Source: Propioniciclava tarda
GTDB taxonomy: Bacteria > Actinomycetota > Actinomycetes > Propionibacteriales > Propionibacteriaceae
Assembly (NCBI RefSeq): GCF_900182665.1
Contig: NZ_FXTL01000003.1
Location: 1-64,000, forward strand
DNA: 64,000 nucleotides
Direction of reading: 5' to 3'
In this document: positions 1 to 64,000 of the stretch, one piece after another
Layout of the letters: every line of letters begins with the position of its first letter
Numbering within the stretch: position 1 is the first letter of the stretch
Made by a program: the position numbers and the translations under genes
Notes under the pieces: generated by a model
Told to the model about the DNA's origin: nothing
Databases searched by the model: none
The model's input: the letters and a program-made list of their open reading frames with translations, nothing else

Positions 1-770
1 GGCCGGCCGAAGTGTTGCGCGATCGCGACCAGGGCCATGAACCGGCGGGTGCCGGTGGCGATCATCTGCGACCCGTTGTCCGATACCGCCAGCAGTAGCG
101 GGGTGAGGCCGTCGTCGGCGTCGGGGTCGACCCGGCCGGTCGCCGTCCGAGCCAGGGCTTCCTTCAGCAGGCCCTCGGATTCCAGGGCCGTGGTGAACGC
201 GGCCTGCACTTGGGTGGTGGTCTCCTCGCTGGATACCAGGTGGGTGAGCCACTTGCGGGACACGAGGTCCTCGATGATCAGCACCTTCGCCCCGCAGCGG
301 GTGAAGTGGGTCGTGTCGTAGATCCATAGGGAATTCGGCTTGTAGGACGCCCAGTCCGGGAACGGCTTGCGTTCCCCACGGACCGGCCGCGGCAGCGGAC
401 GAAAGTGCTTGTCAGACTCGATCAACACCCTGCGCACGGTGGACGGTGATGCCCAGAACCGGCCCACATACGAGCCCCGATGCGCCAGCCGCCGGTGGGA
501 GCGGTCCCGTTCGCCCCACTCGTTGAACACCGCCAGAATCTGCTGAACCTCATCGTCGAGGAGACCGTTGACTGCGACCCCGCCGGGCTTCCGGTCGGCC
601 AGGTCCGTGCGCCGGGCCTGCCAGCGTTCGACCCGCCGCCGGCTGATCTTGAGCACCTCGCACACGGCCTGCAAGCTCCAGCCCTCGCCGACCGCGTGGT
701 CCACCAGACCGAGGAGGCCGGCCTTGCCGACGGCGTCGACACGCACCGGAACAGGCCCGGTCACCGCCAT
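1..770 (-). CDS. IS3-like transposase OrfB (DDE integrase core), 3' end outside window
   Basis: Catalytic subunit of an insertion-sequence transposase. The minus-strand frame is open from an ATG at 770 to the left edge (256 residues visible). An N-terminal helix-turn-helix region with RRRVERW is followed by a linker and the start of an rve-type DDE core. The first Asp is in SLWIYDTTHF and the second in AVSDNGSQM; the catalytic Glu lies beyond the edge. The start overlaps the end of the upstream HTH gene in the string ATGGCGGTGA, the usual arrangement for coupled or frameshifted OrfA/OrfB expression. The IS3-like assignment is from overall organisation; other two-ORF DDE families are possible. 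Confidence 0.8.
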   Translation of the reverse strand, partial: MAVTGPVPVRVDAVGKAGLLGLVDHAVGEGWSLQAVCEVLKISRRRVERWQARRTDLADRKPGGVAVNGLLDDEVQQILAVFNEWGERDRSHRRLAHRGSYVGRFWASPSTVRRVLIESDKHFRPLPRPVRGERKPFPDWASYKPNSLWIYDTTHFTRCGAKVLIIEDLVSRKWLTHLVSSEETTTQVQAAFTTALESEGLLKEALARTATGRVDPDADDGLTPLLLAVSDNGSQMIATGTRRFMALVAIAQHFGR

Positions 771-1129
771 CCGGAGCCCCCTTTTCCCTCCAGCAAGGTG
801 AGCTTGACCGCCAACTCCTTCACCGCCTCCGACAGCCGGGCGACCTCGGCGTTCGCGGCCTCCAACTCGACATCCCGGGGGGTCTTGCCCACCCCGGGTT
901 TCGACGCCGACAAGGCCGCCATCGCGCCCTCCTTGGCGACCTGGCGGAGCTTCATGATCGTCGAACGGTCCACCCCCGCCGCCTCCGCGGCGGCGTTGAT
1001 GGTCGTCTCGCCACGCACGAGCTGGAGGAAGATCTCGTACTTCACCGACGGCGCCAACAACTTCTTCGCGCGCCGCGTAGGGCTCGCCGGGCTCGCCCCG
1101 GCATCCTTGTTCGTCGAGGACATCGACAC
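761..1129 (-). CDS. IS transposase OrfA (helix-turn-helix protein)
   Basis: A 122-residue DNA-binding partner of the OrfB transposase immediately downstream. Residues about 25-65 (KYEIFLQLVRGETTINAAAE onward) form a helix-turn-helix of the transposase type, and a heptad-rich stretch near residues 85-115 (ELEAANAEVARLSEAVKEL) looks like a coiled-coil oligomerisation region, as in IS3 OrfA proteins. The TGA at 761-763 lies inside the OrfB start, so OrfB is made by translational coupling or a -1 frameshift. About 60 bases upstream of the ATG are non-coding and should contain the right inverted repeat, near 1180-1215. Confidence 0.8.
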   Translation of the reverse strand: MSMSSTNKDAGASPASPTRRAKKLLAPSVKYEIFLQLVRGETTINAAAEAAGVDRSTIMKLRQVAKEGAMAALSASKPGVGKTPRDVELEAANAEVARLSEAVKELAVKLTLLEGKGGSGWR

Positions 1130-1140
1130 TCACTCTCGGG

Positions 1141-1542
1141 TCAGCCAGACCCCCACAGTGTGGTCTGATTCAAACCCCGAAATGCGACACGATCCCTGAC
1201 GCAAGACAGGAGCGTCGTACGAGGCGCCTTGGCCTTGCTGACACCGCGGAGCCCGTTGATCCGCATCAGCCGTTCCACGGTGCACCGGGCGACATCGGTG
1301 TGCCCCTGCCGACGCAGTTCGTGCCAGACCTTCCGCACGCCGTACACGCCGTAGTTCGCCTGGTGAACCTCAGAGATCAACCGGACCAGACCGGCATCGG
1401 TCAACGCGCGCCGGCTCGCCGGCCTCGACCGGAACGCGTAGTAGGTGCTCGGGGCGATCGGGATCCCGTGAGTGGTCAGGACCCTGCAGATCGGCTCGAC
1501 CCCGTGCTCGTGCTTGTGGTCGTCGATGAACGCGACGATCAC
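1141..1542 (-). pseudogene. IS3-family transposase OrfB, truncated by IS insertion
   Basis: N-terminal piece of an IS3-family OrfB. It starts with GTG at 1542, overlapping the OrfA stop in GTGA, and contains the HTH_21 region typical of IS3 OrfB (NYGVYGVRKVWHELRRQG, then VERLMRINGLRGV). Homology stops after KAKAPRTT. The remaining residues to the stop at 1141 are unrelated readthrough into the leader of the neighbouring IS. The DDE catalytic core (about 200 residues) is missing, so this copy cannot be active. Confidence 0.8.
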
Positions 1543-1917
1543 CGCTGTGGGCGGTCGAGCTCCGCCTGCGCGAAATACGCGCTCGCTTGCCGCAGGATCG
1601 TGTTCGCCCGCCGCAGCTCACGCACCTCACGCTCCAAGGCGACGATCTTCGCCTTGTCGTCGCTGCTGACACCCTCCCGCACGCCGGTATCGACCTCCGC
1701 CTGGCGGACCCAGTTCCGCAACGCCTCCGGATGAATCCCCAACTGCTTGCCGATCCGGCTGATCGCCCCGGCCCGGCTGGCTGGATCCCTCCGCGCCTCC
1801 ACCGCCATCCGAGTGGCGCGCTCCTTCAATTCTTCCGAATACTTCCTCGGTGCTGCCATGACTCCCATCCTTCCGTGTGATGAGAGCCTCCATCAGACCC
1901 GGGGCGATGCAGGCTCA
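1200..1917 (-). mobile_element. IS3-family element remnant (OrfA plus truncated OrfB)
   Basis: The right end is placed at about 1915 because the sequence reading leftward from there on the minus strand, TGATGAGCCTGCATCG, begins immediately after the neighbouring nucleotidyltransferase's last sense codon and looks like an IS3 terminal repeat. The left end was lost or displaced by the second IS. No matching repeat or target duplication could be checked. Confidence 0.55.
1539..1859 (-). CDS. IS3-family transposase OrfA
   Basis: A 106-residue IS3 OrfA starting at the ATG at 1859 (MAAPRKYSEELK). Residues about 5-55 form the helix-turn-helix with IGKQLGIHPEALRNWVRQ, and residues about 70-95 form the leucine-zipper-like segment VALEREVRELRRANTILRQ. 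It is full length for the family and looks intact, but its OrfB partner is truncated, so the element is dead unless helped in trans. An in-frame ATG at 1868 is an alternative start. Confidence 0.85.
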   Translation of the reverse strand: MAAPRKYSEELKERATRMAVEARRDPASRAGAISRIGKQLGIHPEALRNWVRQAEVDTGVREGVSSDDKAKIVALEREVRELRRANTILRQASAYFAQAELDRPQR

Positions 1918-2831
1918 TCACCGGGCAGTCGCTCCCCGCCTTGCCAGACGGATGACCCCGAGCGCTCCCCGCCCCAGCCGGCTGGCTTGCGCGCGCAGAA
2001 CCTCGGCGGCGTTGGCCGGATGACCCACTTGATGGTCGACCCGGTCGGACTTGGGATGGATTGAATACAGGATCGCCCGGACGCGGTCCAAGGCCGTCGG
2101 CGCGGCCTTCACGAAGGCCACCCACAAGTCGAAGACGTCGGCGTCCGGTTGGCCGAGCAGTCGCCAGAGGTCGTACTCGGGACGATGGGCAAACTCATCA
2201 AGGCGTCCGGTGGCGCCGGCCAAGGCCACATCGGCGCCGAACGCTACCGCCAACATGCGCACCCGGCCTTGGATGGCCGTTGTGGCGTTAGTCCACGGGG
2301 GGCCCACGTCGGCCGACGCGGGCCCCCCGTTCCGTGCGGCGTGCAGGAGAAGCAGCAACCGCTGCGCGTCCACGCTTGGGGCTGGGCACGGGCGGCCCGC
2401 GATGTCCCTCGACTGCCGTTCGCTCCAGAGGGCTGCGAAGGCACGTTCGGGGGTGACTCGGATGCCGGGGAAACGGATGTGGACGTCGGCACCGCCGAGT
2501 TCGGGGTGCGACCAATCCTCCGAGTGCTCCACGGCGCCGCCGCTGTACAGGCGCGTCTTGCGTTGCCAGCCGTGCCGCCTCAACGCAGCCTGAAACCGCT
2601 TGAGGTGCTCCGGGCGGACAAGGATGTCGGCGTCCGCGCTGAGTCGGGGGAGTGCACGCTCCTCCGCGCTGGCGTCGGCGGGGGCCTCCGGTCTGGTGGG
2701 AAGGAGCGAGGCGTCCACGGCCGCCCCCTTGATGTGCAGGATGTCGGCGCCGCAGGAGTCCGCGATGGCCTGCAGTGTGGCGTGGGCGAGGCGGGTGCGG
2801 AGGTCAGCGGGATCGGCGGCAACTCAGCCAT
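1918..2831 (-). CDS. NTP_transf_5-type nucleotidyltransferase, start region frameshifted
   Basis: Uncharacterised nucleotidyltransferase-fold protein (PF14907 type) of about 301 residues. The family signature is present: a helix then ILHIKGAAVDAS, the acidic site LSADADILVRPEHL, and later HSEDWSHPELGGADVHIR. The coding frame that holds KGAA has no ATG, GTG or TTG between the upstream gene's TGA (2824-2826) and the GTG at 2718, which is inside the domain. An ATG at 2831 overlaps the upstream stop (ATGGCTGA) as expected for an operon, but it is in another frame. One missing base near 2810-2820 would join them, so a frameshift or sequencing error is likely. The stop abuts the IS end and may be supplied by it. 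It is the last gene of an HprK-PqqD-nucleotidyltransferase operon. Confidence 0.65.
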
Positions 2832-3096
2832 GGTCGACCTCCCGCAGGACCCCTTGGGCGATGAGGGTGGCCACCGCCGCGCGGGTGGCGTCCACTGCGC
2901 TGCCCTCGGCAGGCGCGCCGAAGGTGGCGACGAGGGCGTCCGCCAACTCGTCGAGCGTGCGCGGCGTCGTGGTGTGCGTCACCAGGTGGGTCCCGAGCGG
3001 GCCAAGCCGGACGTAGCGATCCTCGTAGAGCAGGATGCATTCGCCGCCGAGCACCAGCTGGTCGAGCGCGTCGGCGCGCAAGTACGAGGCGGTCAC
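2824..3096 (-). CDS. PqqD-like peptide-chaperone-family protein 1
   Basis: A 90-residue PqqD-family protein, the fold used as a peptide-recognition element (RRE) in RiPP pathways and found in HPr-rel-A gene sets. It starts with a short beta pair (ECILLYEDRYVRLGPLGTHLV) and continues with a winged-helix pattern: TLDELADALVATFG, then a helix ending in LIAQGVLREV. The GTG start at 3096 overlaps the kinase stop by four bases (GTGA), indicating tight coupling. No peptide-modifying enzyme such as a radical-SAM protein is adjacent. Its likely partners are the kinase and nucleotidyltransferase flanking it; the substrate is unknown. Confidence 0.7.
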   Translation of the reverse strand: MTASYLRADALDQLVLGGECILLYEDRYVRLGPLGTHLVTHTTTPRTLDELADALVATFGAPAEGSAVDATRAAVATLIAQGVLREVDHG

Positions 3097-3896
3097 GCGA
3101 CGTCCCCGATCAGGTCGGCGGCCAGCGGCACCAGGTCGTCGGCCTCGGCGTACGAGCACCGCAGCACGGGCCCCCACCGGTCGGCCAGGTCAGCCAGCCT
3201 GCGCAGAGGTTGGGGGAGCCGGCTCAGCGACGAAGTCTCCGGCAAGATCTGCTCGACGGCGTCCAGGGTGCTGAGGTCGACGATGTCCGGTGCGCCGGCG
3301 TGCCCGGGTGGGCGATCCAGCAGGATCACCCGGCGGACGGTCGGCTCGGGGTGGGCCCGGGCCAGGCCGAGGTCGTCGGGGGACGCCTCCTCTTTCTGTC
3401 CGCCTCCGGGCACGCGTAGCGACAGCGGCTTGGGGTACTGGTGGACGCGCCCGGAGTCGTCGATGCCGACTGTCTCGTCGGTGAGGTAGCCGTACCGGCG
3501 GCCCAGGGTGCGAGCCAAGGTGGTCTTCCCGGTGCCGCCGGGAGCCACGAACACGAGGCTCTCGCCCGTGACCGGGTGGCTGACCGCCCCCGCGTGCAGC
3601 ATCAGCAGTCGACCGACCTGCGCCGCGATCAGGCGACGTGTCACGTCCTGGGTGAGTCGTTGGAGGGCCATCGCCTGTCCGAGCCCGGGATTGCCGGGCG
3701 CTCCCACGGAAGCTGGACCGGGGGCCGGAACGAAGACCTCGAGCGGCTCCGCAACGCGGGCGGGCGCGCGGGGGCCCTCGGCTAGGCACCGCGACCAAGC
3801 GCGCTCGGCAGCGCCGAGAAGGAGCTGGGTTGCTGGCCCAACGAACCGCACCTCGACCGACGCGTCGAGCGCCGCGAGGTGCAGGGCGTGGAGCAT
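3093..3896 (-). CDS. HprK-related kinase (HPr-rel-A type)
   Basis: P-loop protein of 267 residues related to HPr kinase and PEP-carboxykinase-like ATPases. The Walker A is APGGTGKTT, followed by a segment with YLTDETVGI (the acidic position usual after the P-loop in HprK) and YPKPLSLRV, which is characteristic of the HprK-related families. I chose the ATG at 3896 (MLHALHL). A GTG at 4007 in the same frame would leave only 38 bp to the divergent kinase gene and would put a perfect palindrome inside the coding region. No PTS HPr gene is nearby, so classical carbon-catabolite signalling is unlikely. The phosphorylation target is unknown. Confidence 0.65.
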   Translation of the reverse strand: MLHALHLAALDASVEVRFVGPATQLLLGAAERAWSRCLAEGPRAPARVAEPLEVFVPAPGPASVGAPGNPGLGQAMALQRLTQDVTRRLIAAQVGRLLMLHAGAVSHPVTGESLVFVAPGGTGKTTLARTLGRRYGYLTDETVGIDDSGRVHQYPKPLSLRVPGGGQKEEASPDDLGLARAHPEPTVRRVILLDRPPGHAGAPDIVDLSTLDAVEQILPETSSLSRLPQPLRRLADLADRWGPVLRCSYAEADDLVPLAADLIGDVA

Positions 3897-3909
3897 GGGG
3901 GCGACGTTA

Positions 3910-3937
3910 CCAATTCGGGCCGTCCCGCCCGAATTGG
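3910..3937. promoter_or_regulatory. Perfect 11-bp inverted repeat in the divergent promoter region (candidate operator)
   Basis: CCAATTCGGGC (3910-3920), a 6-base spacer, then GCCCGAATTGG (3927-3937). It lies 14 bases upstream of the preferred start of the HprK-related gene and about 110 bases upstream of the Wzc-like gene. It is AT-richer than its surroundings and has no T-tract, which fits a repressor or activator site better than a terminator. Confidence 0.5.
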
Positions 3938-4045
3938 CTCGGGCCAACAGGGAGGCAACTCCTATTGGGAGGCTCTCGCCCGTTCCGGTAACCTGACTAG
4001 TGTTCACCCCGCGACACTGGGGTTTGCCGCGAACGGAAGGGCGAC

Positions 4046-5440
4046 GTGGAACTCCTCGATTACTGGCGACTGGTCAGGCGCAACTGGGTGGTGCTCCTGG
4101 CCTCGACCCTCGTGGGGTTGGCCCTCGCAGCCGTCTACACGCTGGTGCAGCCCACGCTCTACTCGGCCACCGCGTCCGCCTATGTGGTGGCTGGCACGAC
4201 GGGCACCACAGGCGACGCCCTCGCTGGCAGCGCGCTGGCGAAGGCTAAGGCGCAGACCTACCTTCCGTTGGTGACCAGTCAGCAGGTGGCAACCCGCATC
4301 ACCGAGGATCTCGGGCTGGGGTCGACGGAGGGTATCGCGTCCAGCCTCGAGGGCACCGTTGCCAAGGAGTCGGTGCTCCTCCAGATCACCGCCACATCAT
4401 CCTCCGCCGACGCGGCGAGCCGGCTCGCGGACGCCGCCATCCGCGCCACTGCCGCCGAGGTCGAAGCGCTCGAGACGATCAATCCCGCAGGTGCGGCCAA
4501 CCCGTCGACCGTGATCAAGGTCGTGCCGGTGCAGCAGGCTGCGACCCCGGCCGTCCGGACCTCGCCGACGTTGTCGCGTAACTTCGCCATCGGGCCCCTG
4601 CTGGGTCTCATGGCCGGCTTCGTGATCGCGCTCGTGCGTCGTGTTGCCGACCGGCGCGTCCGGACCTCCGTCGAGGCCGAGGAGCACACAGGTGTCGGTA
4701 CGCTCGGCATCATCCCCGACGCCCCGGAGCTCGCCGGAGGTGTCGTCCTCTCCGGCAACATGGGGCCCGCGGCCGAGGCGATGCGCCTGCTGCGCACCAA
4801 CATCCGCTTCGTCAGCGTCGACCAACCCCCGCGGAGCATCGTGGTGACGTCCGCCAACCCTGACGAGGGCAAGTCCACCATCGCGGCGCACCTTGCGGTG
4901 ATGCTGGCCGAATCCGGGCAGCCGACGGTGCTGATCGACGGCGACCTGCGGCGTCCGACGTTGGCTGGGCTGTTCGACGTCGACGGGACAGTGGGCCTCT
5001 CCCAGGTGCTCGCCCGGACCGTGCCCCTGGCGGACGTCCTGATAGACGGCCCCCACCCGAACTTGCGGCTGCTGGCGGCCGGGCGTGTTCCCCCGAACCC
5101 GAGCGAGCTCGTCGGTTCGGAGCGGATGCAGGGCTTGATCGCCGAGCTCGCCGCCACACACCTGGTCATCATCGACGCCCCGCCGCTGCTGGCCGTGACC
5201 GACGCGGGGCTGCTGACGGTGGCCAGCGACGGTGCCCTGCTGGTCATCAAGGCCGGGGGAACCTTCAAGGAGCAGGCTTCGCTCTGCCGTGACACCCTCG
5301 ACAAGGTCGGGGGCGTCCTGCTGGGGACCGTGCTGAACCTCGTCTCCAAGAAGGACATGGGCTCGGCGCGCTACGGCTACGGCTACTCCAGTCACGTGAC
5401 CGAGTACTACTCGCGGCGCGAAGCCCAGCACGGGCCCTAG
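4046..5440 (+). CDS. Wzc/CpsD-type polysaccharide co-polymerase and BY-kinase
   Basis: Bacterial tyrosine autokinase that controls chain length and export of a Wzx/Wzy-type polysaccharide at the membrane; 464 residues. The N-terminal Wzz domain has TM1 at residues 14-34 and TM2 at about 181-199, with an extracytoplasmic helical region between. The kinase domain has Walker A SANPDEGKST (269-278), Walker A' LIDGDLRRP (296-304) and Walker B LVIIDAPP (373-380). The tail carries a tyrosine cluster (YGYGY and EYYS), the expected autophosphorylation site. The start is GTG. A LMW tyrosine phosphatase at 6437-6982 is its probable antagonist. Here Wzz and kinase are fused in one chain, as in proteobacterial Wzc and many actinobacteria. 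Confidence 0.9.
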   Translation: MELLDYWRLVRRNWVVLLASTLVGLALAAVYTLVQPTLYSATASAYVVAGTTGTTGDALAGSALAKAKAQTYLPLVTSQQVATRITEDLGLGSTEGIASSLEGTVAKESVLLQITATSSSADAASRLADAAIRATAAEVEALETINPAGAANPSTVIKVVPVQQAATPAVRTSPTLSRNFAIGPLLGLMAGFVIALVRRVADRRVRTSVEAEEHTGVGTLGIIPDAPELAGGVVLSGNMGPAAEAMRLLRTNIRFVSVDQPPRSIVVTSANPDEGKSTIAAHLAVMLAESGQPTVLIDGDLRRPTLAGLFDVDGTVGLSQVLARTVPLADVLIDGPHPNLRLLAAGRVPPNPSELVGSERMQGLIAELAATHLVIIDAPPLLAVTDAGLLTVASDGALLVIKAGGTFKEQASLCRDTLDKVGGVLLGTVLNLVSKKDMGSARYGYGYSSHVTEYYSRREAQHGP

Positions 5441-5503
5441 GGTCGGGGTGCCTTCCGCGATAGCAGTCGCGCACAGCGGGCCGTCGAAGAACCCTTGAAG
5501 GCC

Positions 5504-5524
5504 CCGGCCCGTCTCGCGGGCCGG
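5504..5524 (+). terminator. GC-only hairpin after the Wzc-like gene
   Basis: CCGGCCCG, loop TCTCG, then CGGGCCGG: eight perfect pairs, 64 bases after the stop codon. There is no downstream T-run, so it may be a weak terminator or an mRNA-stabilising hairpin. The rest of the 205-base gap to the next gene holds only that gene's leader, ending in GAGGAG before the ATG. Confidence 0.4.
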
Positions 5525-5645
5525 CCGACAGGCGCCGAACGCTCGCACGCGCTAGGCTCCTGAGCGACGCATTTCCTGCCGCCACTCTCACGGGCGCACG
5601 CGCCCACTGATTCCCTTGAGGTTGCTCTAGAACGAGGAGACCAAG

Positions 5646-6059
5646 ATGTCTGACCTGACCGACCTGACTGAAAATTCCGTGGGCCGTCCGAGCCGGCGCC
5701 AGGTGCTCGTCGGCACCGCATGGGCCGTGCCCGTGGTGATGGGTGTCGGGGCTACGCCGGCGATGGCTGCCAGCAGCGTGGTGAGCGTCGGGGTTACTAC
5801 TTCGGGCAACAATGGGAAGACTGTCACGTTCACGTTTACGTTCACCGACGCCAAGCCGAACGATACGGTGCAGATCACCGCGTTCGGCGACGGCTTCAAG
5901 GTGTCAGGTCAAATGCCGAGTGCCGTAACTATTTCCAACAACAGCGCCGTCATCACTGTCCACACCCCGACGAACCCGAGCAATCCGAAGAAGACTTACA
6001 GCGTCACTTACTTGGTGTCGGGTGTGGTGGGTTCGAAGACGACTTACTTCAGTTACTGA
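5646..6059 (+). CDS. Small Tat-type exported beta-rich protein
   Basis: A 137-residue protein of unknown function. Residues 18-45 form a Tat-like signal: SRRQVLVGTAWAVP, a hydrophobic core, then ATPAMAAS with probable cleavage after AMA. The mature part is about 90 residues, Ser/Thr/Val-rich with alternating patterns (VTFTFTFTDA, YSVTYLVSG), suggesting an Ig-like beta sandwich ending in two aromatic residues (FSY). It contains no cysteine. A strong SD (GAGGAG, spacing 7) precedes the ATG. It sits between the BY-kinase and the second PqqD-like gene. Its signal resembles that of the protein at 60482-60961. It could be a surface component or substrate of the neighbouring system; this is inference. 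Confidence 0.75.
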   Translation: MSDLTDLTENSVGRPSRRQVLVGTAWAVPVVMGVGATPAMAASSVVSVGVTTSGNNGKTVTFTFTFTDAKPNDTVQITAFGDGFKVSGQMPSAVTISNNSAVITVHTPTNPSNPKKTYSVTYLVSGVVGSKTTYFSY

Positions 6060-6071
6060 CATTGGTCCAAG

Positions 6072-6440
6072 CTAGGGAGTTTTTCGCTCGCCAGACAATT
6101 CCCACCCTGAGTGCCGACACGGCAACTGCGGGCTGGGCGCCTCAGTTGGGTTGGCCAGGAGCCCAGCGCCGGACAGGTCCTGCAAGAACGTCCCGACGGC
6201 TTCTGCGATGTCAGCGGACGGGCGCCCGACCAGTCTGGCGACCTCGCTGGCCACGTCGCCGCCCTCGATGGCGACCAGCCAGATCAAGCGTGCAGTGCCC
6301 TTGAGGAGCACGGTCCGGCCCTCGGGGACGACTGTCAGGTACAGCTCCTCGGCCACGCCGAAGTCTGGGCCATCCACCCAAGCGACGTTGTCCGGCACGC
6401 GGTAGGAATGCGACGGCTGGGCTTGCTCGTGGGAACTCAC
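6072..6440 (-). CDS. PqqD-like protein 2
   Basis: A 122-residue second PqqD-family protein. The start is GTG at 6440, overlapping the phosphatase stop in GTGA. The fold pattern matches: a beta pair (ELYLTVVPEGRTVLLKG), then a helix with ARLIWLVAIEGG, a winged-helix middle (SEVARLVGRPSADIAEAVGT) and a last helix with LQDLSGAGLL. A roughly 25-residue Pro/Ser-rich tail follows. It is last in the SGNH-phosphatase-PqqD operon and converges on the exported-protein gene with a 12-base gap. Two PqqD-like proteins within 4 kb flank the tyrosine kinase, which suggests paired adaptor roles rather than a PQQ pathway; no pqqA, C or E genes are present. Confidence 0.65.
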   Translation of the reverse strand: MSSHEQAQPSHSYRVPDNVAWVDGPDFGVAEELYLTVVPEGRTVLLKGTARLIWLVAIEGGDVASEVARLVGRPSADIAEAVGTFLQDLSGAGLLANPTEAPSPQLPCRHSGWELSGERKTP

Positions 6441-6982
6441 GCGGGCTGACCTCCCGAGCCGGCCAACCGGGGCAGGATTCCTGCCAGGAGACGATCGAGG
6501 TGCGTGGCGCACTGGGCGGCCGCCTCGGCTCCCCGTCCGTACGGGTCGGGCACGTCGCCTGACGCGTGAGTCGGCCTGCGAATCCGGTGAGCCTCGGCGA
6601 GGAGACCACGGGGGTCCAGGCCCGGTGCGGCGGCGGCCAGGTCGGCGAACTGCTGCAATGTGAAGGTGTGCCGGAACGCCCCGGGCCATTCGTCGAGGAT
6701 GAAATCGCGGTGCAGGGATTCCGCAGTGAGGATCAGTTGCACCTCGCGGATGATTTCCGGGGTGAGCCGCCGCGACCTGAACCGGGAGGGGTCTCCGTGC
6801 CGGGAGCGCACCTCCGCTGCCATGGGCGGGTCCATGGGCTGGTCGACCCAGCCGTGCGTGCCGGCGCTGGAGACCCGAACCGGGGCGTCCGCACCGAGCA
6901 GCTGTTCCGACCGGACCGTCGCGTACGCCGACCGACAGATGTTCGCCGTGCACACGAACAGCACGCGAAGCGGGTCAGTCAT
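6437..6982 (-). CDS. Low-molecular-weight protein-tyrosine phosphatase (Wzb-like)
   Basis: Cytoplasmic phosphatase of 181 residues that probably dephosphorylates the BY-kinase encoded at 4046-5440. The N-terminal P-loop is CTANICRS with catalytic Cys11 and Arg17 (C-X5-R). The general-acid region DPYG is present near residue 150. Start at the ATG at 6982, overlapping the upstream stop in ATGA. A 35-residue insertion around [19 protein letters not shown] is usual for actinobacterial members. It belongs to the same short operon as the SGNH protein and PqqD-like protein 2. Confidence 0.88.
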
Positions 6983-7791
6983 CGGGCGGGCGGTGCAGCC
7001 AGGGCGTCGGCCACTGTTTCCGCCCACAGCCGGGAGCCCTGTGGGGTCGGGCTGCCGTCGACCTCCACCAGCCCGTCTCGGGGGCTGGGGTCGCCCGTGA
7101 ACGCGCTGTAGATGTCGACGGTGGGGAAGCCCTTGGCGTCTGCCCACTTCTTGATCGCCTGAGTCGTCTCCTGCTGGATGGCTTCGGTGCGCGCGCGCTC
7201 CGGGTTCTGGATCAGCACGACGACAGAAGCCGTTTGGCTCTTCGCGCGGACCGCTTCAAGGACGGCGTCGAGCTGCGCGGGGATCTCCGTGGCGGAGCGG
7301 CGGTGACCGTAGCTGAGGAGCACGACGTCGGCCTCCTGCCAGGCCCGGACGACGCGATCGGGTTCACGCGCCATGTCGGGCGTCCTGACGCTCGCGTTCC
7401 AGACCCTGAGGCTGCGGGACGCCGATCCGAACGTGACGGGGTCGGCGTACCTGCCCGAGGTCCAGTTCCAGGCGTTGTAGGAGACCGTGGCCTGCCCGGC
7501 GAGGTGGTCGCGCGCCCACACCGACACCCATTCGTCCATTTCGTCGCCAGAGCCGTCGCCGACCACGAGGATCGACCCTCCGCGGGGAGACTTGATGATG
7601 TCGGCGACGCCGTTCAGGTCTTGGCGGGACGCGTCTGCGGTTGCGGGTGCGAGCTTGGACGGGGTGGCGGCCGGCGCTGTGCTGGCCCCCCGTACCGGTC
7701 CCGGGAGTGCCTCGTCAGGTGGCGCCCACGTCTTGAGGGCCGCCAGCATCACCAAGTTCGCGGTGACCACTGCCAGAGCCGCGAGACCCAC
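6979..7791 (-). CDS. Membrane-anchored SGNH-like hydrolase, catalytic His not seen
   Basis: A 270-residue protein with one N-terminal membrane segment (residues 1-20) and a low-complexity Pro/Ala linker, so the enzyme domain probably lies outside the membrane. Block I is VVGDGSGDE, a variant of GDS; a helix-strand pattern with VVLLSYGHR resembles block III. At block V, where DxxH is expected, the sequence reads [12 protein letters not shown], so the catalytic His is not visible. It could be a degenerate hydrolase or a polysaccharide O-acyl transferase/esterase partner. The start is GTG at 7791, just after an in-frame TAG. It leads the phosphatase-PqqD operon. Confidence 0.6.
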
Positions 7792-8016
7792 CAGCGGCCA
7801 CTAGCCCCTTGTCAGTCGCGCTCGTGCCACACGGGTCACCCTACCCGAGGTCTCGGCTTGGTCGGGCGATCCCGCGGTCTGGTCGCCCGAGTGGCCCCTG
7901 AGGTCCGTCGCGTTGCGCCGCAGAAGGGGAGCCGGCCGAGTCCCTCAAGCCCGGCTTGGGAAATGGCCGCGAGGTCCACAGGGCCCGCGATGTCTCCCAC
8001 CGCCACGGTTCCGCTG
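7792..8016. other. Intergenic stretch before the GroEL fragment
   Basis: 225 bases with no convincing gene. It holds the leader of the SGNH gene on the minus strand and the unrelated sequence that replaced the 5' part of groEL. Short open frames here lack family similarity. Confidence 0.5.
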
Positions 8017-8478
8017 GTCGGCGCTGCCACCGAGGTCGAGCTCAAGGAGAAGAAGCACCGCATCGAGGACGCCGTCTCCGCGACGCGCGCCGCGATCGAG
8101 GAGGGCATCGTCGCCGGTGGCGGCTCGGCTCTCGTCCACGCGGCGTCCGTGCTGGCCGATCACCTCGGCAAGACGGGTGACGAGAAGGCGGGCGTCCAGA
8201 TCGTGGCGAAGGCTGTGGCCGAGCCGCTGCGCTGGATCGCGGAGAACGGCGGCGAGCCGGGCTACGTGATCGTGTCCAAGGTCAAGGAGCTGCCGGTGGG
8301 CCAGGGTTACAACGCCGCCACCGGTGTCTACGAGGACCTGGTCCAGGCCGGCGTCATCGACCCGGTCAAGGTCACGCGCTCGGCGCTGGCGAACGCCGCG
8401 TCCATCGCCGCACTGCTGCTCACCACCGAGACCCTGGTGGTCGAGAAGCCGGCCGACGAGGACGAGCACAAGCACTGA
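8017..8478 (+). pseudogene. groEL: GroEL C-terminal fragment
   Basis: The last 153 residues of a Hsp60 chaperonin: [20 protein letters not shown], then [34 protein letters not shown] and a tail ending EDEHKH. A full protein has about 540 residues, so the equatorial N-terminus and the apical domain are missing. Homology begins abruptly at the GTC at 8017. The preceding codons (MSPTATVPL) are unrelated, and no ATP-binding region exists upstream. The reading frame is intact and codon use is normal, so the truncation may be recent or the fragment may be a recombination by-product. A strong terminator follows directly. Confidence 0.88.
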
Positions 8479-8488
8479 GTTGCTCAGC

Positions 8489-8521
8489 AAGGCGCCGGTC
8501 GGGTCTCCCGACCGGCGCCTT
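8489..8521 (+). terminator. Strong rho-independent-like terminator after GroEL fragment
   Basis: A perfect 15-base-pair stem (AAGGCGCCGGTCGGG pairing with its complement) with loop TCT, followed by TCGTCATT. This is the original groEL terminator, still intact. Confidence 0.85.
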
Positions 8522-8565
8522 CGTCATTGACCGCCGGACGCCGTGGGCGCCGCAGACTGCCCCGC

Positions 8566-8571
8566 TAGGAT
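8566..8571 (+). promoter_or_regulatory. -10 box of a leaderless promoter for the mannosyltransferase gene
   Basis: TAGGAT ending 8 bases before the ATG at 8580. No ribosome-binding site can fit, so the transcript should start at or next to the start codon. Confidence 0.6.
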
Positions 8572-8579
8572 GCCGAGCT

Positions 8580-12015
<3,436 letters not shown>

Positions 12016-12026
12016 GGAACGCAGCA

Positions 12027-13133
12027 ATGATCGAAATCGGACGCTCCAAGCGGGCCGCCGTCGTCTACGGCTTCGACGACATCGCGATCGTGCCCACCCG
12101 GCGCACGCGGACGCCCTCGGACGTCAACCTCACCTGGTCGATCGATGCGCTGTCGTTCGAGTTCCCGCTGGTCGCCGCGCCGATGGACTCGGTCATGTCG
12201 CCCGCGACCGCGATCGAGTTCGGCAAGCTCGGCGGCCTCGGCGTCCTGAACCTCGAGGGCCTGTGGACGCGCTACGAGGATCCGACCGAGCTGTTCGCCG
12301 AGCTGGCAGCCATCAGCGATCCGATCAAGGCGACCCGCCGGCTGCAGGCGATCTACGCCGAGCCGGTCAAGGGCGAGCTCATCGCGGCCCGCATGAAGGA
12401 GATTCGGGACGCCGGCGTCCCGGTCGCGGGGTCGCTGTCGCCGCAGCGGACGCGCGAGTTCGCGTCGATCGTGGAGAAGGCGGGGGTGGACTTCTTCGTG
12501 ATCCGCGGCACCACGGTTTCGGCTGAGCACGTGGCCACCAGCGAGGAGCCGCTCAACCTCAAGGAGTTCATCTACGCGCTCGACGTTCCCGTCATCGTCG
12601 GCGGCTGCGCGACCTATCAGGCCGCCCTACACCTGATGCGGACCGGCGCCGCGGGCGTCCTCGTCGGCTTCGGTGGCGGGGCGACGAAGAAGACCCGCAA
12701 CGTGCTGGGCGTCGAGGTGCCGATGGCGTCCGCGATCGCCGACGTGGCGGCGGCGCGTCGGGACTACCTGGACGAGTCCGGTGGCCGGTACGTGCACGTG
12801 ATCGCCGACGGGGCGCTGGGCAAGTCGGGCGACATCGCCAAGGCGATCGCCTGTGGCGCGGACGCCGCGATGGTTTCGACGCCGCTGGCGCGAGCCACGG
12901 ACGCCCCCGGCCGCGGCTGGCACTGGGGTCCGGAGGCCTGGCACCCGCGGCTCCCGCGCGGTGAGCGCGCGCGCTTCGACCAGGTCGGGACGCTCGAGGA
13001 GGTCATGTTCGGCCCGGCCGTGACGGCGGACGGCACGATGAACCTCGTCGGGGCGCTGAGGAAGTCCATGGCCACCTGCGGCTACACCGAGGTCAAGGAC
13101 TTCCAGCGCGTCGAGGTCGTCGTCCACAACTAG
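12027..13133 (+). CDS. guaB3: GuaB3 family IMP dehydrogenase-related protein
   Basis: A 368-residue actinobacterial-type IMPDH paralogue without CBS domains. It keeps the barrel start (VYGFDDIAIVP, AAPMDSVMSP) and the phosphate-binding end ([19 protein letters not shown]). At the catalytic loop, where IMPDH has GSICTTR, it reads GGGATKKTR, so the nucleophilic Cys is absent and IMPDH chemistry is unlikely. GMP-reductase-like or regulatory roles have been proposed for relatives. It probably shares the guaB transcript (11-base gap). Confidence 0.92.
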   Translation: MIEIGRSKRAAVVYGFDDIAIVPTRRTRTPSDVNLTWSIDALSFEFPLVAAPMDSVMSPATAIEFGKLGGLGVLNLEGLWTRYEDPTELFAELAAISDPIKATRRLQAIYAEPVKGELIAARMKEIRDAGVPVAGSLSPQRTREFASIVEKAGVDFFVIRGTTVSAEHVATSEEPLNLKEFIYALDVPVIVGGCATYQAALHLMRTGAAGVLVGFGGGATKKTRNVLGVEVPMASAIADVAAARRDYLDESGGRYVHVIADGALGKSGDIAKAIACGADAAMVSTPLARATDAPGRGWHWGPEAWHPRLPRGERARFDQVGTLEEVMFGPAVTADGTMNLVGALRKSMATCGYTEVKDFQRVEVVVHN

Positions 13134-13214
13134 GGCGACGCCGGCCGGTGGTTGGCCGTTCAACGTCAGGTTCGGGCCCCTTGGGGGGCGCGAAACCAGC
13201 AGAGATTGCGCTCG

Positions 13215-14441
13215 TTACGACGCCGAACCGGTCGGTGTCCCCGTGGAGGCATCCACTGTGATGCCCGGCACCGCGGAGGCCGCGGCGTCGGCGTCCCGCT
13301 GGACCAAAGACCTCATGCGGGACTCCTGGTCCGGCGACGACCAGCGGACGCCGTCGAGTCCGGTCCGGGACTCGGAGACGACCCGATCGAGCCCGGCGCG
13401 CGAGATGAGTCCCAGCTCGAGCGCCTTCGTCGCGCAGCCGACGTAGGTGTCGTGGAAGAAGATGCCCTTCGCCGCGTACTCGGCGCGGCGGGTGTCCGGG
13501 GTGTCGACGACGTCGTGGATGAACGCCGCGCGCAGCGTGCCGGGGAAGCGTTCGGCGAGCTTCTCGCTCAAGATGACGTCGCCTTGGCCCGAGTCGCCCA
13601 GGAACACCAGGTGATATTCGGGGAACAGGCCGTGGTAGTGCTCGATGTTGACCAGTTTCTGGCCCGCCATCAGGTCGTGGGTGAACAACGACAGCCAGGT
13701 GCCGGTGATCACCGACGACTGTGCGATGCCGGCCTTGGCGAGCGACGACCTGGTGGCCGTCTCGATCAGCCCCAGGACGTCCCCCGGACGGGCCGTCACG
13801 AACGTCAGGTCGCCGAGCGAGAAGGGGTCATCGTGGGGGCCGTGATCGAGGGCGTCGTAGAGCGCCAAGAGCCCCGGGTAGAGGGTGCCCTTCGGGTAGC
13901 GGTTGTCGTGCAGTCGGCAGAAGGCCGTGTCGTCGATGTCGGAGATGATCTTCGCCTCGTCGCACGCGAAGGTGTCCGCCTCGGCGGCGAGGTGGTCCAG
14001 GATCTGTCGCCGCAGATCGCCGTCGTCGACGGCCCCGAACACCAGCCCCTCGAGGTCGTAGACGTCGGTCCGGCTGTTGATCTGGTTCTTGAGGTGAGTG
14101 AGTTCGACCCCCGTCCGCGCTAGCAGCAGGTCGCGGATCGCCTCTTCGCGGGCGCGTCCGGACCAGCCACGTTGCAGCCCGTAGATCACCTCCGCGGCCG
14201 CCGCGACGCTCAGCTCGGACTGCCGCTCGCGAGTCAACAACTCGATGAGGGCGGTCCGGTTGTCGGGTCCGAGCAGGCGATCGTCCAGGCTGGCGAACAG
14301 CCGGTGCATGTCGGTGCCGACGATCATGTCGTTCAGCTCGGCGGTCGTCGCGCCCCGCAGGAGGACCAGCGCCTCGCCCTCGCGGGTGGCGTCCGTGGGG
14401 CCCTCGATCAGGGCTCGCAGCAGTGCAGTCGGGTCGGTCAT
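13215..14441 (-). CDS. App1-like phosphatidate phosphatase (HAD-type) domain protein
   Basis: A 408-residue cytoplasmic protein. An N-terminal helical region of about 150 residues is followed by the App1 catalytic domain: IISDIDDTAF with DIDDT at 168-172 (the DxDxT phosphatase motif), LTFVTARPGD with the conserved Thr, GQKLVNIEHY and FLGDSGQGDVILSEKLA. The fungal App1 enzyme dephosphorylates phosphatidate. A Ser/Thr/Ala-rich tail follows residue 385. The start is one base after the stop of a diacylglycerol-kinase-like gene (TGAGATG), so the two are co-expressed and may catalyse opposing steps. Confidence 0.8.
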   Translation of the reverse strand: MTDPTALLRALIEGPTDATREGEALVLLRGATTAELNDMIVGTDMHRLFASLDDRLLGPDNRTALIELLTRERQSELSVAAAAEVIYGLQRGWSGRAREEAIRDLLLARTGVELTHLKNQINSRTDVYDLEGLVFGAVDDGDLRRQILDHLAAEADTFACDEAKIISDIDDTAFCRLHDNRYPKGTLYPGLLALYDALDHGPHDDPFSLGDLTFVTARPGDVLGLIETATRSSLAKAGIAQSSVITGTWLSLFTHDLMAGQKLVNIEHYHGLFPEYHLVFLGDSGQGDVILSEKLAERFPGTLRAAFIHDVVDTPDTRRAEYAAKGIFFHDTYVGCATKALELGLISRAGLDRVVSESRTGLDGVRWSSPDQESRMRSLVQRDADAAASAVPGITVDASTGTPTGSAS

Positions 14442-14442
14442 C

Positions 14443-15369
14443 TCAGCCCTTCTTCGGGGTCAACACCATGAGTTCGGACGCCGCGACGCGCCAGCGCGCC
14501 TCGTCCACGGCCGGGAACGGGTCGCCGTCGAGGTGGACCGGCTGCGGCGTCCGCGGACGCACCACGACGTCGTGGGCGCGTCCGTAGTCGAGGGCAGCGA
14601 CGTCGGACGACACGTGCAGGACGCCTTTGGCCGCGACCGACGCCCAGTGCCACGGACGCTTCACGGCGACGATGAGCGTGTCGAGGACGCCGTCGTCGGC
14701 GCGGGCGTCCGCGAAGACGGTGATACCAGCCGGGAGGCGTCCGCAGTTGCCGGCGAGCACGCACCAGGCGTCCACCTCGCGCGCCGGACGCCCGTCGATC
14801 GCGACGGTCATCGGCAGCGGTGGACGCCAGGCGTGCCGCAGGCCCGCCTCGAAGTAGGCGAGCCAACTGAGCCTGCGCTTGAGCCAGGGCCGGGTTGCCA
14901 GCACCGTCGCTGCGTCGCGACCGATGCCGGCGACCACGAGAAACGGTTGCTCGCCGGACCACTCGTCCCCGTGCCGAGACCGCGCCCAGCCGATGTCGCT
15001 GCTGGTCGGCGTCCCAATCAATGCCGTGCTGACTTGGCCCGATAGGCGAGCGGGCAGGCCGAGGTTGCGGGCGAACAGGTTCGCCGTCCCGGTGGGGACG
15101 ATCCCGAGGGGCACGCCGCTGCCGGCCAGCGCGCCCGCCACCTGCCGGACGGTTCCGTCCCCGCCCACGACCACCACGAGCCGCGCACCGGCGTCCAGGG
15201 CGGCCCTGGCCTGGCTCCCTCCCGGCTCGGCGACCGACGTGCGCAGGATCGTCAGCGGACGCCCCGAGGCGGCCGCTTGGCGCGCCAACTCGGACGCCGC
15301 CCGTCGGGCCGAGCGGTGGACGGGGTTGAGCACGACGAACACGCGCTGAGGAGTGTTCGGTGGGTGCAC
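14443..15369 (-). CDS. Diacylglycerol/lipid kinase family protein (DagK/YegS-type)
   Basis: A 308-residue cytoplasmic lipid kinase. The DAGK catalytic domain lies at residues 5-140: RVFVVLNPVHRSARR, VVVVGGDGTVRQVAGAL (GGDGT nucleotide motif) and GIVPTGTANLFARNL. The C-terminal beta-sandwich ends with VHLDGDPFP. The start is a GTG at 15369. It is followed by the App1-like phosphatase after a single base, suggesting a phosphatidate/diacylglycerol recycling pair. The exact lipid (diacylglycerol, undecaprenol or sphingoid base) cannot be read from the sequence. Confidence 0.85.
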   Translation of the reverse strand: MHPPNTPQRVFVVLNPVHRSARRAASELARQAAASGRPLTILRTSVAEPGGSQARAALDAGARLVVVVGGDGTVRQVAGALAGSGVPLGIVPTGTANLFARNLGLPARLSGQVSTALIGTPTSSDIGWARSRHGDEWSGEQPFLVVAGIGRDAATVLATRPWLKRRLSWLAYFEAGLRHAWRPPLPMTVAIDGRPAREVDAWCVLAGNCGRLPAGITVFADARADDGVLDTLIVAVKRPWHWASVAAKGVLHVSSDVAALDYGRAHDVVVRPRTPQPVHLDGDPFPAVDEARWRVAASELMVLTPKKG

Positions 15370-15542
15370 GCGGCCATTGTCGCAGCACCGTCCACCGCCG
15401 AGCTGGGACGGTGGCGTCGCCCGACCGAGCTGGACTCATGGCCCTGGCTGATCCGCCCGTTCGGTCGGGAGACGTCACCGGTCGTTATGGCGCTTCCGCG
15501 AGATCGGCCAGCGAGCCCGGGAGCGCCGATTACGCTGCGCCC

Positions 15543-15845
15543 ATGTCCGAGACCCCCGACGAACTGCTCCGGCTCCGCGCCAGCATCGACAACATGGACC
15601 AGGTGATGATCCGGGTCCTCGCCGAGCGCTTCAAGATCACGCAGCAGGTCGGTCACCTCAAGGCGAGCCTCGGTCTGCCGCCGTCGGATCCTGCCCGCGA
15701 GGAGCAGCAGATCGGACGCCTCCGCGAGATCGCCGTCGACGCGGGCCTCGACCCCGAGTTCGCGGAGCAGTTCCTGGCGTTCGTCGTGCGCGAGGTCATT
15801 CGCAATCACGAGGCGATCGCCGACCGGCATCCTGACGAGGCCTAG
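15543..15845 (+). CDS. Chorismate mutase, AroQ type
   Basis: A 100-residue all-helical chorismate mutase converting chorismate to prephenate for Phe/Tyr synthesis. Typical elements are LLRLRASIDNMDQVMIRVLAERF (helix 1), ITQQVGHLKASLGLPP, DPAREEQQIGRLREIA and a final helix with FLAFVVREVIRNH. It has the stand-alone minimal length. Its TAG (15843-15845) directly abuts the TGA of the convergent sirtuin gene with no spacer. Confidence 0.9.
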   Translation: MSETPDELLRLRASIDNMDQVMIRVLAERFKITQQVGHLKASLGLPPSDPAREEQQIGRLREIAVDAGLDPEFAEQFLAFVVREVIRNHEAIADRHPDEA

Positions 15846-16595
15846 TCACAGCGCGGCCACCAGGGTCGGGAGGCCGGTCGCGGCGGTGGTCCGCCACGTC
15901 ACGTCGCACGAGGGCGACAACTCAGTGGGCTCGGGATTGATCTCGACGACGGGCACGCCCATGGATCGCGCCAGGTCGGGAAGCCCGGCGGCCGGGTAGA
16001 CGATGCCGGACGTGCCGACGACGAGCAGCAGCTCCGTGTCGCGACAAGCCAGGACGCCGTCGGCAAAGGCCTTCTGGGGCAGCGGCTCGCCGAACCACAC
16101 CACCCCCGGGCGGACGAGTCCGCCGCAGGGGCAGCGTGGAGGAGCGGCGCGACCGACAGCGTCCGGCTCGGGCAGGTCACCGTCGAACGGACGCCCACAG
16201 TCCAGGCAGCGGAAGGCGGCCAGCGAACCGTGAAGATGGGCCAGCACCTCGCTGCCCGCGCGCTCGTGGAGGTCGTCGACGTTCTGGGTGACGATCCGCA
16301 CATCGGCCGACCGGGCCCACTGCGCCAGCGACAGGTGGCCCGCGTTCGGGCCAGCCTCGCGGACGCGTCCGAGGCGCCAGACGTACCATCCGAACACGAG
16401 CGCCGGATCGCGGCGGAAGGCATCCTCGGTGGCCAGTTGCGCCGGATCGAACCGGGACCAGAGGCCGCTCTGGGCGTCCCGGAACGTCGGCACGCCGCTC
16501 TCGGCCGACATCCCCGCGCCGGTCAGCACCGTGATCCGCCGCGCCGTTCGGGCGACATCGAGCACTTCGACAGGGACAATCGTCATGGTGTCCAT
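15846..16595 (-). CDS. Sirtuin, NAD-dependent protein deacylase (CobB/SIRT5-like)
   Basis: A 249-residue sirtuin that removes acyl groups from lysines using NAD. The NAD site is GAGMSAESGVPTFR (26-39), followed by TQNVDDLH (103-110), the catalytic His in HLHGS (His122), a zinc site of Cys130, Cys133, Cys155 and Cys157, and the C-terminal VVGTSGIVYPAA. A Y-x-x-R pair (Tyr71, Arg74) matches the class III residues that bind succinyl or malonyl lysine, so desuccinylase activity is plausible. The ATG at 16595 was chosen; a second ATG nine bases downstream is possible. Confidence 0.88.
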   Translation of the reverse strand: MDTMTIVPVEVLDVARTARRITVLTGAGMSAESGVPTFRDAQSGLWSRFDPAQLATEDAFRRDPALVFGWYVWRLGRVREAGPNAGHLSLAQWARSADVRIVTQNVDDLHERAGSEVLAHLHGSLAAFRCLDCGRPFDGDLPEPDAVGRAAPPRCPCGGLVRPGVVWFGEPLPQKAFADGVLACRDTELLLVVGTSGIVYPAAGLPDLARSMGVPVVEINPEPTELSPSCDVTWRTTAATGLPTLVAAL

Positions 16596-16704
16596 TTCAC
16601 TGCGCCACGTCGCGGGTGACCAGCTGGTCCGAGCGGCTGTGGTCGTCAAGGCGGTAGTTGTCGGGGTTGCGGAATCCGCGGGCGATGCGGCACGCAACCC
16701 CTAA

Positions 16705-17085
16705 CGGTTCACCGAGCCGGCGGGTGACGTCCGGGCGCGGTTTGAGGTGCGGCGTCGCGAGATTGCCGTCTCGGCGCGCCTGGTCGCGGATCTCACCGCA
16801 CGGCTGGCCGATCTCACCCCCTCAGACCGTTCCCTGAGCTTGTCGAAAGGCCCGGATGCCGCACAGGAGGCGTCCGCCGGTCTGGGGATCGTGGAGGGCT
16901 GGCGCGGGACGATCGTCCACCGCGTCGAACTGGACGCCGCCGGCACGGTCTCCCGCGTGAAGGTCGTCGATCCGTCGTTCTTCAACTGGCCGGCGATCGG
17001 TCCGGCGCTGACCGACACGATCGTTCCGGACTTCCCCTTGGCCAACAAATCGTTCAATCAAAGCTACGCCGGCAACGATCTTTAG
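16705..17085 (+). pseudogene. Fragment of a group 4 NiFe hydrogenase large subunit (HyfG/HycE-like) C-terminus
   Basis: About 125 codons homologous to the C-terminal end of hydrogenase-4/formate hydrogenlyase large subunits and related NuoD-like proteins. It begins FTEPAGDVRARFEVRRREI after an in-frame TAA at 16702 and includes [53 protein letters not shown] up to the stop. The family's first 400 residues and its nickel-binding CxxC motifs are absent. A short repeat has been inserted (LSLSKGP encoded at 16832-16850). No other hydrogenase gene is in the window, so this is a relic of a lost operon. Confidence 0.75.
16832..16850 (+). repeat. Dispersed repeat with core CTGAGCTTGTCGAAAGG
   Basis: This string resembles a short repeat motif I have met dispersed in many bacterial genomes (reverse form CCTTTCGACAAGCTCAG). 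Here it lies inside the hydrogenase remnant, adding residues foreign to the family. I found only this copy in the window. Confidence 0.45.
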
Positions 17086-17133
17086 CCCTGCTCACCAGGC
17101 CCAACGGCGTCCGAACGAGGGAGCGTCCAGCCC

Positions 17134-17139
17134 TAGACT
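17134..17139 (+). promoter_or_regulatory. -10 box of leaderless guaA promoter
   Basis: TAGACT ending 7 bases before the guaA ATG at 17147, leaving no space for a leader or SD. Confidence 0.65.
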
Positions 17140-17146
17140 GAGCGCC

Positions 17147-18700
17147 ATGGCACACCCGCACGACTCAGTGATCGTCATCGACTTCGGGGCCCAGTACGCG
17201 CAGCTGATCGCTCGGCGCGTCCGCGAGGCCAAGGTGTTCTCCGAGATCATGCCGCACACCGCATCGGTCGCCCAGATCATGGCGAAGTCGCCGAGCGCGA
17301 TCATCCTGTCCGGCGGGCCACAGTCGGTCTACGCCCCCGGAGCGCCCCAGGTCGACCCGGCGCTGTTCGCCCAGGGCGTCCCGGTCTTCGGCATCTGCTA
17401 CGGCTTCCAGGCCATGGCGGACGCCCTCGGCGGACGCGTCGCCCGCACCGGCTTGTCCGAGTTCGGCCGCACCACCGCCTCCGTGGACGCCCCCGGCACG
17501 CTGCTGGCCGGGCTGCCGACGGCCTTCAGCATCTGGATGAGCCACGGCGACTCGGTCCAGGACGCCCCGGCCGGCTTCATGCCGCTCGCACATACCCCCG
17601 GCGCCCCCGTCGCGGCCTTCGAGGACGCCGACCGGCGACTGGCCGGCGTCCAGTGGCACCCGGAGGTACTGCACTCCGAGCACGGGCAGACGATCCTGAC
17701 CCACTTCCTGTACGACATCGCCGGCTGTGAGCCGACTTGGACGCCGGCGTCCATCGTGGACGACGCGGTTGCTGCGATCCGCGCGCAGGTCGGGGACGCG
17801 GCCGTCCTCTGTGGACTCTCGGGGGGCGTCGACTCGGCCGTGGCGGCGGCGCTGGTGCACCGCGCGATCGGCGATCAGCTGACCTGCGCCTTCGTCGATC
17901 ACGGGCTGCTGCGCGCCGGCGAACGCGAGCAGGTCATGCAGGACTTCCCGCGAATCACCGGCATCAAGCTCGTCGTCGCGGACGCCGAGGACCGCTTCCT
18001 GTCGGCCCTCGCCGGCGTCACTGAGCCGGAGACCAAGCGCAAGATCATCGGCCGCGAGTTCATCCGCACCTTCGAGCAGACGGTGCGCGACATCGACGCG
18101 GACGCCCACATCGAGTACCTCGTGCAGGGCACGTTGTACCCCGACGTGGTCGAGTCCGGGGGTGGCGAGGGTGCCGCCAACATCAAGAGTCACCACAACG
18201 TCGGCGGCCTGCCGGACGACCTGCAGTTCAAGCTCATCGAGCCCCTGCGGACCCTGTTCAAGGACGAGGTCCGCGCCGTCGGCACCGAGCTCGGGCTGCC
18301 CGACGAGATGGTCTGGCGGCACCCGTTCCCTGGTCCTGGCTTGGGCATTCGCATCATCGGCGAGGTCACGAAGGAGCGACTCGACATCCTGCGTCAGGCG
18401 GACGCCATCGCGCGCCACGAGCTCACGGAGTCCGGCCTGGATCGCGAGATCTGGCAGTTCCCGATCGTCCTGCTCGCGGACGTCCGCAGCGTCGGCGTCC
18501 AGGGTGATCAGCGGACGTACGGGCACCCGGTGGTGCTCCGTCCGGTGACGTCGGAGGACGCCATGACCGCCGACTGGGGACGCCTGCCCTACGACCTGCT
18601 CGAGAAGATCAGCACCCGGATCACCAACGAGGTCCGCGAGATCAACCGCGTGGTCGTCGACGTCACGAGCAAGCCACCGGGCACCATCGAGTGGGAGTGA
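17147..18700 (+). CDS. guaA: GMP synthase (glutamine-hydrolysing)
   Basis: Converts XMP to GMP with ATP and glutamine; 517 residues, full length in one chain. The class I amidotransferase domain (1-195) has the nucleophile Cys84 in GICYGFQ and the partner His/Glu in [11 protein letters not shown]. The ATP pyrophosphatase domain has the PP-loop [14 protein letters not shown]. The dimerisation domain carries [20 protein letters not shown] and ends with the typical KPPGTIEWE. It is transcribed from its own leaderless promoter. Confidence 0.97.
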
Positions 18701-18701
18701 C

Positions 18702-18985
18702 TCAGCGGCGTCGCCACACGTAGGGCGTCGTCGTCGTGACCTTGACCAGCCCCGACCATTCGAGGATGGGGCGGGAGAACTCGGTGGAATCCGAGTGCAG
18801 GTAGCGCTTGCCCAGTGCCATGGCGGCGCGGGCCGTCGAATGATGCGTACGTCACGAAGCCGCGGCGTCCACCGACGACGGCCAGCCACAGCGGACCCAT
18901 CCCGTGGAGCGAGTCGGCACCAACAACCTCGGCCTCGGTGCGCAGTTGCGCGTCGTAGGCGCGCAGAAGAGGCCTCAGCGGTCAT
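18702..18985 (-). pseudogene. Degraded GNAT N-acetyltransferase
   Basis: Remnant of an actinobacterial GNAT acetyltransferase. Two frameshifts break it. After the ATG at 18985 a frame change is needed to read LRAYDAQLRTEAEVVGADS, then GMGPLWLAVVGGRRGFVTYASFD. A second change near 18840 leads to ALGKRYLHSDSTEFSRPILE and TTTTPYVWRRR at the stop. The middle of the acetyl-CoA domain is also missing (only about 90 residues remain). Placement tail-to-tail with guaA suggests an old resident gene now decaying. Confidence 0.65.
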
Positions 18986-19004
18986 GGGGGGAACCGACCC
19001 GGGT

Positions 19005-19050
19005 CCACGTGTGTCTTGGTCGGGGTAGACGCCAACAAGGTCACACGTGG
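19005..19050 (-). terminator. Inverted repeat downstream of the maleylpyruvate isomerase-like gene
   Basis: CCACGTGTG (19005-19013) and CACACGTGG (19042-19050), with a 28-base spacer that contains a further weak pairing. It may terminate the minus-strand gene ending at 19064. The long loop and absent T-run make this uncertain. Confidence 0.3.
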
Positions 19051-19063
19051 AGCGAAGCTCGGC

Positions 19064-19681
19064 TCAGCCCAGGAGCGTGAACCCGGCGGGCAGCGGCTCG
19101 CGTCCGGCCGCGGCCAGGAGCAGCGGCGCGGCCAGGCCGCGTTCCGCGGCGATTTCGGACGCCAGCGCGAGAGCTGGTCCGGTAGCGCGATCCAGAGCCT
19201 CCGGTATCGGAAGACCGGCAGCGCGCGCGATGTCCAACCCGTGCACCGTCAGCTCGAAGGCCCTGGTCTTCACGAACTCGCCCAAGGGCAGCGGGCAGAT
19301 TCTCGTGGGGACGAGCCGCCCCGGAGGGGTCGCCGCAACCAGGGCCATGGCCTCCGCCGCGAAGCCGCGCAGCGTCGTCGCGGGGTCATCCCCGAGCCCG
19401 AGTGCATCCTCGCGGCCGCGCGCCAGCACTCCGGCGTGGATCCCAGGCTGGACCAGTCCGCGAGCGACATAGGACGCCGCCGTTCCGACGCCCACGGCGC
19501 CCGGGGTGGGCTCGGCCAGGTAGGTGCCGAGCAGCGTCCAGGACCGACCCGTGTGCGCGACCAGCTCGCGCAGTGTCCAGTCCCCAAGGCCAGGGACATC
19601 CCACGTCCCGGCTGGAATCTGCTCGACCAATTCCAGGACCCCTTGGGTCGCATCGGTGAACCAAGCCTCAGCGGTCGTCAT
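19064..19681 (-). CDS. Maleylpyruvate isomerase/DinB-like family protein (mycothiol-dependent type)
   Basis: A 205-residue four-helix-bundle protein of the family that includes mycothiol-dependent maleylpyruvate isomerase. The N-terminal domain has the characteristic TWDVPGLGDWTLRELVAHTGRSW, with a His on the metal-site helix. The second part includes FELTVHGLDIARAAGLPIPE, containing the other expected His. The C-terminal sterol-carrier-like part is short (GFTLLG). Many members act on thiol conjugates; the substrate here is unknown. Family presence is a marker for mycothiol-producing actinobacteria. Confidence 0.75.
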   Translation of the reverse strand: MTTAEAWFTDATQGVLELVEQIPAGTWDVPGLGDWTLRELVAHTGRSWTLLGTYLAEPTPGAVGVGTAASYVARGLVQPGIHAGVLARGREDALGLGDDPATTLRGFAAEAMALVAATPPGRLVPTRICPLPLGEFVKTRAFELTVHGLDIARAAGLPIPEALDRATGPALALASEIAAERGLAAPLLLAAAGREPLPAGFTLLG

Positions 19682-19753
19682 GGGGCCAGTAGATGCCGGT
19701 CAGCTCGGTGGGTCAACCCGGCCGAGGACGCCGTTGGGCTCGGGTCAGCGAAC

Positions 19754-19759
19754 TACCAT
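19754..19759 (+). promoter_or_regulatory. -10 box of a leaderless promoter for the MpaB-type gene
   Basis: TACCAT followed by 6 bases and the GTG start at 19766. It supports that GTG over the nearby ATG at 19758, whose frame stops after three codons. Confidence 0.5.
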
Positions 19760-19765
19760 GGCCGC

Positions 19766-20689
19766 GTGAAGCTCACCCCGCCCCTGCCGACGCCGCCGAT
19801 CCTGCGGCTGGGGAAAGCGGTGGGCAAGGTCCAGCAGACGTTCGGTGAGACCCTGCGATCGAAGGTGGCCGGCCCGGACGCTGCCGAGCGCGGCCAGACG
19901 ATCTGGGGCAAGCCGGGGGAGCGGTGGTTCACCCCGGACGACCCCATCTGGCGCGTCCACGAGGACGCCTCGATGTTCGTCGGCGGCATCACCGCGCTGC
20001 TGTTGCAGTCGCTGCATCCGGCCGCCATGGCCGGTGTCGCCGGGCACTCGGGCTACCGCTCCGATCCCTGGGGACGCCTCGCCCGCACCGCCGACTACAT
20101 CGCTTACACGACCTACGCCACCTTCGAAGACGCCGAGGCCGTCATCGCCAAGGTGCGCGGCGTCCACGACCGCGTCCAGGGCAAGGACCATGCCGGACGC
20201 CCCTACCGCGCGTCCGATCCGCACCTGCTGACGTGGGTCCACGTCGCCGAGATCGACTCGTTCTTGACCGCCTACCAGGCCTACGGCGCCGGACGCCTCA
20301 CGCCCGCCGAGGCCGACACGTATGTGGCCCAGGCCGGACGCGCCGCTTCACTGCTCGGCGTCCCCGAGCCGCCGACGACCTTGGCCGACCTGCGCGCCAC
20401 GATCGACGCCTACCGCCCCGAGCTCGAGGTCACCGAGCCCGCCCGGGACGCCGCCCGCTTCCTGATCGTCGAGCCGCCGCTTCCGCTCGTCGCTCGTCCC
20501 GGCTACGCCACCCTCGTCGCCGGCGCGATCGCGATCCTGCCCGACTGGGCGCGCACGATGCTGGACGTCCCGTTCGACCGCGTCGCGACCATCGCCGGAC
20601 GCCCCCTCGGCCGGTTCGGGGCGGCGGCGGTCCGCTGGGGGCTGGCCGGCGTCCAAGACGGACGCCGCAGCGCCCCGCCCGCCGGCTGA
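19766..20689 (+). CDS. MpaB/Lcp-type oxygenase domain protein (DUF2236)
   Basis: A 307-residue member of the MpaB/rubber-oxygenase catalytic-domain family, predicted heme proteins of mostly unknown substrate. Signature elements: WRVHEDASMFVGGITALLLQ, SLHPAAMAGVAGHSGYRSDPWGRLARTADY, the stretch YATFEDAEAVIAKVRGVHDRV with His, then DPHLLTWVHVAEIDSFLTAY with the second conserved His. There is no signal peptide. The leaderless GTG start was chosen from the -10 position. The gene stands alone and is followed by a stretch of decayed genes. Confidence 0.85.
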   Translation: MKLTPPLPTPPILRLGKAVGKVQQTFGETLRSKVAGPDAAERGQTIWGKPGERWFTPDDPIWRVHEDASMFVGGITALLLQSLHPAAMAGVAGHSGYRSDPWGRLARTADYIAYTTYATFEDAEAVIAKVRGVHDRVQGKDHAGRPYRASDPHLLTWVHVAEIDSFLTAYQAYGAGRLTPAEADTYVAQAGRAASLLGVPEPPTTLADLRATIDAYRPELEVTEPARDAARFLIVEPPLPLVARPGYATLVAGAIAILPDWARTMLDVPFDRVATIAGRPLGRFGAAAVRWGLAGVQDGRRSAPPAG

Positions 20690-20708
20690 GCCCCGCCGAC
20701 GACGGCGA

Positions 20709-21250
20709 TCAACCCTGCTTCGGCCCTAGGCGGTTGACCGTGAAGCGATGGCCCGTTGCCGTGTTCGTACAACTCGGACCGTCCGTTGTCATCGTGCAGC
20801 GGAAGTCTCCGGCCAGCGAGCTGACGCGTCTCGTTCGGCCAGGACGCGGTCCCGCCGAAGGACGCATCCCACCAGCGGGTGCCGTCCCCGTTCAGGAACG
20901 GGAAGGCCATCGGGTCGCTGCCGCAGGCCCAGGACGCCGGGCCGGACGCGTTGACGGCGACGCCCTTGACGACGCCCTGGGTGGCGCAGGTCGACGGATC
21001 CGGGAGCACCCCGGGGTCGGCCCCCTTGAGCCCGCAGCCGGCGAGGTCTCCGTCCAGGCGGCAGTAGACGTTGCCGTCGGGCGAGGTGAACTCGGCCGCC
21101 GGGTAGGTCGACACGTCACGCGCCAGTCCACTCCCGGGGGGTGTTGGGCGCTTCGGACGCCGACGGCTGGGTGGTGGGCCGGGGCCTCGAGGCCACGCCC
21201 CACGCCCCGCCCGCGACGGCGACGAGCGCGGTGGCGGCCAGCGCGGTGCG
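20709..21250 (-). pseudogene. Frameshifted membrane-anchored or secreted protein (DUF6636-like)
   Basis: Remnant of a membrane-anchored extracytoplasmic protein. The first part, RRHRRTALAATALVAVAGGA, supplies a membrane helix and a Pro/Ser linker, but it is in the frame of the truncated sigma factor and stops at 21116. A frame change then gives YPAAEFTSPDGNVYCRLDGD, a Cys-rich beta domain with ASWACGSDPM. A third change near 20820 is needed to read the expected end, FRCTMTTDGPSC and TGHRFTVNR. The Cys pattern and the GxRFTVNR end match small secreted actinobacterial domains. Two lesions plus loss of its start make it non-functional. Confidence 0.65.
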
Positions 21251-21703
21251 CCGGTGGCGGCGGACGCGGATGCCGAGCGTCGAGGCGATGGCGGCGTGAT
21301 CGAGGTCCTCGTAGAACCGCAGGACGACGATCGCGCGCTGGCGGCGTCCGAGATCACGGAGACCGCGCCAGATCAGGTCGTTCTCCGCGATCCCGGACGC
21401 CTCCGGCGCGGCCGTCTCGGGCACCGCTGCCGACGCGACCTCGCCGCGTCCCCAGGCTCGCCACAGCGAGACATACGTGCGCGACATGGTCGTGCGCGCG
21501 TAGGCGCCGAGGTTGTCCCGGTCGTCGAGCCGGCTCCAGGCGAGGTACCCCTTCACCAGGGTGCTTTGGAGGAGGTCATCGGCGTCCGCGCCGTTGCCCG
21601 TGAGGGCGAGCGCGGACCGGCGAAGGCCGACCTGGTGGTCGGCGACGAAGCCCTCGAAGTCCCGTGCGTCGAGCGCGGGGACTGGGGTGGCCACCGCTGT
21701 CAT
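21116..21703 (-). pseudogene. ECF sigma factor (SigE-like) truncated in region 4 and fused to a membrane segment
   Basis: Residues 1-95 hold sigma region 2 (FEGFVADHQVGLRRSALALT, then DADDLLQSTLVKGYLAW). Region 4 begins RGLRDLGRRQRAIVVLRFYEDLDHAAIASTLGI and breaks off inside the DNA-binding helix-turn-helix. It continues in frame into RRHRRTALAATALVAVAGG, which is the start of the next gene's membrane protein. The fusion looks like a deletion between adjacent sigma and membrane-protein genes. Without the -35 recognition helix it should not work as a sigma factor. The translation start is intact. Confidence 0.7.
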
Positions 21704-21740
21704 GCCCCCTACACGCCGGACGCGTCAGGAAGGTTGCACG

Positions 21741-22532
21741 TCAGCATCGGGAGATCACGTCGTCCAGCATGGCGGTCGTCAGGCGTCCGGTGAAGGTGTT
21801 CTGCTGGCTGACGTGGTACGAGCCGATCAAGGCCAACCCGTGGCCGTCGGCGTCCACGATCGCCGCGGATCCGTGCCCGAACGTGGGCTTCGGCGACGGG
21901 ACGCCCCAGCCGAGCCGCTTGGCGGCAGCCAGGGTGGCGTCCCAGGCGATCCCGCCCAGGCACAGGATCGAGCGAAGCTGCGGCGCCAGCACCGTCAGTT
22001 CCCGGTCGAGCCAGCCCGCGCACGTGGCCTGCTCTTCGGTCGTCGGTTTGTTGGCCGGCGGCGCGCAGTGGCAGGTTGCGGTGATCCGGACGCCGGTCAG
22101 CGTCAGCCCGTCGTCCGCCGCCACGCTGGACGCCTGCGACGCGTAGCCCGCCCGGTGCAGCGCGGCGAAGAGCCAGTCCCCGGACCGGTCGCCGGTGAAC
22201 ATGCGACCGGTCCGGTTGGCGCCGTGGGCCGCCGGCGCGAGTCCGACGATGAGGACGCTCGCGTCCACATCGCCCAGCGACGGCACCGGACGCCCCCAGT
22301 ACGCCTCGGACGCGAACGCCGCCCGCTTCTCGGCGGCGACCCGTTCGCGCCACTCGACCAGGCGCGGGCAGGCCGCGCAGACCGAGACGGCGGTGTCCAG
22401 GCCGGTCAGCCCGAGGTCGGCGGCGATTCGCCGCACGTCGGACGCCGACCGCGCGACCGGCGTGGCGGCGTCCGCGGGATCGCCCGGCCAGCCGGCGCCG
22501 GGCTCAGCCGGGCGCCGGGAGACCTCAGCCAC
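21741..22532 (-). CDS. Type-5 uracil-DNA glycosylase (UdgB-like)
   Basis: A 263-residue base-excision repair enzyme of the Fe-S family 5 uracil-DNA glycosylases. Motif 1 is GLAPAAHGANRTGRMFTGD, without the catalytic Asp of family 1, as usual for family 5. Motif 2 is SYHVSQQNTFTGRLT. Cysteines at CAACPRL, TCHCAPP and the later ILCLGG fit the 4Fe-4S ligands. The start is a GTG at 22532 that overlaps the acyl-CoA ligase stop by eight bases, so it is translated from the same transcript. Such enzymes suit high-GC organisms prone to cytosine deamination. Confidence 0.88.
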   Translation of the reverse strand: MAEVSRRPAEPGAGWPGDPADAATPVARSASDVRRIAADLGLTGLDTAVSVCAACPRLVEWRERVAAEKRAAFASEAYWGRPVPSLGDVDASVLIVGLAPAAHGANRTGRMFTGDRSGDWLFAALHRAGYASQASSVAADDGLTLTGVRITATCHCAPPANKPTTEEQATCAGWLDRELTVLAPQLRSILCLGGIAWDATLAAAKRLGWGVPSPKPTFGHGSAAIVDADGHGLALIGSYHVSQQNTFTGRLTTAMLDDVISRC

Positions 22533-24189
22533 GAGCCGCCAACTGGTCCCGGACCTGCTTGCGCAGCACCTTGCCCAGCAGCGACGTGGGCAGTGCCTCG
22601 ACGGCTACGAACTCGCGCGGGACCTTGTACGCCGCCAGCCGCTCCTTGGCCCACGTCCGCAGCTCGCCGCTGTCGATCGTCGCCCCGGCCGTCGGCACGA
22701 CCGCCGCCACGACCCGCTCGCCGCCGGACCCGTCGCGCATCCCGACGACCGCGACGTCCGCGATGGCGGGATGCTCGCGCAGCTCGGCCTCGACCTCGGA
22801 CGGCGCCACGTTGAACCCGCCCGTGATGATCAGCTCCTTGATGCGGTCGACGATGGTGGTGAAGCCGTCGGCGTCCACGATGACGAGGTCCCCGGTGCGC
22901 AGCCAGCCGCCCTCCAGCAGCGACTTGGCGGTCTCGTCGGGGGCGTTCCAGTAGCCCGAGAACACCTGCGGCCCCTTGATCAGCAGCTCACCGGGTGTGC
23001 CGGCAGGCACCTCGACGGACGGATCGTCCGGGTCGACCACCCGCGTCAGCGTCGACGGGAAGGGGACGCCGATCGTCCCCGTCTTCCGCGTGGGGGCGAA
23101 GGGGTTGCCGAGCGCCACCGGCGACGACTCGGTCAGCCCGTAGCCCTCGACGAGCAGGCCACCCGAGACGGACTCCCAGCGCGCCACGATGTCGTCGGTC
23201 AGCGCCATCGCGCCCGAGATGCAGAACTTGGCGCTGGCCAGGGAGATGCCACGCTCGGCGGCCCGCTGGGCGGTCCGGTCGTAGATCGGCGGCACGGCGC
23301 AATAAATCGTCGGCGGGGACTTCTTGGCGGCGTCCAAGACGAGGTCGACGTCGAAGCTGGGGAACAGCACCAGCCGCGTCCGCTTGAGCAGGCCGAACGT
23401 GAGGTACAGCGTCATCCCGAATGCGTGGAACATCGGCAGCAGCGCGTAGTTGACCTCTCGACCGTCGACGGCGTCGCACATCCAGGCCGCGCCCTGCAGC
23501 GCGTTCGCGTGCAGGTTGTAGTGCGAGAGCATCGCGCCCTTGACGTTGCCGGTCGTGCCCGACGTGTACTGGATGACGGCCAGGTCGTGCAGTCCGGGCC
23601 GGGGGTGGGACGCCGTCAGCCGGCTCCCCTTGAGGGCGGTCTTCCACGGCGTCGTGCCCGGGGCGTCCGCGTGCAGCCGGTCGCGGGTCGCGCGCAGTTT
23701 CTTGACGGGCAGCCCCAGCGCGAGGCGCTTCAGGCGCGGGAAGGCGTCCAGCAGGTTGACCGCGATGACGTGGTCGAGCGACGGCAACTTGGGCGCCGCG
23801 ACGTCCCAGGCGATCGCGACGCGCGCGTCGTGGTCGGCGAACATGCCCGCGAGCTCGTGAGCGGTGTAGAGCGGATTGTGCTCGACGACCACGGCCCCCA
23901 GCCGCAGGACGGCGTAGAAGGCCACGACGTGCTGCGGACAGTTCGGCAGCACGATGGCGACCCGGTCGCCGGCGCGGACGCCGAGGCGACGGAGAGCGTC
24001 CGCCAATCGCGCCACGTCGTCGCCCAGCTGCCGGAAGGTGGTCGTTGCGCCGAAGAACTCACACGAGACGGCGTCCCCGCCGGCCGCGATCGCCCGGTCG
24101 AAGAGGTCGACCAAGGAGTCGGTCGGCAGCTCGATCTCTGCGGGGACGCCGGGGGCGTAGTTCTTCACCCAGGGTTGTGTGGTGGTCAC
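22525..24189 (-). CDS. Long-chain fatty-acyl-CoA ligase (FadD-type)
   Basis: Activates fatty acids to acyl-CoA with ATP; 554 residues. The AMP-binding P-loop is YTSGTTGNVKGA, A5 is EGYGLTESSP, A7 is LRTGDLVIVD, A8 is VDRIKELIITGGFNVAPSEVE, and the catalytic Lys is in LLGKVLRKQ near the C-terminus. The GTG start at 24189 (VTTTQPWVKNY) gives the usual N-terminus. It is co-transcribed with the uracil-DNA glycosylase. Chain-length preference cannot be told from the sequence. Confidence 0.92.
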   Translation of the reverse strand: MTTTQPWVKNYAPGVPAEIELPTDSLVDLFDRAIAAGGDAVSCEFFGATTTFRQLGDDVARLADALRRLGVRAGDRVAIVLPNCPQHVVAFYAVLRLGAVVVEHNPLYTAHELAGMFADHDARVAIAWDVAAPKLPSLDHVIAVNLLDAFPRLKRLALGLPVKKLRATRDRLHADAPGTTPWKTALKGSRLTASHPRPGLHDLAVIQYTSGTTGNVKGAMLSHYNLHANALQGAAWMCDAVDGREVNYALLPMFHAFGMTLYLTFGLLKRTRLVLFPSFDVDLVLDAAKKSPPTIYCAVPPIYDRTAQRAAERGISLASAKFCISGAMALTDDIVARWESVSGGLLVEGYGLTESSPVALGNPFAPTRKTGTIGVPFPSTLTRVVDPDDPSVEVPAGTPGELLIKGPQVFSGYWNAPDETAKSLLEGGWLRTGDLVIVDADGFTTIVDRIKELIITGGFNVAPSEVEAELREHPAIADVAVVGMRDGSGGERVVAAVVPTAGATIDSGELRTWAKERLAAYKVPREFVAVEALPTSLLGKVLRKQVRDQLAARG

Positions 24190-24309
24190 ATGCCTATTCT
24201 TCCGGACGCCGACGCGTCCGTCCGCCGGAGGTCGAGAAGGCTCAGCGCCATGCCCGCGGATCAACCGCGGCGGTGATGCGTCGAGCGCGCAGCACGGAGG
24301 CCTCCATGC

Positions 24310-24897
24310 CTACCTCGACGCGTCGCTTGGGGTTGGCTCGGGATCTCCGATCCGGACGCCCCGCGCGGTCAGCACGACGTCGCCGCGGTCCGGCTCGGCC
24401 CGCCAGCCGCGGGCCGAGACGATGCCGAAGGCCACGAGGCCACCGCCGAGCACCCCGGCGATGCTTCCCTGGATGAGATTGGCCAGCTGGCTGCCGTTCA
24501 CGTCGGCGAATCCTTCCGCCAACGTCTTGACCCCGCCGGCGACGATGAGCAGCCCCAGCACGGCACTCAAGGCGGCTGCGGCGCCGCCGCGCCAGCGAGG
24601 CTGGTCGAAAGCGATGCCGAGATCCGCTTCTTGGGCATCCGGACGCCTCAGCAGCACGTCGCGGTGGGGGAGCCGCCGCCACACCAGAGGCGATGCCGCG
24701 ATCAGACCGAGAACGATGCCGAGCAGTCCGTTGAGGATGAGGCCCTCCGCCATCATGAAGCAGCCGCCCACGACGACCATCGTCGCGACGAAGCCGACCA
24801 AGAACGCCATCCACAACGTCAGGCGTGGACGCGTGTTCCAGTCCGACGGAATGCCGAACGCCAACTGCTCGGGCTCTTGGCGAATCTCGTACGTCAT
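24310..24897 (-). CDS. Four-helix membrane protein of unknown function
   Basis: A 195-residue protein with a 30-residue hydrophilic N-terminus and four likely membrane segments: around LTLWMAFLVGFVATMVVVGG, LNGLLGIVLGLIAASPLVW, ALSAVLGLLIVAGGV and GSIAGVLGGGLVAFGIVSA. A soluble loop of about 30 residues lies between TM2 and TM3. I recognise no family. The preferred start is the ATG at 24897 (MTYEIRQEPEQ). It lies beside the PspC cluster and could belong to the same envelope-stress group, but the spacing does not prove it. Confidence 0.65.
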   Translation of the reverse strand: MTYEIRQEPEQLAFGIPSDWNTRPRLTLWMAFLVGFVATMVVVGGCFMMAEGLILNGLLGIVLGLIAASPLVWRRLPHRDVLLRRPDAQEADLGIAFDQPRWRGGAAAALSAVLGLLIVAGGVKTLAEGFADVNGSQLANLIQGSIAGVLGGGLVAFGIVSARGWRAEPDRGDVVLTARGVRIGDPEPTPSDASR

Positions 24898-24976
24898 GCC
24901 GGGGAAACGACCCGCGCGGCCCATTCCGGCCGCCCCCGCAGAAGATGAGGCGTGGGGCGGCCGAGGCTGGCGCACG

Positions 24977-25222
24977 TCAGCGGCGGTTGGACTGCTTGAC
25001 CCAGTCGGTCAGCTGCGCCAGGCCGGACGGGCCGCCGTTGTCGGTCGGCATGAGCAGCCACAGGGCCGGGTAGAGCATCCAGCCGATGGGCTGAATCAGG
25101 AGCGCGATGAGCACCGCACCGATCCGGACGAGCGTGGCATCGATCCCGAAGTACTTGGCGAGGCCGCCGCAGACGCCTGCCAGGAACTTGTCGGAGGTGC
25201 TGCGGACGAGTTTCTTGTCCAT
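24977..25222 (-). CDS. Small PspC-domain protein
   Basis: An 81-residue PspC-family membrane protein: LVRSTSDKFLAGVCGGLAKY, then FGIDATLVRIGAVLIALL and a second hydrophobic stretch ending in the typical ALWLLMPTD. In phage-shock and Lia systems PspC domains sense membrane stress or hold signalling partners at the membrane. AAAGG sits just before the ATG. It is downstream of two further small membrane genes in the same orientation and probably shares their transcript. Confidence 0.85.
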   Translation of the reverse strand: MDKKLVRSTSDKFLAGVCGGLAKYFGIDATLVRIGAVLIALLIQPIGWMLYPALWLLMPTDNGGPSGLAQLTDWVKQSNRR

Positions 25223-25248
25223 CGTGGTGCCTTTCATGGGGTTGAGGG

Positions 25249-25425
25249 TTACTGGTGACGACTGATGTTGATGCCGAGGACGCCGATCGCGACGAGGGCC
25301 ACGGGGAGCCCGACGCCCACGAGCGCCCAGTCCACCGTGCCCACGGCGGACCACAGCCCCACGGCCGCGATCGCACCGAAGAGCAGGCCGACGGTGACGC
25401 TCATTCCATCCGGACGCCCGGTCAT
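25249..25425 (-). CDS. Two-helix small membrane protein in the PspC operon
   Basis: 58 residues: MTGRPDGMSVTVGLLFGAIA, a first membrane segment to GLWSAVG, and a second through LVGVGLPVALVAIGVLGI, ending ISRHQ. The ATG at 25425 overlaps the stop of the large PspC gene by four bases (ATGA), supporting co-translation. I recognise no named family. A role as a small subunit of the stress-sensing membrane complex is inference from position. Confidence 0.7.
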   Translation of the reverse strand: MTGRPDGMSVTVGLLFGAIAAVGLWSAVGTVDWALVGVGLPVALVAIGVLGINISRHQ

Positions 25426-26486
25426 CGGCGCACCTCCACGGTACCCATGCCCAGCGCCACCAACACGCGCAGGGTGGGCTTGGCGGGGTCGCTCGCGTAG
25501 GACTCGCTGAGTTGGAGGTCCATGCCCTGGGCGTCGCTCTGCTGAGGCGTCCGGACGCGGCCCGCGTCGACCTGGTAGGTCACCTCGACGTTGACGTCCG
25601 TGGGCAGCAGCAGGGTCAGCGAGCCGGCATCGCCGGTGATGGTGACCTCGTGATCCGAGGTGAGCGTCCGCTGGCTGAGGTCGACGGTGTTGCGGCCGAT
25701 TCCCAGCTCGATGACCTCTTCGGACGCCGAGATGGGTCCCTGCGTCACGGCCTGCGAAGCCGGCGTCGCGGACGGCAGGATCAGCGACAGCGTGACGAGG
25801 GAGGTGGCCAGGCCAGCCAGCACCAGACCCCGCGGCCGCGGACGCGCGACGCCGCGCGGGCGGGCCGAGGCCAACAGCGCGATCGCCATGATCGCCAGTG
25901 CGATGGAGGGGTAGGCGACGGGCCGCACGGAGCCGGCCGCGACCGAAACGATCGCGAGCGCCAGCCAGGAGGCGCCCACGGCGCTGACGATCGGGACCCA
26001 GCCGCCCAGGGGAGCCCGTCGCGTCACAGCGAGCAGCGGGTTCTGGGCCAACCCGACCTGGGGCGAGCCGGGCGGCTGCTTCCACTGCGAGACCTGCTCG
26101 GCCGGACGCGTGGTGGACGCCGGCCGGCGCCGATGCCGGGTCAGGTACCAGCCAGCCGCCAGCAGGGCGAGGATGCTGAGGCCCACCGCCGCGTAGCGGC
26201 CCTCGGGAAGCGCCATGGAGATCGCGAAGACCAGCAGGGCGATGATGGCGATGACGTGCGTGGGGGAGAGGTTGCGCGTCGGCGTCCGCCGTGAGGCGTC
26301 GGCAGGAAGGGCCGCCCACAGCACCCCGTACAGCACCAGGCCGAGGCCCCAGCTGATGACGACGGCGACGAGGAAGCCGGCCCGGACCAGCAGCGGATCC
26401 ACCTGCCAGGTGCGGGCCAGACCGGCGCACACGCCGCCCACGACGCCGTGGGACGAGTCCCGGCGCAGCATGGGCGTGTTGGTCAT
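25422..26486 (-). CDS. PspC-domain membrane protein with LiaF-like C-terminus
   Basis: 354 residues. Residues 5-65 form a PspC domain (DSSHGVVGGVCAGLARTWQV, then a membrane helix). Two or more helices follow (HVIAIIALLVFAISMALP; AAVGLSILALLAAGWYL), then helices at about 165-230. The final 110 residues are an extracytoplasmic or cytoplasmic beta-rich domain (VIELGIGRNTVDLSQ, SLTLLLPTDVNVEV, LRVLVALGMGTVEVRR), like the adhesin-type/LiaF C-terminal domains that inhibit the partner kinase. It is transcribed divergently from a PspC-kinase and LuxR regulator pair. Together they form a Lia/Psp-style envelope-stress system. Confidence 0.85.
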   Translation of the reverse strand: MTNTPMLRRDSSHGVVGGVCAGLARTWQVDPLLVRAGFLVAVVISWGLGLVLYGVLWAALPADASRRTPTRNLSPTHVIAIIALLVFAISMALPEGRYAAVGLSILALLAAGWYLTRHRRRPASTTRPAEQVSQWKQPPGSPQVGLAQNPLLAVTRRAPLGGWVPIVSAVGASWLALAIVSVAAGSVRPVAYPSIALAIMAIALLASARPRGVARPRPRGLVLAGLATSLVTLSLILPSATPASQAVTQGPISASEEVIELGIGRNTVDLSQRTLTSDHEVTITGDAGSLTLLLPTDVNVEVTYQVDAGRVRTPQQSDAQGMDLQLSESYASDPAKPTLRVLVALGMGTVEVRR

Positions 26487-26561
26487 GGGCCCATCCTGCT
26501 ACGCGTCCCCAGGGCGCCCTATCGGGACGGCCCCTGAAGCCACCCCCAACGACGTCGGCCC

Positions 26562-26567
26562 TAAGCT
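26562..26567 (+). promoter_or_regulatory. -10 box of leaderless sensor-kinase promoter
   Basis: TAAGCT followed by 6 bases and the GTG start at 26574. It sits in the 87-base divergent space shared with the PspC operon. Confidence 0.55.
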
Positions 26568-26573
26568 GGCACC

Positions 26574-27842
26574 GTGACCCTCGACCGCCTGGACGCCCCG
26601 GCCCCTCGGCTGGTCGTCCGGCTGCCCGACCAGGGCTGGCTCGGCGGAGTGTGCGCCGGAATCGCCGCCTACCTAGGGGTTTCGCCGCTGTTCCTGCGGC
26701 TGATCTTCATCGTGCTGGCGTCCTGGCGCCTGACCGGCGTGCTTGCGTACGTGTTGGTGTGGCTGATCGTCCCGCTGATGTCGGACGCCCCCGACGCCCC
26801 GGGCCTGGACGCCCACCGCCGCGCCGGGCTGCGGCCCCAGGGCGCAGCTGCCCAGGCCCACGGGCCGGGCGACTGGGGCCAGCTGATCGCGCTGGCGCTG
26901 TTCGGCTCCGGCCTGGTCTGGATCGTCCAGCGCTCGGGCCTGGGCCTGCCCACCAACTGGTTCCTGGTCGGCGTTCTGGCCTCGGGGGGCCTGGCCCTGG
27001 TGTGGTGGCAGGCCGACCACGCGTCGGCGAAGGACCTCAAGGCGTCCGACGGCCCCTTCGCCTGGCTGCTGCCCCTGCTGGCCAACTGGACGACGGCCCT
27101 CGCGCTCGGCGTCGGGCTGCTGGCGGGGGCGTCCGCGGTGGTGCTGACGGCCATGCTGCTGCCGCTCGGCGAGGGGGCGGTCGCGTCCCGCACGCTGGCG
27201 GCCATCGGGCTGGCGCTCGTGGGCCTGGCCGCCCTGGCGGCCCCGTGGCTGTTGCGCGTCCGGCGGGCGCTCGTCCAGGCGCGCGAGGCGCGCATCGTCT
27301 CGGACGCCCGCGCCGACATGGCCGCCCACCTCCACGACTCGGTGCTGCAGACGCTCGCCCTGATCCAGAAGCAGGCGTACGAGCCGCACGAGGTCACCCG
27401 GCTCGCGCGGCGGCAGGAGCGCGAGCTACGCACGTGGCTCTACGGAACCGAGGTGCCGATGGCCACCCTCAAGGCGGCCCTCGCTGACGCCGCCCAGGAC
27501 ATCGAGGACGACTTCCCCGTGAACGTCGAGGTGGTCGTGGTCGGGGACGCCGAACTGACGCCCCAGCTCGCCGAGCTGGTCAAGGCCGCGCGCGAGGCGA
27601 TGCTGAACGCGGCCAAGCACTCGGGGGCGCCATTGGTCGACGTCTACGCCGAGGCGGACGCCGATCACGTCGAGGTGTTCGTCCGCGACCGCGGCCGCGG
27701 GTTCGACCCCGCGGCCGTCCCCGAGGATCGGCTGGGCATCGACAAGAGCATCGTGGAGCGCACGCGCCGCCACGGTGGGACCGCCCGCCTACGATCGAGT
27801 GCAGAAACCGGCACCGAAGTGACCCTGGAGATGACGCGATGA
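26574..27842 (+). CDS. PspC-domain sensor histidine kinase (LiaS/DesK class)
   Basis: A 422-residue membrane kinase. An N-terminal PspC domain (LVVRLPDQGWLGGVCAGIAA, residues about 12-70) precedes four membrane helices. The dimerisation/phosphoacceptor helix is ADMAAHLHDSVLQTLALIQ with the phospho-acceptor His in HLHDS (HisKA_3). The ATPase domain contains REAMLNAAKHSGAP (N box) and RDRGRGFDPAAVPEDRLGID (G1), ending with TARLRSSAETGTEV. Its stop overlaps the response-regulator start (ATGA). It probably senses envelope stress together with the divergent PspC proteins. Confidence 0.92.
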   Translation: MTLDRLDAPAPRLVVRLPDQGWLGGVCAGIAAYLGVSPLFLRLIFIVLASWRLTGVLAYVLVWLIVPLMSDAPDAPGLDAHRRAGLRPQGAAAQAHGPGDWGQLIALALFGSGLVWIVQRSGLGLPTNWFLVGVLASGGLALVWWQADHASAKDLKASDGPFAWLLPLLANWTTALALGVGLLAGASAVVLTAMLLPLGEGAVASRTLAAIGLALVGLAALAAPWLLRVRRALVQAREARIVSDARADMAAHLHDSVLQTLALIQKQAYEPHEVTRLARRQERELRTWLYGTEVPMATLKAALADAAQDIEDDFPVNVEVVVVGDAELTPQLAELVKAAREAMLNAAKHSGAPLVDVYAEADADHVEVFVRDRGRGFDPAAVPEDRLGIDKSIVERTRRHGGTARLRSSAETGTEVTLEMTR

Positions 27843-28531
27843 GCGAGAACGAGACCGCCCTGCCCGAGACCACGTCTCCCGGACGGGCCCCCCAGCAGCG
27901 ACGAGTCGTCATCGTCGACGACCACGCGATGTTCCGCAGCGGCGTCCGCCACGACATCGGCCCGTTCGTGACCATCGTCGCCGAGGCCGAGGACGTGCCG
28001 TCGGCGGTGGACGCCATCACCCGGACGCTTCCCGACGTCGTCCTGCTCGACGTGCACCTGCCCGGCGGGGGTGGTGCGGAGGTGATCAAGCAGGTCCACG
28101 CGACGCATCCGGACCAGCGCTTCCTCGCGCTCAGCGTCTCGGACGCCGCCGAGGACGTCATCGGCGTGATCCGAGCCGGCGCCCGCGGGTACGTCACGAA
28201 GTCCATCTCGGCGCCCGAACTCGTCGAGGCCGTCGGACGCGTCGCAGAGGGCGACGCCGTCTTCAGCCCGCGGCTGGCCGGGTTCGTCCTGGACGCCTTC
28301 AGCGGGGCGATCGACCTGGCGTCCATCGACGAGGACCTCGACCGACTGAGCCCCCGCGAACGCGAGGTGCTGCGGCTGATCGCCCGCGGCTACGCCTACA
28401 AGGAGGTGGCCAAGGAGCTATTCATCTCGATCAAGACCGTCGAGACCCACGTCTCGTCGGTGCTGCGCAAGCTCCAGCTGTCCAACCGCCACCAGCTCAC
28501 CCGCTGGGCGACCGACCGCAAACTGGTCTGA
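27839..28531 (+). CDS. LuxR/NarL-family response regulator
   Basis: A 230-residue regulator partnered with the PspC-type kinase. The receiver domain (about 20-135) has VVIVDDHAMFRSG, the phospho-acceptor Asp in VVLLDVHLPGGGG, and Lys in GYVTKSISAPELVEAV. A short linker leads to the LuxR-type helix-turn-helix: LSPREREVLRLIARGYAYKE, ISIKTVETHVSSVLRKL. Co-translated with the kinase. The likely targets are the divergent PspC operon and itself, as in related systems. Confidence 0.93.
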   Translation: MSENETALPETTSPGRAPQQRRVVIVDDHAMFRSGVRHDIGPFVTIVAEAEDVPSAVDAITRTLPDVVLLDVHLPGGGGAEVIKQVHATHPDQRFLALSVSDAAEDVIGVIRAGARGYVTKSISAPELVEAVGRVAEGDAVFSPRLAGFVLDAFSGAIDLASIDEDLDRLSPREREVLRLIARGYAYKEVAKELFISIKTVETHVSSVLRKLQLSNRHQLTRWATDRKLV

Positions 28532-28550
28532 CGGCGTCCGCTACACAACG

Positions 28551-28577
28551 AAAGGCCCGGGAGGAATCCCGGGCCTT
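28551..28577. terminator. Bidirectional terminator
   Basis: AAGGCCCGGG, loop AGGAAT, then CCCGGGCCTT: a perfect 10-bp stem flanked by A and T runs on both sides, between the convergent regulator and YeaQ-like genes. Confidence 0.85.
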
Positions 28578-28595
28578 CGCGGTTGGTGGGGTGGG

Positions 28596-28853
28596 TCAGC
28601 GGCGAGCGCCGAGGAAACGGCCCGCGACCCAGATGACGATGCAGGAGCCGCCGATGGCCAGCACCCACGAAATCGGATTGAAGAGGCTCAGTCGGCCGCC
28701 GCCGAAGAGCAGGTCGCCGATCCAGCCGCCGACGATCGCGCCGACGATGCCGAAGAGCAACGAGGACAGCCAGCTGCCGTTGCCCTCCTTCATGATCATC
28801 TTCGCGACGGTACCGGCGACGAGACCCATGATGATCCAAGCAATGATTCCCAT
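28596..28853 (-). CDS. GlsB/YeaQ/YmgE-family stress membrane protein
   Basis: An 85-residue three-helix membrane protein of the transglycosylase-associated/GlsB family: MGIIAWIIMGLVAGTVAKMI, LLFGIVGAIVGGWIGDLLFG, then WVLAIGGSCIVIWVAGR. Glycine zipper patterns are typical. Such proteins are induced by general or envelope stress; biochemical function is unknown. Its position next to the PspC system fits a stress role. Confidence 0.9.
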   Translation of the reverse strand: MGIIAWIIMGLVAGTVAKMIMKEGNGSWLSSLLFGIVGAIVGGWIGDLLFGGGRLSLFNPISWVLAIGGSCIVIWVAGRFLGARR

Positions 28854-28933
28854 GCCGACGACGGTACTGCCCGCCTCGGCGTCCGCAGAAGGGCACCGGG
28901 GGCTGCCCCAGGGTGCAATCAGTGACGACCGCG

Positions 28934-30166
28934 CTACAGCAGCGGACGCAGCGGGGTGATGACCTTCTCAGAGATCTTCGCCGCGAGCGGACGGTTCTGC
29001 CACTCGGTCAAGGTCAGCTCGATGCAGTTGCCGGCGTCCATCGCGAAGATCGACTCCATCTCGGCCGCGACGTCGGCGTCCGTGATCTCGATGTTGATCT
29101 CGTAGTTGCCCATCAGGCTCAGCCGGTCGAGATTCGCGGTGCCGATGGTCGACCACATGCCGTCGATCGTCGCCGTCTTCGCGTGCACCATCGCGTTCTG
29201 GTACAGGAACAGCCGGATGCCGCGGCTGAGCAACAAGGCGTAGAACCCGCGAGACAGCCAGTCGGCGACGATGTGGTTGGACTCGGCCGGGACGATGATG
29301 CGGACGTCGACGCCGCGATCCGCTGCCTCGAGCAGGGCCAGGGTCAGGTCGTCGTCCGGGATCAGGTAGGCGTGGGTCAGCCAGATCCGCTCGGACGCCC
29401 GATCGATCGCCTCCAGGTAGCTGTAGCGGATCGGGTAGACCCCGACGCTCGGCACGTTGCGCGTGACGCGGATCGGCGACTCCCAGGCCCGATCGGTCGG
29501 GCTCTCCAGGTATGGCGAACCTTTGGGCGAGATCTGATTCCAGTAGTCGACAAACGCGTTGGCGAGGTCAGCGACGGCCTCGCCGGTGACACGGGCGTGG
29601 GTGTCGCGCCAGCGGTTGGCGTACAGCGAGCCGATGTTGTAGCCGCCGACGAAGGCCACCTCGTCGTCGACGATGAGCATCTTGCGGTGGTTCAGGCCGG
29701 GGCTACGCCGAACGATCGGGCCCCGCAGGCCGGACCAGGGCAGGTGCCGAAGCACGTGGACGCTCGCCGGAAACTTGAAGAACGACTGCTTCACCACGAG
29801 GTTGCCGAAGACGTCGTAGGCGCAGAAGACGTCGACGCCGCGCTCGGCGGCCCGGATGAGGGCGTCCTTGAACCGACGACCGACGCGGTCGTCCTTCCAG
29901 ATGTAGGTCTCGAAGTAGATGCGATCGACCGCGCCGTCGATGGCCGCCAGCATGTCGTCGTAGAGCGCGCGGCCCTTGGTGTAGATGGTGACGGCGCCCT
30001 TGTCGACGGGCAGTTCGCGCGGCGGAGCGCTCGGGAAGCGCTCGGTCACCTGGTTGCGCTTGCGGACCGAGTCGACCACGGTCAGCGCGGCGATCGTGAC
30101 GGCCTGGGACGCCGCCAGCCCGGCCAGGGCCCACTTCAACAGCCGCTTGGGGGATGGGACGTTCAC
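28934..30166 (-). CDS. Cardiolipin synthase-like phospholipase D family protein
   Basis: 410 residues with one N-terminal membrane anchor (about 8-30) and two PLD domains. HKD motif 1 is NHRKMLIVDDEVAFVGGYN and motif 2 is VHAKTATIDGMWSTIGTAN, both complete. It probably joins phosphatidylglycerol units to cardiolipin at the membrane. The start is a GTG at 30166 (VNVPSPKRLLKW). It is divergent from pcrA. Bacterial Cls enzymes usually have two membrane helices; one helix makes a related PLD specificity possible. Confidence 0.85.
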   Translation of the reverse strand: MNVPSPKRLLKWALAGLAASQAVTIAALTVVDSVRKRNQVTERFPSAPPRELPVDKGAVTIYTKGRALYDDMLAAIDGAVDRIYFETYIWKDDRVGRRFKDALIRAAERGVDVFCAYDVFGNLVVKQSFFKFPASVHVLRHLPWSGLRGPIVRRSPGLNHRKMLIVDDEVAFVGGYNIGSLYANRWRDTHARVTGEAVADLANAFVDYWNQISPKGSPYLESPTDRAWESPIRVTRNVPSVGVYPIRYSYLEAIDRASERIWLTHAYLIPDDDLTLALLEAADRGVDVRIIVPAESNHIVADWLSRGFYALLLSRGIRLFLYQNAMVHAKTATIDGMWSTIGTANLDRLSLMGNYEINIEITDADVAAEMESIFAMDAGNCIELTLTEWQNRPLAAKISEKVITPLRPLL

Positions 30167-30234
30167 AGGGTCATCTTCACACACGGTCCCGGTGCTGCCC
30201 AGGGTGGCAGGCGGCCGAAGCCCCCCCGACCGCC

Positions 30235-30240
30235 TACCCT
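30235..30240 (+). promoter_or_regulatory. -10 box upstream of pcrA
   Basis: TACCCT followed by 9 bases and the ATG at 30250; no SD is present, fitting a leaderless or near-leaderless transcript. Confidence 0.45.
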
Positions 30241-30249
30241 GGTACGGCC

Positions 30250-32859
30250 ATGACCGACACGCTGTTCCCCGACCTGTTCGGCCCCGACTCCGGGTCCGGA
30301 CGCGTCGCCGACCGGGTGCTGCGGGCGCGCGGACGGGCTGAGGCGCCGGTCGAGCCGCCGAGCCGGCCGGACGTCGCGTCCGCACCGTCGGCACCGAGGT
30401 CGGACGCCGCCGCGCCGGCGCTGCAGGTCGACTTCGCGGCCATGTTCGCGGCCCCGGTCCAGCGCACCGGGGAGCCCGGCGCAGGGGAGCCGGGCGTCGG
30501 CGTCCCGGGTGCGCCGAAGGCTCGGCGTCCCCGAGGCGACGAACTGCTCGAGGGACTGAACCCGCCCCAGCGCGAGGCGGTCCTGCATGCCGGCTCGCCC
30601 GTCCTCGTGGTGGCGGGAGCCGGGTCCGGCAAGACGCGCGTCCTGACGCGGCGGATCGCCTACCTGATCAGCGAACGGAACGTGCACCCGGGCTCGGTGC
30701 TGGCCATCACGTTCACCAACAAGGCCGCCGCCGAGATGCGCTCGCGCGTCGTCGAGCTCGTCGGCAACCGCGCGCGGCTGATGTGGGTGTCGACGTTCCA
30801 CTCCGCCTGCGTCCGGATCCTGCGGGCCGACATCGACCGCTTCGGCATGGCCAAGAACTTCTCGATCTACGACGACACGGACGCCAAGCGGCTCATGTCG
30901 CTGGTCGTCCGCGACGCCGGCATCGACACCAAGAAGTACCCGGTGCGCTCGGTGATGAACTGGGTCAGCAACTGCAAGAACGAGCTGATCGACTTCGAAT
31001 CGGCCCGTGGCAAGGCGATCAACGGCACCGAGGAGATCTTCGCGGACTGCTACGCGGACTATCAGCGGCGGCTGACGGCAGCCAACGCCCTCGACTTCGA
31101 CGACCTCATCATGATGTCGGTGAACCTGTTGCAGGCGTTCCCGGACGTTCGGGAGCGTTACCGCAGGCGCTTCCGGCACGTGCTCGTCGACGAGTACCAG
31201 GACACGAACCACGCCCAATACGCGCTGATCCGCGAGCTGTGCGGGGTGTCGACCGGCACTGCGGCGTCCAGTGGGGAGGTGGCCGTCGAACCGCCCGAGC
31301 TGATGGTCGTCGGCGACTCGGATCAGTCGATTTACGCCTTCCGGGGCGCGGACATCCGCAACATCCTCGGCTTCGCGGCTGACTTCCCGGGCGCCCAGAC
31401 GATCATGCTGGAGCAGAACTACCGCTCGACACAGACGATCCTCACCGCGGCCAACTCGGTCATCACCAAGAACGCCAACCGCCCTGAGAAGCGGCTTTGG
31501 TCGGACGCCGGCGACGGCGACCGCATCGTCGGCTACGTCGCCGACACCGAGCACGAGGAGGCCCGGTTCATCGCGGGCGAGATCGATGCCTTGGTGGACG
31601 CCGGCGCGGCCGCCAACGGCGACGTCGCGGTCTTCTACCGGACCAACGCCCAGTCCCGCGCCTTCGAAGACGTGTTCATCAGGGTCGGCCTGCCGTACCG
31701 GGTCGTCGGAGGCGTCCGGTTCTACGAGCGGCGCGAGGTACGGGACGCCATCGCGTACCTGCGGGCCATCTCGAACCCGGCCGACGACGTCAGCATCCGG
31801 CGCATCCTGAACGTGCCCAAGCGCGGCATCGGCGACCGCGCCGAGGCGATGGTGGAGGCCTTCGCGGCGTCCGAACGGGTGTCGTTCTCGGCCGCGCTGG
31901 GCCGCATCGACGAGGTGCCCGGGCTCGCGCCGCGCTCGGCGAAACAGCTGACCGCCTTCGCCGAGCTGATCGCCGCGCACCGGGCCATGGTGGACGACGG
32001 CGTGTCGGCGGACGTGATCCTGACCAGCATCCTGACCGACTCCGGCTACCTGGCCGAGCTGCAGGCGTCCACCGACCCCCAGGACCAGACCCGCCTCGAG
32101 AACCTCGTCGAGCTGGTCAGCGTGGCGGGCGAGTTCGTCGCGGCGGCGCACACCGAGGACGTCACCCCCAGCAGCGACAGCGAGGCCGGCGCTGGCCTCG
32201 CCGCGGGCTCACCCGAGCCGGACGACTCCCTGGGCGCCTTCCTCGAACGCATCGCCCTCGTCGCCGACTCGGATTCGATCCCCGCGGCCGACGGCGGTGG
32301 TGGCGTGGTGACGCTGATGACGCTGCACACGGCCAAGGGGCTGGAGTTCCCGGTGGTGTTCCTGACCGGCTTCGAGGACGGGATCTTCCCGCACCTGCGG
32401 GCGCTGAGTGACCCGAAGGAGCTGGAGGAGGAGCGTCGCCTCGCGTACGTCGGCATCACCCGGGCGCGCCAGCGGCTGTATCTGAGCCGGGCCACCGTCC
32501 GGACGATGTGGGGCCAGCCGCAGTACAACCCCGCGTCGCGGTTCATCAGCGAGATCCCCGACCGGCTCATCGACTGGCGCCGCCTCGCGCCGGCCACGGG
32601 TGGCTGGGGGACCACGGAACGGGTGCGCCGGGAGGCGTCCTGGCGGCAGACCGTCGGCTTCACGCCCGGCGCCGCGACGCAGCAGGGGCCGCGGGTGGCC
32701 TCCCTGGGCGTCGGTGATCGGGTGCTGCACACCACCTTCGGGCTCGGCACGGTGACCGAGACGTCCGGGGCGGGCGATCAGCTGAAGGCGACCGTCGACT
32801 TCGGGTCGGTCGGGGTGAAGGAGCTTTCGGTCAAGCACGCGCCCATGGAGAAGCTCTGA
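30250..32859 (+). CDS. pcrA: ATP-dependent DNA helicase PcrA/UvrD
   Basis: Superfamily 1A 3'-5' helicase for repair and replication-fork clearing; 869 residues. A roughly 97-residue disordered Ala/Pro-rich N-terminal extension precedes the Q motif (LNPPQREAV). Walker A is AGAGSGKTR (about 122-130), Ia is ITFTNKAAAEM, II is VLVDEYQDTN, III is VVGDSDQSIYAFRGAD, IV is LEQNYRSTQTIL, V is LMTLHTAKGLEFP and VI is ERRLAYVGITRARQRL. The C-terminal segment VGDRVLHTTFGLGTVTE is the Tudor-like domain that contacts RNA polymerase in PcrA. Start from the -10 position. Confidence 0.96.
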   Translation: MTDTLFPDLFGPDSGSGRVADRVLRARGRAEAPVEPPSRPDVASAPSAPRSDAAAPALQVDFAAMFAAPVQRTGEPGAGEPGVGVPGAPKARRPRGDELLEGLNPPQREAVLHAGSPVLVVAGAGSGKTRVLTRRIAYLISERNVHPGSVLAITFTNKAAAEMRSRVVELVGNRARLMWVSTFHSACVRILRADIDRFGMAKNFSIYDDTDAKRLMSLVVRDAGIDTKKYPVRSVMNWVSNCKNELIDFESARGKAINGTEEIFADCYADYQRRLTAANALDFDDLIMMSVNLLQAFPDVRERYRRRFRHVLVDEYQDTNHAQYALIRELCGVSTGTAASSGEVAVEPPELMVVGDSDQSIYAFRGADIRNILGFAADFPGAQTIMLEQNYRSTQTILTAANSVITKNANRPEKRLWSDAGDGDRIVGYVADTEHEEARFIAGEIDALVDAGAAANGDVAVFYRTNAQSRAFEDVFIRVGLPYRVVGGVRFYERREVRDAIAYLRAISNPADDVSIRRILNVPKRGIGDRAEAMVEAFAASERVSFSAALGRIDEVPGLAPRSAKQLTAFAELIAAHRAMVDDGVSADVILTSILTDSGYLAELQASTDPQDQTRLENLVELVSVAGEFVAAAHTEDVTPSSDSEAGAGLAAGSPEPDDSLGAFLERIALVADSDSIPAADGGGGVVTLMTLHTAKGLEFPVVFLTGFEDGIFPHLRALSDPKELEEERRLAYVGITRARQRLYLSRATVRTMWGQPQYNPASRFISEIPDRLIDWRRLAPATGGWGTTERVRREASWRQTVGFTPGAATQQGPRVASLGVGDRVLHTTFGLGTVTETSGAGDQLKATVDFGSVGVKELSVKHAPMEKL

Positions 32860-32873
32860 GGGTGAATCGGCGT

Positions 32874-32930
32874 CACAGCGAAGCGGGATGGTTCGCGCTG
32901 TGCTGTAGCCAGGCGCTGGCTAGGGTTTCG
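32874..32930 (+). terminator. Two hairpins downstream of pcrA
   Basis: CACAGCG (32874-32880) pairs with CGCTGTG (32896-32902). A second stem, TAGCCA-GGCGC-TGGCTA (32906-32922), is followed by GGGTTTCG. Either could end pcrA transcription; neither has a long T-run. Confidence 0.4.
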
Positions 32931-32971
32931 TCGTCGCTGTGCCGTCGCGGCCCAGCCTCGGCCCGTGGGCC

Positions 32972-33697
32972 TCAGCCCTTGGTGAGGAAGCGGGCGGGGT
33001 CGGTGCCCTTACCGTCTTGATAAACGGCGAGATGCAGGTGGCACGAGGTCGACAGCCCGGTCGAGCCGACCAGCCCGATCTGCTGCCCGCGGGCGACGAC
33101 GTCGCCCTTCTGCACCAGGATCTTGTTCATGTGCAGATAAGCGCTGACCAGCTTGTGGCCGTTGACGATCCCGTGGTCGATCTTCACGTAGTTGCCAGAG
33201 CTGCTGCCGCGCTGCGCCTCGATGACGGTGCCGCTGAGCGAGGCCCAGATGGGCGAATTGCAGTCGGCTCCGATGTCGACGCCGTCGTGCAGGCGCCAGA
33301 TGTGGAGGATGGGGTGAAAGCGCATGCCGAACGGTGAGCCGATGGCGCCGACGGCCGGGAAGAAGAACCTGCCCAGGCTGTCCAGGCGCGCCGCCTCGGC
33401 GCTGATCTCCTTGCGCACCGTCTCCAATGCGTCCTGCCGGGCGACGACCTCCGCACTGGCCAGGGCGTAGCCGTCGGTGACGGCCTTGACCGGGGTGGGG
33501 GCGACGACGAGGGGGGTGAGCGTCACGGGTGTGGGGGCCGTGGCCGACGCGGACGTGGCCTGGCTGAATCCGTAGACCCCGAGGCCGGACGCGAGGGCTG
33601 TCACGAGGGCGGCGCTGACGCCTTTGGCGATCGGACGCCGCAAGGCGTTCGCTCGTCGCGGCTGCGGCAGTGCGCGGCGCGGGGCGGGCTTGGACAC
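32972..33697 (-). CDS. Secreted M23-family metallopeptidase (LytM domain)
   Basis: 241 residues. A basic N-terminus and membrane segment (about 26-45) form a signal peptide or anchor, followed by a Pro/Thr linker and a short coiled coil ([20 protein letters not shown]). The LytM domain has zinc ligands His137 and Asp141 (LHDGVDIG) and H220-L-H222, plus His at YLHMNKI, so it looks catalytically complete. It would cleave peptidoglycan cross-bridges or activate another hydrolase. The start is a GTG with a G-rich SD. Confidence 0.9.
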
Positions 33698-33732
33698 GCG
33701 GTTCCCCCCAGGAGTGGTCGGTCGGTGGCCCT

Positions 33733-33763
33733 ACCTTAGCAGCGCATGAGAATCTCTCAGCAA
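33733..33763 (-). promoter_or_regulatory. Candidate promoter for the M23 peptidase gene
   Basis: On the minus strand a -10-like TAAGGT (33738-33733) lies 19 bases after TTGCTG (33763-33758). A small palindrome TGAGA-ATC-TCTCA overlaps the spacer and could be an operator. Confidence 0.4.
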
Positions 33764-33865
33764 TTTCGAGGAATCTGGTCCAGCCTGTGGATGGCTCTGG
33801 GCGTGGCCCTGCGGTGGCCCGTCAACCAGCCTGGGTACGCGCCATTCGCCCAGGCGGATTCGGCC

Positions 33866-33895
33866 TTACACCGCGGACACCCGCTCGACTAGGCT
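33866..33895 (+). promoter_or_regulatory. Candidate sucCD promoter
   Basis: TTACAC (33866-33871), an 18-base spacer and TAGGCT (33890-33895). The predicted start is about 30 bases before the ATG, and GGCGAGGAG provides the SD, so sucC has a normal short leader. Confidence 0.5.
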
Positions 33896-33930
33896 CCTCG
33901 GGTCGCGACGGGACAAGGCGAGGAGCTGCC

Positions 33931-35184
33931 ATGGATCTGTACGAGTACCAGGCAAGGGACCTGTTCGAATCCCACGGTGTCCCGGTGCTGCGGGGCCTGC
34001 TCGCCCGGACCCCCGAGGAGGCGCACGCCGCGGCGTCCGCTCTCGGCGGCGGCACGGTGGTCGTCAAAGCCCAGGTCAAGGTCGGCGGTCGCGGGAAGGC
34101 CGGTGGCGTCAAGCTGGCCCGCTCGCCCGAAGAGGCCGAGGCCAGGGCGCGGGAGATCCTCGGCCTGGACATCAAGGGACACATCGTCCACTCGGTGATG
34201 GTGGCCGAAGGGGCCGACATCGCCGAGGAGTACTACTTCTCCGTGCTGCTCGACCGCGCGCACCGAAACTACCTCGCGATGTGCAGCCTCGAGGGCGGCA
34301 TGGACATCGAGACCCTGGCCGAGGAGAAGCCCGAGGCGCTGATCAAGGTGCCGATCGACCCGCGGAGCGGGCTGGATGCCGCTAAGGCCGACGAGATCGT
34401 CTCGCTGACCGGGTTCGCCGAGGCCGACCGCGACGAGATCGTTCGCGTCATCACGCTCCTCGGCAAGGCCTACGCCGAATCGGACGCCACCCTGGTCGAG
34501 GTCAACCCCCTGGTGAAGACGGGCGACGGTCGCATCCTCGCGCTGGACGGCAAGGTCAGCCTCGACGAGAACGCCGCCTTCCGGCACCCGGAGTGGGCCC
34601 ACCTGCGGGACGAGTCCCTCGATGACCCCCTGGAGATCCGGGCCCGCGAACGCAATCTGAACTACGTGAAGCTGGACGGCCAGGTGGGCGTCATCGGCAA
34701 CGGGGCCGGCTTGGTGATGAGCACGCTCGACGTCGTCGCCTACGCCGGACGCCGCCTGCCGGGTCACCCGAAGGCGGCCAACTTCCTCGATATTGGCGGC
34801 GGCGCCAACGCGCAGGTGATGGCCGACGGCCTCGACATCATCCTGTCCGACCCGCAAGTCACCGTGGTCTTCGTGAACGTGTTCGGCGGCATCACGGCGT
34901 GTTCCGAGGTGGCGAAGGGCATCCGCGAGGCGCTCAAGCAGCTGGGCAACCGCGCCACCAAGCCGATCGTGGTCCGGCTAGATGGCAGCGCGGTCACCGT
35001 CGGCCGCGCGATGCTCGAGGAGTACGCGCACCCGCTGGTGACCATGGTGGACACCATGGACGGGGCCGCCACCAAGGCAGCCGAACTGGCCAGCGCGGCG
35101 ATGGGTCCCGAGGGGCATGCGCTGCACGACAGACTCCACCACGGCGAGCAGGCGCCGGATGCGGCGTGCGAAGGAGCGAACTGA
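33931..35184 (+). CDS. sucC: Succinyl-CoA ligase subunit beta
   Basis: TCA-cycle enzyme interconverting succinyl-CoA and succinate with nucleotide phosphorylation; 417 residues. The ATP-grasp N-terminal half starts [19 protein letters not shown], with [18 protein letters not shown] and [38 protein letters not shown] holds metal ligands. The C-terminal CoA-ligase half has [14 protein letters not shown] and [19 protein letters not shown]. The tail is about 20 residues longer than in many homologues ([18 protein letters not shown]). The stop overlaps the sucD start by one base (TGATG). Confidence 0.96.
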
Positions 35185-36071
35185 TGGCGATCTGGCTGGA
35201 TCACCGCTCGAAGGTCATCGTCCAGGGCATGACCGGTAGCGAGGGGCGCAAGCACACCCAGCGCATGGTGATGTTCGGCACGCGCGTGGTGGCGGGCGTC
35301 ACGCCCGGCAAGGGCGGCTCCTCGGTGACGTTCGAGGAGGACCCGATCCCGGTGTTCAACACCGTGCGCGAGGCCCGGCACGCCACCGGCGCCACCGTGT
35401 CCGTCATCTTCGTCCCGGCCCCCTCCACGAAGTCGGCCGTCATGGACGCCATTGAGGCGGGCGTCGAGCTGATCGTGTGCATCACCGAGGGCGTCCCGGT
35501 GCGGGACACCGCCGAGTTCTACGCGGCGGCCGCCGCCAAGGGCGTCCGGCTGATCGGTCCCAACTGTCCCGGACTCATCTCGCCCGGCCGCAGCAACGTC
35601 GGCATCATCCCGCCCAACATTGCTCGCGCGGGCCACATCGGCCTGGTCAGCAAGTCGGGCACGTTGACCTACCAGATGATGTACGAGCTCGGCGACCTCG
35701 GCTTCTCAACCTGCGTCGGAATCGGTGGCGATCCGGTGATCGGGACGACCCACATCGACTGTCTGCAGGCCTTCCAGGACGACCCCGAAACGGACGTCAT
35801 CGTCATGATCGGCGAGATCGGCGGGGACGCCGAAGAGAGGGCCGCCGCCTATATCTCCGAGCACGTGACCAAGCCGGTTGTCGGCTACATCGCCGGCTTC
35901 AGCGCACCTGAGGGCAAGACGATGGGCCACGCGGGCGCCATCGTGTCGGGGTCGGCCGGAACCGCCCAGGCCAAGAAGCGCGCGCTTGAGGCGAACGGCG
36001 TCCGGGTCGGGCATACCCCGAGCGAGACGGCGGACATGGTTCGCGAGGCGATGCGCGCCCTGCGGCGCTGA
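35184..36071 (+). CDS. sucD: Succinyl-CoA ligase subunit alpha
   Basis: A 295-residue partner of SucC. The CoA-binding domain includes [14 protein letters not shown] and [18 protein letters not shown] and the ligase domain follow. His249 in GHAGAIVSG is the phosphorylated residue. [14 protein letters not shown] and [16 protein letters not shown] are typical. It is translationally coupled to sucC. The next gene is on the opposite strand and ends six bases away. Confidence 0.96.
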
Positions 36072-36076
36072 GTCGG

Positions 36077-37699
36077 CTAGGGCAACTGCGCCGTCCGCGC
36101 GAGGGCGCGCTCGGCGATGGCGAGCCAGGACGCGTCCGGCAGGTCGTAGTCGGACGTCGGGTTGGCCGCGATGTAGATCGCGTGGACGCCTTGGGCCGCC
36201 ACCACGACCCGCGACCGCGCCACCGTGTCGACGGTCTTGCGCTGGTCGACGGTGAACAGCTGTCCGGACGCCGCCCCCGCGACCTTCGCCAGCGCCGTCA
36301 CGGAAGCGGTCTGCTTGGTCTTGGCGCAGTTGGTCACATTGGCCACGACGGTGTCGGAGAAGGCCTTCGCGTCGGCGTCCGTGGCGAAGGCGTACACGAC
36401 CTCGTCGAGGCCGAAGTGGGCGGACGCCTTGGGGTCGTCGGTCAGGACGTAGGCGTGCTGCTGGGCGGCGGCGACGCCTGCGGGCGCGGTGAGGTCGACG
36501 CCCTCGCACTCCGATCCGACCAGCTTCAGCGGCTTGATCTGGGCGCCGACCCAGCTGCCGGCGCCCGGGGTGACCCGGAACAGGTCGCCCGTCGCGAGGG
36601 AGCCCGGGAAGTCGCCTGGCGGCGGAACGGAGGAAAGGGTGACGGTGGGGTTGGTTGGGCAGGTGCCGTGCGTCGAACCGCAGAGTCGGGTGAGAGCCGG
36701 AGCGACGGCGCGAGCGAGGGCGTCCATGAGCAACGGCGTCTGCGCGGTGGCGTCCACGAGCAGCAGGGTCGTGCCCGTGCGGGTGATCATGATGCGGTGG
36801 ACGGCACCGGAGGCGTCCTGGACGACCGCCTCGGCGGCGACGGACTGGTCCGCGAGCCCGGTGACGACGAAGCCCTTGGCGAGGTGATCCGGCGTGGCCG
36901 CGCAGGAGCCCAGCTGGACCGAGCGCTCGCTGAAGGCCCGCGTCGCGGCCTCGGCGGTCTGGTAGGTCTCGAGCTGCTGGACGATCGTGGCGGGCTCGCC
37001 GGAGGTGGCGGACAGGCTCCGCCGGTGGACGCTCCCGGCCACCGGTGGGATGGACAATTCGGTCGAGGGCCGCACGCAGCGGATGCCCCGGGTCTCGTCG
37101 GGGGAGGCGTCCGTGGTGGCCGCCCACGTCGTCGCGGCGCGGACGCCGTCGAGCTCGGCCGGCTCCGAGAAGGGGCTCAGGGTGGGCGTGGGCGACGGCA
37201 CCGCTTGGCCGGCCGATGGCGGACGCGTGAGCAGGAAGCCCGCGAGAACCAGCGCCGTCACGACGGCCACCGCGACGATGGGCCAGAGCCAACGGCGGAG
37301 CCACGGTTCCCGGGGCGATGGTCCGGCGACGCGCGTCGCATGACCGATCCGGGTGACCATCTGGGTCTCGCTGGGCGACGCGACGTAGCGTCCGGCCCCG
37401 ACGCGCGGCACGGTCTGGGTCTCGCCAGGCGACATGCCGAAGCGGGTGGGGCTGGAGGCCGAGCGGCGGGGGGCGGCCGGCTCCCAGTCGTCCGGCAGGT
37501 CGTCCGCGGAGAACCGGCGCCCGGCGGAGGCTCCCCGGGACGTCGATGGAAGCACCGGCAGCGGCGGGGGGACCTGGTCGGGGGACCCCTCGACGGCGGG
37601 TCCCACGACGTCGGCCCACCGGCGCGCCGGGTCGGCGGCGGACCCACCCTGGCTCGGCGGAAGCCCGCGACGGGGAAGCGGCGTTTCGGCGTCCGACAT
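36077..37699 (-). CDS. Membrane-anchored protein with two PknH-like sensor domains
   Basis: 540 residues. The cytoplasmic N-terminus (about 1-135) is disordered and Pro/Arg-rich; short repeats with Thr (GETQTVPRVG, SETQMVTRIG) could be phosphorylated by Ser/Thr kinases. One membrane helix lies at about 138-160 (LWPIVAVAVVTALVLAGFLL). The extracytoplasmic part contains two similar domains of about 170 residues, each with a Cys pair, matching the PknH-type extracellular sensor domain (ATIVQQLETYQTAEAATRAF; DEVVYAFATDADAKAFSDTV). There is no kinase domain, so it may be a receptor or regulator. Its stop lies six bases from sucD. Confidence 0.7.
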   Translation of the reverse strand: MSDAETPLPRRGLPPSQGGSAADPARRWADVVGPAVEGSPDQVPPPLPVLPSTSRGASAGRRFSADDLPDDWEPAAPRRSASSPTRFGMSPGETQTVPRVGAGRYVASPSETQMVTRIGHATRVAGPSPREPWLRRWLWPIVAVAVVTALVLAGFLLTRPPSAGQAVPSPTPTLSPFSEPAELDGVRAATTWAATTDASPDETRGIRCVRPSTELSIPPVAGSVHRRSLSATSGEPATIVQQLETYQTAEAATRAFSERSVQLGSCAATPDHLAKGFVVTGLADQSVAAEAVVQDASGAVHRIMITRTGTTLLLVDATAQTPLLMDALARAVAPALTRLCGSTHGTCPTNPTVTLSSVPPPGDFPGSLATGDLFRVTPGAGSWVGAQIKPLKLVGSECEGVDLTAPAGVAAAQQHAYVLTDDPKASAHFGLDEVVYAFATDADAKAFSDTVVANVTNCAKTKQTASVTALAKVAGAASGQLFTVDQRKTVDTVARSRVVVAAQGVHAIYIAANPTSDYDLPDASWLAIAERALARTAQLP

Positions 37700-37808
37700 C
37701 GCGCTTCTCCTGTCTGGCGAACTCAGGGCGTGGGGCTGAGCGCGATTTTAGCCCCCGTGGCGTGTCCCCGCCCGGCTGCCCGCCGCGCGGGTCGAGCATG
37801 GTGGGACC

Positions 37809-39074
37809 ATGCCCAAGCCCACTGACCGTTCCCCGGCGTCCGTCGAACTGGCGGTCTCGAACCCGGCTGAACGCGACCTGTCCGGGAGCATCGGCAGGAT
37901 CCCGTACCTGCCCTGGGTGGCGTCCGCGCTGCTGGGCTCCGGGGCTGCGGTCCTGCTCGGGTGGGTGACGGTCGGTGTGGCGGTGGCGGCCGGCTGGCTC
38001 ACCATGACCCGGCTGCCGCCGACGACGGTGCTCGACACCATCGCCCAGCTCTGGCTAGGCCTGCATGGCGTCCCGTTCACCGTCGCGGGGCTGACGGTCG
38101 GGCTGACACCGCTGGGGCTCACCGGACTCGTGGCCGTCGCCATGGCTGCCGTGGCCCGCTACGCGGCTGGCCAGCGCGAGGACGACGGTCAGGCGCGCAT
38201 CCGGACGGCCGCCCTCGTCGCGGGCACGTGCACGATCACCTACTCGCTCCTGGTGCTGCTGCTGGCCAGCCTGGTGGCGCCCCCGCGCCAGGCGGCGTCC
38301 GCCTTCGTCGGCGCCGTGGCGGTGGCCGGCACGGGCTCACTGATCGGCGCGATCCGCGCCTGTGGCGTTCGGCTGCCGATCGGCCTGCGGGCGGCGCTGC
38401 GCGGAACCGGCGTCGGTCTGGCGCTCCTCGGCTTGGGCGCGGCAGTGGCCCTCCTGATCGCCATCGTCACCCACACGGCCCAGATCGGCGCGCTCCAGTC
38501 CGCGGTGGCCCCGGACGCCGTTGGCGCGGTGCTGCTCGTGGTCTGCTACCTCGCCTACGCGCCCACCCTGCTGCTCTGGACGGCGGCGTACGCCACGGGC
38601 GCGGGCTTCACGGTCGGCGCCGGCACCCTGTTCACCCCGTGGGTGGCCGTGGGCGGGCTGGTTCCCGGCCTGCCCATCGCGGGCGCCCTGCCGACGGTTC
38701 CGCCGGCGCAGGGCTGGGTGCTGTTGCTCATCGCGCCCATCGCGGGCCTGGCGGCGGGACTGGCGGCCAGCCGTCGCCTCGACCGGCTTGAGCCGGGCTC
38801 CAGCCCCGCGGAACGGACGCTCGTGGCGGCGCTCTCGGGCGCGGGCGCCGCCGCCGGCTTCCTGATCGCGTCCTGGCTGGCGCGCGGGAGCCTCGGCACC
38901 GGACGCCTCGTCGGCCTAGGCCCTCGCTTTCCCGAACTCCTGGTCAACGGGGGGCTGCCGATCGTGGCGGGCGCCGTGGTGGCGGGCCTGGCGCACGCGG
39001 TCTGGCGAAGGCGGCGTCCGACCCTGATCGACGATCCGCAGCTGGACGAGACGGCCCCCTTTGGGCTTGTCTGA
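37809..39074 (+). CDS. PerM-like DUF6350 integral membrane protein
   Basis: A 421-residue protein with about ten membrane helices. It matches actinobacterial DUF6350/PerM proteins by size, topology and location: PYLPWVASALLGSGAAVLLG, then paired helices and a final helix before TLIDDPQLDE. In Mycobacterium PerM supports cell division and persistence. In many actinobacteria this gene sits between sucCD and purN-purH. Here sucCD is upstream but purN is 12 kb away, displaced by a polysaccharide cluster. The assignment rests partly on position. Confidence 0.75.
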   Translation: MPKPTDRSPASVELAVSNPAERDLSGSIGRIPYLPWVASALLGSGAAVLLGWVTVGVAVAAGWLTMTRLPPTTVLDTIAQLWLGLHGVPFTVAGLTVGLTPLGLTGLVAVAMAAVARYAAGQREDDGQARIRTAALVAGTCTITYSLLVLLLASLVAPPRQAASAFVGAVAVAGTGSLIGAIRACGVRLPIGLRAALRGTGVGLALLGLGAAVALLIAIVTHTAQIGALQSAVAPDAVGAVLLVVCYLAYAPTLLLWTAAYATGAGFTVGAGTLFTPWVAVGGLVPGLPIAGALPTVPPAQGWVLLLIAPIAGLAAGLAASRRLDRLEPGSSPAERTLVAALSGAGAAAGFLIASWLARGSLGTGRLVGLGPRFPELLVNGGLPIVAGAVVAGLAHAVWRRRRPTLIDDPQLDETAPFGLV

Positions 39075-39136
39075 CGTGGTGCCGGACCTATCGGCGATAG
39101 TGTCGCTGGCGACGAACTTCTGACATCGGAGCACCT

Positions 39137-39742
39137 ATGGCTGAGCCACGCATCCTGCCGTCCGCTGACCTGGACGACGGCGTCTCGATCGGTGACGGGT
39201 CGTCGATCTGGCACCTCGCCCAGGTGCGGTCGGGCGCCCGCGTGGGCCGGAACGTCGTCGTCGGACGCGGCGCCTACATCGGCACGGACGTGCACGTCGG
39301 CGACAACTGCAAGATCCAGAACTACGCCCTTGTCTACGAGCCGGCCCTGCTCGAGGACGGGGTCTTCATCGGCCCGGCTGCGGTGCTGACGAACGACACC
39401 TTCCCGCGCGCCATCAACCCGGACGGCACCTCCAAGAGCGCCCACGACTGGGAGCCGGTGGGCGTCACGTGTCGCGAGGGGGCGTCCATCGGGGCGCGGG
39501 CCGTGTGCGTGGCTCCGGTCGTCATCGGACGCTGGGCGACGGTGGCCGCCGGCGCGGTGGTCGTCCACGACGTCCCCGACTACGCGCTCGTGGCCGGAGT
39601 GCCGGCCCGTCGGATCAAGTGGGTCGGCCGCTCCGGCTTCCCCCTGGAGCAGATCGGCGACAACGAGTACCTGGATCAGCGCACCGGCGACCGCTTTGTC
39701 CAAGATGGCGAATCCCTCACCCGCGTGAACGGAGAGAAATGA
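39137..39742 (+). CDS. wbpD: Left-handed beta-helix N-acetyltransferase (WbpD-like)
   Basis: A 201-residue hexapeptide-repeat acetyltransferase. In the Pseudomonas pathway WbpD acetylates the 3-amino group of UDP-GlcNAc(3NH2)A. Hexapeptide turns run from DLDDGVSIGDGSSIW through VGRNVVVGRGAYIGTDVHVG to IGARAVCVAPVVIG, with the active-site region CKIQNYALVYEPALLEDGVFIG and AAVLTNDTFPR. It opens the four-gene plus-strand operon wbpD-wbpE-wbpB-wbpA. The stop overlaps the aminotransferase start in ATGA. Confidence 0.87.
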   Translation: MAEPRILPSADLDDGVSIGDGSSIWHLAQVRSGARVGRNVVVGRGAYIGTDVHVGDNCKIQNYALVYEPALLEDGVFIGPAAVLTNDTFPRAINPDGTSKSAHDWEPVGVTCREGASIGARAVCVAPVVIGRWATVAAGAVVVHDVPDYALVAGVPARRIKWVGRSGFPLEQIGDNEYLDQRTGDRFVQDGESLTRVNGEK

Positions 39743-40833
39743 CGGACCTGGCCTTCATCCCACCCGCGAAGCCGATCATCGGCGACGAGGAGCGGGCGGC
39801 CGTCGATCGGGTACTCCGCTCGGGCATGATCGCCCAGGGCCCCGAGGTGGCCGCGTTCGAGACGGAGTTCTCCGCGCACTTCGGCCTGGGTCGCGCCTGC
39901 GTCGCGGTCAACTCGGGCACGTCCGGTCTGCATCTCGGCCTGCTGTCGAGCGGCATCAAGGCCGGCGACGAGGTGATCGTGCCGTCGTTCACGTTCGCGG
40001 CAACCGCCAACTCGGTGGCGCTCACGGGCGCGACCCCGGTCTTCGCCGACATCGCCCTCGACGACTTCACCCTCGATCCGGACGCCGTGGCGGCGTCCAT
40101 CACCGAGCGGACGAAGGCGATCATGCCGGTCCACCTCTACGGGCACCCGGCGAAGATGGACGCCTTGGCGGCCTTGGCCGACCAGCACGGCCTGCTGCTG
40201 TTCGAGGACGCCGCCCAGGCGCACGGCGCGTCGCTGCATGGGACGCCCGTCGGCGCGTTCGGCACGTTCGGGATGTTCTCGCTGTACCCGACCAAGAACA
40301 TGACATCGGGCGAGGGCGGGATGGTGTCGTGCGCCACCGCTGAGGTCGAGCGCAACGTCCGGCTCTATCGCAACCAGGGCATGCTGCAGCAGTACCACAA
40401 CGAGGTCGTCGGGCTGAACAACCGGATGACCGACATCCACGCCGCCATCGGACGCGTCCAGCTGACCAAGGTGGACGCCTGGACGGCCCAGCGGCAGGCC
40501 AACGCCGCGTTCCTCACGGCCCACCTGGAGGGCGTGACGCCGCCGCCGGTGGCCCCGGGCGCGGTGCACGTCTACCACCAGTACACGATCCGCGTCCCGC
40601 ACGACCGCGACGGGCTGGCCAAGGCTCTGAAGGACGAGTACGCGGTCGGGTCGGGCATGTTCTACCCCGTGCCGAACCACCGTCTCAAGCCGTTCCAGGT
40701 CGACAAGCACCTGCCCAACACCGAGCAGGCCGCGCTGGAATGCCTGTCGCTGCCGGTGCATCCGTCCTTGTCGCAGGGCGATCTCGAGCGCATCGTGACC
40801 GCCGTGAACGCCCTGGCGAAGGCTGGTGCGTAA
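39739..40833 (+). CDS. wbpE: DegT/DnrJ/EryC1-family aminotransferase (WbpE-like)
   Basis: A 364-residue PLP sugar aminotransferase. It is expected to transfer an amino group to the 3-keto sugar made by the WbpB-type dehydrogenase. NSGTSGLHLGLLSSGI binds phosphate, IVPSFTFAATANSV and FEDAAQAHGA (Asp for the pyridine N) are present, and Lys186 in LYPTKNMTSGEGG is the Schiff-base lysine. YRNQGM and NNRMTDIHAAIG complete the family pattern. It is coupled to wbpD (four-base overlap) and abuts wbpB. Confidence 0.9.
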   Translation: MTDLAFIPPAKPIIGDEERAAVDRVLRSGMIAQGPEVAAFETEFSAHFGLGRACVAVNSGTSGLHLGLLSSGIKAGDEVIVPSFTFAATANSVALTGATPVFADIALDDFTLDPDAVAASITERTKAIMPVHLYGHPAKMDALAALADQHGLLLFEDAAQAHGASLHGTPVGAFGTFGMFSLYPTKNMTSGEGGMVSCATAEVERNVRLYRNQGMLQQYHNEVVGLNNRMTDIHAAIGRVQLTKVDAWTAQRQANAAFLTAHLEGVTPPPVAPGAVHVYHQYTIRVPHDRDGLAKALKDEYAVGSGMFYPVPNHRLKPFQVDKHLPNTEQAALECLSLPVHPSLSQGDLERIVTAVNALAKAGA

Positions 40834-41823
40834 ATGGCGAACCTGAGGGCGGGCCTCATCGGCCTGGGGATGATGGGACGTCACCACGCGCGCAACCTGC
40901 GTGCGATCGACGGCGTCGATCTGGTCGCTGTGGCGGACGCTCAGGGCGATCCGCACGGCGTGGCAGGCGACCTGCCGGTGCTGCCGAACGTCGAGGCCCT
41001 GATCGAGGCGGGCCTCGATTACGCGGTCGTGGCGCTGCCCACGGAGTTCCATGCGGACGCCGGGCAGAAGCTGGCCGCCGCGGGCGTCCACGCTCTGATC
41101 GAGAAGCCACTGGCCAAGACCACGGGCGAGGCCAAGGCGCTGGCGTCCGCCTTCTTGGACGCCGGCCTGATCGGCGCCGTTGGGCACATCGAGCGTTACA
41201 ACGCGGCGCTGCAGAGCCTGCGGCGCCGGCTGGAGGCCGGCGAACTCGGCGACCTCTACCAGATCGCGACCCGGCGCCAGGGCCCGTTCCCGAACCGCAT
41301 CGCGGACGTGGGAGTGGTCAAGGACCTGGCCAGCCACGACATCGACCTGACCGCCTGGGTGACGCAGCGGCGCTACGAGCTGGTGTCGGCGCGGACCATG
41401 TTCAAGTCCGGTCGGGAGTACGAGGACATGGTCGCGGCCACCTGCCAGCTGTCCGGGGGTCTGACGTCCAGCCACCTGGTCAACTGGCTGACTCCCGCAA
41501 AGGAGCGCATGACGATCGTCACGGGCGAGAAGGGCATGTTCGTCGCGGACACCCTGACCGCCGACCTCACGTTCTACGGCAATGGCTCGGTCACCACCCA
41601 GTGGGACGACATCGCACAGTTCCGCGGGGTGTCCGAGGGCGAGGTTCGCCGCCTGGCGATCCAGAAGCCGGAGCCGCTGCGCGTCGAGCACGAGCACTTC
41701 CGGGACGCCGTCCTCGGCAAGCCGTCCGACATCGTCACCCTGGAGCAGGGGGCGGCGGTGCTCCAGGTCTGCGAGGCCATGATCGAGTCGGCCCGCACTG
41801 ACCGGTTCGTGGCCATCGTCTAG
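40834..41823 (+). CDS. wbpB: Gfo/Idh/MocA-family dehydrogenase (WbpB-like)
   Basis: A 329-residue NAD-dependent oxidoreductase that probably oxidises C3 of UDP-GlcNAcA. Rossmann motif GLGMMGRHHARNL, then VALPTEFHAD, EKPLAKTTGEAKAL (catalytic Lys in EKP) and LASHDIDLTAW with the expected His/Asp. The ATG follows the upstream TAA with no gap. WbpB enzymes work in tandem with WbpE. Confidence 0.87.
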   Translation: MANLRAGLIGLGMMGRHHARNLRAIDGVDLVAVADAQGDPHGVAGDLPVLPNVEALIEAGLDYAVVALPTEFHADAGQKLAAAGVHALIEKPLAKTTGEAKALASAFLDAGLIGAVGHIERYNAALQSLRRRLEAGELGDLYQIATRRQGPFPNRIADVGVVKDLASHDIDLTAWVTQRRYELVSARTMFKSGREYEDMVAATCQLSGGLTSSHLVNWLTPAKERMTIVTGEKGMFVADTLTADLTFYGNGSVTTQWDDIAQFRGVSEGEVRRLAIQKPEPLRVEHEHFRDAVLGKPSDIVTLEQGAAVLQVCEAMIESARTDRFVAIV

Positions 41824-41848
41824 TCCGTCCCCCCTCGAGAGGAAGCTC

Positions 41849-43168
41849 GTGAAGATCTCGGTCATCGCCCTGGGCAAGATCGGCTTGCCGCTCGCGGTCC
41901 AGTTCGCGGAGCAGGGCCACGACGTGGTCGGCGTCGACGTGCAGCAGTCGGTGGTCGACCTGGTGAACCGGGGGGTCGAGCCCTTCCCCGGCGAGGCGCA
42001 CCTGCAGGAGAAGCTGTCGGCGCTCGTCCCCGCCGGACGCCTGCGCGCCACCACCGACTACGCGGACGCCGTCCCGGGCTCGGACGCCGTCGTGATCGTC
42101 GTCCCGCTGTTCGTCGACGACGCCACCTGGGAGCCCGACTTCGGCTGGATGGACGCCGCGACCCGCTCGCTGGCCGAGCACCTCACGCCCGGGACGCTGG
42201 TCTCCTACGAGACGACGCTGCCGGTGGGCACGACGCGGAACCGCTGGCGTCCGCTGATCGAGGAGGTCTCCGGCCTGGTCGAGGGCCGCGACTTCCACCT
42301 CGTCTTCTCGCCCGAACGGGTCCTGACCGGACGCGTCTTCGCCGACCTGCGCAAGTACCCCAAGCTCGTGGGCGGACTGAGCCCCGAGGGGACGGCCCGG
42401 GGGATCGCGTTCTACCGCGAGGTCTTGGAGTTCGACGACCGTCCGGACCTGCCCGACGGCAACGGCGTCTGGGACTTGGGCTCGGCCGAGGCTGCCGAGC
42501 TGGCCAAGCTCGCCGAGACGACCTACCGCGACGTCAACATCGGCCTGGCGAACCAGTTCGCGAAGTTTGCCGCCGCCAACGGCATTGACGTCTTCAGCGT
42601 GATCAAGGCGTCCAACAGCCAGCCGTACAGCCACATTCACCTGCCCGGCATCGCCGTCGGCGGGCACTGCATCCCCGTGTACCCGCGCCTCTACCTGCAC
42701 ACCGACCCGGACGCCACCATCGTCCGCGCCGCCCGTGAGGCCAACATGACCATGCCCGACTACACGATCGGTCTGGCCGAGGGCGCCCTGGGGGGACTGG
42801 GCGGACGAACCGTCGTCGTCTTGGGGGCGTCCTATCGCGGACGGGTCAAGGAGACGGCCTTCTCCGGGGTCTTCCCGACCGTCACCGGGCTCGCCGCCCG
42901 CGGGGCCCGGGTGCTGGTGCACGACCCCATGTTCACCGACGAGGAGTTGCGCCGCTACGGCTTCGATCCGTACCACCTCGGTGAGCCAGTGGACGCCGCC
43001 ATCGTCCAGGCCGATCATCCTGAGTACCAGTCACTGGGAGCGGACGACTTACCCGGCGTCCGCGTCGTCGTCGACGGCCGAAGGGCCACGGACCCCGGGC
43101 GCTGGGAGGGCGTCAGCCGGCTGGTCGTCGGCCAGGCTGCTTCAGGGGGCGGCCGGGACGGGCTTTGA
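41849..43168 (+). CDS. wbpA: UDP-N-acetylhexosamine 6-dehydrogenase (WbpA/WecC-like)
   Basis: A 439-residue nucleotide-sugar dehydrogenase. It oxidises the C6 hydroxyl of UDP-GlcNAc (or UDP-ManNAc) to a carboxylate. The NAD fold starts ISVIALGKIGLPLAVQFAEQ (an unusual Ala-Leu in the GxGxxG turn). YETTLPVGTT, FSPERVLTGRVFADL, TTYRDVNIGLANQF and the catalytic Cys274 in AVGGHCIPVYP follow. A C-terminal UDP-binding domain has LGASYRGRVKET. The GTG start has a GAGAGGAAG SD. Its 3' end overlaps the convergent polymerase gene by 27 bases. The first committed enzyme of the pathway is last in this operon. Confidence 0.9.
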   Translation: MKISVIALGKIGLPLAVQFAEQGHDVVGVDVQQSVVDLVNRGVEPFPGEAHLQEKLSALVPAGRLRATTDYADAVPGSDAVVIVVPLFVDDATWEPDFGWMDAATRSLAEHLTPGTLVSYETTLPVGTTRNRWRPLIEEVSGLVEGRDFHLVFSPERVLTGRVFADLRKYPKLVGGLSPEGTARGIAFYREVLEFDDRPDLPDGNGVWDLGSAEAAELAKLAETTYRDVNIGLANQFAKFAAANGIDVFSVIKASNSQPYSHIHLPGIAVGGHCIPVYPRLYLHTDPDATIVRAAREANMTMPDYTIGLAEGALGGLGGRTVVVLGASYRGRVKETAFSGVFPTVTGLAARGARVLVHDPMFTDEELRRYGFDPYHLGEPVDAAIVQADHPEYQSLGADDLPGVRVVVDGRRATDPGRWEGVSRLVVGQAASGGGRDGL

Positions 43169-44422
43169 CGCAGCTCGGCCACGCCAGGAGAACGCGCTGA
43201 TGAGCACCACGATGGTCGCGATGTGCATCGCCGAGAGGGGCTGACGGAGCCACGTCGAGTGGCAGGCAGACAGCACCACCCACGTCGCCGCCAAGGTGAC
43301 TGCAACAAACGCGGCGATGGCGGGCGTACCCCGGGGCTCGATGCGTGCCGATCGCCATCCGTACACGACGACCAGAGTCAGGGCTGCGAGCGTCAGCGCT
43401 GCGGCCACGATCCCGTATTCGGACAGAATCTCGACCAGTCCAGAATGGGCGTTGTTGAGTTGGTTCCACTTGTACGGGTTGTCCGGCCGGATCGACCACG
43501 TGGAGAACCCGCCCGGGCCGGTGCCCAGAAACTGAGTCTGCTGGGCGATCCACCAACCGGACTTCGCGAGGCTGAGTCGAGCGGCGTCGCGAGGGTCGCC
43601 ATTGGGGTCGAAGGTCGAGATGACCTGCAGGGTGAGCAGCCATAGACGTCGGGCAGGGGCGAATCCGGCGGCCACCAGTGCGGCAAAGCCGGCGACTCCC
43701 ACGCCTATCCCGAGCCATCCCCACTTCGAGCGAGCCAGCCAGAGGAGCACAGCAACAAAGACGCCCAGCAGCGCGAGGCGTCCGTTGGTGGCGAGCAGAA
43801 CGAAAGCGATGATCACCGCAGCCGGAAGAGCGAGCCAGGATGCCCACCTCGGCAGCACGCTGATCGCGAGGGGGAGAACCAACAAGATCAAGGCGCACTG
43901 GTAGGCGAGCAGGTTGGGGTTGTCGAACCAGCTGGCGATCGGGTTCCAGTCGAAGCTGGGTGCGTCGAGCTTGTACAAGTTCTTCGGCAGATGGTCGCCC
44001 GACGCGATCTCCCAGAGGGCAACGGGGATGGCTAGCGCTGCCGCTGCACACCACCCGGCGAGCAGCCACACGACCGACCGGGGGGTGGCCAGGATGGCAA
44101 CAGCGATGGCGAGCGACAACAACAACGCCACACGCACTGCGTCGTCTACCGCCCCGGGGCCGATTCCGTAGCGCAGCCAGCCAACGAGGCCGAAGACGCC
44201 GACGATGGCCGCCAGGCCGCCCAAGGCGATGATGACGCGGTCGACAGTCCGTTCGCAGGCGGCGATCCGCACCACGGCCAGTGCGACGAGGCCGAAGGTG
44301 ACGAGGCGGAACGGCATCAACACGCCACTCGGCAAGTAGAGGGCCACGGTGGCTAGAGACGGGAGGACGAAGAGGCCGATGTCGGCGAGGAGCTCACGGT
44401 GACGGCGTCCTCCGACGGTCAT
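43142..44422 (-). CDS. O-antigen ligase/polymerase (Wzy/WaaL-type)
   Basis: A 426-residue integral membrane protein with about 11-12 helices. The large external loop near residues 270-330 carries FLGTGPGGFSTWSIRPDNPY and LNNAHSGLVEILSEYG, the NxxH-type motif of Wzy/WaaL proteins. It should polymerise repeat units delivered by the Wzx-like flippase or ligate them to an acceptor. The start overlaps the stop of the dehydratase (ATGA). This segment and the following dehydratase use more rare codons than the wbp operon, hinting at a separate origin. Confidence 0.8.
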   Translation of the reverse strand: MTVGGRRHRELLADIGLFVLPSLATVALYLPSGVLMPFRLVTFGLVALAVVRIAACERTVDRVIIALGGLAAIVGVFGLVGWLRYGIGPGAVDDAVRVALLLSLAIAVAILATPRSVVWLLAGWCAAAALAIPVALWEIASGDHLPKNLYKLDAPSFDWNPIASWFDNPNLLAYQCALILLVLPLAISVLPRWASWLALPAAVIIAFVLLATNGRLALLGVFVAVLLWLARSKWGWLGIGVGVAGFAALVAAGFAPARRLWLLTLQVISTFDPNGDPRDAARLSLAKSGWWIAQQTQFLGTGPGGFSTWSIRPDNPYKWNQLNNAHSGLVEILSEYGIVAAALTLAALTLVVVYGWRSARIEPRGTPAIAAFVAVTLAATWVVLSACHSTWLRQPLSAMHIATIVVLISAFSWRGRAASKPVPAAP

Positions 44423-46254
44423 GCCGACTCGTCCCCCGTCGTGACGCCGGAACCAGCGGAGGCGGCGACCGTCTCATGGGCCGGGCCCGACTGACGAGTC
44501 AGTGTTCGCATCGCCTCGGGATCGCCTCCATCGATGGAGGCCAGGTCCGAAGGTGCCAACGGTGGGACCGCCACCCGGCTGATCAGCGGGTGCGAGGTGG
44601 CCGACCGGTCCTCGTCACCCGAGAACAGCACTTCGTGCAGCTTCTCGTTCGGGCGAAGCCCCGTAAAGACGATCTTGATGTCTCTTCCCGATCGGTTGAT
44701 CAGGCCCTTGGCCACATCGAGAATGCGCACGGGCTCACCCATGTCCAGCACCAGAACGTCACCGGGCTCGCCAATGGCGCCAGCCTGGATCGTCAGCTCG
44801 CACGCCTCCGGGATCGTCATGAAGAATCGCGTGATGTCCGGGTGCGTCACTGTCAGAGGTCCGCCAGCCTCGATCTGGGCGGTGAACGTGTGCAACATCG
44901 ATCCGCGAGAGCCCAGCACGTTGCCGAAACGCACTGAGAGGTAGGTCCTCCCAGTGGTCTGCGCGAAGTAGGCGGTCAGTTCCTCCGCCAGTCGCTTGGT
45001 CGTCCCTAGCACGCTGGTCGCGTCGGCGGCCTTATCGGTGGAGATGTTGACGTAGCGGTCGACTCCATACTTCTCAGCGGCCATCAAGACGTTGAGAGAG
45101 CCGAGGACGTTGGTCTTCCACCCCTCCGCCGGGTACTGCTCAAGCATAGGCAGGTGTTTCAGCGCCGCCGCGTGGAAGACAACTTGCGGGCGGTGGGCTG
45201 CGAAGACGGCATCCAGCGCTTCGGCGTCCCGGATGTCGCACAGCACCATGTTCGGTGTGTCGAGCAGACCCTGCTTGAAGATGGAGAGCTGCGTGCCGTG
45301 CAGCCCCGACTCGTCCCGGTCGAGCATGACGAGCTCTTTCGGTCCGAATCGGTAGACCTGTCGCGCCAGCTCCGAGCCGATGGAACCACCTGCGCCCGTC
45401 ACCAACACGACCTTGCCCTGCAGGTAGCCGGAGATTTCGGAGAGATTGGTCTGGATCTGCGCACGGCCGAGGAGATCTGTCACGTCCAGCTGATGCAGGC
45501 TGGTCAGCCGCGCGCGACCTGCCACGATCTCGCGGGTCGGAGGCATGACCAGGGTCTTGAGCCCGGCCTCCTCGGTGATGGCAGAAATGTCGCGCATCAG
45601 CTGTCGGGTGGCCGTCGGAATCGCCACGATCACGGTCTTGACGGACGCCTTTCGTGCCGCTGCCACCAGGTGCGTCCGGTCGCCGAGGACCTTGGTCCCG
45701 GAAACGTGCAGGTTGCGCTTGTTGGGGTCGTCATCGATGTACCCGACGATCTCGTACGGGGCGTCCGCGTCGTACTCGAGGAGGCGTCCGAGCTGCTGGC
45801 CAGCATTGCCCGCGCCGTAGACGATGACGGGCTCGGCCTCTGGCGCGTGCTGACTGCGGGCCATGGTGCGGAACAGGAAACGTCCGGCGGCCATGAGGGC
45901 CAACGCCGCGAACGGCACGGTGAACGTGACCACGCGCGGGTAACTGGGCGGCGCCAAGACGGCAAAAGCCAGAGCGAGGATTGCTCCGATGCCCAAGGTG
46001 ATGAGGGCCAGCAGTAGGGCCTCCTCGAAGGAGGCTACGCGGTGCCGTCCCCGATACAGCTTCGTGGAGATGCCGGTGACCACCTGAAGGACCATCGCCA
46101 GTAAGGCGTAGACGACCACCACCTGCGTGTTGAGGTCTGTGAAGGTCAGGCTGTAGCGCGCGATGACCAGGGCAATGGCAGCCAAGGCCCAACTGAGCGC
46201 ATCCCAGGCTGCGAGGCCAATCCTGAGCAAACCGATGCGCGAAGACGTGGGCAC
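44419..46254 (-). CDS. FlaA1/CapD/WbpM-type membrane nucleotide-sugar 4,6-dehydratase
   Basis: 611 residues. Four N-terminal membrane helices (about 10-110) precede a first Rossmann fold (VIVYGAGNAGQQLGRLLEY) and the catalytic SDR domain: LVTGAGGSIGSELARQVYRF, HAAALKHLPMLEQYP, NISTDKAADATSVLGTTKR, with Met/Thr in place of the usual catalytic Tyr as in large WbpM-type enzymes. It probably makes the UDP-4-keto-6-deoxy sugar that begins FucNAc or QuiNAc branches. The start is a GTG with a GGGGAGG SD; a TAGACT box lies upstream. Confidence 0.9.
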   Translation of the reverse strand: MPTSSRIGLLRIGLAAWDALSWALAAIALVIARYSLTFTDLNTQVVVVYALLAMVLQVVTGISTKLYRGRHRVASFEEALLLALITLGIGAILALAFAVLAPPSYPRVVTFTVPFAALALMAAGRFLFRTMARSQHAPEAEPVIVYGAGNAGQQLGRLLEYDADAPYEIVGYIDDDPNKRNLHVSGTKVLGDRTHLVAAARKASVKTVIVAIPTATRQLMRDISAITEEAGLKTLVMPPTREIVAGRARLTSLHQLDVTDLLGRAQIQTNLSEISGYLQGKVVLVTGAGGSIGSELARQVYRFGPKELVMLDRDESGLHGTQLSIFKQGLLDTPNMVLCDIRDAEALDAVFAAHRPQVVFHAAALKHLPMLEQYPAEGWKTNVLGSLNVLMAAEKYGVDRYVNISTDKAADATSVLGTTKRLAEELTAYFAQTTGRTYLSVRFGNVLGSRGSMLHTFTAQIEAGGPLTVTHPDITRFFMTIPEACELTIQAGAIGEPGDVLVLDMGEPVRILDVAKGLINRSGRDIKIVFTGLRPNEKLHEVLFSGDEDRSATSHPLISRVAVPPLAPSDLASIDGGDPEAMRTLTRQSGPAHETVAASAGSGVTTGDESA

Positions 46255-46285
46255 GTCAACAACCTCCCCAAAGTTCGTTGAACGG

Positions 46286-46303
46286 GCACAAGTCTAGCTG
46301 TGC
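46286..46303 (-). promoter_or_regulatory. Candidate promoter/operator of the dehydratase-polymerase operon
   Basis: A -10-like TAGACT (minus strand, 46296-46291) sits inside the inverted repeat GCACA-8 nt-TGTGC (46286-46303), about 35 bases upstream of the GTG start. This is short and could be chance. Confidence 0.35.
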
Positions 46304-46342
46304 GGCCCCTGCTGCCCGACACGCCGTGCGGGCCACAAGCCG

Positions 46343-47431
46343 TTATCGGCTGCCAACCTCGACTGGACGCCCCTCGTCCAGCAGCACCTGTGCGACCCGG
46401 GATGCCGCTCGTCCGTCGCCATAGGGCTGCGCCTGCTGACCCGTCGGACGCGGCCGAACGGCCACCTCCGTGAGGCGCTCGAGTGCGGGATCGAGGATGT
46501 TCCAGCCGTCGACCAGGGTCTCCACCCACTCGGTCTCGGAGCGCAGCGTCGTGCACGGCGTCCGGAGGAGGTAGGCCTCCTTCTGCAGGCCACCGGAGTC
46601 GGTGATGACTCCGGCGGCGCCCGCGACCGTCCGGACCATCTGCGGGTAAGCCAGCGGGGACACGACGTGGACGCCGCCGCGGGCCAGCTCGATGCCGGCC
46701 TGCGCCGCCTTGGCGACGAGCCTGGGATGGGCCAACAGCACCACCGGCGCGGCGACCTGCCCGAGGGCGTCCGCGATGGCCGAGAGTCGGGCGGGATCGT
46801 CGGTGTTGTCGGCCCGGTGGATCGTCGCCACGACGTAGGGCGCGTCCGGCGACACGCCGGCCGGGAGGGTTGGGTGGTCGCCGGCGACGGCGTCCCGGGT
46901 CGAAAAGCAGACGTCGGTCATCACGTCACCCACCAGCCGGGCCTTGCCGCCGAGCCCCTCGTTGACGAGATGCTGGACGGCCACCTCGGTGGGGGCGAGC
47001 AGCAGGTCGGCCGCGTGGTCGGTGAGGACCCGGTTGTGCTCCTCGGGCATCCGGCGGTTGAAGGATCGGAGGCCGGCCTCGAGGTGCGCGAGCGGGATGT
47101 GCATCTTCACCGCGGCGATCGCGGCGGCCAGGGTCGAGTTGGTGTCGCCGTAGACCAGCACCCAGTCGGGGGCGTGTTCTTCGAGGACGCCGTCCAGATC
47201 TGCCAGCATCGCGCCGGTCTGGCGTCCGTGGGTGCCCGACCCGACCCCGAGATGGACGGTCGGCGGCTCGATCTCGAGGTCGGCGAAGAAGGCGTCCGAC
47301 AGCATCGGGTCGTAATGCTGCCCGGTGTGGACGATCAGGTGCTCGATCTCAGGGTGGCTGCGGAACGCGCGGGCGATGGGTCCGAGTTTGACGAACTGGG
47401 GCCGCGCCCCGACCACGCTCATGATCCGCAC
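46343..47431 (-). CDS. wbpI: Non-hydrolysing UDP-sugar 2-epimerase (WecB/WbpI-like)
   Basis: A 362-residue GT-B fold epimerase. It interconverts the gluco and manno forms at C2. VGARPQFVKLGPIARAF, HTGQHYDPMLSDAFF, VYGDTNSTLAAAIAA, HLEAGLRSFNRRMPEEHNR and TDSGGLQKEAYLL are all diagnostic. With WbpA, B, D and E types in the same cluster, the WbpI substrate UDP-GlcNAc(3NAc)A is more likely than plain UDP-GlcNAc; this is inference from context. It is on the minus strand after the flippase (29-base gap) and 88 bases before the dehydratase. Confidence 0.88.
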   Translation of the reverse strand: MRIMSVVGARPQFVKLGPIARAFRSHPEIEHLIVHTGQHYDPMLSDAFFADLEIEPPTVHLGVGSGTHGRQTGAMLADLDGVLEEHAPDWVLVYGDTNSTLAAAIAAVKMHIPLAHLEAGLRSFNRRMPEEHNRVLTDHAADLLLAPTEVAVQHLVNEGLGGKARLVGDVMTDVCFSTRDAVAGDHPTLPAGVSPDAPYVVATIHRADNTDDPARLSAIADALGQVAAPVVLLAHPRLVAKAAQAGIELARGGVHVVSPLAYPQMVRTVAGAAGVITDSGGLQKEAYLLRTPCTTLRSETEWVETLVDGWNILDPALERLTEVAVRPRPTGQQAQPYGDGRAASRVAQVLLDEGRPVEVGSR

Positions 47432-47460
47432 AGGCTCATCCTAGGGGTGGCGGGCGGGAC

Positions 47461-48903
47461 CTAGGCCGAGCGTCGGCGTCCCGCCAAGGAGCGAAGCGTG
47501 GGGAGACCAGGCACAACCGCCACGAGGGCGAAGCCGACCGCGACCGCGACATCGAGGACGTGGTTCACGGGCTGGGTCTGCCGCCACCAGCTCAGTCCGG
47601 CGATGGACACCGCTCCCAGAGCGAGGTAGACGACCAGATCGACCCAGCGCTGGCCGTTGATCCGCCAGGCCACGACCAGCAACGCGAAGGCGGTGGTGAG
47701 GGCTCCCGCGGCGTAACCGCCGGCGACGCCGAGCAGGCCCCACTGCGGAACCGCCACCGCCCAGCCGGCGACGGCGACGGCGAGCCCCACCCAGGACAGG
47801 GTCAGGGGATACCACATGTGGCGGTGCGGGCCGCTGGTGATCGACCCGACCGCGGGCGCCGCCACGTTCTGCACCAGCAGGGCTAGGCAGAAGGCCGGCA
47901 TCAGGTGCGCGGACTCCGGGTAGCGACCCACCCAGACCAGCTCCATGACCGGACGCGCCGCGATGGCCAGGGCACCGAAGACCGGGATGAGGACGGCGGC
48001 GAAGCCGCGGGTCGCGAGGTCCGTGGTGCGGCGCAACCGGTCGAGATCGCCCGCTCCCTGGGCCTCCGCCATCGACGGGAACAGCACCAGCGTGAGCGCG
48101 CCCGCAATGATCGAGAGCGGCGTGACGAGCTGTAGCGCGGGCGCGTACTCGCCGGCCAGCTCGGTGGACAGCCCACCCGCGATCAGCTGGGAGAGCTGCA
48201 GCATGCCGGCGCTGGCGATGCTGCCGAGCGCGGCGAACGTGACGAACTTGTCGATCTCGGCGCGTAGGTCGGCCGCCGGCTTCCCGCGCGCCGTCCACGG
48301 CCAGCACAGCAGCGCGTAGCAGGTCATCGCGATGGTCAAGGGCAGGGTGAGCAGGATGTTCCGGACGCCCAGGGCGAGCAGGATGCCGGTCGCGCCGACC
48401 CCGATGACGCTGGTGACCAGGTCGACCTTGGTGCCCCGGGCGACCTGACCGGCCCCGAAGTGGACGCCACGGGCGAACTGTGACGCCGCGACGGCCACCA
48501 CCATGGCGCTGACGCAGATCCCCTCCCAGGCCGGCCGCCCGTACATCAAGTGCCACACCACGGGGGCCGCAACCGCGAGGACGCCGATCGCCTGCAGCAC
48601 CCGGACGCCCACGTGCCGGGCCACCGCCGCGACCTCGTCCGGGTCGCCCTTGCCGCGGGCTCGGGCGATGAACTTGGACGCCGCCCCCTGCGTGCTGGAC
48701 GGCCAGGCGGTGTTCAGGAGGAACGCGAGCGCGGTCGCGTTGGCCACCAGGCCGAAGACGGCCTTGCCTGCCAGCAGTCCGATGAGCCAGTTGGATGCGA
48801 ACCGGGTGCCCCCCTGCAGGCCGATCGTGGCCAGCGAGAAGATCCCGCGTCGGGCGGTCGACGTCGGCGCAGGATTGTCGAGTTCGACGGGGCGAAACCT
48901 CAC
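47461..48903 (-). CDS. wzx: Wzx-type polysaccharide flippase
   Basis: A 480-residue membrane protein with about 12-14 helices of the MATE/Wzx superfamily. IFSLATIGLQGGTRFASNWL opens the first repeat, SKFIARARGKGDPDEVAAVA is a typical cytosolic loop, and LFPSMAEAQGAGDLDRLRR matches the loop of the second half. It would flip undecaprenyl-linked repeat units. GTG start in a GTGA overlap with the upstream glycosyltransferase. Confidence 0.82.
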   Translation of the reverse strand: MRFRPVELDNPAPTSTARRGIFSLATIGLQGGTRFASNWLIGLLAGKAVFGLVANATALAFLLNTAWPSSTQGAASKFIARARGKGDPDEVAAVARHVGVRVLQAIGVLAVAAPVVWHLMYGRPAWEGICVSAMVVAVAASQFARGVHFGAGQVARGTKVDLVTSVIGVGATGILLALGVRNILLTLPLTIAMTCYALLCWPWTARGKPAADLRAEIDKFVTFAALGSIASAGMLQLSQLIAGGLSTELAGEYAPALQLVTPLSIIAGALTLVLFPSMAEAQGAGDLDRLRRTTDLATRGFAAVLIPVFGALAIAARPVMELVWVGRYPESAHLMPAFCLALLVQNVAAPAVGSITSGPHRHMWYPLTLSWVGLAVAVAGWAVAVPQWGLLGVAGGYAAGALTTAFALLVVAWRINGQRWVDLVVYLALGAVSIAGLSWWRQTQPVNHVLDVAVAVGFALVAVVPGLPTLRSLAGRRRSA

Positions 48904-50006
48904 CGGCGTCCCTGGAGCCGATCGACCAGGCCGACCAGGATCTCCGCCTGCGACGCGAACGTGAACTGCTCGTGGACGGCCCGGCGTCCGTTGGCTCCCA
49001 GGTGGGCGCAGCGGGACGGGTCGCGCAGCAGGTCGGCGAGCGCCGACGCCGTCGCCTCGGCATCGTCGCTGTCCATGAATGCGCCGGCGTCCAGGGGACC
49101 AAACTCGGACACCCAGAAGGCCATGTCGGTCGCCGCGAACGGGACGCCGGCCGCCATGTACTCGAACAGCTTGTTGGGCAGGGCCTTCTCGTGGTTCGGG
49201 ACGTGGGCGAAGAACAGCAGCCCGACCTGGGCGGACGCGATCACGGCGGGCACCTCCGTGGGGCGGAGCAGGCCGAGGTACTGGACGGACTCGGTGTCGC
49301 GGGCGGCCATCGCGGGCTCGCCGTCGGCGACGATGCGTCCGGCCAGGACCAGGTGCGCCTCGGGCACCTGCTCGCGAACGCGGCGGGTGACGTCCAGCAT
49401 GAACGACAGCTTGCGCTCCTCGGACAGGTCGCCGACGTAGACCATCCGCCCGGGCACGGGCGCGGGCTCGGCGGAAAAGCTGTCCAGCAGCGGGTAGTTG
49501 TGAACCACCTCAGTGTTGGGGTTGCGGAACCCCTCGGCGATGGTCTCCGTGGCGGTGACGATGGCGTCCATGCCCTTGTCAGCCCAGAAGTTGAGGACGT
49601 GCGCGTAGGCCCTGACCGGCAGCATCTGCCACGAGCGCAGGTAGGCCTTCGAGTCGACCTGCTTCACCAGCTCCTCGTGCGAGTCGAAGATGCATCGTGC
49701 CCCGTGCAGCCGGGCCCAGGCCCAGGCCAGCGGGATGAGCTCGGGGTCGTGGATCTGCAGGATCGTGGGCTTGAGGCGGTTGAGCGCCCGCCACGCGTGC
49801 ACCTGGGTCTTGGTGAGTCGCTCGATCCGGTTGCGTGGGGTCGGCAGTGCCACGAGGGGGACCGGCTCGACCTCGTCGGCGTCCGCGCGGATGACCAACG
49901 TGGCGTCGTAGCCGGCGCGCAGCAGCGCTGGGACCTGCTTGTTGTAGATCCGGTTGTCGCGCGTTTGATGCACGGTGCTCAGGTGGACGATCCGGGGTTC
50001 GGTCAC
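48900..50006 (-). CDS. GT4-family glycosyltransferase
   Basis: A 368-residue GT-B glycosyltransferase adding a sugar to the lipid-linked repeat unit. The N-terminal domain begins IVHLSTVHQTRDNRIYNKQV; FDSHEELVKQ and VHNYPLL are typical of the family. The C-terminal nucleotide-sugar site has VYVGDLSEERKL, GLLRPTEVP and NKLFEYMAAGVPFAAT (E-x7-E region). The start overlaps the preceding glycosyltransferase stop (GTGA). Donor and acceptor are unknown. Confidence 0.88.
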   Translation of the reverse strand: MTEPRIVHLSTVHQTRDNRIYNKQVPALLRAGYDATLVIRADADEVEPVPLVALPTPRNRIERLTKTQVHAWRALNRLKPTILQIHDPELIPLAWAWARLHGARCIFDSHEELVKQVDSKAYLRSWQMLPVRAYAHVLNFWADKGMDAIVTATETIAEGFRNPNTEVVHNYPLLDSFSAEPAPVPGRMVYVGDLSEERKLSFMLDVTRRVREQVPEAHLVLAGRIVADGEPAMAARDTESVQYLGLLRPTEVPAVIASAQVGLLFFAHVPNHEKALPNKLFEYMAAGVPFAATDMAFWVSEFGPLDAGAFMDSDDAEATASALADLLRDPSRCAHLGANGRRAVHEQFTFASQAEILVGLVDRLQGRR

Positions 50007-51061
50007 CTCGCCAGCCTATCGGGGAGGCCGAGGAAGCCGGCCAGGCGTCGCGCCGACTCGCGTCCGTCGTGCCATCGGGCGACGAAGGCTGGTCCGGCAG
50101 CTGCGGTTGCCGCGGCGGCGTCCGGCGCTGTCAACACGCCCTCGAGGACGTCCAGCAGCGTGGCGGGGGAGGCGTCCAGGATGGGGGGCAGCTCAGGCAT
50201 AACGTCACCGAGTCCCTCGATGCTGCCGATCACGACCCGTCCGGCGGCGAGCGCCTCGACCGCAGCGACCCCGTAGAAGCCGGACTGCACCTGGTCGACG
50301 ACGATGTCGGCGTCCTTCACCAAGTCGATCATCTGGGCATGCGGGACGCCGGTCGCGGCGAGGTATTCGATCCGTCCGGACGCCGCCAGGCCCTGCAGCA
50401 CGGGCTCGATGTAGCGCGTCCCCTTGATGGGCGGCTGGCGCCAGCTCGGGACGAACAGCACCTTGGGCACCCGTCGGGCCAGCGGCGTGCGTTCCGTGGC
50501 GAACGCTGGTGCATCAACGCAGACCGGCACCCAGCTCGCGTCGGGAAGGTCGCGCAGCAGGTCGGGGGTGCTGACGAACAGCGGGACGCCGACGCTGCGG
50601 GCCGTCTCCCGGTTGCGCGCCGTGATCGCGCGTCGCTCGTCCACCCAGGCCTGACCGCCCTCCGTGAAATACGAGTGCGGCAGTCGCGACAGGTGGGCGT
50701 CCGGGTCGCGGACGTCCGAGCCATGAGCGAGCAGGCCCAAGGCGGGTCCCTGCTGCTTCACAAGCTCGGCTTGGGCGCGGAAGCCTCGTCCGGACCGGTC
50801 GTAGAACAGCGTTCGGTAGCCGTCGAGGATCACGTGGGAGTAGGGCCGCAGCAGACGCCGTGAGCGGGATCCCGACAGGAGTGGGTTGTAGAAGCTCCAG
50901 CGAGGGATGCGGCGGTGCGAGTCAAACTGGAAGCCGGCACCGCGCCGGTCGGCCGTCATGGCGACGGCGTCGGCGTCCAGGTGGCGGTTCACAGCCTCTG
51001 CCCAGGCGTAGGCCTGTCCGGCGTAGTTCGCGGGTCCGATCGCCAGCCGAGGACGGCCCAC
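50003..51061 (-). CDS. Glycosyltransferase, GT-B type
   Basis: 352 residues; first gene of the minus-strand glycosyltransferase-flippase operon. It begins RPRLAIGPANYAGQAYAWAE and has LGLLAHGSDVRDP, PKVLFVPSWRQPPIKGTRY and ADIVVDQVQSGFYGVAAVEALAAGRVVIG, the acidic donor-binding region of GT-B enzymes. Similarity to known families is weaker than for its neighbour, so the specificity is open. A candidate transcript start lies in the 108 bases shared with purN. Confidence 0.75.
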   Translation of the reverse strand: MGRPRLAIGPANYAGQAYAWAEAVNRHLDADAVAMTADRRGAGFQFDSHRRIPRWSFYNPLLSGSRSRRLLRPYSHVILDGYRTLFYDRSGRGFRAQAELVKQQGPALGLLAHGSDVRDPDAHLSRLPHSYFTEGGQAWVDERRAITARNRETARSVGVPLFVSTPDLLRDLPDASWVPVCVDAPAFATERTPLARRVPKVLFVPSWRQPPIKGTRYIEPVLQGLAASGRIEYLAATGVPHAQMIDLVKDADIVVDQVQSGFYGVAAVEALAAGRVVIGSIEGLGDVMPELPPILDASPATLLDVLEGVLTAPDAAAATAAAGPAFVARWHDGRESARRLAGFLGLPDRLAR

Positions 51062-51157
51062 GGTTGCCTCCTTCGTTGCGTCCGAAGCAGTCTAACGAAC
51101 ACCCCTTCCAGGCCGACCCCCGGCCGGAACGCGTTCTGGGCGCCGGTGGGGGATCGC

Positions 51158-51163
51158 TAGGGT
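51158..51163 (+). promoter_or_regulatory. -10 box of leaderless purN promoter
   Basis: TAGGGT followed by 6 bases and the purN ATG at 51170. This shows purN-purH now has its own promoter rather than depending on upstream sucCD-perM transcription. Confidence 0.6.
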
Positions 51164-51169
51164 GAGCTC

Positions 51170-51748
51170 ATGAGCTTGCGACTCGTGGTGCTGGTGTCGG
51201 GCTCGGGAACCCTTCTTCAATCGGTGTTGGACGCCGAGGCGTCCGGCCAGCTTCGTGCCCGGGTGGTGGCGGTCGGTTCCGATCGGGCGGGCATCCAGGC
51301 GCTGGCTCGGGCGGAGGCGGCGGGCGTGGCGACGTTCGTCCACCCGCTCGCGGCCGGGTCCGACCGGGCCGTTTGGGACGCCGCCCTCGCCGACGCGATC
51401 GACGCGCACGCGCCCGACCTCGTCGTCAGCGCGGGCTTCATGAAGCTGCTCGGGGCCTCGTGTCTCGCGCGCTTCGCCGGACGCGTCATCAACACCCACC
51501 CCGCGCTGCTGCCGGCCTTCCCCGGCATGCACGGCGTCGCGGACGCTCTCGCGCACGGCGTTAAGGTCACCGGTTGCACGGTCTTCGAGGTGGACGCCGG
51601 GGTCGACACCGGACGCATCCTCGCCCAGGAGCCGGTCCGCGTCCGACCCGACGACACCGAAGACACCCTCCACGAACGCATCAAGGTCGCCGAGCGCGCC
51701 CTGCTCATCGACACCATCAACGCCCTCGCCGACGAAAGGCACCCATGA
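51170..51748 (+). CDS. purN: Phosphoribosylglycinamide formyltransferase
   Basis: A 192-residue GAR transformylase (third step of purine synthesis, 10-formyl-THF donor). [16 protein letters not shown] binds GAR phosphate. The catalytic site has [16 protein letters not shown] with Asn and His, and [16 protein letters not shown] with the catalytic Asp. It is full length. Its stop overlaps the purH start in ATGA. Confidence 0.96.
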
Positions 51749-53334
51749 CGGACGCCCGCCAGTCCAGCCCGCTCGATCCCGGACGCGTCCCGATCAGACG
51801 AGCGCTCATCTCGGTCTACGACAAGGCAGGACTGGTCGACCTCGGCCAGGCGCTGGCGGCGTCCGGGGTAGAGATCGTGTCGACCGGAGGGTCCTTCCGG
51901 GCGCTGGTGGACGCCGGCGTCCCGGTCACCGAGGTGTCCGAGCTGACGGGCTTCGCCGAGTGCCTGGACGGCCGCGTGAAGACCCTGCACCCGCGCGTGC
52001 ACGCCGGGATCCTGGCCGACCGTCGCCTCCAGACCCACCGCGACCAGTTGTCCGCGCTCGGCATCGAGCCGTTCGACCTCGTGGTGAGCAACCTGTACCC
52101 GTTCGCAGCCACCGTCGCATCGGGGGCGACGCCCGATGAGTGCGTCGAGCAGATCGATATCGGCGGTCCCAGCATGGTGCGCGCCGCGGCAAAGAATCAC
52201 CCGTCCGTGGCGATCGTGACGTCGCCCGACCAGTACCGCGGCGTCATCGAGGCGCTGGCCGACGGCGGGTTCACGCTCGCCGACCGCAAGCGTCTGGCCG
52301 CCAAGGCCTTCCAGCACACGGCCGCCTACGACGTGGCCGTCGCGTCCTGGATGGGCTACTTCCTCACCGACGACACCGACGGCACTGGCTTCCCGACCTG
52401 GCTGGCCGGGACGTATCAGCGCCAGGCCGTGCTGCGCTACGGCGAGAACTCCCACCAGCCGGCGGCCCTGTACGCCAACGGCTTCGGCGCGCCCGGGCTC
52501 GCCGGGGCCGTGCAGCTGGGTGGCAAGGAAATGAGCTTCAACAACTACGTCGACACGGACGCGGCGCGACGGGCGGCGTCCGACTTCGACGAGCCGGCGG
52601 TCGCGATCATCAAGCACTCCAATCCGTGCGGCATCGCGACCGGACGCGACATCGCGGACGCCCACGCGCGCGCCCACGCCTGCGATCCGGTGAGCGCCTA
52701 CGGGGGCGTGATCGCCGCCAACCGCACCGTCACGCTGGCGATGGCCGAGCAGGTCAAGCCGATCTTCACCGAGGTCATCGTCGCTCCCGGCTACGAGCCC
52801 GCGGCGCTCGAGGTGTTGCAGGCCAAGAAGAACCTGCGCATCCTCGTCGCGGACGCCCCAGCGCGGGGCGGCGTCGAGACGCGTCCGATCGACGGCGGGC
52901 TGCTCATGCAGGTCCGCGACGTGTTCCAGGCCGAGGGCGACGATCCCGCCACGTGGGAGCTCAAGGCCGGCGCGGCGGTGGACGCCGAGACGCTCGCCGA
53001 CCTCGCCTTCGCCTGGCGCGCCTGCCGCGCGGTGAAGAGCAACGCCATTCTGCTCGCGACCGCCGGCGCCTCCGTCGGCGTCGGGATGGGCCAGGTGAAC
53101 CGCGTCGACTCGTGCAAGCTAGCCGTCGAGCGGGCCGGTGAGCGCGCGCGGGGAGCCGTCGCGGCGTCCGATGCGTTTTTCCCCTTCGCCGACGGGGCTC
53201 GCATCCTGATCGACGCGGGCGTGAAGGCGATCGTCGAGCCGGGCGGCTCGATCCGCGACGACGAGGTGATCGCCGCCTGCGCTGAGGCCGGCGTGCCGCT
53301 GTACTTCACCGGCGTCCGGCACTTCTTCCACTGA
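51745..53334 (+). CDS. purH: Bifunctional AICAR transformylase/IMP cyclohydrolase
   Basis: A 529-residue enzyme for the last two steps of IMP synthesis. The N-terminal MGS-like cyclohydrolase domain begins [16 protein letters not shown] and has [15 protein letters not shown] and NLYPF. The AICAR transformylase domain has KHSNPCGIA with catalytic Lys and His, [11 protein letters not shown], and SNAILLA. The C-terminus DAFFPFADG and GGSIRDDEV, then [10 protein letters not shown], is complete. Its product feeds guaB and guaA in the same window. Confidence 0.97.
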
Positions 53335-53350
53335 GCCAGGGAGCGATCAG

Positions 53351-54208
53351 ATGACAGCACGGATCCTCGACGGGAAAGCGACGGCGTCCGCGATCAAGGC
53401 AGAACTGGCCGTCCGGGTCGCGGCGCTGCGTGAGCGCGGAGTCGTGCCCGGACTCGGCACCGTCCTGGTCGGCGACGACCCCGGCTCGCAGAGCTACGTC
53501 AAGATGAAGCACCGCGATTGCGCCGAGGTGGGCATCACGTCGCTGCGGGTCGACCTGCCGGCCGAGGCATCGGACGCCGACGTGCGGTCCGCTCTCGCGG
53601 AGCTCAACTCGGACCCGGCCTGCACGGGGTACATCGTGCAGCTGCCGCTCCCCAGGCACCTGGACGAGAACGCGATGCTGGCGCTGATCGATCCCGACAA
53701 GGACGCCGACGGCCTGCATCCGCTGAACCTGGGACGCCTCGTCCTCAACGAGCCCGGACCGCTGCCCTGCACGCCGCGCGGCATCGTCGAGCTGCTGCGG
53801 CGCTACGACGTGCCGCTGGCCGGGGCTGAGGTGTGCGTGGTCGGCCGAGGCGTGACGGTGGGGCGTCCGCTGGGCCTGCTGCTGACGCGCCGCTCGGAGA
53901 ACTCAACGGTGACCCTGTGCCACACCGGGACGCGCGACCTGGCCGAGCACACCCGGCGCGCCGACATCGTCGTCGCAGCAGCCGGGGTGGGCGGGCTCGT
54001 CACCGCCGACCTCATCCGCGAGGGGGCCGTCGTCCTCGACGTCGGTGTGTCGCGCGGGCCAGACGGGAAGCTGGCCGGCGATGTGGCGCCCAGCGCGTGG
54101 GAGAAGGCGTCCGCGATCGCCCCCAACCCCGGCGGGGTGGGGCCCATGACCCGCGCGATGCTGCTGTCGAACGTCGTCGACCGGGCCGAGGCGCTGGCGC
54201 GTCGCTGA
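53351..54208 (+). CDS. folD: Methylenetetrahydrofolate dehydrogenase/cyclohydrolase
   Basis: 285 residues making 10-formyl-THF, the cofactor of PurN and PurH upstream. [16 protein letters not shown] holds the catalytic Lys of the YxxxK motif. [27 protein letters not shown] and the NADP site [16 protein letters not shown] follow. [15 protein letters not shown] ends the fold. It is 16 bases after purH with an SD-like GGGAG, so the three genes form an operon. Confidence 0.96.
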
Positions 54209-54263
54209 GCGGGGAAGGTGGGTCAGGGCGACCTGGGCTCGAGGCGTCCAGGGCTGTCGCGAC

Positions 54264-54292
54264 CTGACAGCGCCGGGGGCACCGGCTAGCGT
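54264..54292 (+). promoter_or_regulatory. Leaderless promoter of the alpha-mannosidase gene
   Basis: CTGACA (54264-54269), a 17-base spacer and TAGCGT (54287-54292), then 6 bases to the ATG at 54299. This is one of the better -35/-10 pairs in the window. Confidence 0.6.
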
Positions 54293-54298
54293 CGGGGA

Positions 54299-57298
54299 AT
54301 GGCTTGGGAGATTCCTGAACTCGCGCTCTATCGTCACCCGCGGCTGATCCTGGGCCTGCGCGCGCTGCGGCGCCGCGTCCATCGGCGGATCGGTCCGCTC
54401 CGCGTCACGCTGGCGACGTCGCCCGAGCCGGTCGCTTTCGCCGAGCGCGGACGCCTTCGCCCCCGTCCGGCCGGGCGCGGCACGCTCTGGGGCACGGCCT
54501 TCACCTGCGCCTGGTTCCACGTGACCGGCGAGATCCCCGCCGAGTATCGGGACGCCCACGTCGCGGCGATCCTCGACATCGACGGCGAGGCGATGGTGCT
54601 GGACGCGTCCGGTCGCGCGGTCGGCGCCGTCAGCAGCCGGACCACCCCGGTCGAGGAGCAGGGCAGCCCACGCGGCAAGACCCGTCTCGACCTCACGCCC
54701 GAGCTCTGCCCGAACGGCCGCATCGATCTGTGGCTGGACGCGGGCTTCAACGGCAAGCTGATGGCACCCTTCGGCGTCGCCCAGGTCAAGAGGCTCGACC
54801 TCGTGGTCGTCGACGACGAGGCCGAGGCCCTCTACCTGGACGCCCTCGCCGTGGCGTACGCCGTCGTCGCCGCGACCGACGGGCAGCAGGCGGCGGCGTC
54901 CCGGGCCTTGTTCGATGACGCGGTGCGGCGCGTCCGGGCCGGCGACGCTGCGGGGGCGCGCGCCGCTCTCGCGGCCGTGCTGCAGGGGCGTCCGGACCCT
55001 CGCCTGGAGCTCACCGCGATCGGCCACGGGCACCTGGATCTGGCCTGGCTCTGGCCCCTCCGCGAGACGCGCCGCAAGGCGCGGCGCACGCTGACCCATC
55101 AGCTCGACCTCATCGATCGCTATCCCGAGCACGTCTACGGCGTGAGTCAGCCACAGCAGCTGGCGTGGTTGGAGGCCGACGACCCCGAGCTGTTCGATCG
55201 CGTGGTGGCGGCGATGAAGGCCGGACGGATCGAGGCCCAGGGCGGCATGTGGGTCGAGGCGGACGCGAACCTGCCCTCGGGTGAGTCGCTGGTCCGGCAG
55301 AGCCTGTACGGGCAGCGTTGTTGGCAGCGGCTGCTCGGCCGCACGGTCGACGTCTGCTGGCTGCCGGACGTGTTCGGCTACAACGGCAACCTGCCCCAGT
55401 TGCTGGCCAAGGCGGGCATGACCCGGTTCATGACCATCAAGCTCAGCTGGAACGAGCACAACGACTTCGGCCATCGCTCGTTCGTGTGGCGGGGCATCGA
55501 TGGCTCCGAGGTGTTGGTCCACATGCCGCCGGAGGGTAACTACGTCTCCAGCGGCACGGCGATCGCGACCGCCCGCGCCCGCGACCTGAACCCCGAGCTG
55601 GACGTCGCGCCCGAGGCCCTCCTGGTCTACGGCTCCGGCGACGGCGGGGGAGGTCCGGGTCCGGTGCACCTGGAGATGCTGCGCCGCTCGGCGTCCATCG
55701 AGGGCTTCCCGGCCGTCGTCCGGACCGGCACGTCGGCGTCCTTCTTCGACCGGCTGGACGCCTACCGCGAGGCGCTGCCGGCGCACTCCGGCGAGCTCTA
55801 CCTCGAAAAGCACCAGGGCACCTACACCACCCAGGGCCGGATCAAGCGCTGGAACCGGCTGCTCGAGCATCGGCTGCACGACGTCGAGTACCTCGCGGCG
55901 CTGGCCGCGCTCGACGGACGCCCCTGGCCGCGCGCGCTGCTGGACTCGGTGTGGAAGGACGTGCTGCTGCACCAGTTCCACGACATCATCCCGGGGTCGT
56001 CCATCGAGCGCGTCAACGTCGAGGCCGAGGCGCGGTACGCCGCGCTGGACGCCGCCCTGCGCGCGGAGCAGGAGGCGCTGCTCGGGGCGTCCGGTGACGA
56101 GGTCTTTGTGAACACCACCACAGTGCGCCGCCAGGGGCACATCCGAGGCGTCGACGGCTGGGCGTCCTACGACGCCGCCCCTTTCGAGACCGTCGCGCTG
56201 GCGCCCTGGTCGGGGACCGCACCGACGGCGTCCGCGAAGGCGTTGGAGAACGACCTCCTGCGGGCGACGTTCGACGACGCCGGAGCGTTGGTGTCGTTGA
56301 TCGACAAGACAACCGGACGCGAGTCGCTCGCGGCGGCGTCCAATCACCTGGTGATCTACCAGGACAAGTGGACGTACTTCGACGCCTGGGACATCGACAT
56401 CGACTACCGCAAGCGTCCGAGCGAGGTGCTCAAGCCGAGCTCGGTCGACGTGTTTGTGGACGGCCCTCGGGCCGTACGGCGCAGCCGCTATCGGCACGGC
56501 ACGTCGGTCATCACCCAGGATGCCGTCCTGACCACCGGCTCGCCGTGCCTGCGCTTCGAGACCCACGCGGACTGGCACGAGACCTGGCGGATGCTGCGGG
56601 CCGAGTTCGTGCCGAAGACCTGGGCGGACGAGGTCACCTGCGACATCCAGTACGGGCACCTGGCCCGCTCGACGCGCGACGAGACACCGCAGGAGCGCGC
56701 ACAGTTCGAGATCTGCGCGCACCAGTTCGTCGACATGTCGGACGCCGACGGCGGGCTTGCGCTGCTGAACGACGGCAAGTACGGCCACCGGGTCAAGGAG
56801 GGCGTCATCAGCCTCGCCCTGCTGCGCTCGCCGATGTACCCCGACCGGACCGCCGACCGGGGCGTCCACGAGTTCACGTACGCGCTCTATCCGCACGCGG
56901 GAAGCATGGTCGACTCGGACGTCCAGGCGCTCGCCGCCGACCTGAACGCTCCCGTGCTGGTTGGTCGCGGGACGCCCCGACCGCCGGCGTTCGAGGTTCT
57001 CGGCCAGGGCGTGTGGTTGGACGTCGTGAAGGCCCCCGAGGACTCCGACGGGCTGGTGCTACGGCTGCACGAGGTCCGTGGCCAGGCGGCGACGGTGAGC
57101 GTCCGGACGCCCCTCGCCAAGTGCGGGGAGCGTGCGGGGTCCCTGGCTGCGAGGGTGCCTGAGCCTGAGGACCGGTTCCGGGTGATCGAGACTGATCTGT
57201 TGGAGCGCCCCGTCGAGGGCGGGGCGACGAGCCTGCAGGACCTGACGTTCGGTCCGTTCGAGATCAGGACCTTCGTGCTCACGCCGACTCGGGCCTGA
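54299..57298 (+). CDS. GH38 alpha-mannosidase
   Basis: A 999-residue cytoplasmic exo-alpha-mannosidase of the GH38 family (no signal peptide). An N-terminal roughly 230-residue beta domain precedes the catalytic domain: AIGHGHLDLAWLWPLRET (zinc His and Asp), WVEADANLPSGESLVRQ, LPDVFGYNGNLPQLL with the nucleophile Asp, and HNDFGHRSF. LHQFHDIIPGSS lies in the helical domain, and the C-terminal beta-sandwich ends FEIRTFVLTP. It may recycle mannan or take up mannosides together with the divergently oriented GPH transporter. Its own mannan-making counterpart could be the MptB-like enzyme at 8580. Confidence 0.93.
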   Translation: MAWEIPELALYRHPRLILGLRALRRRVHRRIGPLRVTLATSPEPVAFAERGRLRPRPAGRGTLWGTAFTCAWFHVTGEIPAEYRDAHVAAILDIDGEAMVLDASGRAVGAVSSRTTPVEEQGSPRGKTRLDLTPELCPNGRIDLWLDAGFNGKLMAPFGVAQVKRLDLVVVDDEAEALYLDALAVAYAVVAATDGQQAAASRALFDDAVRRVRAGDAAGARAALAAVLQGRPDPRLELTAIGHGHLDLAWLWPLRETRRKARRTLTHQLDLIDRYPEHVYGVSQPQQLAWLEADDPELFDRVVAAMKAGRIEAQGGMWVEADANLPSGESLVRQSLYGQRCWQRLLGRTVDVCWLPDVFGYNGNLPQLLAKAGMTRFMTIKLSWNEHNDFGHRSFVWRGIDGSEVLVHMPPEGNYVSSGTAIATARARDLNPELDVAPEALLVYGSGDGGGGPGPVHLEMLRRSASIEGFPAVVRTGTSASFFDRLDAYREALPAHSGELYLEKHQGTYTTQGRIKRWNRLLEHRLHDVEYLAALAALDGRPWPRALLDSVWKDVLLHQFHDIIPGSSIERVNVEAEARYAALDAALRAEQEALLGASGDEVFVNTTTVRRQGHIRGVDGWASYDAAPFETVALAPWSGTAPTASAKALENDLLRATFDDAGALVSLIDKTTGRESLAAASNHLVIYQDKWTYFDAWDIDIDYRKRPSEVLKPSSVDVFVDGPRAVRRSRYRHGTSVITQDAVLTTGSPCLRFETHADWHETWRMLRAEFVPKTWADEVTCDIQYGHLARSTRDETPQERAQFEICAHQFVDMSDADGGLALLNDGKYGHRVKEGVISLALLRSPMYPDRTADRGVHEFTYALYPHAGSMVDSDVQALAADLNAPVLVGRGTPRPPAFEVLGQGVWLDVVKAPEDSDGLVLRLHEVRGQAATVSVRTPLAKCGERAGSLAARVPEPEDRFRVIETDLLERPVEGGATSLQDLTFGPFEIRTFVLTPTRA

Positions 57299-57323
57299 CG
57301 CCGTCGCCACGGCTGCGTCGCGT

Positions 57324-58661
57324 CTAGGACGCCGCTGAGCCGGCGCGCCGCTCGGCCAACATGCGTGGTAGGTCGGCTTCGGGGACGCGATAGACGGCCA
57401 GTGGCAGCAGGCTGACCAGGCAGGACGCCGCCGGCACCAGCGTGCACACCGCCCAAATGCCGTCGCGCATCGCGGGGGTGACGTCGACGCCCTTGTGGTA
57501 ACCGACGGCCGCGACGACGGAGCCGAACAGGACGATCGCCAGGGCGGTGCCCAGCTTCGAGATGAAGGTCAGCCCCGCGAAGCAGACGCCGTCGTGCCGG
57601 ACGCCGGTGAGCACCTCGCCGTAGTCGGCGACGTCACCCACCATGGCGGTCTGGGTGACCATGAAGACGCCGATCGCGAACCCGTTCGCGAGGAACAAGG
57701 CCACCACCAGCCCGAGGTTGCCGTAGCCGACCGCCCACAGCGCGATGAACAGCAGGCCGCTGGCCAGGGTGGAGATGATCGTCAGCCGCTTGCGCGTCGT
57801 GAACCGCAGCAGGACCGGCGTCAGCATGATCGCGACCACCATGCCGCCGATCAACGCGGCTCCGAGCGGGGTGAACAGCTTCTCGTCCCCGAAGATCACC
57901 AGCGCCATCAGCGCGCCGCCGACGGCCAGGATGTTGCGTCCGAAGGCGGCGGTGCCCGAGGCCAGCATGACGAACAGCATCTTGTCCGCGACGAAGAACC
58001 GCAGGCTCTCGCGCAGCGGCGTGGGCGGTGTGGGGTCGAGGCGCTCCTTCGTGCTGACGAAGGCCAGGGTGAACAGCCCCATGCCGGTGACCGCGGCGAT
58101 GATCGCGAGCCGCTGCCAACCGGCCGCGTTGGTGTGCCCCTCGCCACCGAGGGCGGTGGCGAGGGGCGTCCCGACGATCGTCACGATCGCGAGCGCGACC
58201 GTCCCGGCCGTGCGCGCCCACGCGATGGTGAGCGTGCGGTCGCGATCGTCCGTGGCCGTCGCCGCGGTCAGCGCCCAGTAGGGCACGTCGGCCAGGGTGT
58301 AGAGGGTGACGTAGAGGGCGAAGACGACGCCGAAGTAGACCAGCCGGACGCCTTCGCTGGCGTCCGGGGCGGAGAAGAGGGCGATGCCCAGGACGCCGAT
58401 CGGCAGCGCGAGCCCCAGGACGTAGGGGCGGAGGCGTCCCCAGCGGGTCCGCGTCCGGTCGACGAGGACGCCGGCGCCCAGGTTGGCCACCGCGTCCCAG
58501 ACCTTGATCGCCGTGACGATCGCTGTCGCCACGCCGATGCCGGCCGCCGAGAGCCCCAGGCCTTGGACGAGGTAGACGAGCAGGTAGAGGTTGACCGTGT
58601 TGTGCAGCAGGTTCTGGCCGAAGCCCGCCATCGCGAAGCCGAGGCGCTGGCGTCCGTTCAC
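57324..58661 (-). CDS. GPH-family sugar:cation symporter (MFS)
   Basis: A 445-residue transporter with 12 predicted helices. It matches the glycoside-pentoside-hexuronide family: GFGQNLLHNTVNLYLLVYLV, IKVWDAVANLGAGVLVDRTR TRWGRLRPY (the loop 2-3 signature) and LADVPYWALTAA. It probably imports a glycoside, possibly a mannoside, given the convergent alpha-mannosidase gene 25 bases away. The stop is in a shared tail-to-tail region with no clear hairpin. Confidence 0.88.
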   Translation of the reverse strand: MNGRQRLGFAMAGFGQNLLHNTVNLYLLVYLVQGLGLSAAGIGVATAIVTAIKVWDAVANLGAGVLVDRTRTRWGRLRPYVLGLALPIGVLGIALFSAPDASEGVRLVYFGVVFALYVTLYTLADVPYWALTAATATDDRDRTLTIAWARTAGTVALAIVTIVGTPLATALGGEGHTNAAGWQRLAIIAAVTGMGLFTLAFVSTKERLDPTPPTPLRESLRFFVADKMLFVMLASGTAAFGRNILAVGGALMALVIFGDEKLFTPLGAALIGGMVVAIMLTPVLLRFTTRKRLTIISTLASGLLFIALWAVGYGNLGLVVALFLANGFAIGVFMVTQTAMVGDVADYGEVLTGVRHDGVCFAGLTFISKLGTALAIVLFGSVVAAVGYHKGVDVTPAMRDGIWAVCTLVPAASCLVSLLPLAVYRVPEADLPRMLAERRAGSAAS

Positions 58662-58674
58662 GCCGGAACTTTAG

Positions 58675-60411
58675 TCAGCGGAAGTCGCGGTAGAAGAACT
58701 GGCCTTCGGCCACCCCGGACGCCGCACGCGCGGCTTCGGCGTTCCGTAGCTCCACGCGGCGGATCTTCGCCGACACGGTCTTCGGCAGCGCCTCGGAGAA
58801 CTCGAGGATCCGGACGAGCTGGTAGCCGTTCAGGTTCTCGCGGGCGTGGGCGAAGATCGCGCGGGCGGCGTCCGGGCCGGGCACCTGGCCGGCGGCCAGC
58901 ACCACGTACGCCTTCGGCACGTTGCCGCGCACCTCGTCCGGGGACGCCACGACCGCGCACTCGGCGACGGCGGGGTGCGTGATCAGAGCCGACTCGAGCT
59001 CGAACGGGCTGATCTTGTAGTCGGACGCCTTGAAGACGTCGTCCGCGCGGCCGACGTAGGTGATGTAGCCGTCGGCGTCCCGGGAGCCGATGTCGCCGGT
59101 GTGGTAGTAGCCGTGCCTGCAGGCCTCCGCCGTCATGGCCTCGTCGCCGTAGTAGCCCTTCATCAGCGCGATGTTGGTGACCGACAGGTCGAGGCAGATC
59201 TCACCCTCGCCGGGGCCGTCGAGGGGGGCGTCCGTGACGGTGTCGAGCAGCGCGACGGTGTAGCCGGGCGTGGGGCGTCCCATGGCGCCCACCCGGATGG
59301 GCTGGCCGGGGCCGTTGCCCACGCAGCAGGTCATCTCGGTCTGGCCGTAGCCGTCGCGGATGGTGTTGCCCCACGCCTCACGGACCTTGTTGATGACCTC
59401 CGGGTTGAGCGCCTCGCCGGCCCCGACGAGCTCGCGCGGCGGCCGATGCAGGCGCGTCAGGTCGGCCTGAATGAGCATCCGCCACACCGTCGGGGGAGCG
59501 CAGAAGGACGACACCTCGTGGGTGTCCATGATCTGCATGAGCGTGTCGGCGTGGAAGCGCCCGTAGTTGAAGATGAAGACCGTCGCCTGCGCCAGGAACG
59601 GGCTGTAGAAGTTGCTCCACGCGTGCTTGCCCCAGCCGGGCGAGCTGATGTTCAGGTGCACGTCGCCGGGGCGGACGCCCAGCCAGTACATGGTGCTCAG
59701 GTGCCCCACCGGGTAGCTCACGTGGGTGTGCTCGACGAGCTTCGGCCGGGACGTCGTGCCCGAGGTGAAGTAGAGCAGGCACGTCTCGTCGGCGCGCGTG
59801 GGGGCGTCCGGCGTGAAGACATCGGACGCCGTGGCGGCCTCGTCGTAGTGGACCCAGCCCTCCGGCAGCCCGTTGGTCGACCCGTGCGCCGAGATGCCGA
59901 TGTTGACGACGTCGCCGGCGACGCGTCCGAACTTGGCGACCAGATCGTGCGGGGCGATGGTGAACCGGGCCTTCGCGGTGTCGATGCGCCAGGCGAGATC
60001 GGTGTCGCTCAGCAGCGTCGACGTCGGGATCGCGACGCCGCCCATCTTGGTGAGGCCGAGCAGGATCTCCCAGAGTTCGATGGTGTTGTGCAACATCACG
60101 ATCATCGTGTCGCCGCGACGCATGCCGAGGCTGACCAGCCAGTTCGCGACCTGATCGGAGCGTCTGGCCAACTCGCCGTAGCTGACCTGCGTCTCGGTCA
60201 GGTCGTCCTCGACGATCTTCACGGCGACGCGATCGGGGTGCTCGCCGGCCACCACGTCGAACCACTCCAGACCGAAGTTGAAGGCGTCCAATTCGGGCCA
60301 GGCGAAGCCGTCCCTCAACGCGTCGTAGTCGTAGGCGTGGGTGAGGACGAAGTCTCGGGCGCGACGGACGGCGTCCGTGGCAGCGGTCGCGGGGCGTCCG
60401 GTATAGCTCAT
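58675..60411 (-). CDS. AMP-forming acyl-CoA synthetase
   Basis: A 578-residue ANL-family ligase, related to acetyl/medium-chain and 2-aminobenzoate-CoA ligases. The P-loop is YFTSGTTSRPKLVEHTH, A5 is RDGYGQTEMTCCVGN, A7 is YHTGDIGSRDADGYITYVGR, A8 is DDVFKASDYKISPFELESAL, and the catalytic Lys is in LPKTVSAKIRR. The substrate pocket cannot be assigned by eye. The ATG start at 60411 is supported by the leaderless -10. A 13-base gap to the transporter suggests that the two do not form an obvious pathway but may be co-transcribed. Confidence 0.88.
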   Translation of the reverse strand: MSYTGRPATAATDAVRRARDFVLTHAYDYDALRDGFAWPELDAFNFGLEWFDVVAGEHPDRVAVKIVEDDLTETQVSYGELARRSDQVANWLVSLGMRRGDTMIVMLHNTIELWEILLGLTKMGGVAIPTSTLLSDTDLAWRIDTAKARFTIAPHDLVAKFGRVAGDVVNIGISAHGSTNGLPEGWVHYDEAATASDVFTPDAPTRADETCLLYFTSGTTSRPKLVEHTHVSYPVGHLSTMYWLGVRPGDVHLNISSPGWGKHAWSNFYSPFLAQATVFIFNYGRFHADTLMQIMDTHEVSSFCAPPTVWRMLIQADLTRLHRPPRELVGAGEALNPEVINKVREAWGNTIRDGYGQTEMTCCVGNGPGQPIRVGAMGRPTPGYTVALLDTVTDAPLDGPGEGEICLDLSVTNIALMKGYYGDEAMTAEACRHGYYHTGDIGSRDADGYITYVGRADDVFKASDYKISPFELESALITHPAVAECAVVASPDEVRGNVPKAYVVLAAGQVPGPDAARAIFAHARENLNGYQLVRILEFSEALPKTVSAKIRRVELRNAEAARAASGVAEGQFFYRDFR

Positions 60412-60418
60412 GCGCGCG

Positions 60419-60424
60419 AGATTA
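60419..60424 (-). promoter_or_regulatory. -10 box of leaderless acyl-CoA synthetase promoter
   Basis: Minus-strand TAATCT (60424-60419) followed by 7 bases and the ATG at 60411. Confidence 0.55.
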
Positions 60425-60481
60425 GCTTACGGTTACGGAACCGTAGGCAGCGTCCCCCTTGATCTCAGGATCCGGCCTTCC

Positions 60482-60961
60482 TCAGCAGGGAGGGAGGGAC
60501 GGGAAGCTCACCGTCGCCGTCGTCGACAGAGTCTGACCCTGGTAGGTAGAGGTGTAGGTCAACGATGCAGTGCCGTTGGCGAAGCAGGTCGCGGGCATCG
60601 AGTCCGCGGTGATGGTCACGGTGCCGCCGGCCGTCACGGTGGCGCAGCCGGACGCGGGGCTGTACGACGAGGTGTTGATCGAGACGCTCGCGCAGCCGCT
60701 GGGGCTCATGGTGCCGCTCGAGATGCAAACGGTGGAACTCGTTCCCGACGTGTTCGAGAAGACGAACGAGAACTGGTAGACCTTTTTGCCACCGTTGCCG
60801 GTGAGCTTGCAGACCGCGCTCGCCGTTGTCGGCTGGACCGGCACCCCGGATGCGGCGACAGATGGCGCCAGCGCGGCGATCGTCACCGCAGGAAACGTCC
60901 AGGCCAAGCCCTTCGCCAACGATCGGCGCGAGGCTTGGGCGTGCGAGAGCGATTGCAGCAT
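60482..60961 (-). CDS. Small Tat-type exported Cys-rich protein
   Basis: A 159-residue exported protein of unknown function. The signal has SRRSLAKGLAWTFPAV and ends PSVAAS, with likely cleavage before SGVP. The mature part has six cysteines (CKLTGNG, VCISSG, GCASVS, GCATVT, TCFANG, final C), likely forming disulphides, and is Ser/Thr-rich with repeated beta patterns. An SD (GGAG) lies 6 bases before the ATG. The signal shares SRRxxxxGxAWxxP with the protein at 5646-6059, though the mature parts differ. I recognise no family. Confidence 0.75.
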   Translation of the reverse strand: MLQSLSHAQASRRSLAKGLAWTFPAVTIAALAPSVAASGVPVQPTTASAVCKLTGNGGKKVYQFSFVFSNTSGTSSTVCISSGTMSPSGCASVSINTSSYSPASGCATVTAGGTVTITADSMPATCFANGTASLTYTSTYQGQTLSTTATVSFPSLPPC

Positions 60962-61380
60962 GGGGTCTCCTGGTCCTGGAAGGAGAACCAGGCTTTCGAA
61001 GTCGTCTTTTCTAGGGCAGCCCCGGGCAGGTCCAGAAAACCATCAGCCGTGGCCTCGCGGATCGCGTCCGAAATGTTGCCGACGGTGCGTCCCCGCTCGC
61101 GGTAACGCTCCACCGCGCGGTTGATGTACGTGATGACGGTCGACGTGGACACCGGCGGATCCCTCCGGCCGCCTACCCGGCGAGGCGTGCTCAGTTTGGT
61201 GGACACGGCACGGCCCGGACGCCCCGACTTCGGCCACCTGCCCGGTCAGCGTGCAAGCCGAACGCGCCCTGACCCGCCGAGCCCACCAAGGCCTTGCTGG
61301 GCGCGCCCCGCGCTGCGGGTCGCGCGTCGGCGTCCCACCGGGTGAAGACCAGCCCTGCACGGAGGCGACCCGGAAACACA
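60962..61380. other. 419-base stretch without a confident gene
   Basis: A minus-strand frame from a GTG at 61160 reads STSTVITYINRAVERYRERG and then GNISDAIREATADGFLDLPG with normal codon use, then loses family-like character near 61000. It could be a small gene or gene remnant overlapping the exported protein's leader. Between 61170 and 61380 I see nothing coding. Confidence 0.35.
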
Positions 61381-61415
61381 CCAGGGCGGCACCGGCCACG
61401 CCGATGCCGCCCTGG
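61381..61415 (-). terminator. Terminator of mdh
   Basis: CCAGGGCGGCA (61381-61391) pairs perfectly with TGCCGCCCTGG (61405-61415) across a 13-base loop, 13 bases after the mdh stop. On the minus strand the stem is followed by TGTGTTTCC. Confidence 0.7.
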
Positions 61416-61427
61416 TTGGCGGTGTGC

Positions 61428-62417
61428 TCAGATCAGGCCGAGTTCCTTGACCGCGTCGCGCTCTTCCTCGAGCTCGGCGACGGACGCCGCGATGCGGGCC
61501 TGGCTGAAGTCGTCGAGATCCAGGCCCTGGACGATCGAGTACTCGCCGCCCGCCGTGGTGCACGGGAAGGACGAGATGATGCCCTCGGTGACTCCGTAGG
61601 AGCCATCGGACGGGACCGCCATCGAGACCCAGTCGCCTTCGGGCGAGCCGAGGACCCAGTCGCGCATGTGCTCGATGGTCGCGTTGGCCGCGGAGGCCGC
61701 CGACGACGAACCGCGCGCCGCGATGATGGCCGCGCCGCGCTTGGCGACGGTCGGGATGAAGTCGTTCTCGATCCAAGCCTGGTCGTTGACCTTGGCCGCA
61801 GCGTTCTCGCCGTTGACCTCGCAGTGGAAGAGGTCCGGGTACTGGGTCGAGGAGTGGTTGCCCCAGATCGTCATCTTCTTGATCTCGCTGACGGTCACGC
61901 CCAGCTTCGCGGCCAGCTGCGCGATGGCGCGGTTGTGGTCGAGGCGGGTCAGGGCGTTGAACCGCTCCTTGGGGATGTCGGGGGCGTTCGTCATGGCGAT
62001 CAGGGCGTTGGTGTTGGCCGGGTTGCCGGTCACCAGGACCTTGACGTCGGACGCCGCCACTTTGTTCAGGGCCTTGCCCTGAGCGGTGAAGATCGCGCCG
62101 TTCGCGCTGAGCAGGTCGCCGCGTTCCATGCCCGCGGTGCGGGGACGGGCACCGACCAGCATGGCCAGGTTCACGCCGTCGAAGACCTTCTCGGGATCGT
62201 CGCCGATCTGGACGCCGGCCAGCGTCGGGAAGGCGCAGTCGTCCAGCTCCATCACGACGCCCTCGAGCGCCTTGAGGGCCGGGGTGATCTCCAGCAGACG
62301 CAGTTCGACCGGCTGATCGGGGCCGAGCAGCGCGCCGGACGCGATGCGGAACAGCAGGCTGTAGCAGATCTGGCCGGCGGCGCCGGTGACGGCGACCTTG
62401 ACGGGGGCAGCGCTCAC
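61428..62417 (-). CDS. mdh: Malate dehydrogenase
   Basis: A 329-residue NAD-dependent malate dehydrogenase of the long actinobacterial type. The NAD motif is [19 protein letters not shown] (GxxGxxG). [15 protein letters not shown] has the substrate Arg residues, [11 protein letters not shown] and [14 protein letters not shown] follow with the catalytic Asp, and [12 protein letters not shown] contains the catalytic His. The start is GTG with a long SD (GAGGAGAAG). It joins sucCD as a second TCA-cycle locus in the window. Confidence 0.96.
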
Positions 62418-62518
62418 GTTCTTCTCCTCTTCGAGCAGACTTGTTCGTGGGGCTGACGCTAGCAGTCCCGAGGGTGCAACCCAGGCTGTTCCAGGCTAAT
62501 CCCAGCCCCTGAGTTGGG

Positions 62519-62524
62519 TAACCT
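62519..62524 (+). promoter_or_regulatory. -10 box upstream of the histidine phosphatase gene
   Basis: TAACCT followed by 7 bases and the ATG at 62532. An overlapping AAGG could also act as SD from a longer transcript. Confidence 0.45.
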
Positions 62525-62531
62525 CCAAGGC

Positions 62532-63158
62532 ATGCTCCTCTACCTCGTGCGACACGGTCGTACGTCGTCCAACGTCGCTGGCTTGCTGGACACCGCGCAC
62601 CCCGGTGCCCCCCTGGACGAGGTCGGCCTCGCCCAGGCCGAGGCGCTCGTGGGACGCCTCAACGGCGTCCGCTTGGACGCCGTCTACACCTCGGACATCG
62701 TCCGGGCCGTCCAGACCGGGACGCCCCTGGCGTCCGCGCGCGACCTGCCGCTGGCCACGCTGGCCGGCCTCCGCGAGATCCCGGCGGGGGACCAGGAGAT
62801 GCTCGCCGAGTGGACGCACTACATCGACGTCCTCAGGGCCTGGGGGCTGGGGGAGCCGGAGCGTCGGCGTCCGGGCGGCGAAGACGCCCACGAGTTCTTC
62901 GGACGCTTCGACGGAGCGGTCCAGACCATCGCGGACGCCGGCCACGAGGCGGTGGCCCTGGTCAGCCACGGAGCCGCCCTGCGCACCTGGCTGTCGGGGC
63001 GCGTCGAAGGCCTCACCCCGATCGACGTGGCCCATCGGCATCTGGGCAACACGGCCATCGTGACGTTGTGCGGTGAGCCGGGAGCCTGGTTCCTCGACAG
63101 CTGGGACGAGGGCGTCCATCACGACACCCCGCACGTGACCCCGAAGCGCGCGGAATGA
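62532..63158 (+). CDS. Histidine phosphatase superfamily protein (phosphoglycerate mutase-like)
   Basis: A 208-residue cytoplasmic phosphatase. LYLVRHGRTSSNVAGLLDT contains the catalytic RHG. VYTSDIVRAVQT, LREIPAGDQEML (with the acidic catalytic residue) and VALVSHGAALRTWL with the second His follow. The enzyme is not a cofactor-dependent glycolytic mutase by length; a phosphatase acting on sugar or nucleotide phosphates is likely. The stop overlaps the next gene's start in ATGA. Confidence 0.88.
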   Translation: MLLYLVRHGRTSSNVAGLLDTAHPGAPLDEVGLAQAEALVGRLNGVRLDAVYTSDIVRAVQTGTPLASARDLPLATLAGLREIPAGDQEMLAEWTHYIDVLRAWGLGEPERRRPGGEDAHEFFGRFDGAVQTIADAGHEAVALVSHGAALRTWLSGRVEGLTPIDVAHRHLGNTAIVTLCGEPGAWFLDSWDEGVHHDTPHVTPKRAE

Positions 63159-63868
63159 TCCACCTGCACGGCGGCGGCTGGGCGCCCGACGAGTCGGCCT
63201 GGACGGGGCTCTTCGTCACCGAGGCCGCCGAGCGGACCGGTCGGCGTCCGCTCATCGTGGTCGTGCTGTGGGGCGAGACGTACGAGGAAGGCGCGGCCTA
63301 CCACGACGACTACCGCGGTGACCTCATCGCGCTGGGGGCCGGCGAGGTGCGCATCGTGCAGTTGGTGGGTGCCGAGACGCTGGCCGTGGCTGACTTCGCC
63401 GACGCCGACGGGCTCTTCATCGGCGGCGGGCTGACGCCCGGCTATCACGCCGCGGTCATGGGTGTCGCGGAGCAGATCCGGGCTGCGGTCGCGGCCGGCC
63501 TGCCCTACCTCGGCATGTCGGCCGGCGCCATGATCGCCTCGGACATGGCCCTGATCGGGGGCTGGCGGCTCGGCGGCGTCCAGATCGCACCCGATCTGGC
63601 CAGCGAAGGCTTCGACGAGGTCGTCCTGGCCCCTGGGCTCGGTCTGATCCGGCCCACGGTGGACGCCCACGCCGGGCTCGGCCTCGTGGGGCGAACCGCC
63701 GCGCTCGTCGCGGAAGGTCGAATCGCCGAGGCCATCGCCGTCGACGAGAACACCTGCGCGGTCATCGGGACGGACGGAGGCGTCCGCGCTGCCGGCCAGG
63801 GCGCCGTCTGGCGGCTCATGGCTGACGCCGGCAAAGTGACGGTCCTCCGACTGCTCGACCGCAACTGA
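63155..63868 (+). CDS. Peptidase S51-like protein (dipeptidase E/cyanophycinase family)
   Basis: A 237-residue protein with the class-I-amidotransferase-like fold. LHGGGWAPDESAWTGLFVTE opens it, GLFIGGGLTPGYHAAV is the oxyanion region, and the nucleophile Ser lies in LGMSAGAMIAS. LGLIRPTVDAHAGLGLVGR carries a His. Members cleave Asp-X or beta-Asp peptides; the substrate here is unknown. Co-translated with the histidine phosphatase. Confidence 0.82.
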   Translation: MIHLHGGGWAPDESAWTGLFVTEAAERTGRRPLIVVVLWGETYEEGAAYHDDYRGDLIALGAGEVRIVQLVGAETLAVADFADADGLFIGGGLTPGYHAAVMGVAEQIRAAVAAGLPYLGMSAGAMIASDMALIGGWRLGGVQIAPDLASEGFDEVVLAPGLGLIRPTVDAHAGLGLVGRTAALVAEGRIAEAIAVDENTCAVIGTDGGVRAAGQGAVWRLMADAGKVTVLRLLDRN

Positions 63869-63905
63869 TTCCAGGGCCGGTCCCGACGTCCAGCCGGAAA
63901 CGCAG

Positions 63906-63937
63906 CGGTGCCCCCCGGACGAATCCGGCGGGCACCG
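63906..63937. terminator. Hairpin after the S51-like gene
   Basis: CGGTGCCC (63906-63913) pairs with GGGCACCG (63930-63937), with an inner CCGGA/TCCGG stem and loop CGAA. It lies between convergent gene ends and may serve both. Confidence 0.6.
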
Positions 63938-63962
63938 TGCATGTTGGGCCGAAGCCCGGGAC

Positions 63963-64000
63963 TCAGTGCGCGATCGCGCCTTCGGCCCCGGCGCCGGTCA
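63963..64000 (-). CDS. Possible C-terminus of a gene running off the right edge
   Basis: Minus-strand codons give TGAGAEGAIAH then TGA at 63965-63963, placed just beyond a hairpin as expected for a convergent gene. Only 12 residues are visible, so no function can be given. Confidence 0.3.
   Translation of the reverse strand, partial: TGAGAEGAIAH

Follow-up and report, generated by a model that had tools for sequence, protein, structure and literature searches.

In a stretch of 64,000 nucleotides from Propioniciclava tarda, which was analysed as a whole and is referred to as the window, an HprK-like kinase, two PqqD proteins and a nucleotidyltransferase (NTase) are encoded together with a BY-kinase, a phosphatase and a protein predicted to be exported by the Tat pathway. 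With moderate confidence, this locus is regarded as the core of a modification system that is guided by PqqD-type leader-binding domains (RREs) and acts on a family of Tat-exported surface proteins before their export. The genes form a genuine, conserved set, of which reduced variants exist. This view is built on the gene set itself, single-frame fusions of its members, their co-occurrence in genomes, the conservation of the leader, and predicted folds.

Gene content of the locus

Pfam and NCBIfam scans and inspection of the reading frames located the genes that an earlier note had named for positions 1918 to 6982 where it had placed them, except for the SGNH gene, which is present but lies, at 6979..7791 (minus strand), almost wholly past the end of that interval. 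Its product, an SGNH/GDSL-type protein with an N-terminal hydrophobic stretch, scores 32.9 bits with PF13472, at the cut-off. It was rejected as a member of the module, a model built on the one sequence having matched only itself among 59 listed loci. The window copy of the locus is bordered by transposase-like genes, judged by eye, and a groEL fragment.

The NTase (1918..2823, minus strand; PF14907, E 4e-10) is encoded in the same frame as PqqD1, with only the TGA at 2824-2826 between them. The frame runs on from PqqD1 past this stop and has no start codon ahead of the GTG at 2718, and the N-terminus expected from comparison with L033, a related locus, is found in another frame. Therefore, the window copy is truncated, frame-interrupted or affected by a sequencing error; both NTase copies here are frame-interrupted. 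D64, D66 and D113 are invariant in an alignment of five sequences, and the NTase profile found no match among PDB sequences.

The kinase gene (3093..3896, minus strand) starts with the ATG at 3896, its frame being open from the GTG at 4007. An alignment with 11 relatives contains a Walker A motif, GGTGKTT, and a GYLTDE block. The fold was examined on a relative's protein in which HprK and PqqD are naturally fused (L080; model pLDDT 94.7). PEPCK structures are the top matches, with a Z of 12.6 and an rmsd of 4.6 over 247 residues. HprK/P entries match this model at a Foldseek E value of about 3e-3, and among the best 50 rows of a second structural alignment HprK/P is absent, all 50 being PEPCK. 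Searched against PDB sequences, the HprK profile gave 191 matches, and the best 60 of these are nearly all ABC or P-loop ATPases aligned in the Walker region. As modelled, the fold is of the PEPCK/HprK type and nearer to PEPCK; the HprK fold proposed earlier is retained at this broader level.

Discrete RREs were recognized for PqqD1 by Pfam and for PqqD2 by predicted fold. PqqD1 (2824..3096, minus strand), an RRE-like, putatively leader-binding domain and the partner of HprK, scores 26.2 bits with PF05402 (cut-off 23.4), while PqqD2 (6072..6440, minus strand) remains under the cut-off with 18.6 bits. The best PDB matches of the PqqD2 model (pLDDT 85.5) are B1 leader readers of lasso peptides with bound leader (5v1v, TbiB1, TMt 0.83; also 5v1u and 6jx3), and the PqqD fold claimed in the earlier note is upheld by this comparison. 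For 18 of 32 NTases in the related loci listed, PqqD2 is the nearest PqqD, within 300 bases.

The BY-kinase (4046..5440, plus strand) consists of a Wzz domain and a nucleotide-binding domain, and it matches TIGR01007 (156.9 bits, cut-off 108), PF02706 and PF01656, all above their cut-offs. It ends in a Tyr-rich tail, GYGYSSHVTEYY. The product of 6437..6982 (minus strand) resembles low-molecular-weight (LMW) protein-tyrosine phosphatases (PF01451, E 2.9e-15); its CTANICRS P-loop and DPY motif were read by eye.

A common leader in Tat-exported proteins

The predicted exported protein of the locus, T1, is encoded at 5646..6059 (plus strand) and was detected by a leader HMM at E 6.6e-16 when the whole genome was searched. 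Sequence and alignment reveal a twin-arginine signal, a hydrophobic region and an AxA site. The leader core (5694..5774) comprises the RR pair (5694-5699), WxxPxV (5721-5738) and a candidate acceptor serine, Ser43, at position W+17 (5772-5774). The mature part of about 95 residues has no Pfam or NCBIfam match above a cut-off. A second protein predicted to use this route, T2, is encoded far from the locus (60482..60961, minus strand; E 5.9e-9) and likewise contains RR, WTFPAV and Ser at W+17.

Both belong to a family scattered over genomes, with 1 to 14 copies in each, which has in common the pattern RR-x7-WxxPx[V/I] followed by Ser. WxxPx[LVIFA], the binding motif given for PqqD-fold leader readers in the available text of PMC13381572, falls here within the hydrophobic stretch of the Tat signal. 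It is present in 83 of 83 collected leaders, although for W and P this count is partly so by construction, since the HMM was built from HprK-linked proteins in which both are invariant. The motif and the serine column had been set before the published explanation of the motif was consulted. Ser occupies W+17 in 71 of the 83 leaders, and in an alignment of 72 non-redundant leaders the column behind the cleavage site is Ser in 87% of 70 residues; the six ordinary Tat signals gathered from these loci as controls are too few to give this conservation a proper background. For the residue that follows signal-peptidase cleavage, a crude regular expression had given Gly 23, Ser 19 and Thr 15 times out of 72; its register is not fixed, and it was superseded by the alignment and the fixed distance from Trp. 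Over called genes, the leader pattern was found in 29 of 47 T genes and in none of 956 others. The 18 missed T genes have starts called inside the leader, and the 956 others could conceal leaders likewise.

Mature parts are mostly of protein size, with a median of 143 residues and a range of 13 to 524 among the 72 of 83 for which a cleavage site was parsed, and one of ten scanned leader proteins contains an Ig-like domain above the Pfam cut-off. From its conservation, the serine at W+17 is a candidate phosphate acceptor. A C-terminal serine, as in paeninodin, was dismissed for T1, which ends in Tyr.

Conservation of the gene set

At least 59 HprK loci were collected, of which L090 and L091, non-actinobacterial and with short matches, were dropped. 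The remaining 57, from other actinobacteria, were counted; some derive from genomes that also entered the genome profiles, and flanks end at 10 kb or at the contig end. PqqD1 is located within 500 bases of HprK in all 57. Within 8 kb, the BY-kinase is found in 37 of the listed loci, PqqD2 in 31, NTase and LMW phosphatase in 30 each, and Tat leaders in 24, while 12 contain only HprK-PqqD. Counted from stop to stop, HprK and PqqD1 share a single frame in 26 of the 57, phosphatase and HprK in 12, all from Demequina, and PqqD1 and NTase in two.

Whole-genome profiles, in which thresholded matches were used and absence means not being among the matches listed, gave a corresponding picture. In 198 genomes of one order, HprK and leader occur together in 26, HprK alone in five, the leader alone in five and neither in 162 (p 1e-22, ignoring kinship among the genomes). 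Strong NTase matches were obtained in exactly the 26 genomes with both, and one weak match elsewhere. The same trend was seen in 57 relatives (10/2/2/43, in the same order) and in a class sample of 148 genomes (9/6/3/130), in which the NTase-leader link is weaker (6/2/6/134). The BY-kinase is present in all 26 HprK and leader genomes, compared with at least 86 of the 172 others among the matches listed. Neighbourhoods and genome profiles alike thus place the set of HprK, PqqD and NTase together with BY-kinases and Tat proteins, the opposite of the pattern that the earlier note had named as refuting its view.

In 14 of the 26 genomes a Tat leader is found no more than 10 kb from HprK (0.86 expected at random), and in 15 an NTase is found at such a distance (0.20 expected). 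Among the 123 leaders of these genomes, at least 51 have an HprK, NTase or BY-kinase from the matches listed no further than 20 kb away, and at most 72 do not. Since so many leaders are unlinked, co-occurrence is not merely synteny. Reduced variants comprise HprK-PqqD without NTase and leader in five of 31 HprK genomes and, at the thresholds used, the leader without HprK and NTase in five of 31 leader genomes. Three Rathayibacter loci (L073, L075, L081) contain, among the families scanned, only HprK, PqqD1, BY-kinase and phosphatase. HprK and NTase without a leader match were found in G012, HprK and leader without an NTase match in G043 and G184, and NTase and leader, the latter weak in G115, without an HprK match in G007 and G115.

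Comparison with known systems

The nearest published gene set is that for linear polyphosphorylated peptides (LPP), which its authors call restricted to Bacillota (available text of PMC13381572). According to the same text, S3 of LppA is the residue that LppK phosphorylates, the RRE LppB binds the YxxP leader of LppA, the target serine follows the equivalent Tyr by 18 residues, and deletion of lppN left the detectable LPP products unchanged; a statement that the kinase requires the RRE was not found in it. As described there, LPP and the locus here share a discrete RRE, an NTP transferase, a [Y/W]xxP leader motif, a setting inside capsular polysaccharide loci, and a serine near the signal-peptidase site, at a Tyr-Ser distance of 18 in LPP and a Trp-Ser distance of 17 here. 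The kinase of LPP is HprK-like, and the one here has a fold of the PEPCK/HprK type. Cleavage after Ala35 would put the Trp at -16, like Tyr -16 of LppA. LPP differs by a SipW-like peptidase, an MsbA-like exporter and one to three local precursors of 35-200 residues, and the locus here by Tat leaders, two PqqDs, phosphatase and kinase fusions, and many dispersed candidate protein substrates. Pfam and NCBIfam scans of the eight proteins encoded at the window locus revealed neither a SipW-like peptidase nor an MsbA-like exporter.

The paeninodin and pseudomycoidin pathways (PadeK, PsmK, PsmN) also combine an HprK-like kinase acting on Ser with an NTase homologue, and the leaders of paeninodin belong to the WxxP type (available text of PMC13381572). 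PsmK adds a phosphate, and the attachment of one or two hexoses to this phosphate requires PsmN (available texts of PMC8498205 and PMC9266682). In these peptides the modified serine is C-terminal, whereas here it would be near the mature N-terminus; the B2 peptidase and macrolactam synthetase of lasso clusters are absent among the eight products. The resemblance to HPr-rel-A gene sets suggested earlier amounts to a relationship at best. These families (TIGR04352, TIGR04353), an HprK-related kinase and a PqqD relative, are the nearest named curated ones, but the window kinase matches only partially and weakly (26.4 bits, cut-off 200), and for PqqD1 the window copy gave no TIGR04353 match at E 0.5 and the best relative 25.3 bits (cut-off 35). 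The PEP-CTERM/EpsH (exosortase) system is similar in that diverse exported proteins linked to exopolysaccharide bear a single short signal, occur several times in a genome and are tied by phylogenetic profile to a dedicated protein; its signal is C-terminal and EpsH, a proposed transpeptidase, is in the membrane, in contrast to the N-terminal Tat leader and cytoplasmic kinase and NTase here (available text of PMC1569441). Among the papers listed by searches of open-access PMC, none was found that connects these genes to Tat leaders or to exopolysaccharide; such a link may exist elsewhere.

Proposed mechanism and alternatives

From the holding of the leader by PqqD through to the tie with polysaccharide, we infer the following course. 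Proteins are made with the common leader, whose hydrophobic Tat region includes the PqqD-type motif WxxPx[V/I]. In the cytoplasm this leader would be held by PqqD1, which forms a pair or a fusion with HprK, and by PqqD2, which is frequently encoded next to the NTase, and HprK could place a phosphate on the conserved serine just past the signal-peptidase site (W+17; Ser43 in T1). The NTase may extend this phosphate, perhaps with a hexose, as in the kinase/NTase pair of pseudomycoidin. Tat, which accepts cargo that is folded and has already been modified, would then export the protein, and signal peptidase would leave the tag N-terminal. The BY-kinase/Wzz protein and the phosphatase would be part of the same programme, and for this reason the tag probably ties or times the protein with surface polysaccharide. 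Confidence is moderated because the kinase fold is nearer to PEPCK and an RRE requirement is not stated for the LPP kinase in the text available.

Of the substrates proposed in the earlier note, the exported protein is favoured, every collected leader having a PqqD-type motif, and the BY-kinase tail is abandoned: the motif was found in the last 80 residues of one of 43 BY-kinases and anywhere in five. This result also weakens an explanation that we consider rather improbable, although the strongest of the alternatives, namely a regulatory circuit in which HprK-PqqD, with the fused phosphatase, has the BY-kinase or a different polysaccharide protein as its target and the Tat proteins are mere surface-layer cargo. 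The Demequina fusions, the Rathayibacter loci in which neither NTase nor leader was found, and the BY-kinase in all 26 complete genomes would fit such a circuit, but leader proteins track HprK and NTase although many are unlinked, and BY-kinases are also present in at least half of the other genomes. TorD and DmsD are chaperones of Tat leaders, and by analogy PqqD1 and PqqD2 might time export while kinase and NTase sense leader occupancy, the exported protein remaining unmodified. The motif within the Tat hydrophobic region and the RRE fold of PqqD2 are consistent with this idea, which is nevertheless unlikely, as it gives no role to the conserved serine just past the cleavage site and as the peptide is modified in both published kinase systems compared, as far as their available texts go.

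Still less likely is an LPP-like RiPP pathway proper, with small modified peptides cut from T proteins and released. Its attraction is that LPP, with conserved leaders, variable C-termini and precursors of the size given above in the available text, is the nearest published gene set; against it stand the protein-sized mature parts, the Ig-like domain and the missing peptidase and exporter families among the eight products. Cargo could be mixed between the flanking transposase-like genes and the groEL fragment, yet a chance grouping of unrelated small genes in an ordinary polysaccharide island is very improbable, being contradicted by the same set over many genera, the single-frame fusions and the matching genome profiles.

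In genome after genome these enzymes and this export signal are encountered together, which suggests a protein-labelling system that has not been described. A tentative extension, which we would not put beyond a possibility, is a genome-wide N-terminal labelling code of Actinomycetota: a PqqD-readable motif within the Tat signal of up to 14 different exported proteins per genome would direct HprK and NTase to build a phospho-sugar stub on the initial mature residues. After export, surface polysaccharide would be attached to this stub, so that covalent conjugates of protein and polysaccharide would arise, with the BY-kinase in control.

Conclusions

Beside a capsule-control kinase are encoded enzymes that probably label an entire family of proteins destined for export while these are still in the cell. 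If so, many actinobacterial Tat proteins, 123 in 26 genomes, would fall into one system, in which the address can be read and the modified residue predicted. The chemistry that RREs guide in small peptides would be extended to whole exported proteins and linked to capsule or biofilm control, and the use of Tat would be explained, since ATP-dependent modification has to precede export. The HprK, PqqD and NTase genes of polysaccharide loci would also become open to a concrete and inexpensive test.

Gene set of the window and further copies in the same genome

The window forms the start of contig C3 of the 2.97-Mb draft genome. At its left end (1-1868) lie two regions which, recognised by eye, we take to be transposase-like; one element is apparently inserted into another, and the contig probably breaks within a repeat. 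To their right, the genes for a nucleotidyltransferase (NTase), PqqD1 and the HprK-like kinase are located on the minus strand. The plus strand then encodes a BY-kinase and Tat protein T1, and PqqD2, LMW phosphatase and SGNH genes follow, again on the minus strand. The gene set reported in the earlier note was confirmed. After the SGNH gene, the island is bordered by a 3' fragment of groEL (7990-8478), whose 156 residues of the GroEL end are 95% identical to a GroEL gene on contig C22, suggesting a recombination or duplication boundary at the island edge. Judged by eye, the catalytic signatures are presumably intact in HprK (Walker A and TDE block), NTase (three Asp) and phosphatase (CTANICRS and DPY), and the BY-kinase tail carries what we take to be a Tyr cluster.

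A second copy of HprK-PqqD1-NTase-PqqD2-phosphatase is present at 10490-13280 of locus L019 (C7:107800-127706), adjoining genes that by eye resemble those for dTDP-rhamnose and GDP-sugar synthesis. The two HprK proteins are 49% identical. Both NTase genes, at 1918-2831 of the window and 11310-12238 of L019, are frame-interrupted, at different positions, and homologues with intact frames are present in relatives. Because both copies are interrupted, the NTase step may have been lost in this genome, or the draft sequence may be wrong. A third, diverged HprK-NTase pair was seen about 20 kb into contig C1 (L031, 8898-14501). Near it, a gene at 13992-14501 possibly encodes a PqqD-like domain fused straight to a Tat signal, with a short, Thr/Pro-rich mature part. 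It matched the module HMM with an E value of 0.0017, and its Pfam matches, IclR helix-turn-helix (best, 0.0065), TAT_signal (0.016) and PqqD (0.068), were all below cut-offs. If real, it may represent a leader reader on the same polypeptide as an exported protein and lend weak extra support.

Gene neighbourhood in other actinobacteria

A species-genome collection was scanned with an HprK alignment, yielding at least 59 loci; two non-actinobacterial loci were left out of the counts, so that 57 other loci were listed. Within 8 kb of HprK, PqqD1 was found in all 57, BY-kinase in 37, PqqD2 in 31, NTase and phosphatase in 30 each, and a Tat leader in 24. All six partners were present in 13 loci, PqqD1 alone in 12. 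A single open frame covers HprK and PqqD1 in 26 loci, phosphatase and HprK in 12, and PqqD1 and NTase in two. The nearest PqqD within 300 bases of NTase was PqqD2 in 18 of 32 cases and PqqD1 in seven.

In Demequina, BY-kinase and phosphatase-HprK are followed by PqqD1 and then by several Tat proteins, directly or after NTase-PqqD2. As many as six Tat-leader proteins were seen at a single locus there (L045, 11.2-18.2 kb; L048; L056; other loci), mostly encoded in a tandem row after HprK-PqqD1; their leaders resemble one another and their mature parts differ. In genome G088 (L111, 386 onwards), a short protein that has the leader and an LPxTG-like tail adjoins a diverged HprK-PqqD pair; a link to sortase anchoring is possible.

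Leader and mature parts of the Tat proteins

The leader was examined in 83 proteins: 24 of the 57 loci supplied 58, and the window together with L092-L111 the other 25. Of these proteins, 72 have the spacing RR-x7-W and 71 have Ser at W+17. WxxPx[LVIFA] occurs in all 83, the complete conservation of W and P being partly by construction since both are invariant in the HMM seed, which constrains position +5 and the Ser less. Of the substrates proposed in the earlier note, the exported protein is favoured and the BY-kinase tail is not; its interpretation was right in direction. Among 72 aligned non-redundant leaders, Pro32 (98%), Ala35 (94%) and Ser37 (87%) stand out, the residue after Ala35 is Ala in only 57%, and conservation ends after Ser37. 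The mature parts differ, with a median length of 143 residues among those that were parsed. Of ten Tat proteins scanned with Pfam, one had a match above cut-off (Big_13, Ig-like); T1 had none.

Genome-wide co-occurrence

Fixed genome samples were searched with a 49-column HMM built from 28 leaders and with HMMs of HprK, NTase and BY-kinase. Among 198 genomes of the order, HprK and leader were each detected in 31, together in 26, and NTase in 27, namely in every one of these 26 plus one further genome with a weak match (1.2e-12); the HMM search found it in none of the five HprK-only and five leader-only genomes. Fisher p values were 1e-22 and 2e-26 with genomes treated as unrelated. BY-kinase, among the matches listed, was present in 112 of the 198 and in 26/26 genomes with HprK and leader (p 9e-8, kinship ignored).

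Of 57 relatives, ten had HprK and leader, two HprK only (G012; G054, weak), two leader only (G007, 72% complete; G045, weak) and 43 neither; NTase was found in 11, including G007 and G012, and G043 gave no NTase match. The corresponding numbers for 148 genomes of the class, with thresholds as run, were 9, 6, 3 and 130. Here HprK matches below 1e-30 occur in seven genomes, and leader matches below 1e-8 in exactly these seven; NTase was detected in five of them, not in G043 and G184. G115 has NTase and two weak leaders, with no HprK match at threshold. Exceptions that weigh against a joint function are five order-sample genomes with a leader and no match to HprK and NTase, and G007, G012, G043, G115 and G184, which each miss single partners.

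Within genus group g25, HprK and leader are found together in four genomes and both are missing in three; within g67, one genome has HprK, NTase and leader, and two have only HprK of the three. These contrasts argue against pure ancestry as the cause of the co-occurrence. The leaders are dispersed: the 26 genomes hold 123 copies, of which at least 51 have a listed HprK, NTase or BY-kinase no more than 20 kb away and the rest (72 counted) do not. The window genome has four, one at 60.5-61.0 kb of the window.

Predicted folds of the kinase and PqqD2

A natural HprK-PqqD fusion (L080) was modelled with pLDDT 94.7 and pTM 0.90 (43 alignment rows). PEPCK and HprK/P are structural relatives. Foldseek against the PDB ranked PEPCK best (1ii2, E 3e-5), followed by the HprK/P entries 3tqf, 1knx and 2qmh at about 3e-3, with low query TM-scores (0.19 to 0.38). 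In a second structural alignment the best 50 rows were all PEPCK (Z 12.6, rmsd 4.6 over 247 residues). From these matches, the predicted kinase fold is of the PEPCK/HprK type, with a chemistry that may be nearer to either. PqqD2 of the window, weak by sequence, was modelled with pLDDT 85.5. The top three PDB matches of this model are structures of TbiB1, which reads the leader of a lasso peptide, with a leader peptide bound (E from 1.4e-4 to 5.1e-4; TMt 0.76-0.83), and the fourth is a different lasso B1.

Relation to known systems and proposed function

Two published systems employ a comparable trio. A Ser of the lasso peptide pseudomycoidin is reported to be phosphorylated by PsmK, and the nucleotidyltransferase homologue PsmN is required for this phosphate to carry one or two hexoses; one review considers nucleotidylation followed by a host glycosyltransferase still possible (PMC8498205, PMC9266682). 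The linear polyphosphorylated peptides (LPP) of Bacillota are reported to have a YxxP leader bound by the RRE protein LppB and a core Ser3 phosphorylated by LppK, and their clusters are located in capsular polysaccharide loci; the same source writes the RRE motif of lasso peptides as [Y/W]xxPx[L/V/I/F/A] (PMC13381572). Our leader motif and Ser column were defined prior to this comparison. In LPP, Tyr is at -16 with Ser3 18 residues on. In the module leaders, Ser follows Trp by 17 residues, and cleavage after Ala35 would place Trp at -16 as well. The LPP study calls LPP and paeninodins restricted to Bacillota (PMC13381572), and our search of the open-access PMC literature found no description of such modification for Tat proteins or Actinomycetota. 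The module appears to be a form of RRE-guided kinase/NTP-transferase modification.

Given these precedents and the matching motif and similar Ser spacing, PqqD would read the leader of the Tat protein, HprK would phosphorylate the Ser behind the cleavage site, NTase would extend it, and Tat would export the protein already modified. Dependence of the HprK step on PqqD is proposed by analogy and from the HprK-PqqD fusions, since the available text on LPP describes a need for the RRE in leader cleavage, not for the kinase (PMC13381572). Use of Tat would fit a modification that depends on ATP in the cytoplasm and has to be completed before export. Against this reading, reduced forms exist, such as HprK-PqqD1-BY-kinase-phosphatase in Rathayibacter, so that HprK may additionally act on the polysaccharide side. 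The constant presence of BY-kinase in order-sample genomes with HprK and leader suggests that the modification may serve as a tag that links the protein to surface polysaccharide or coordinates the two in time.
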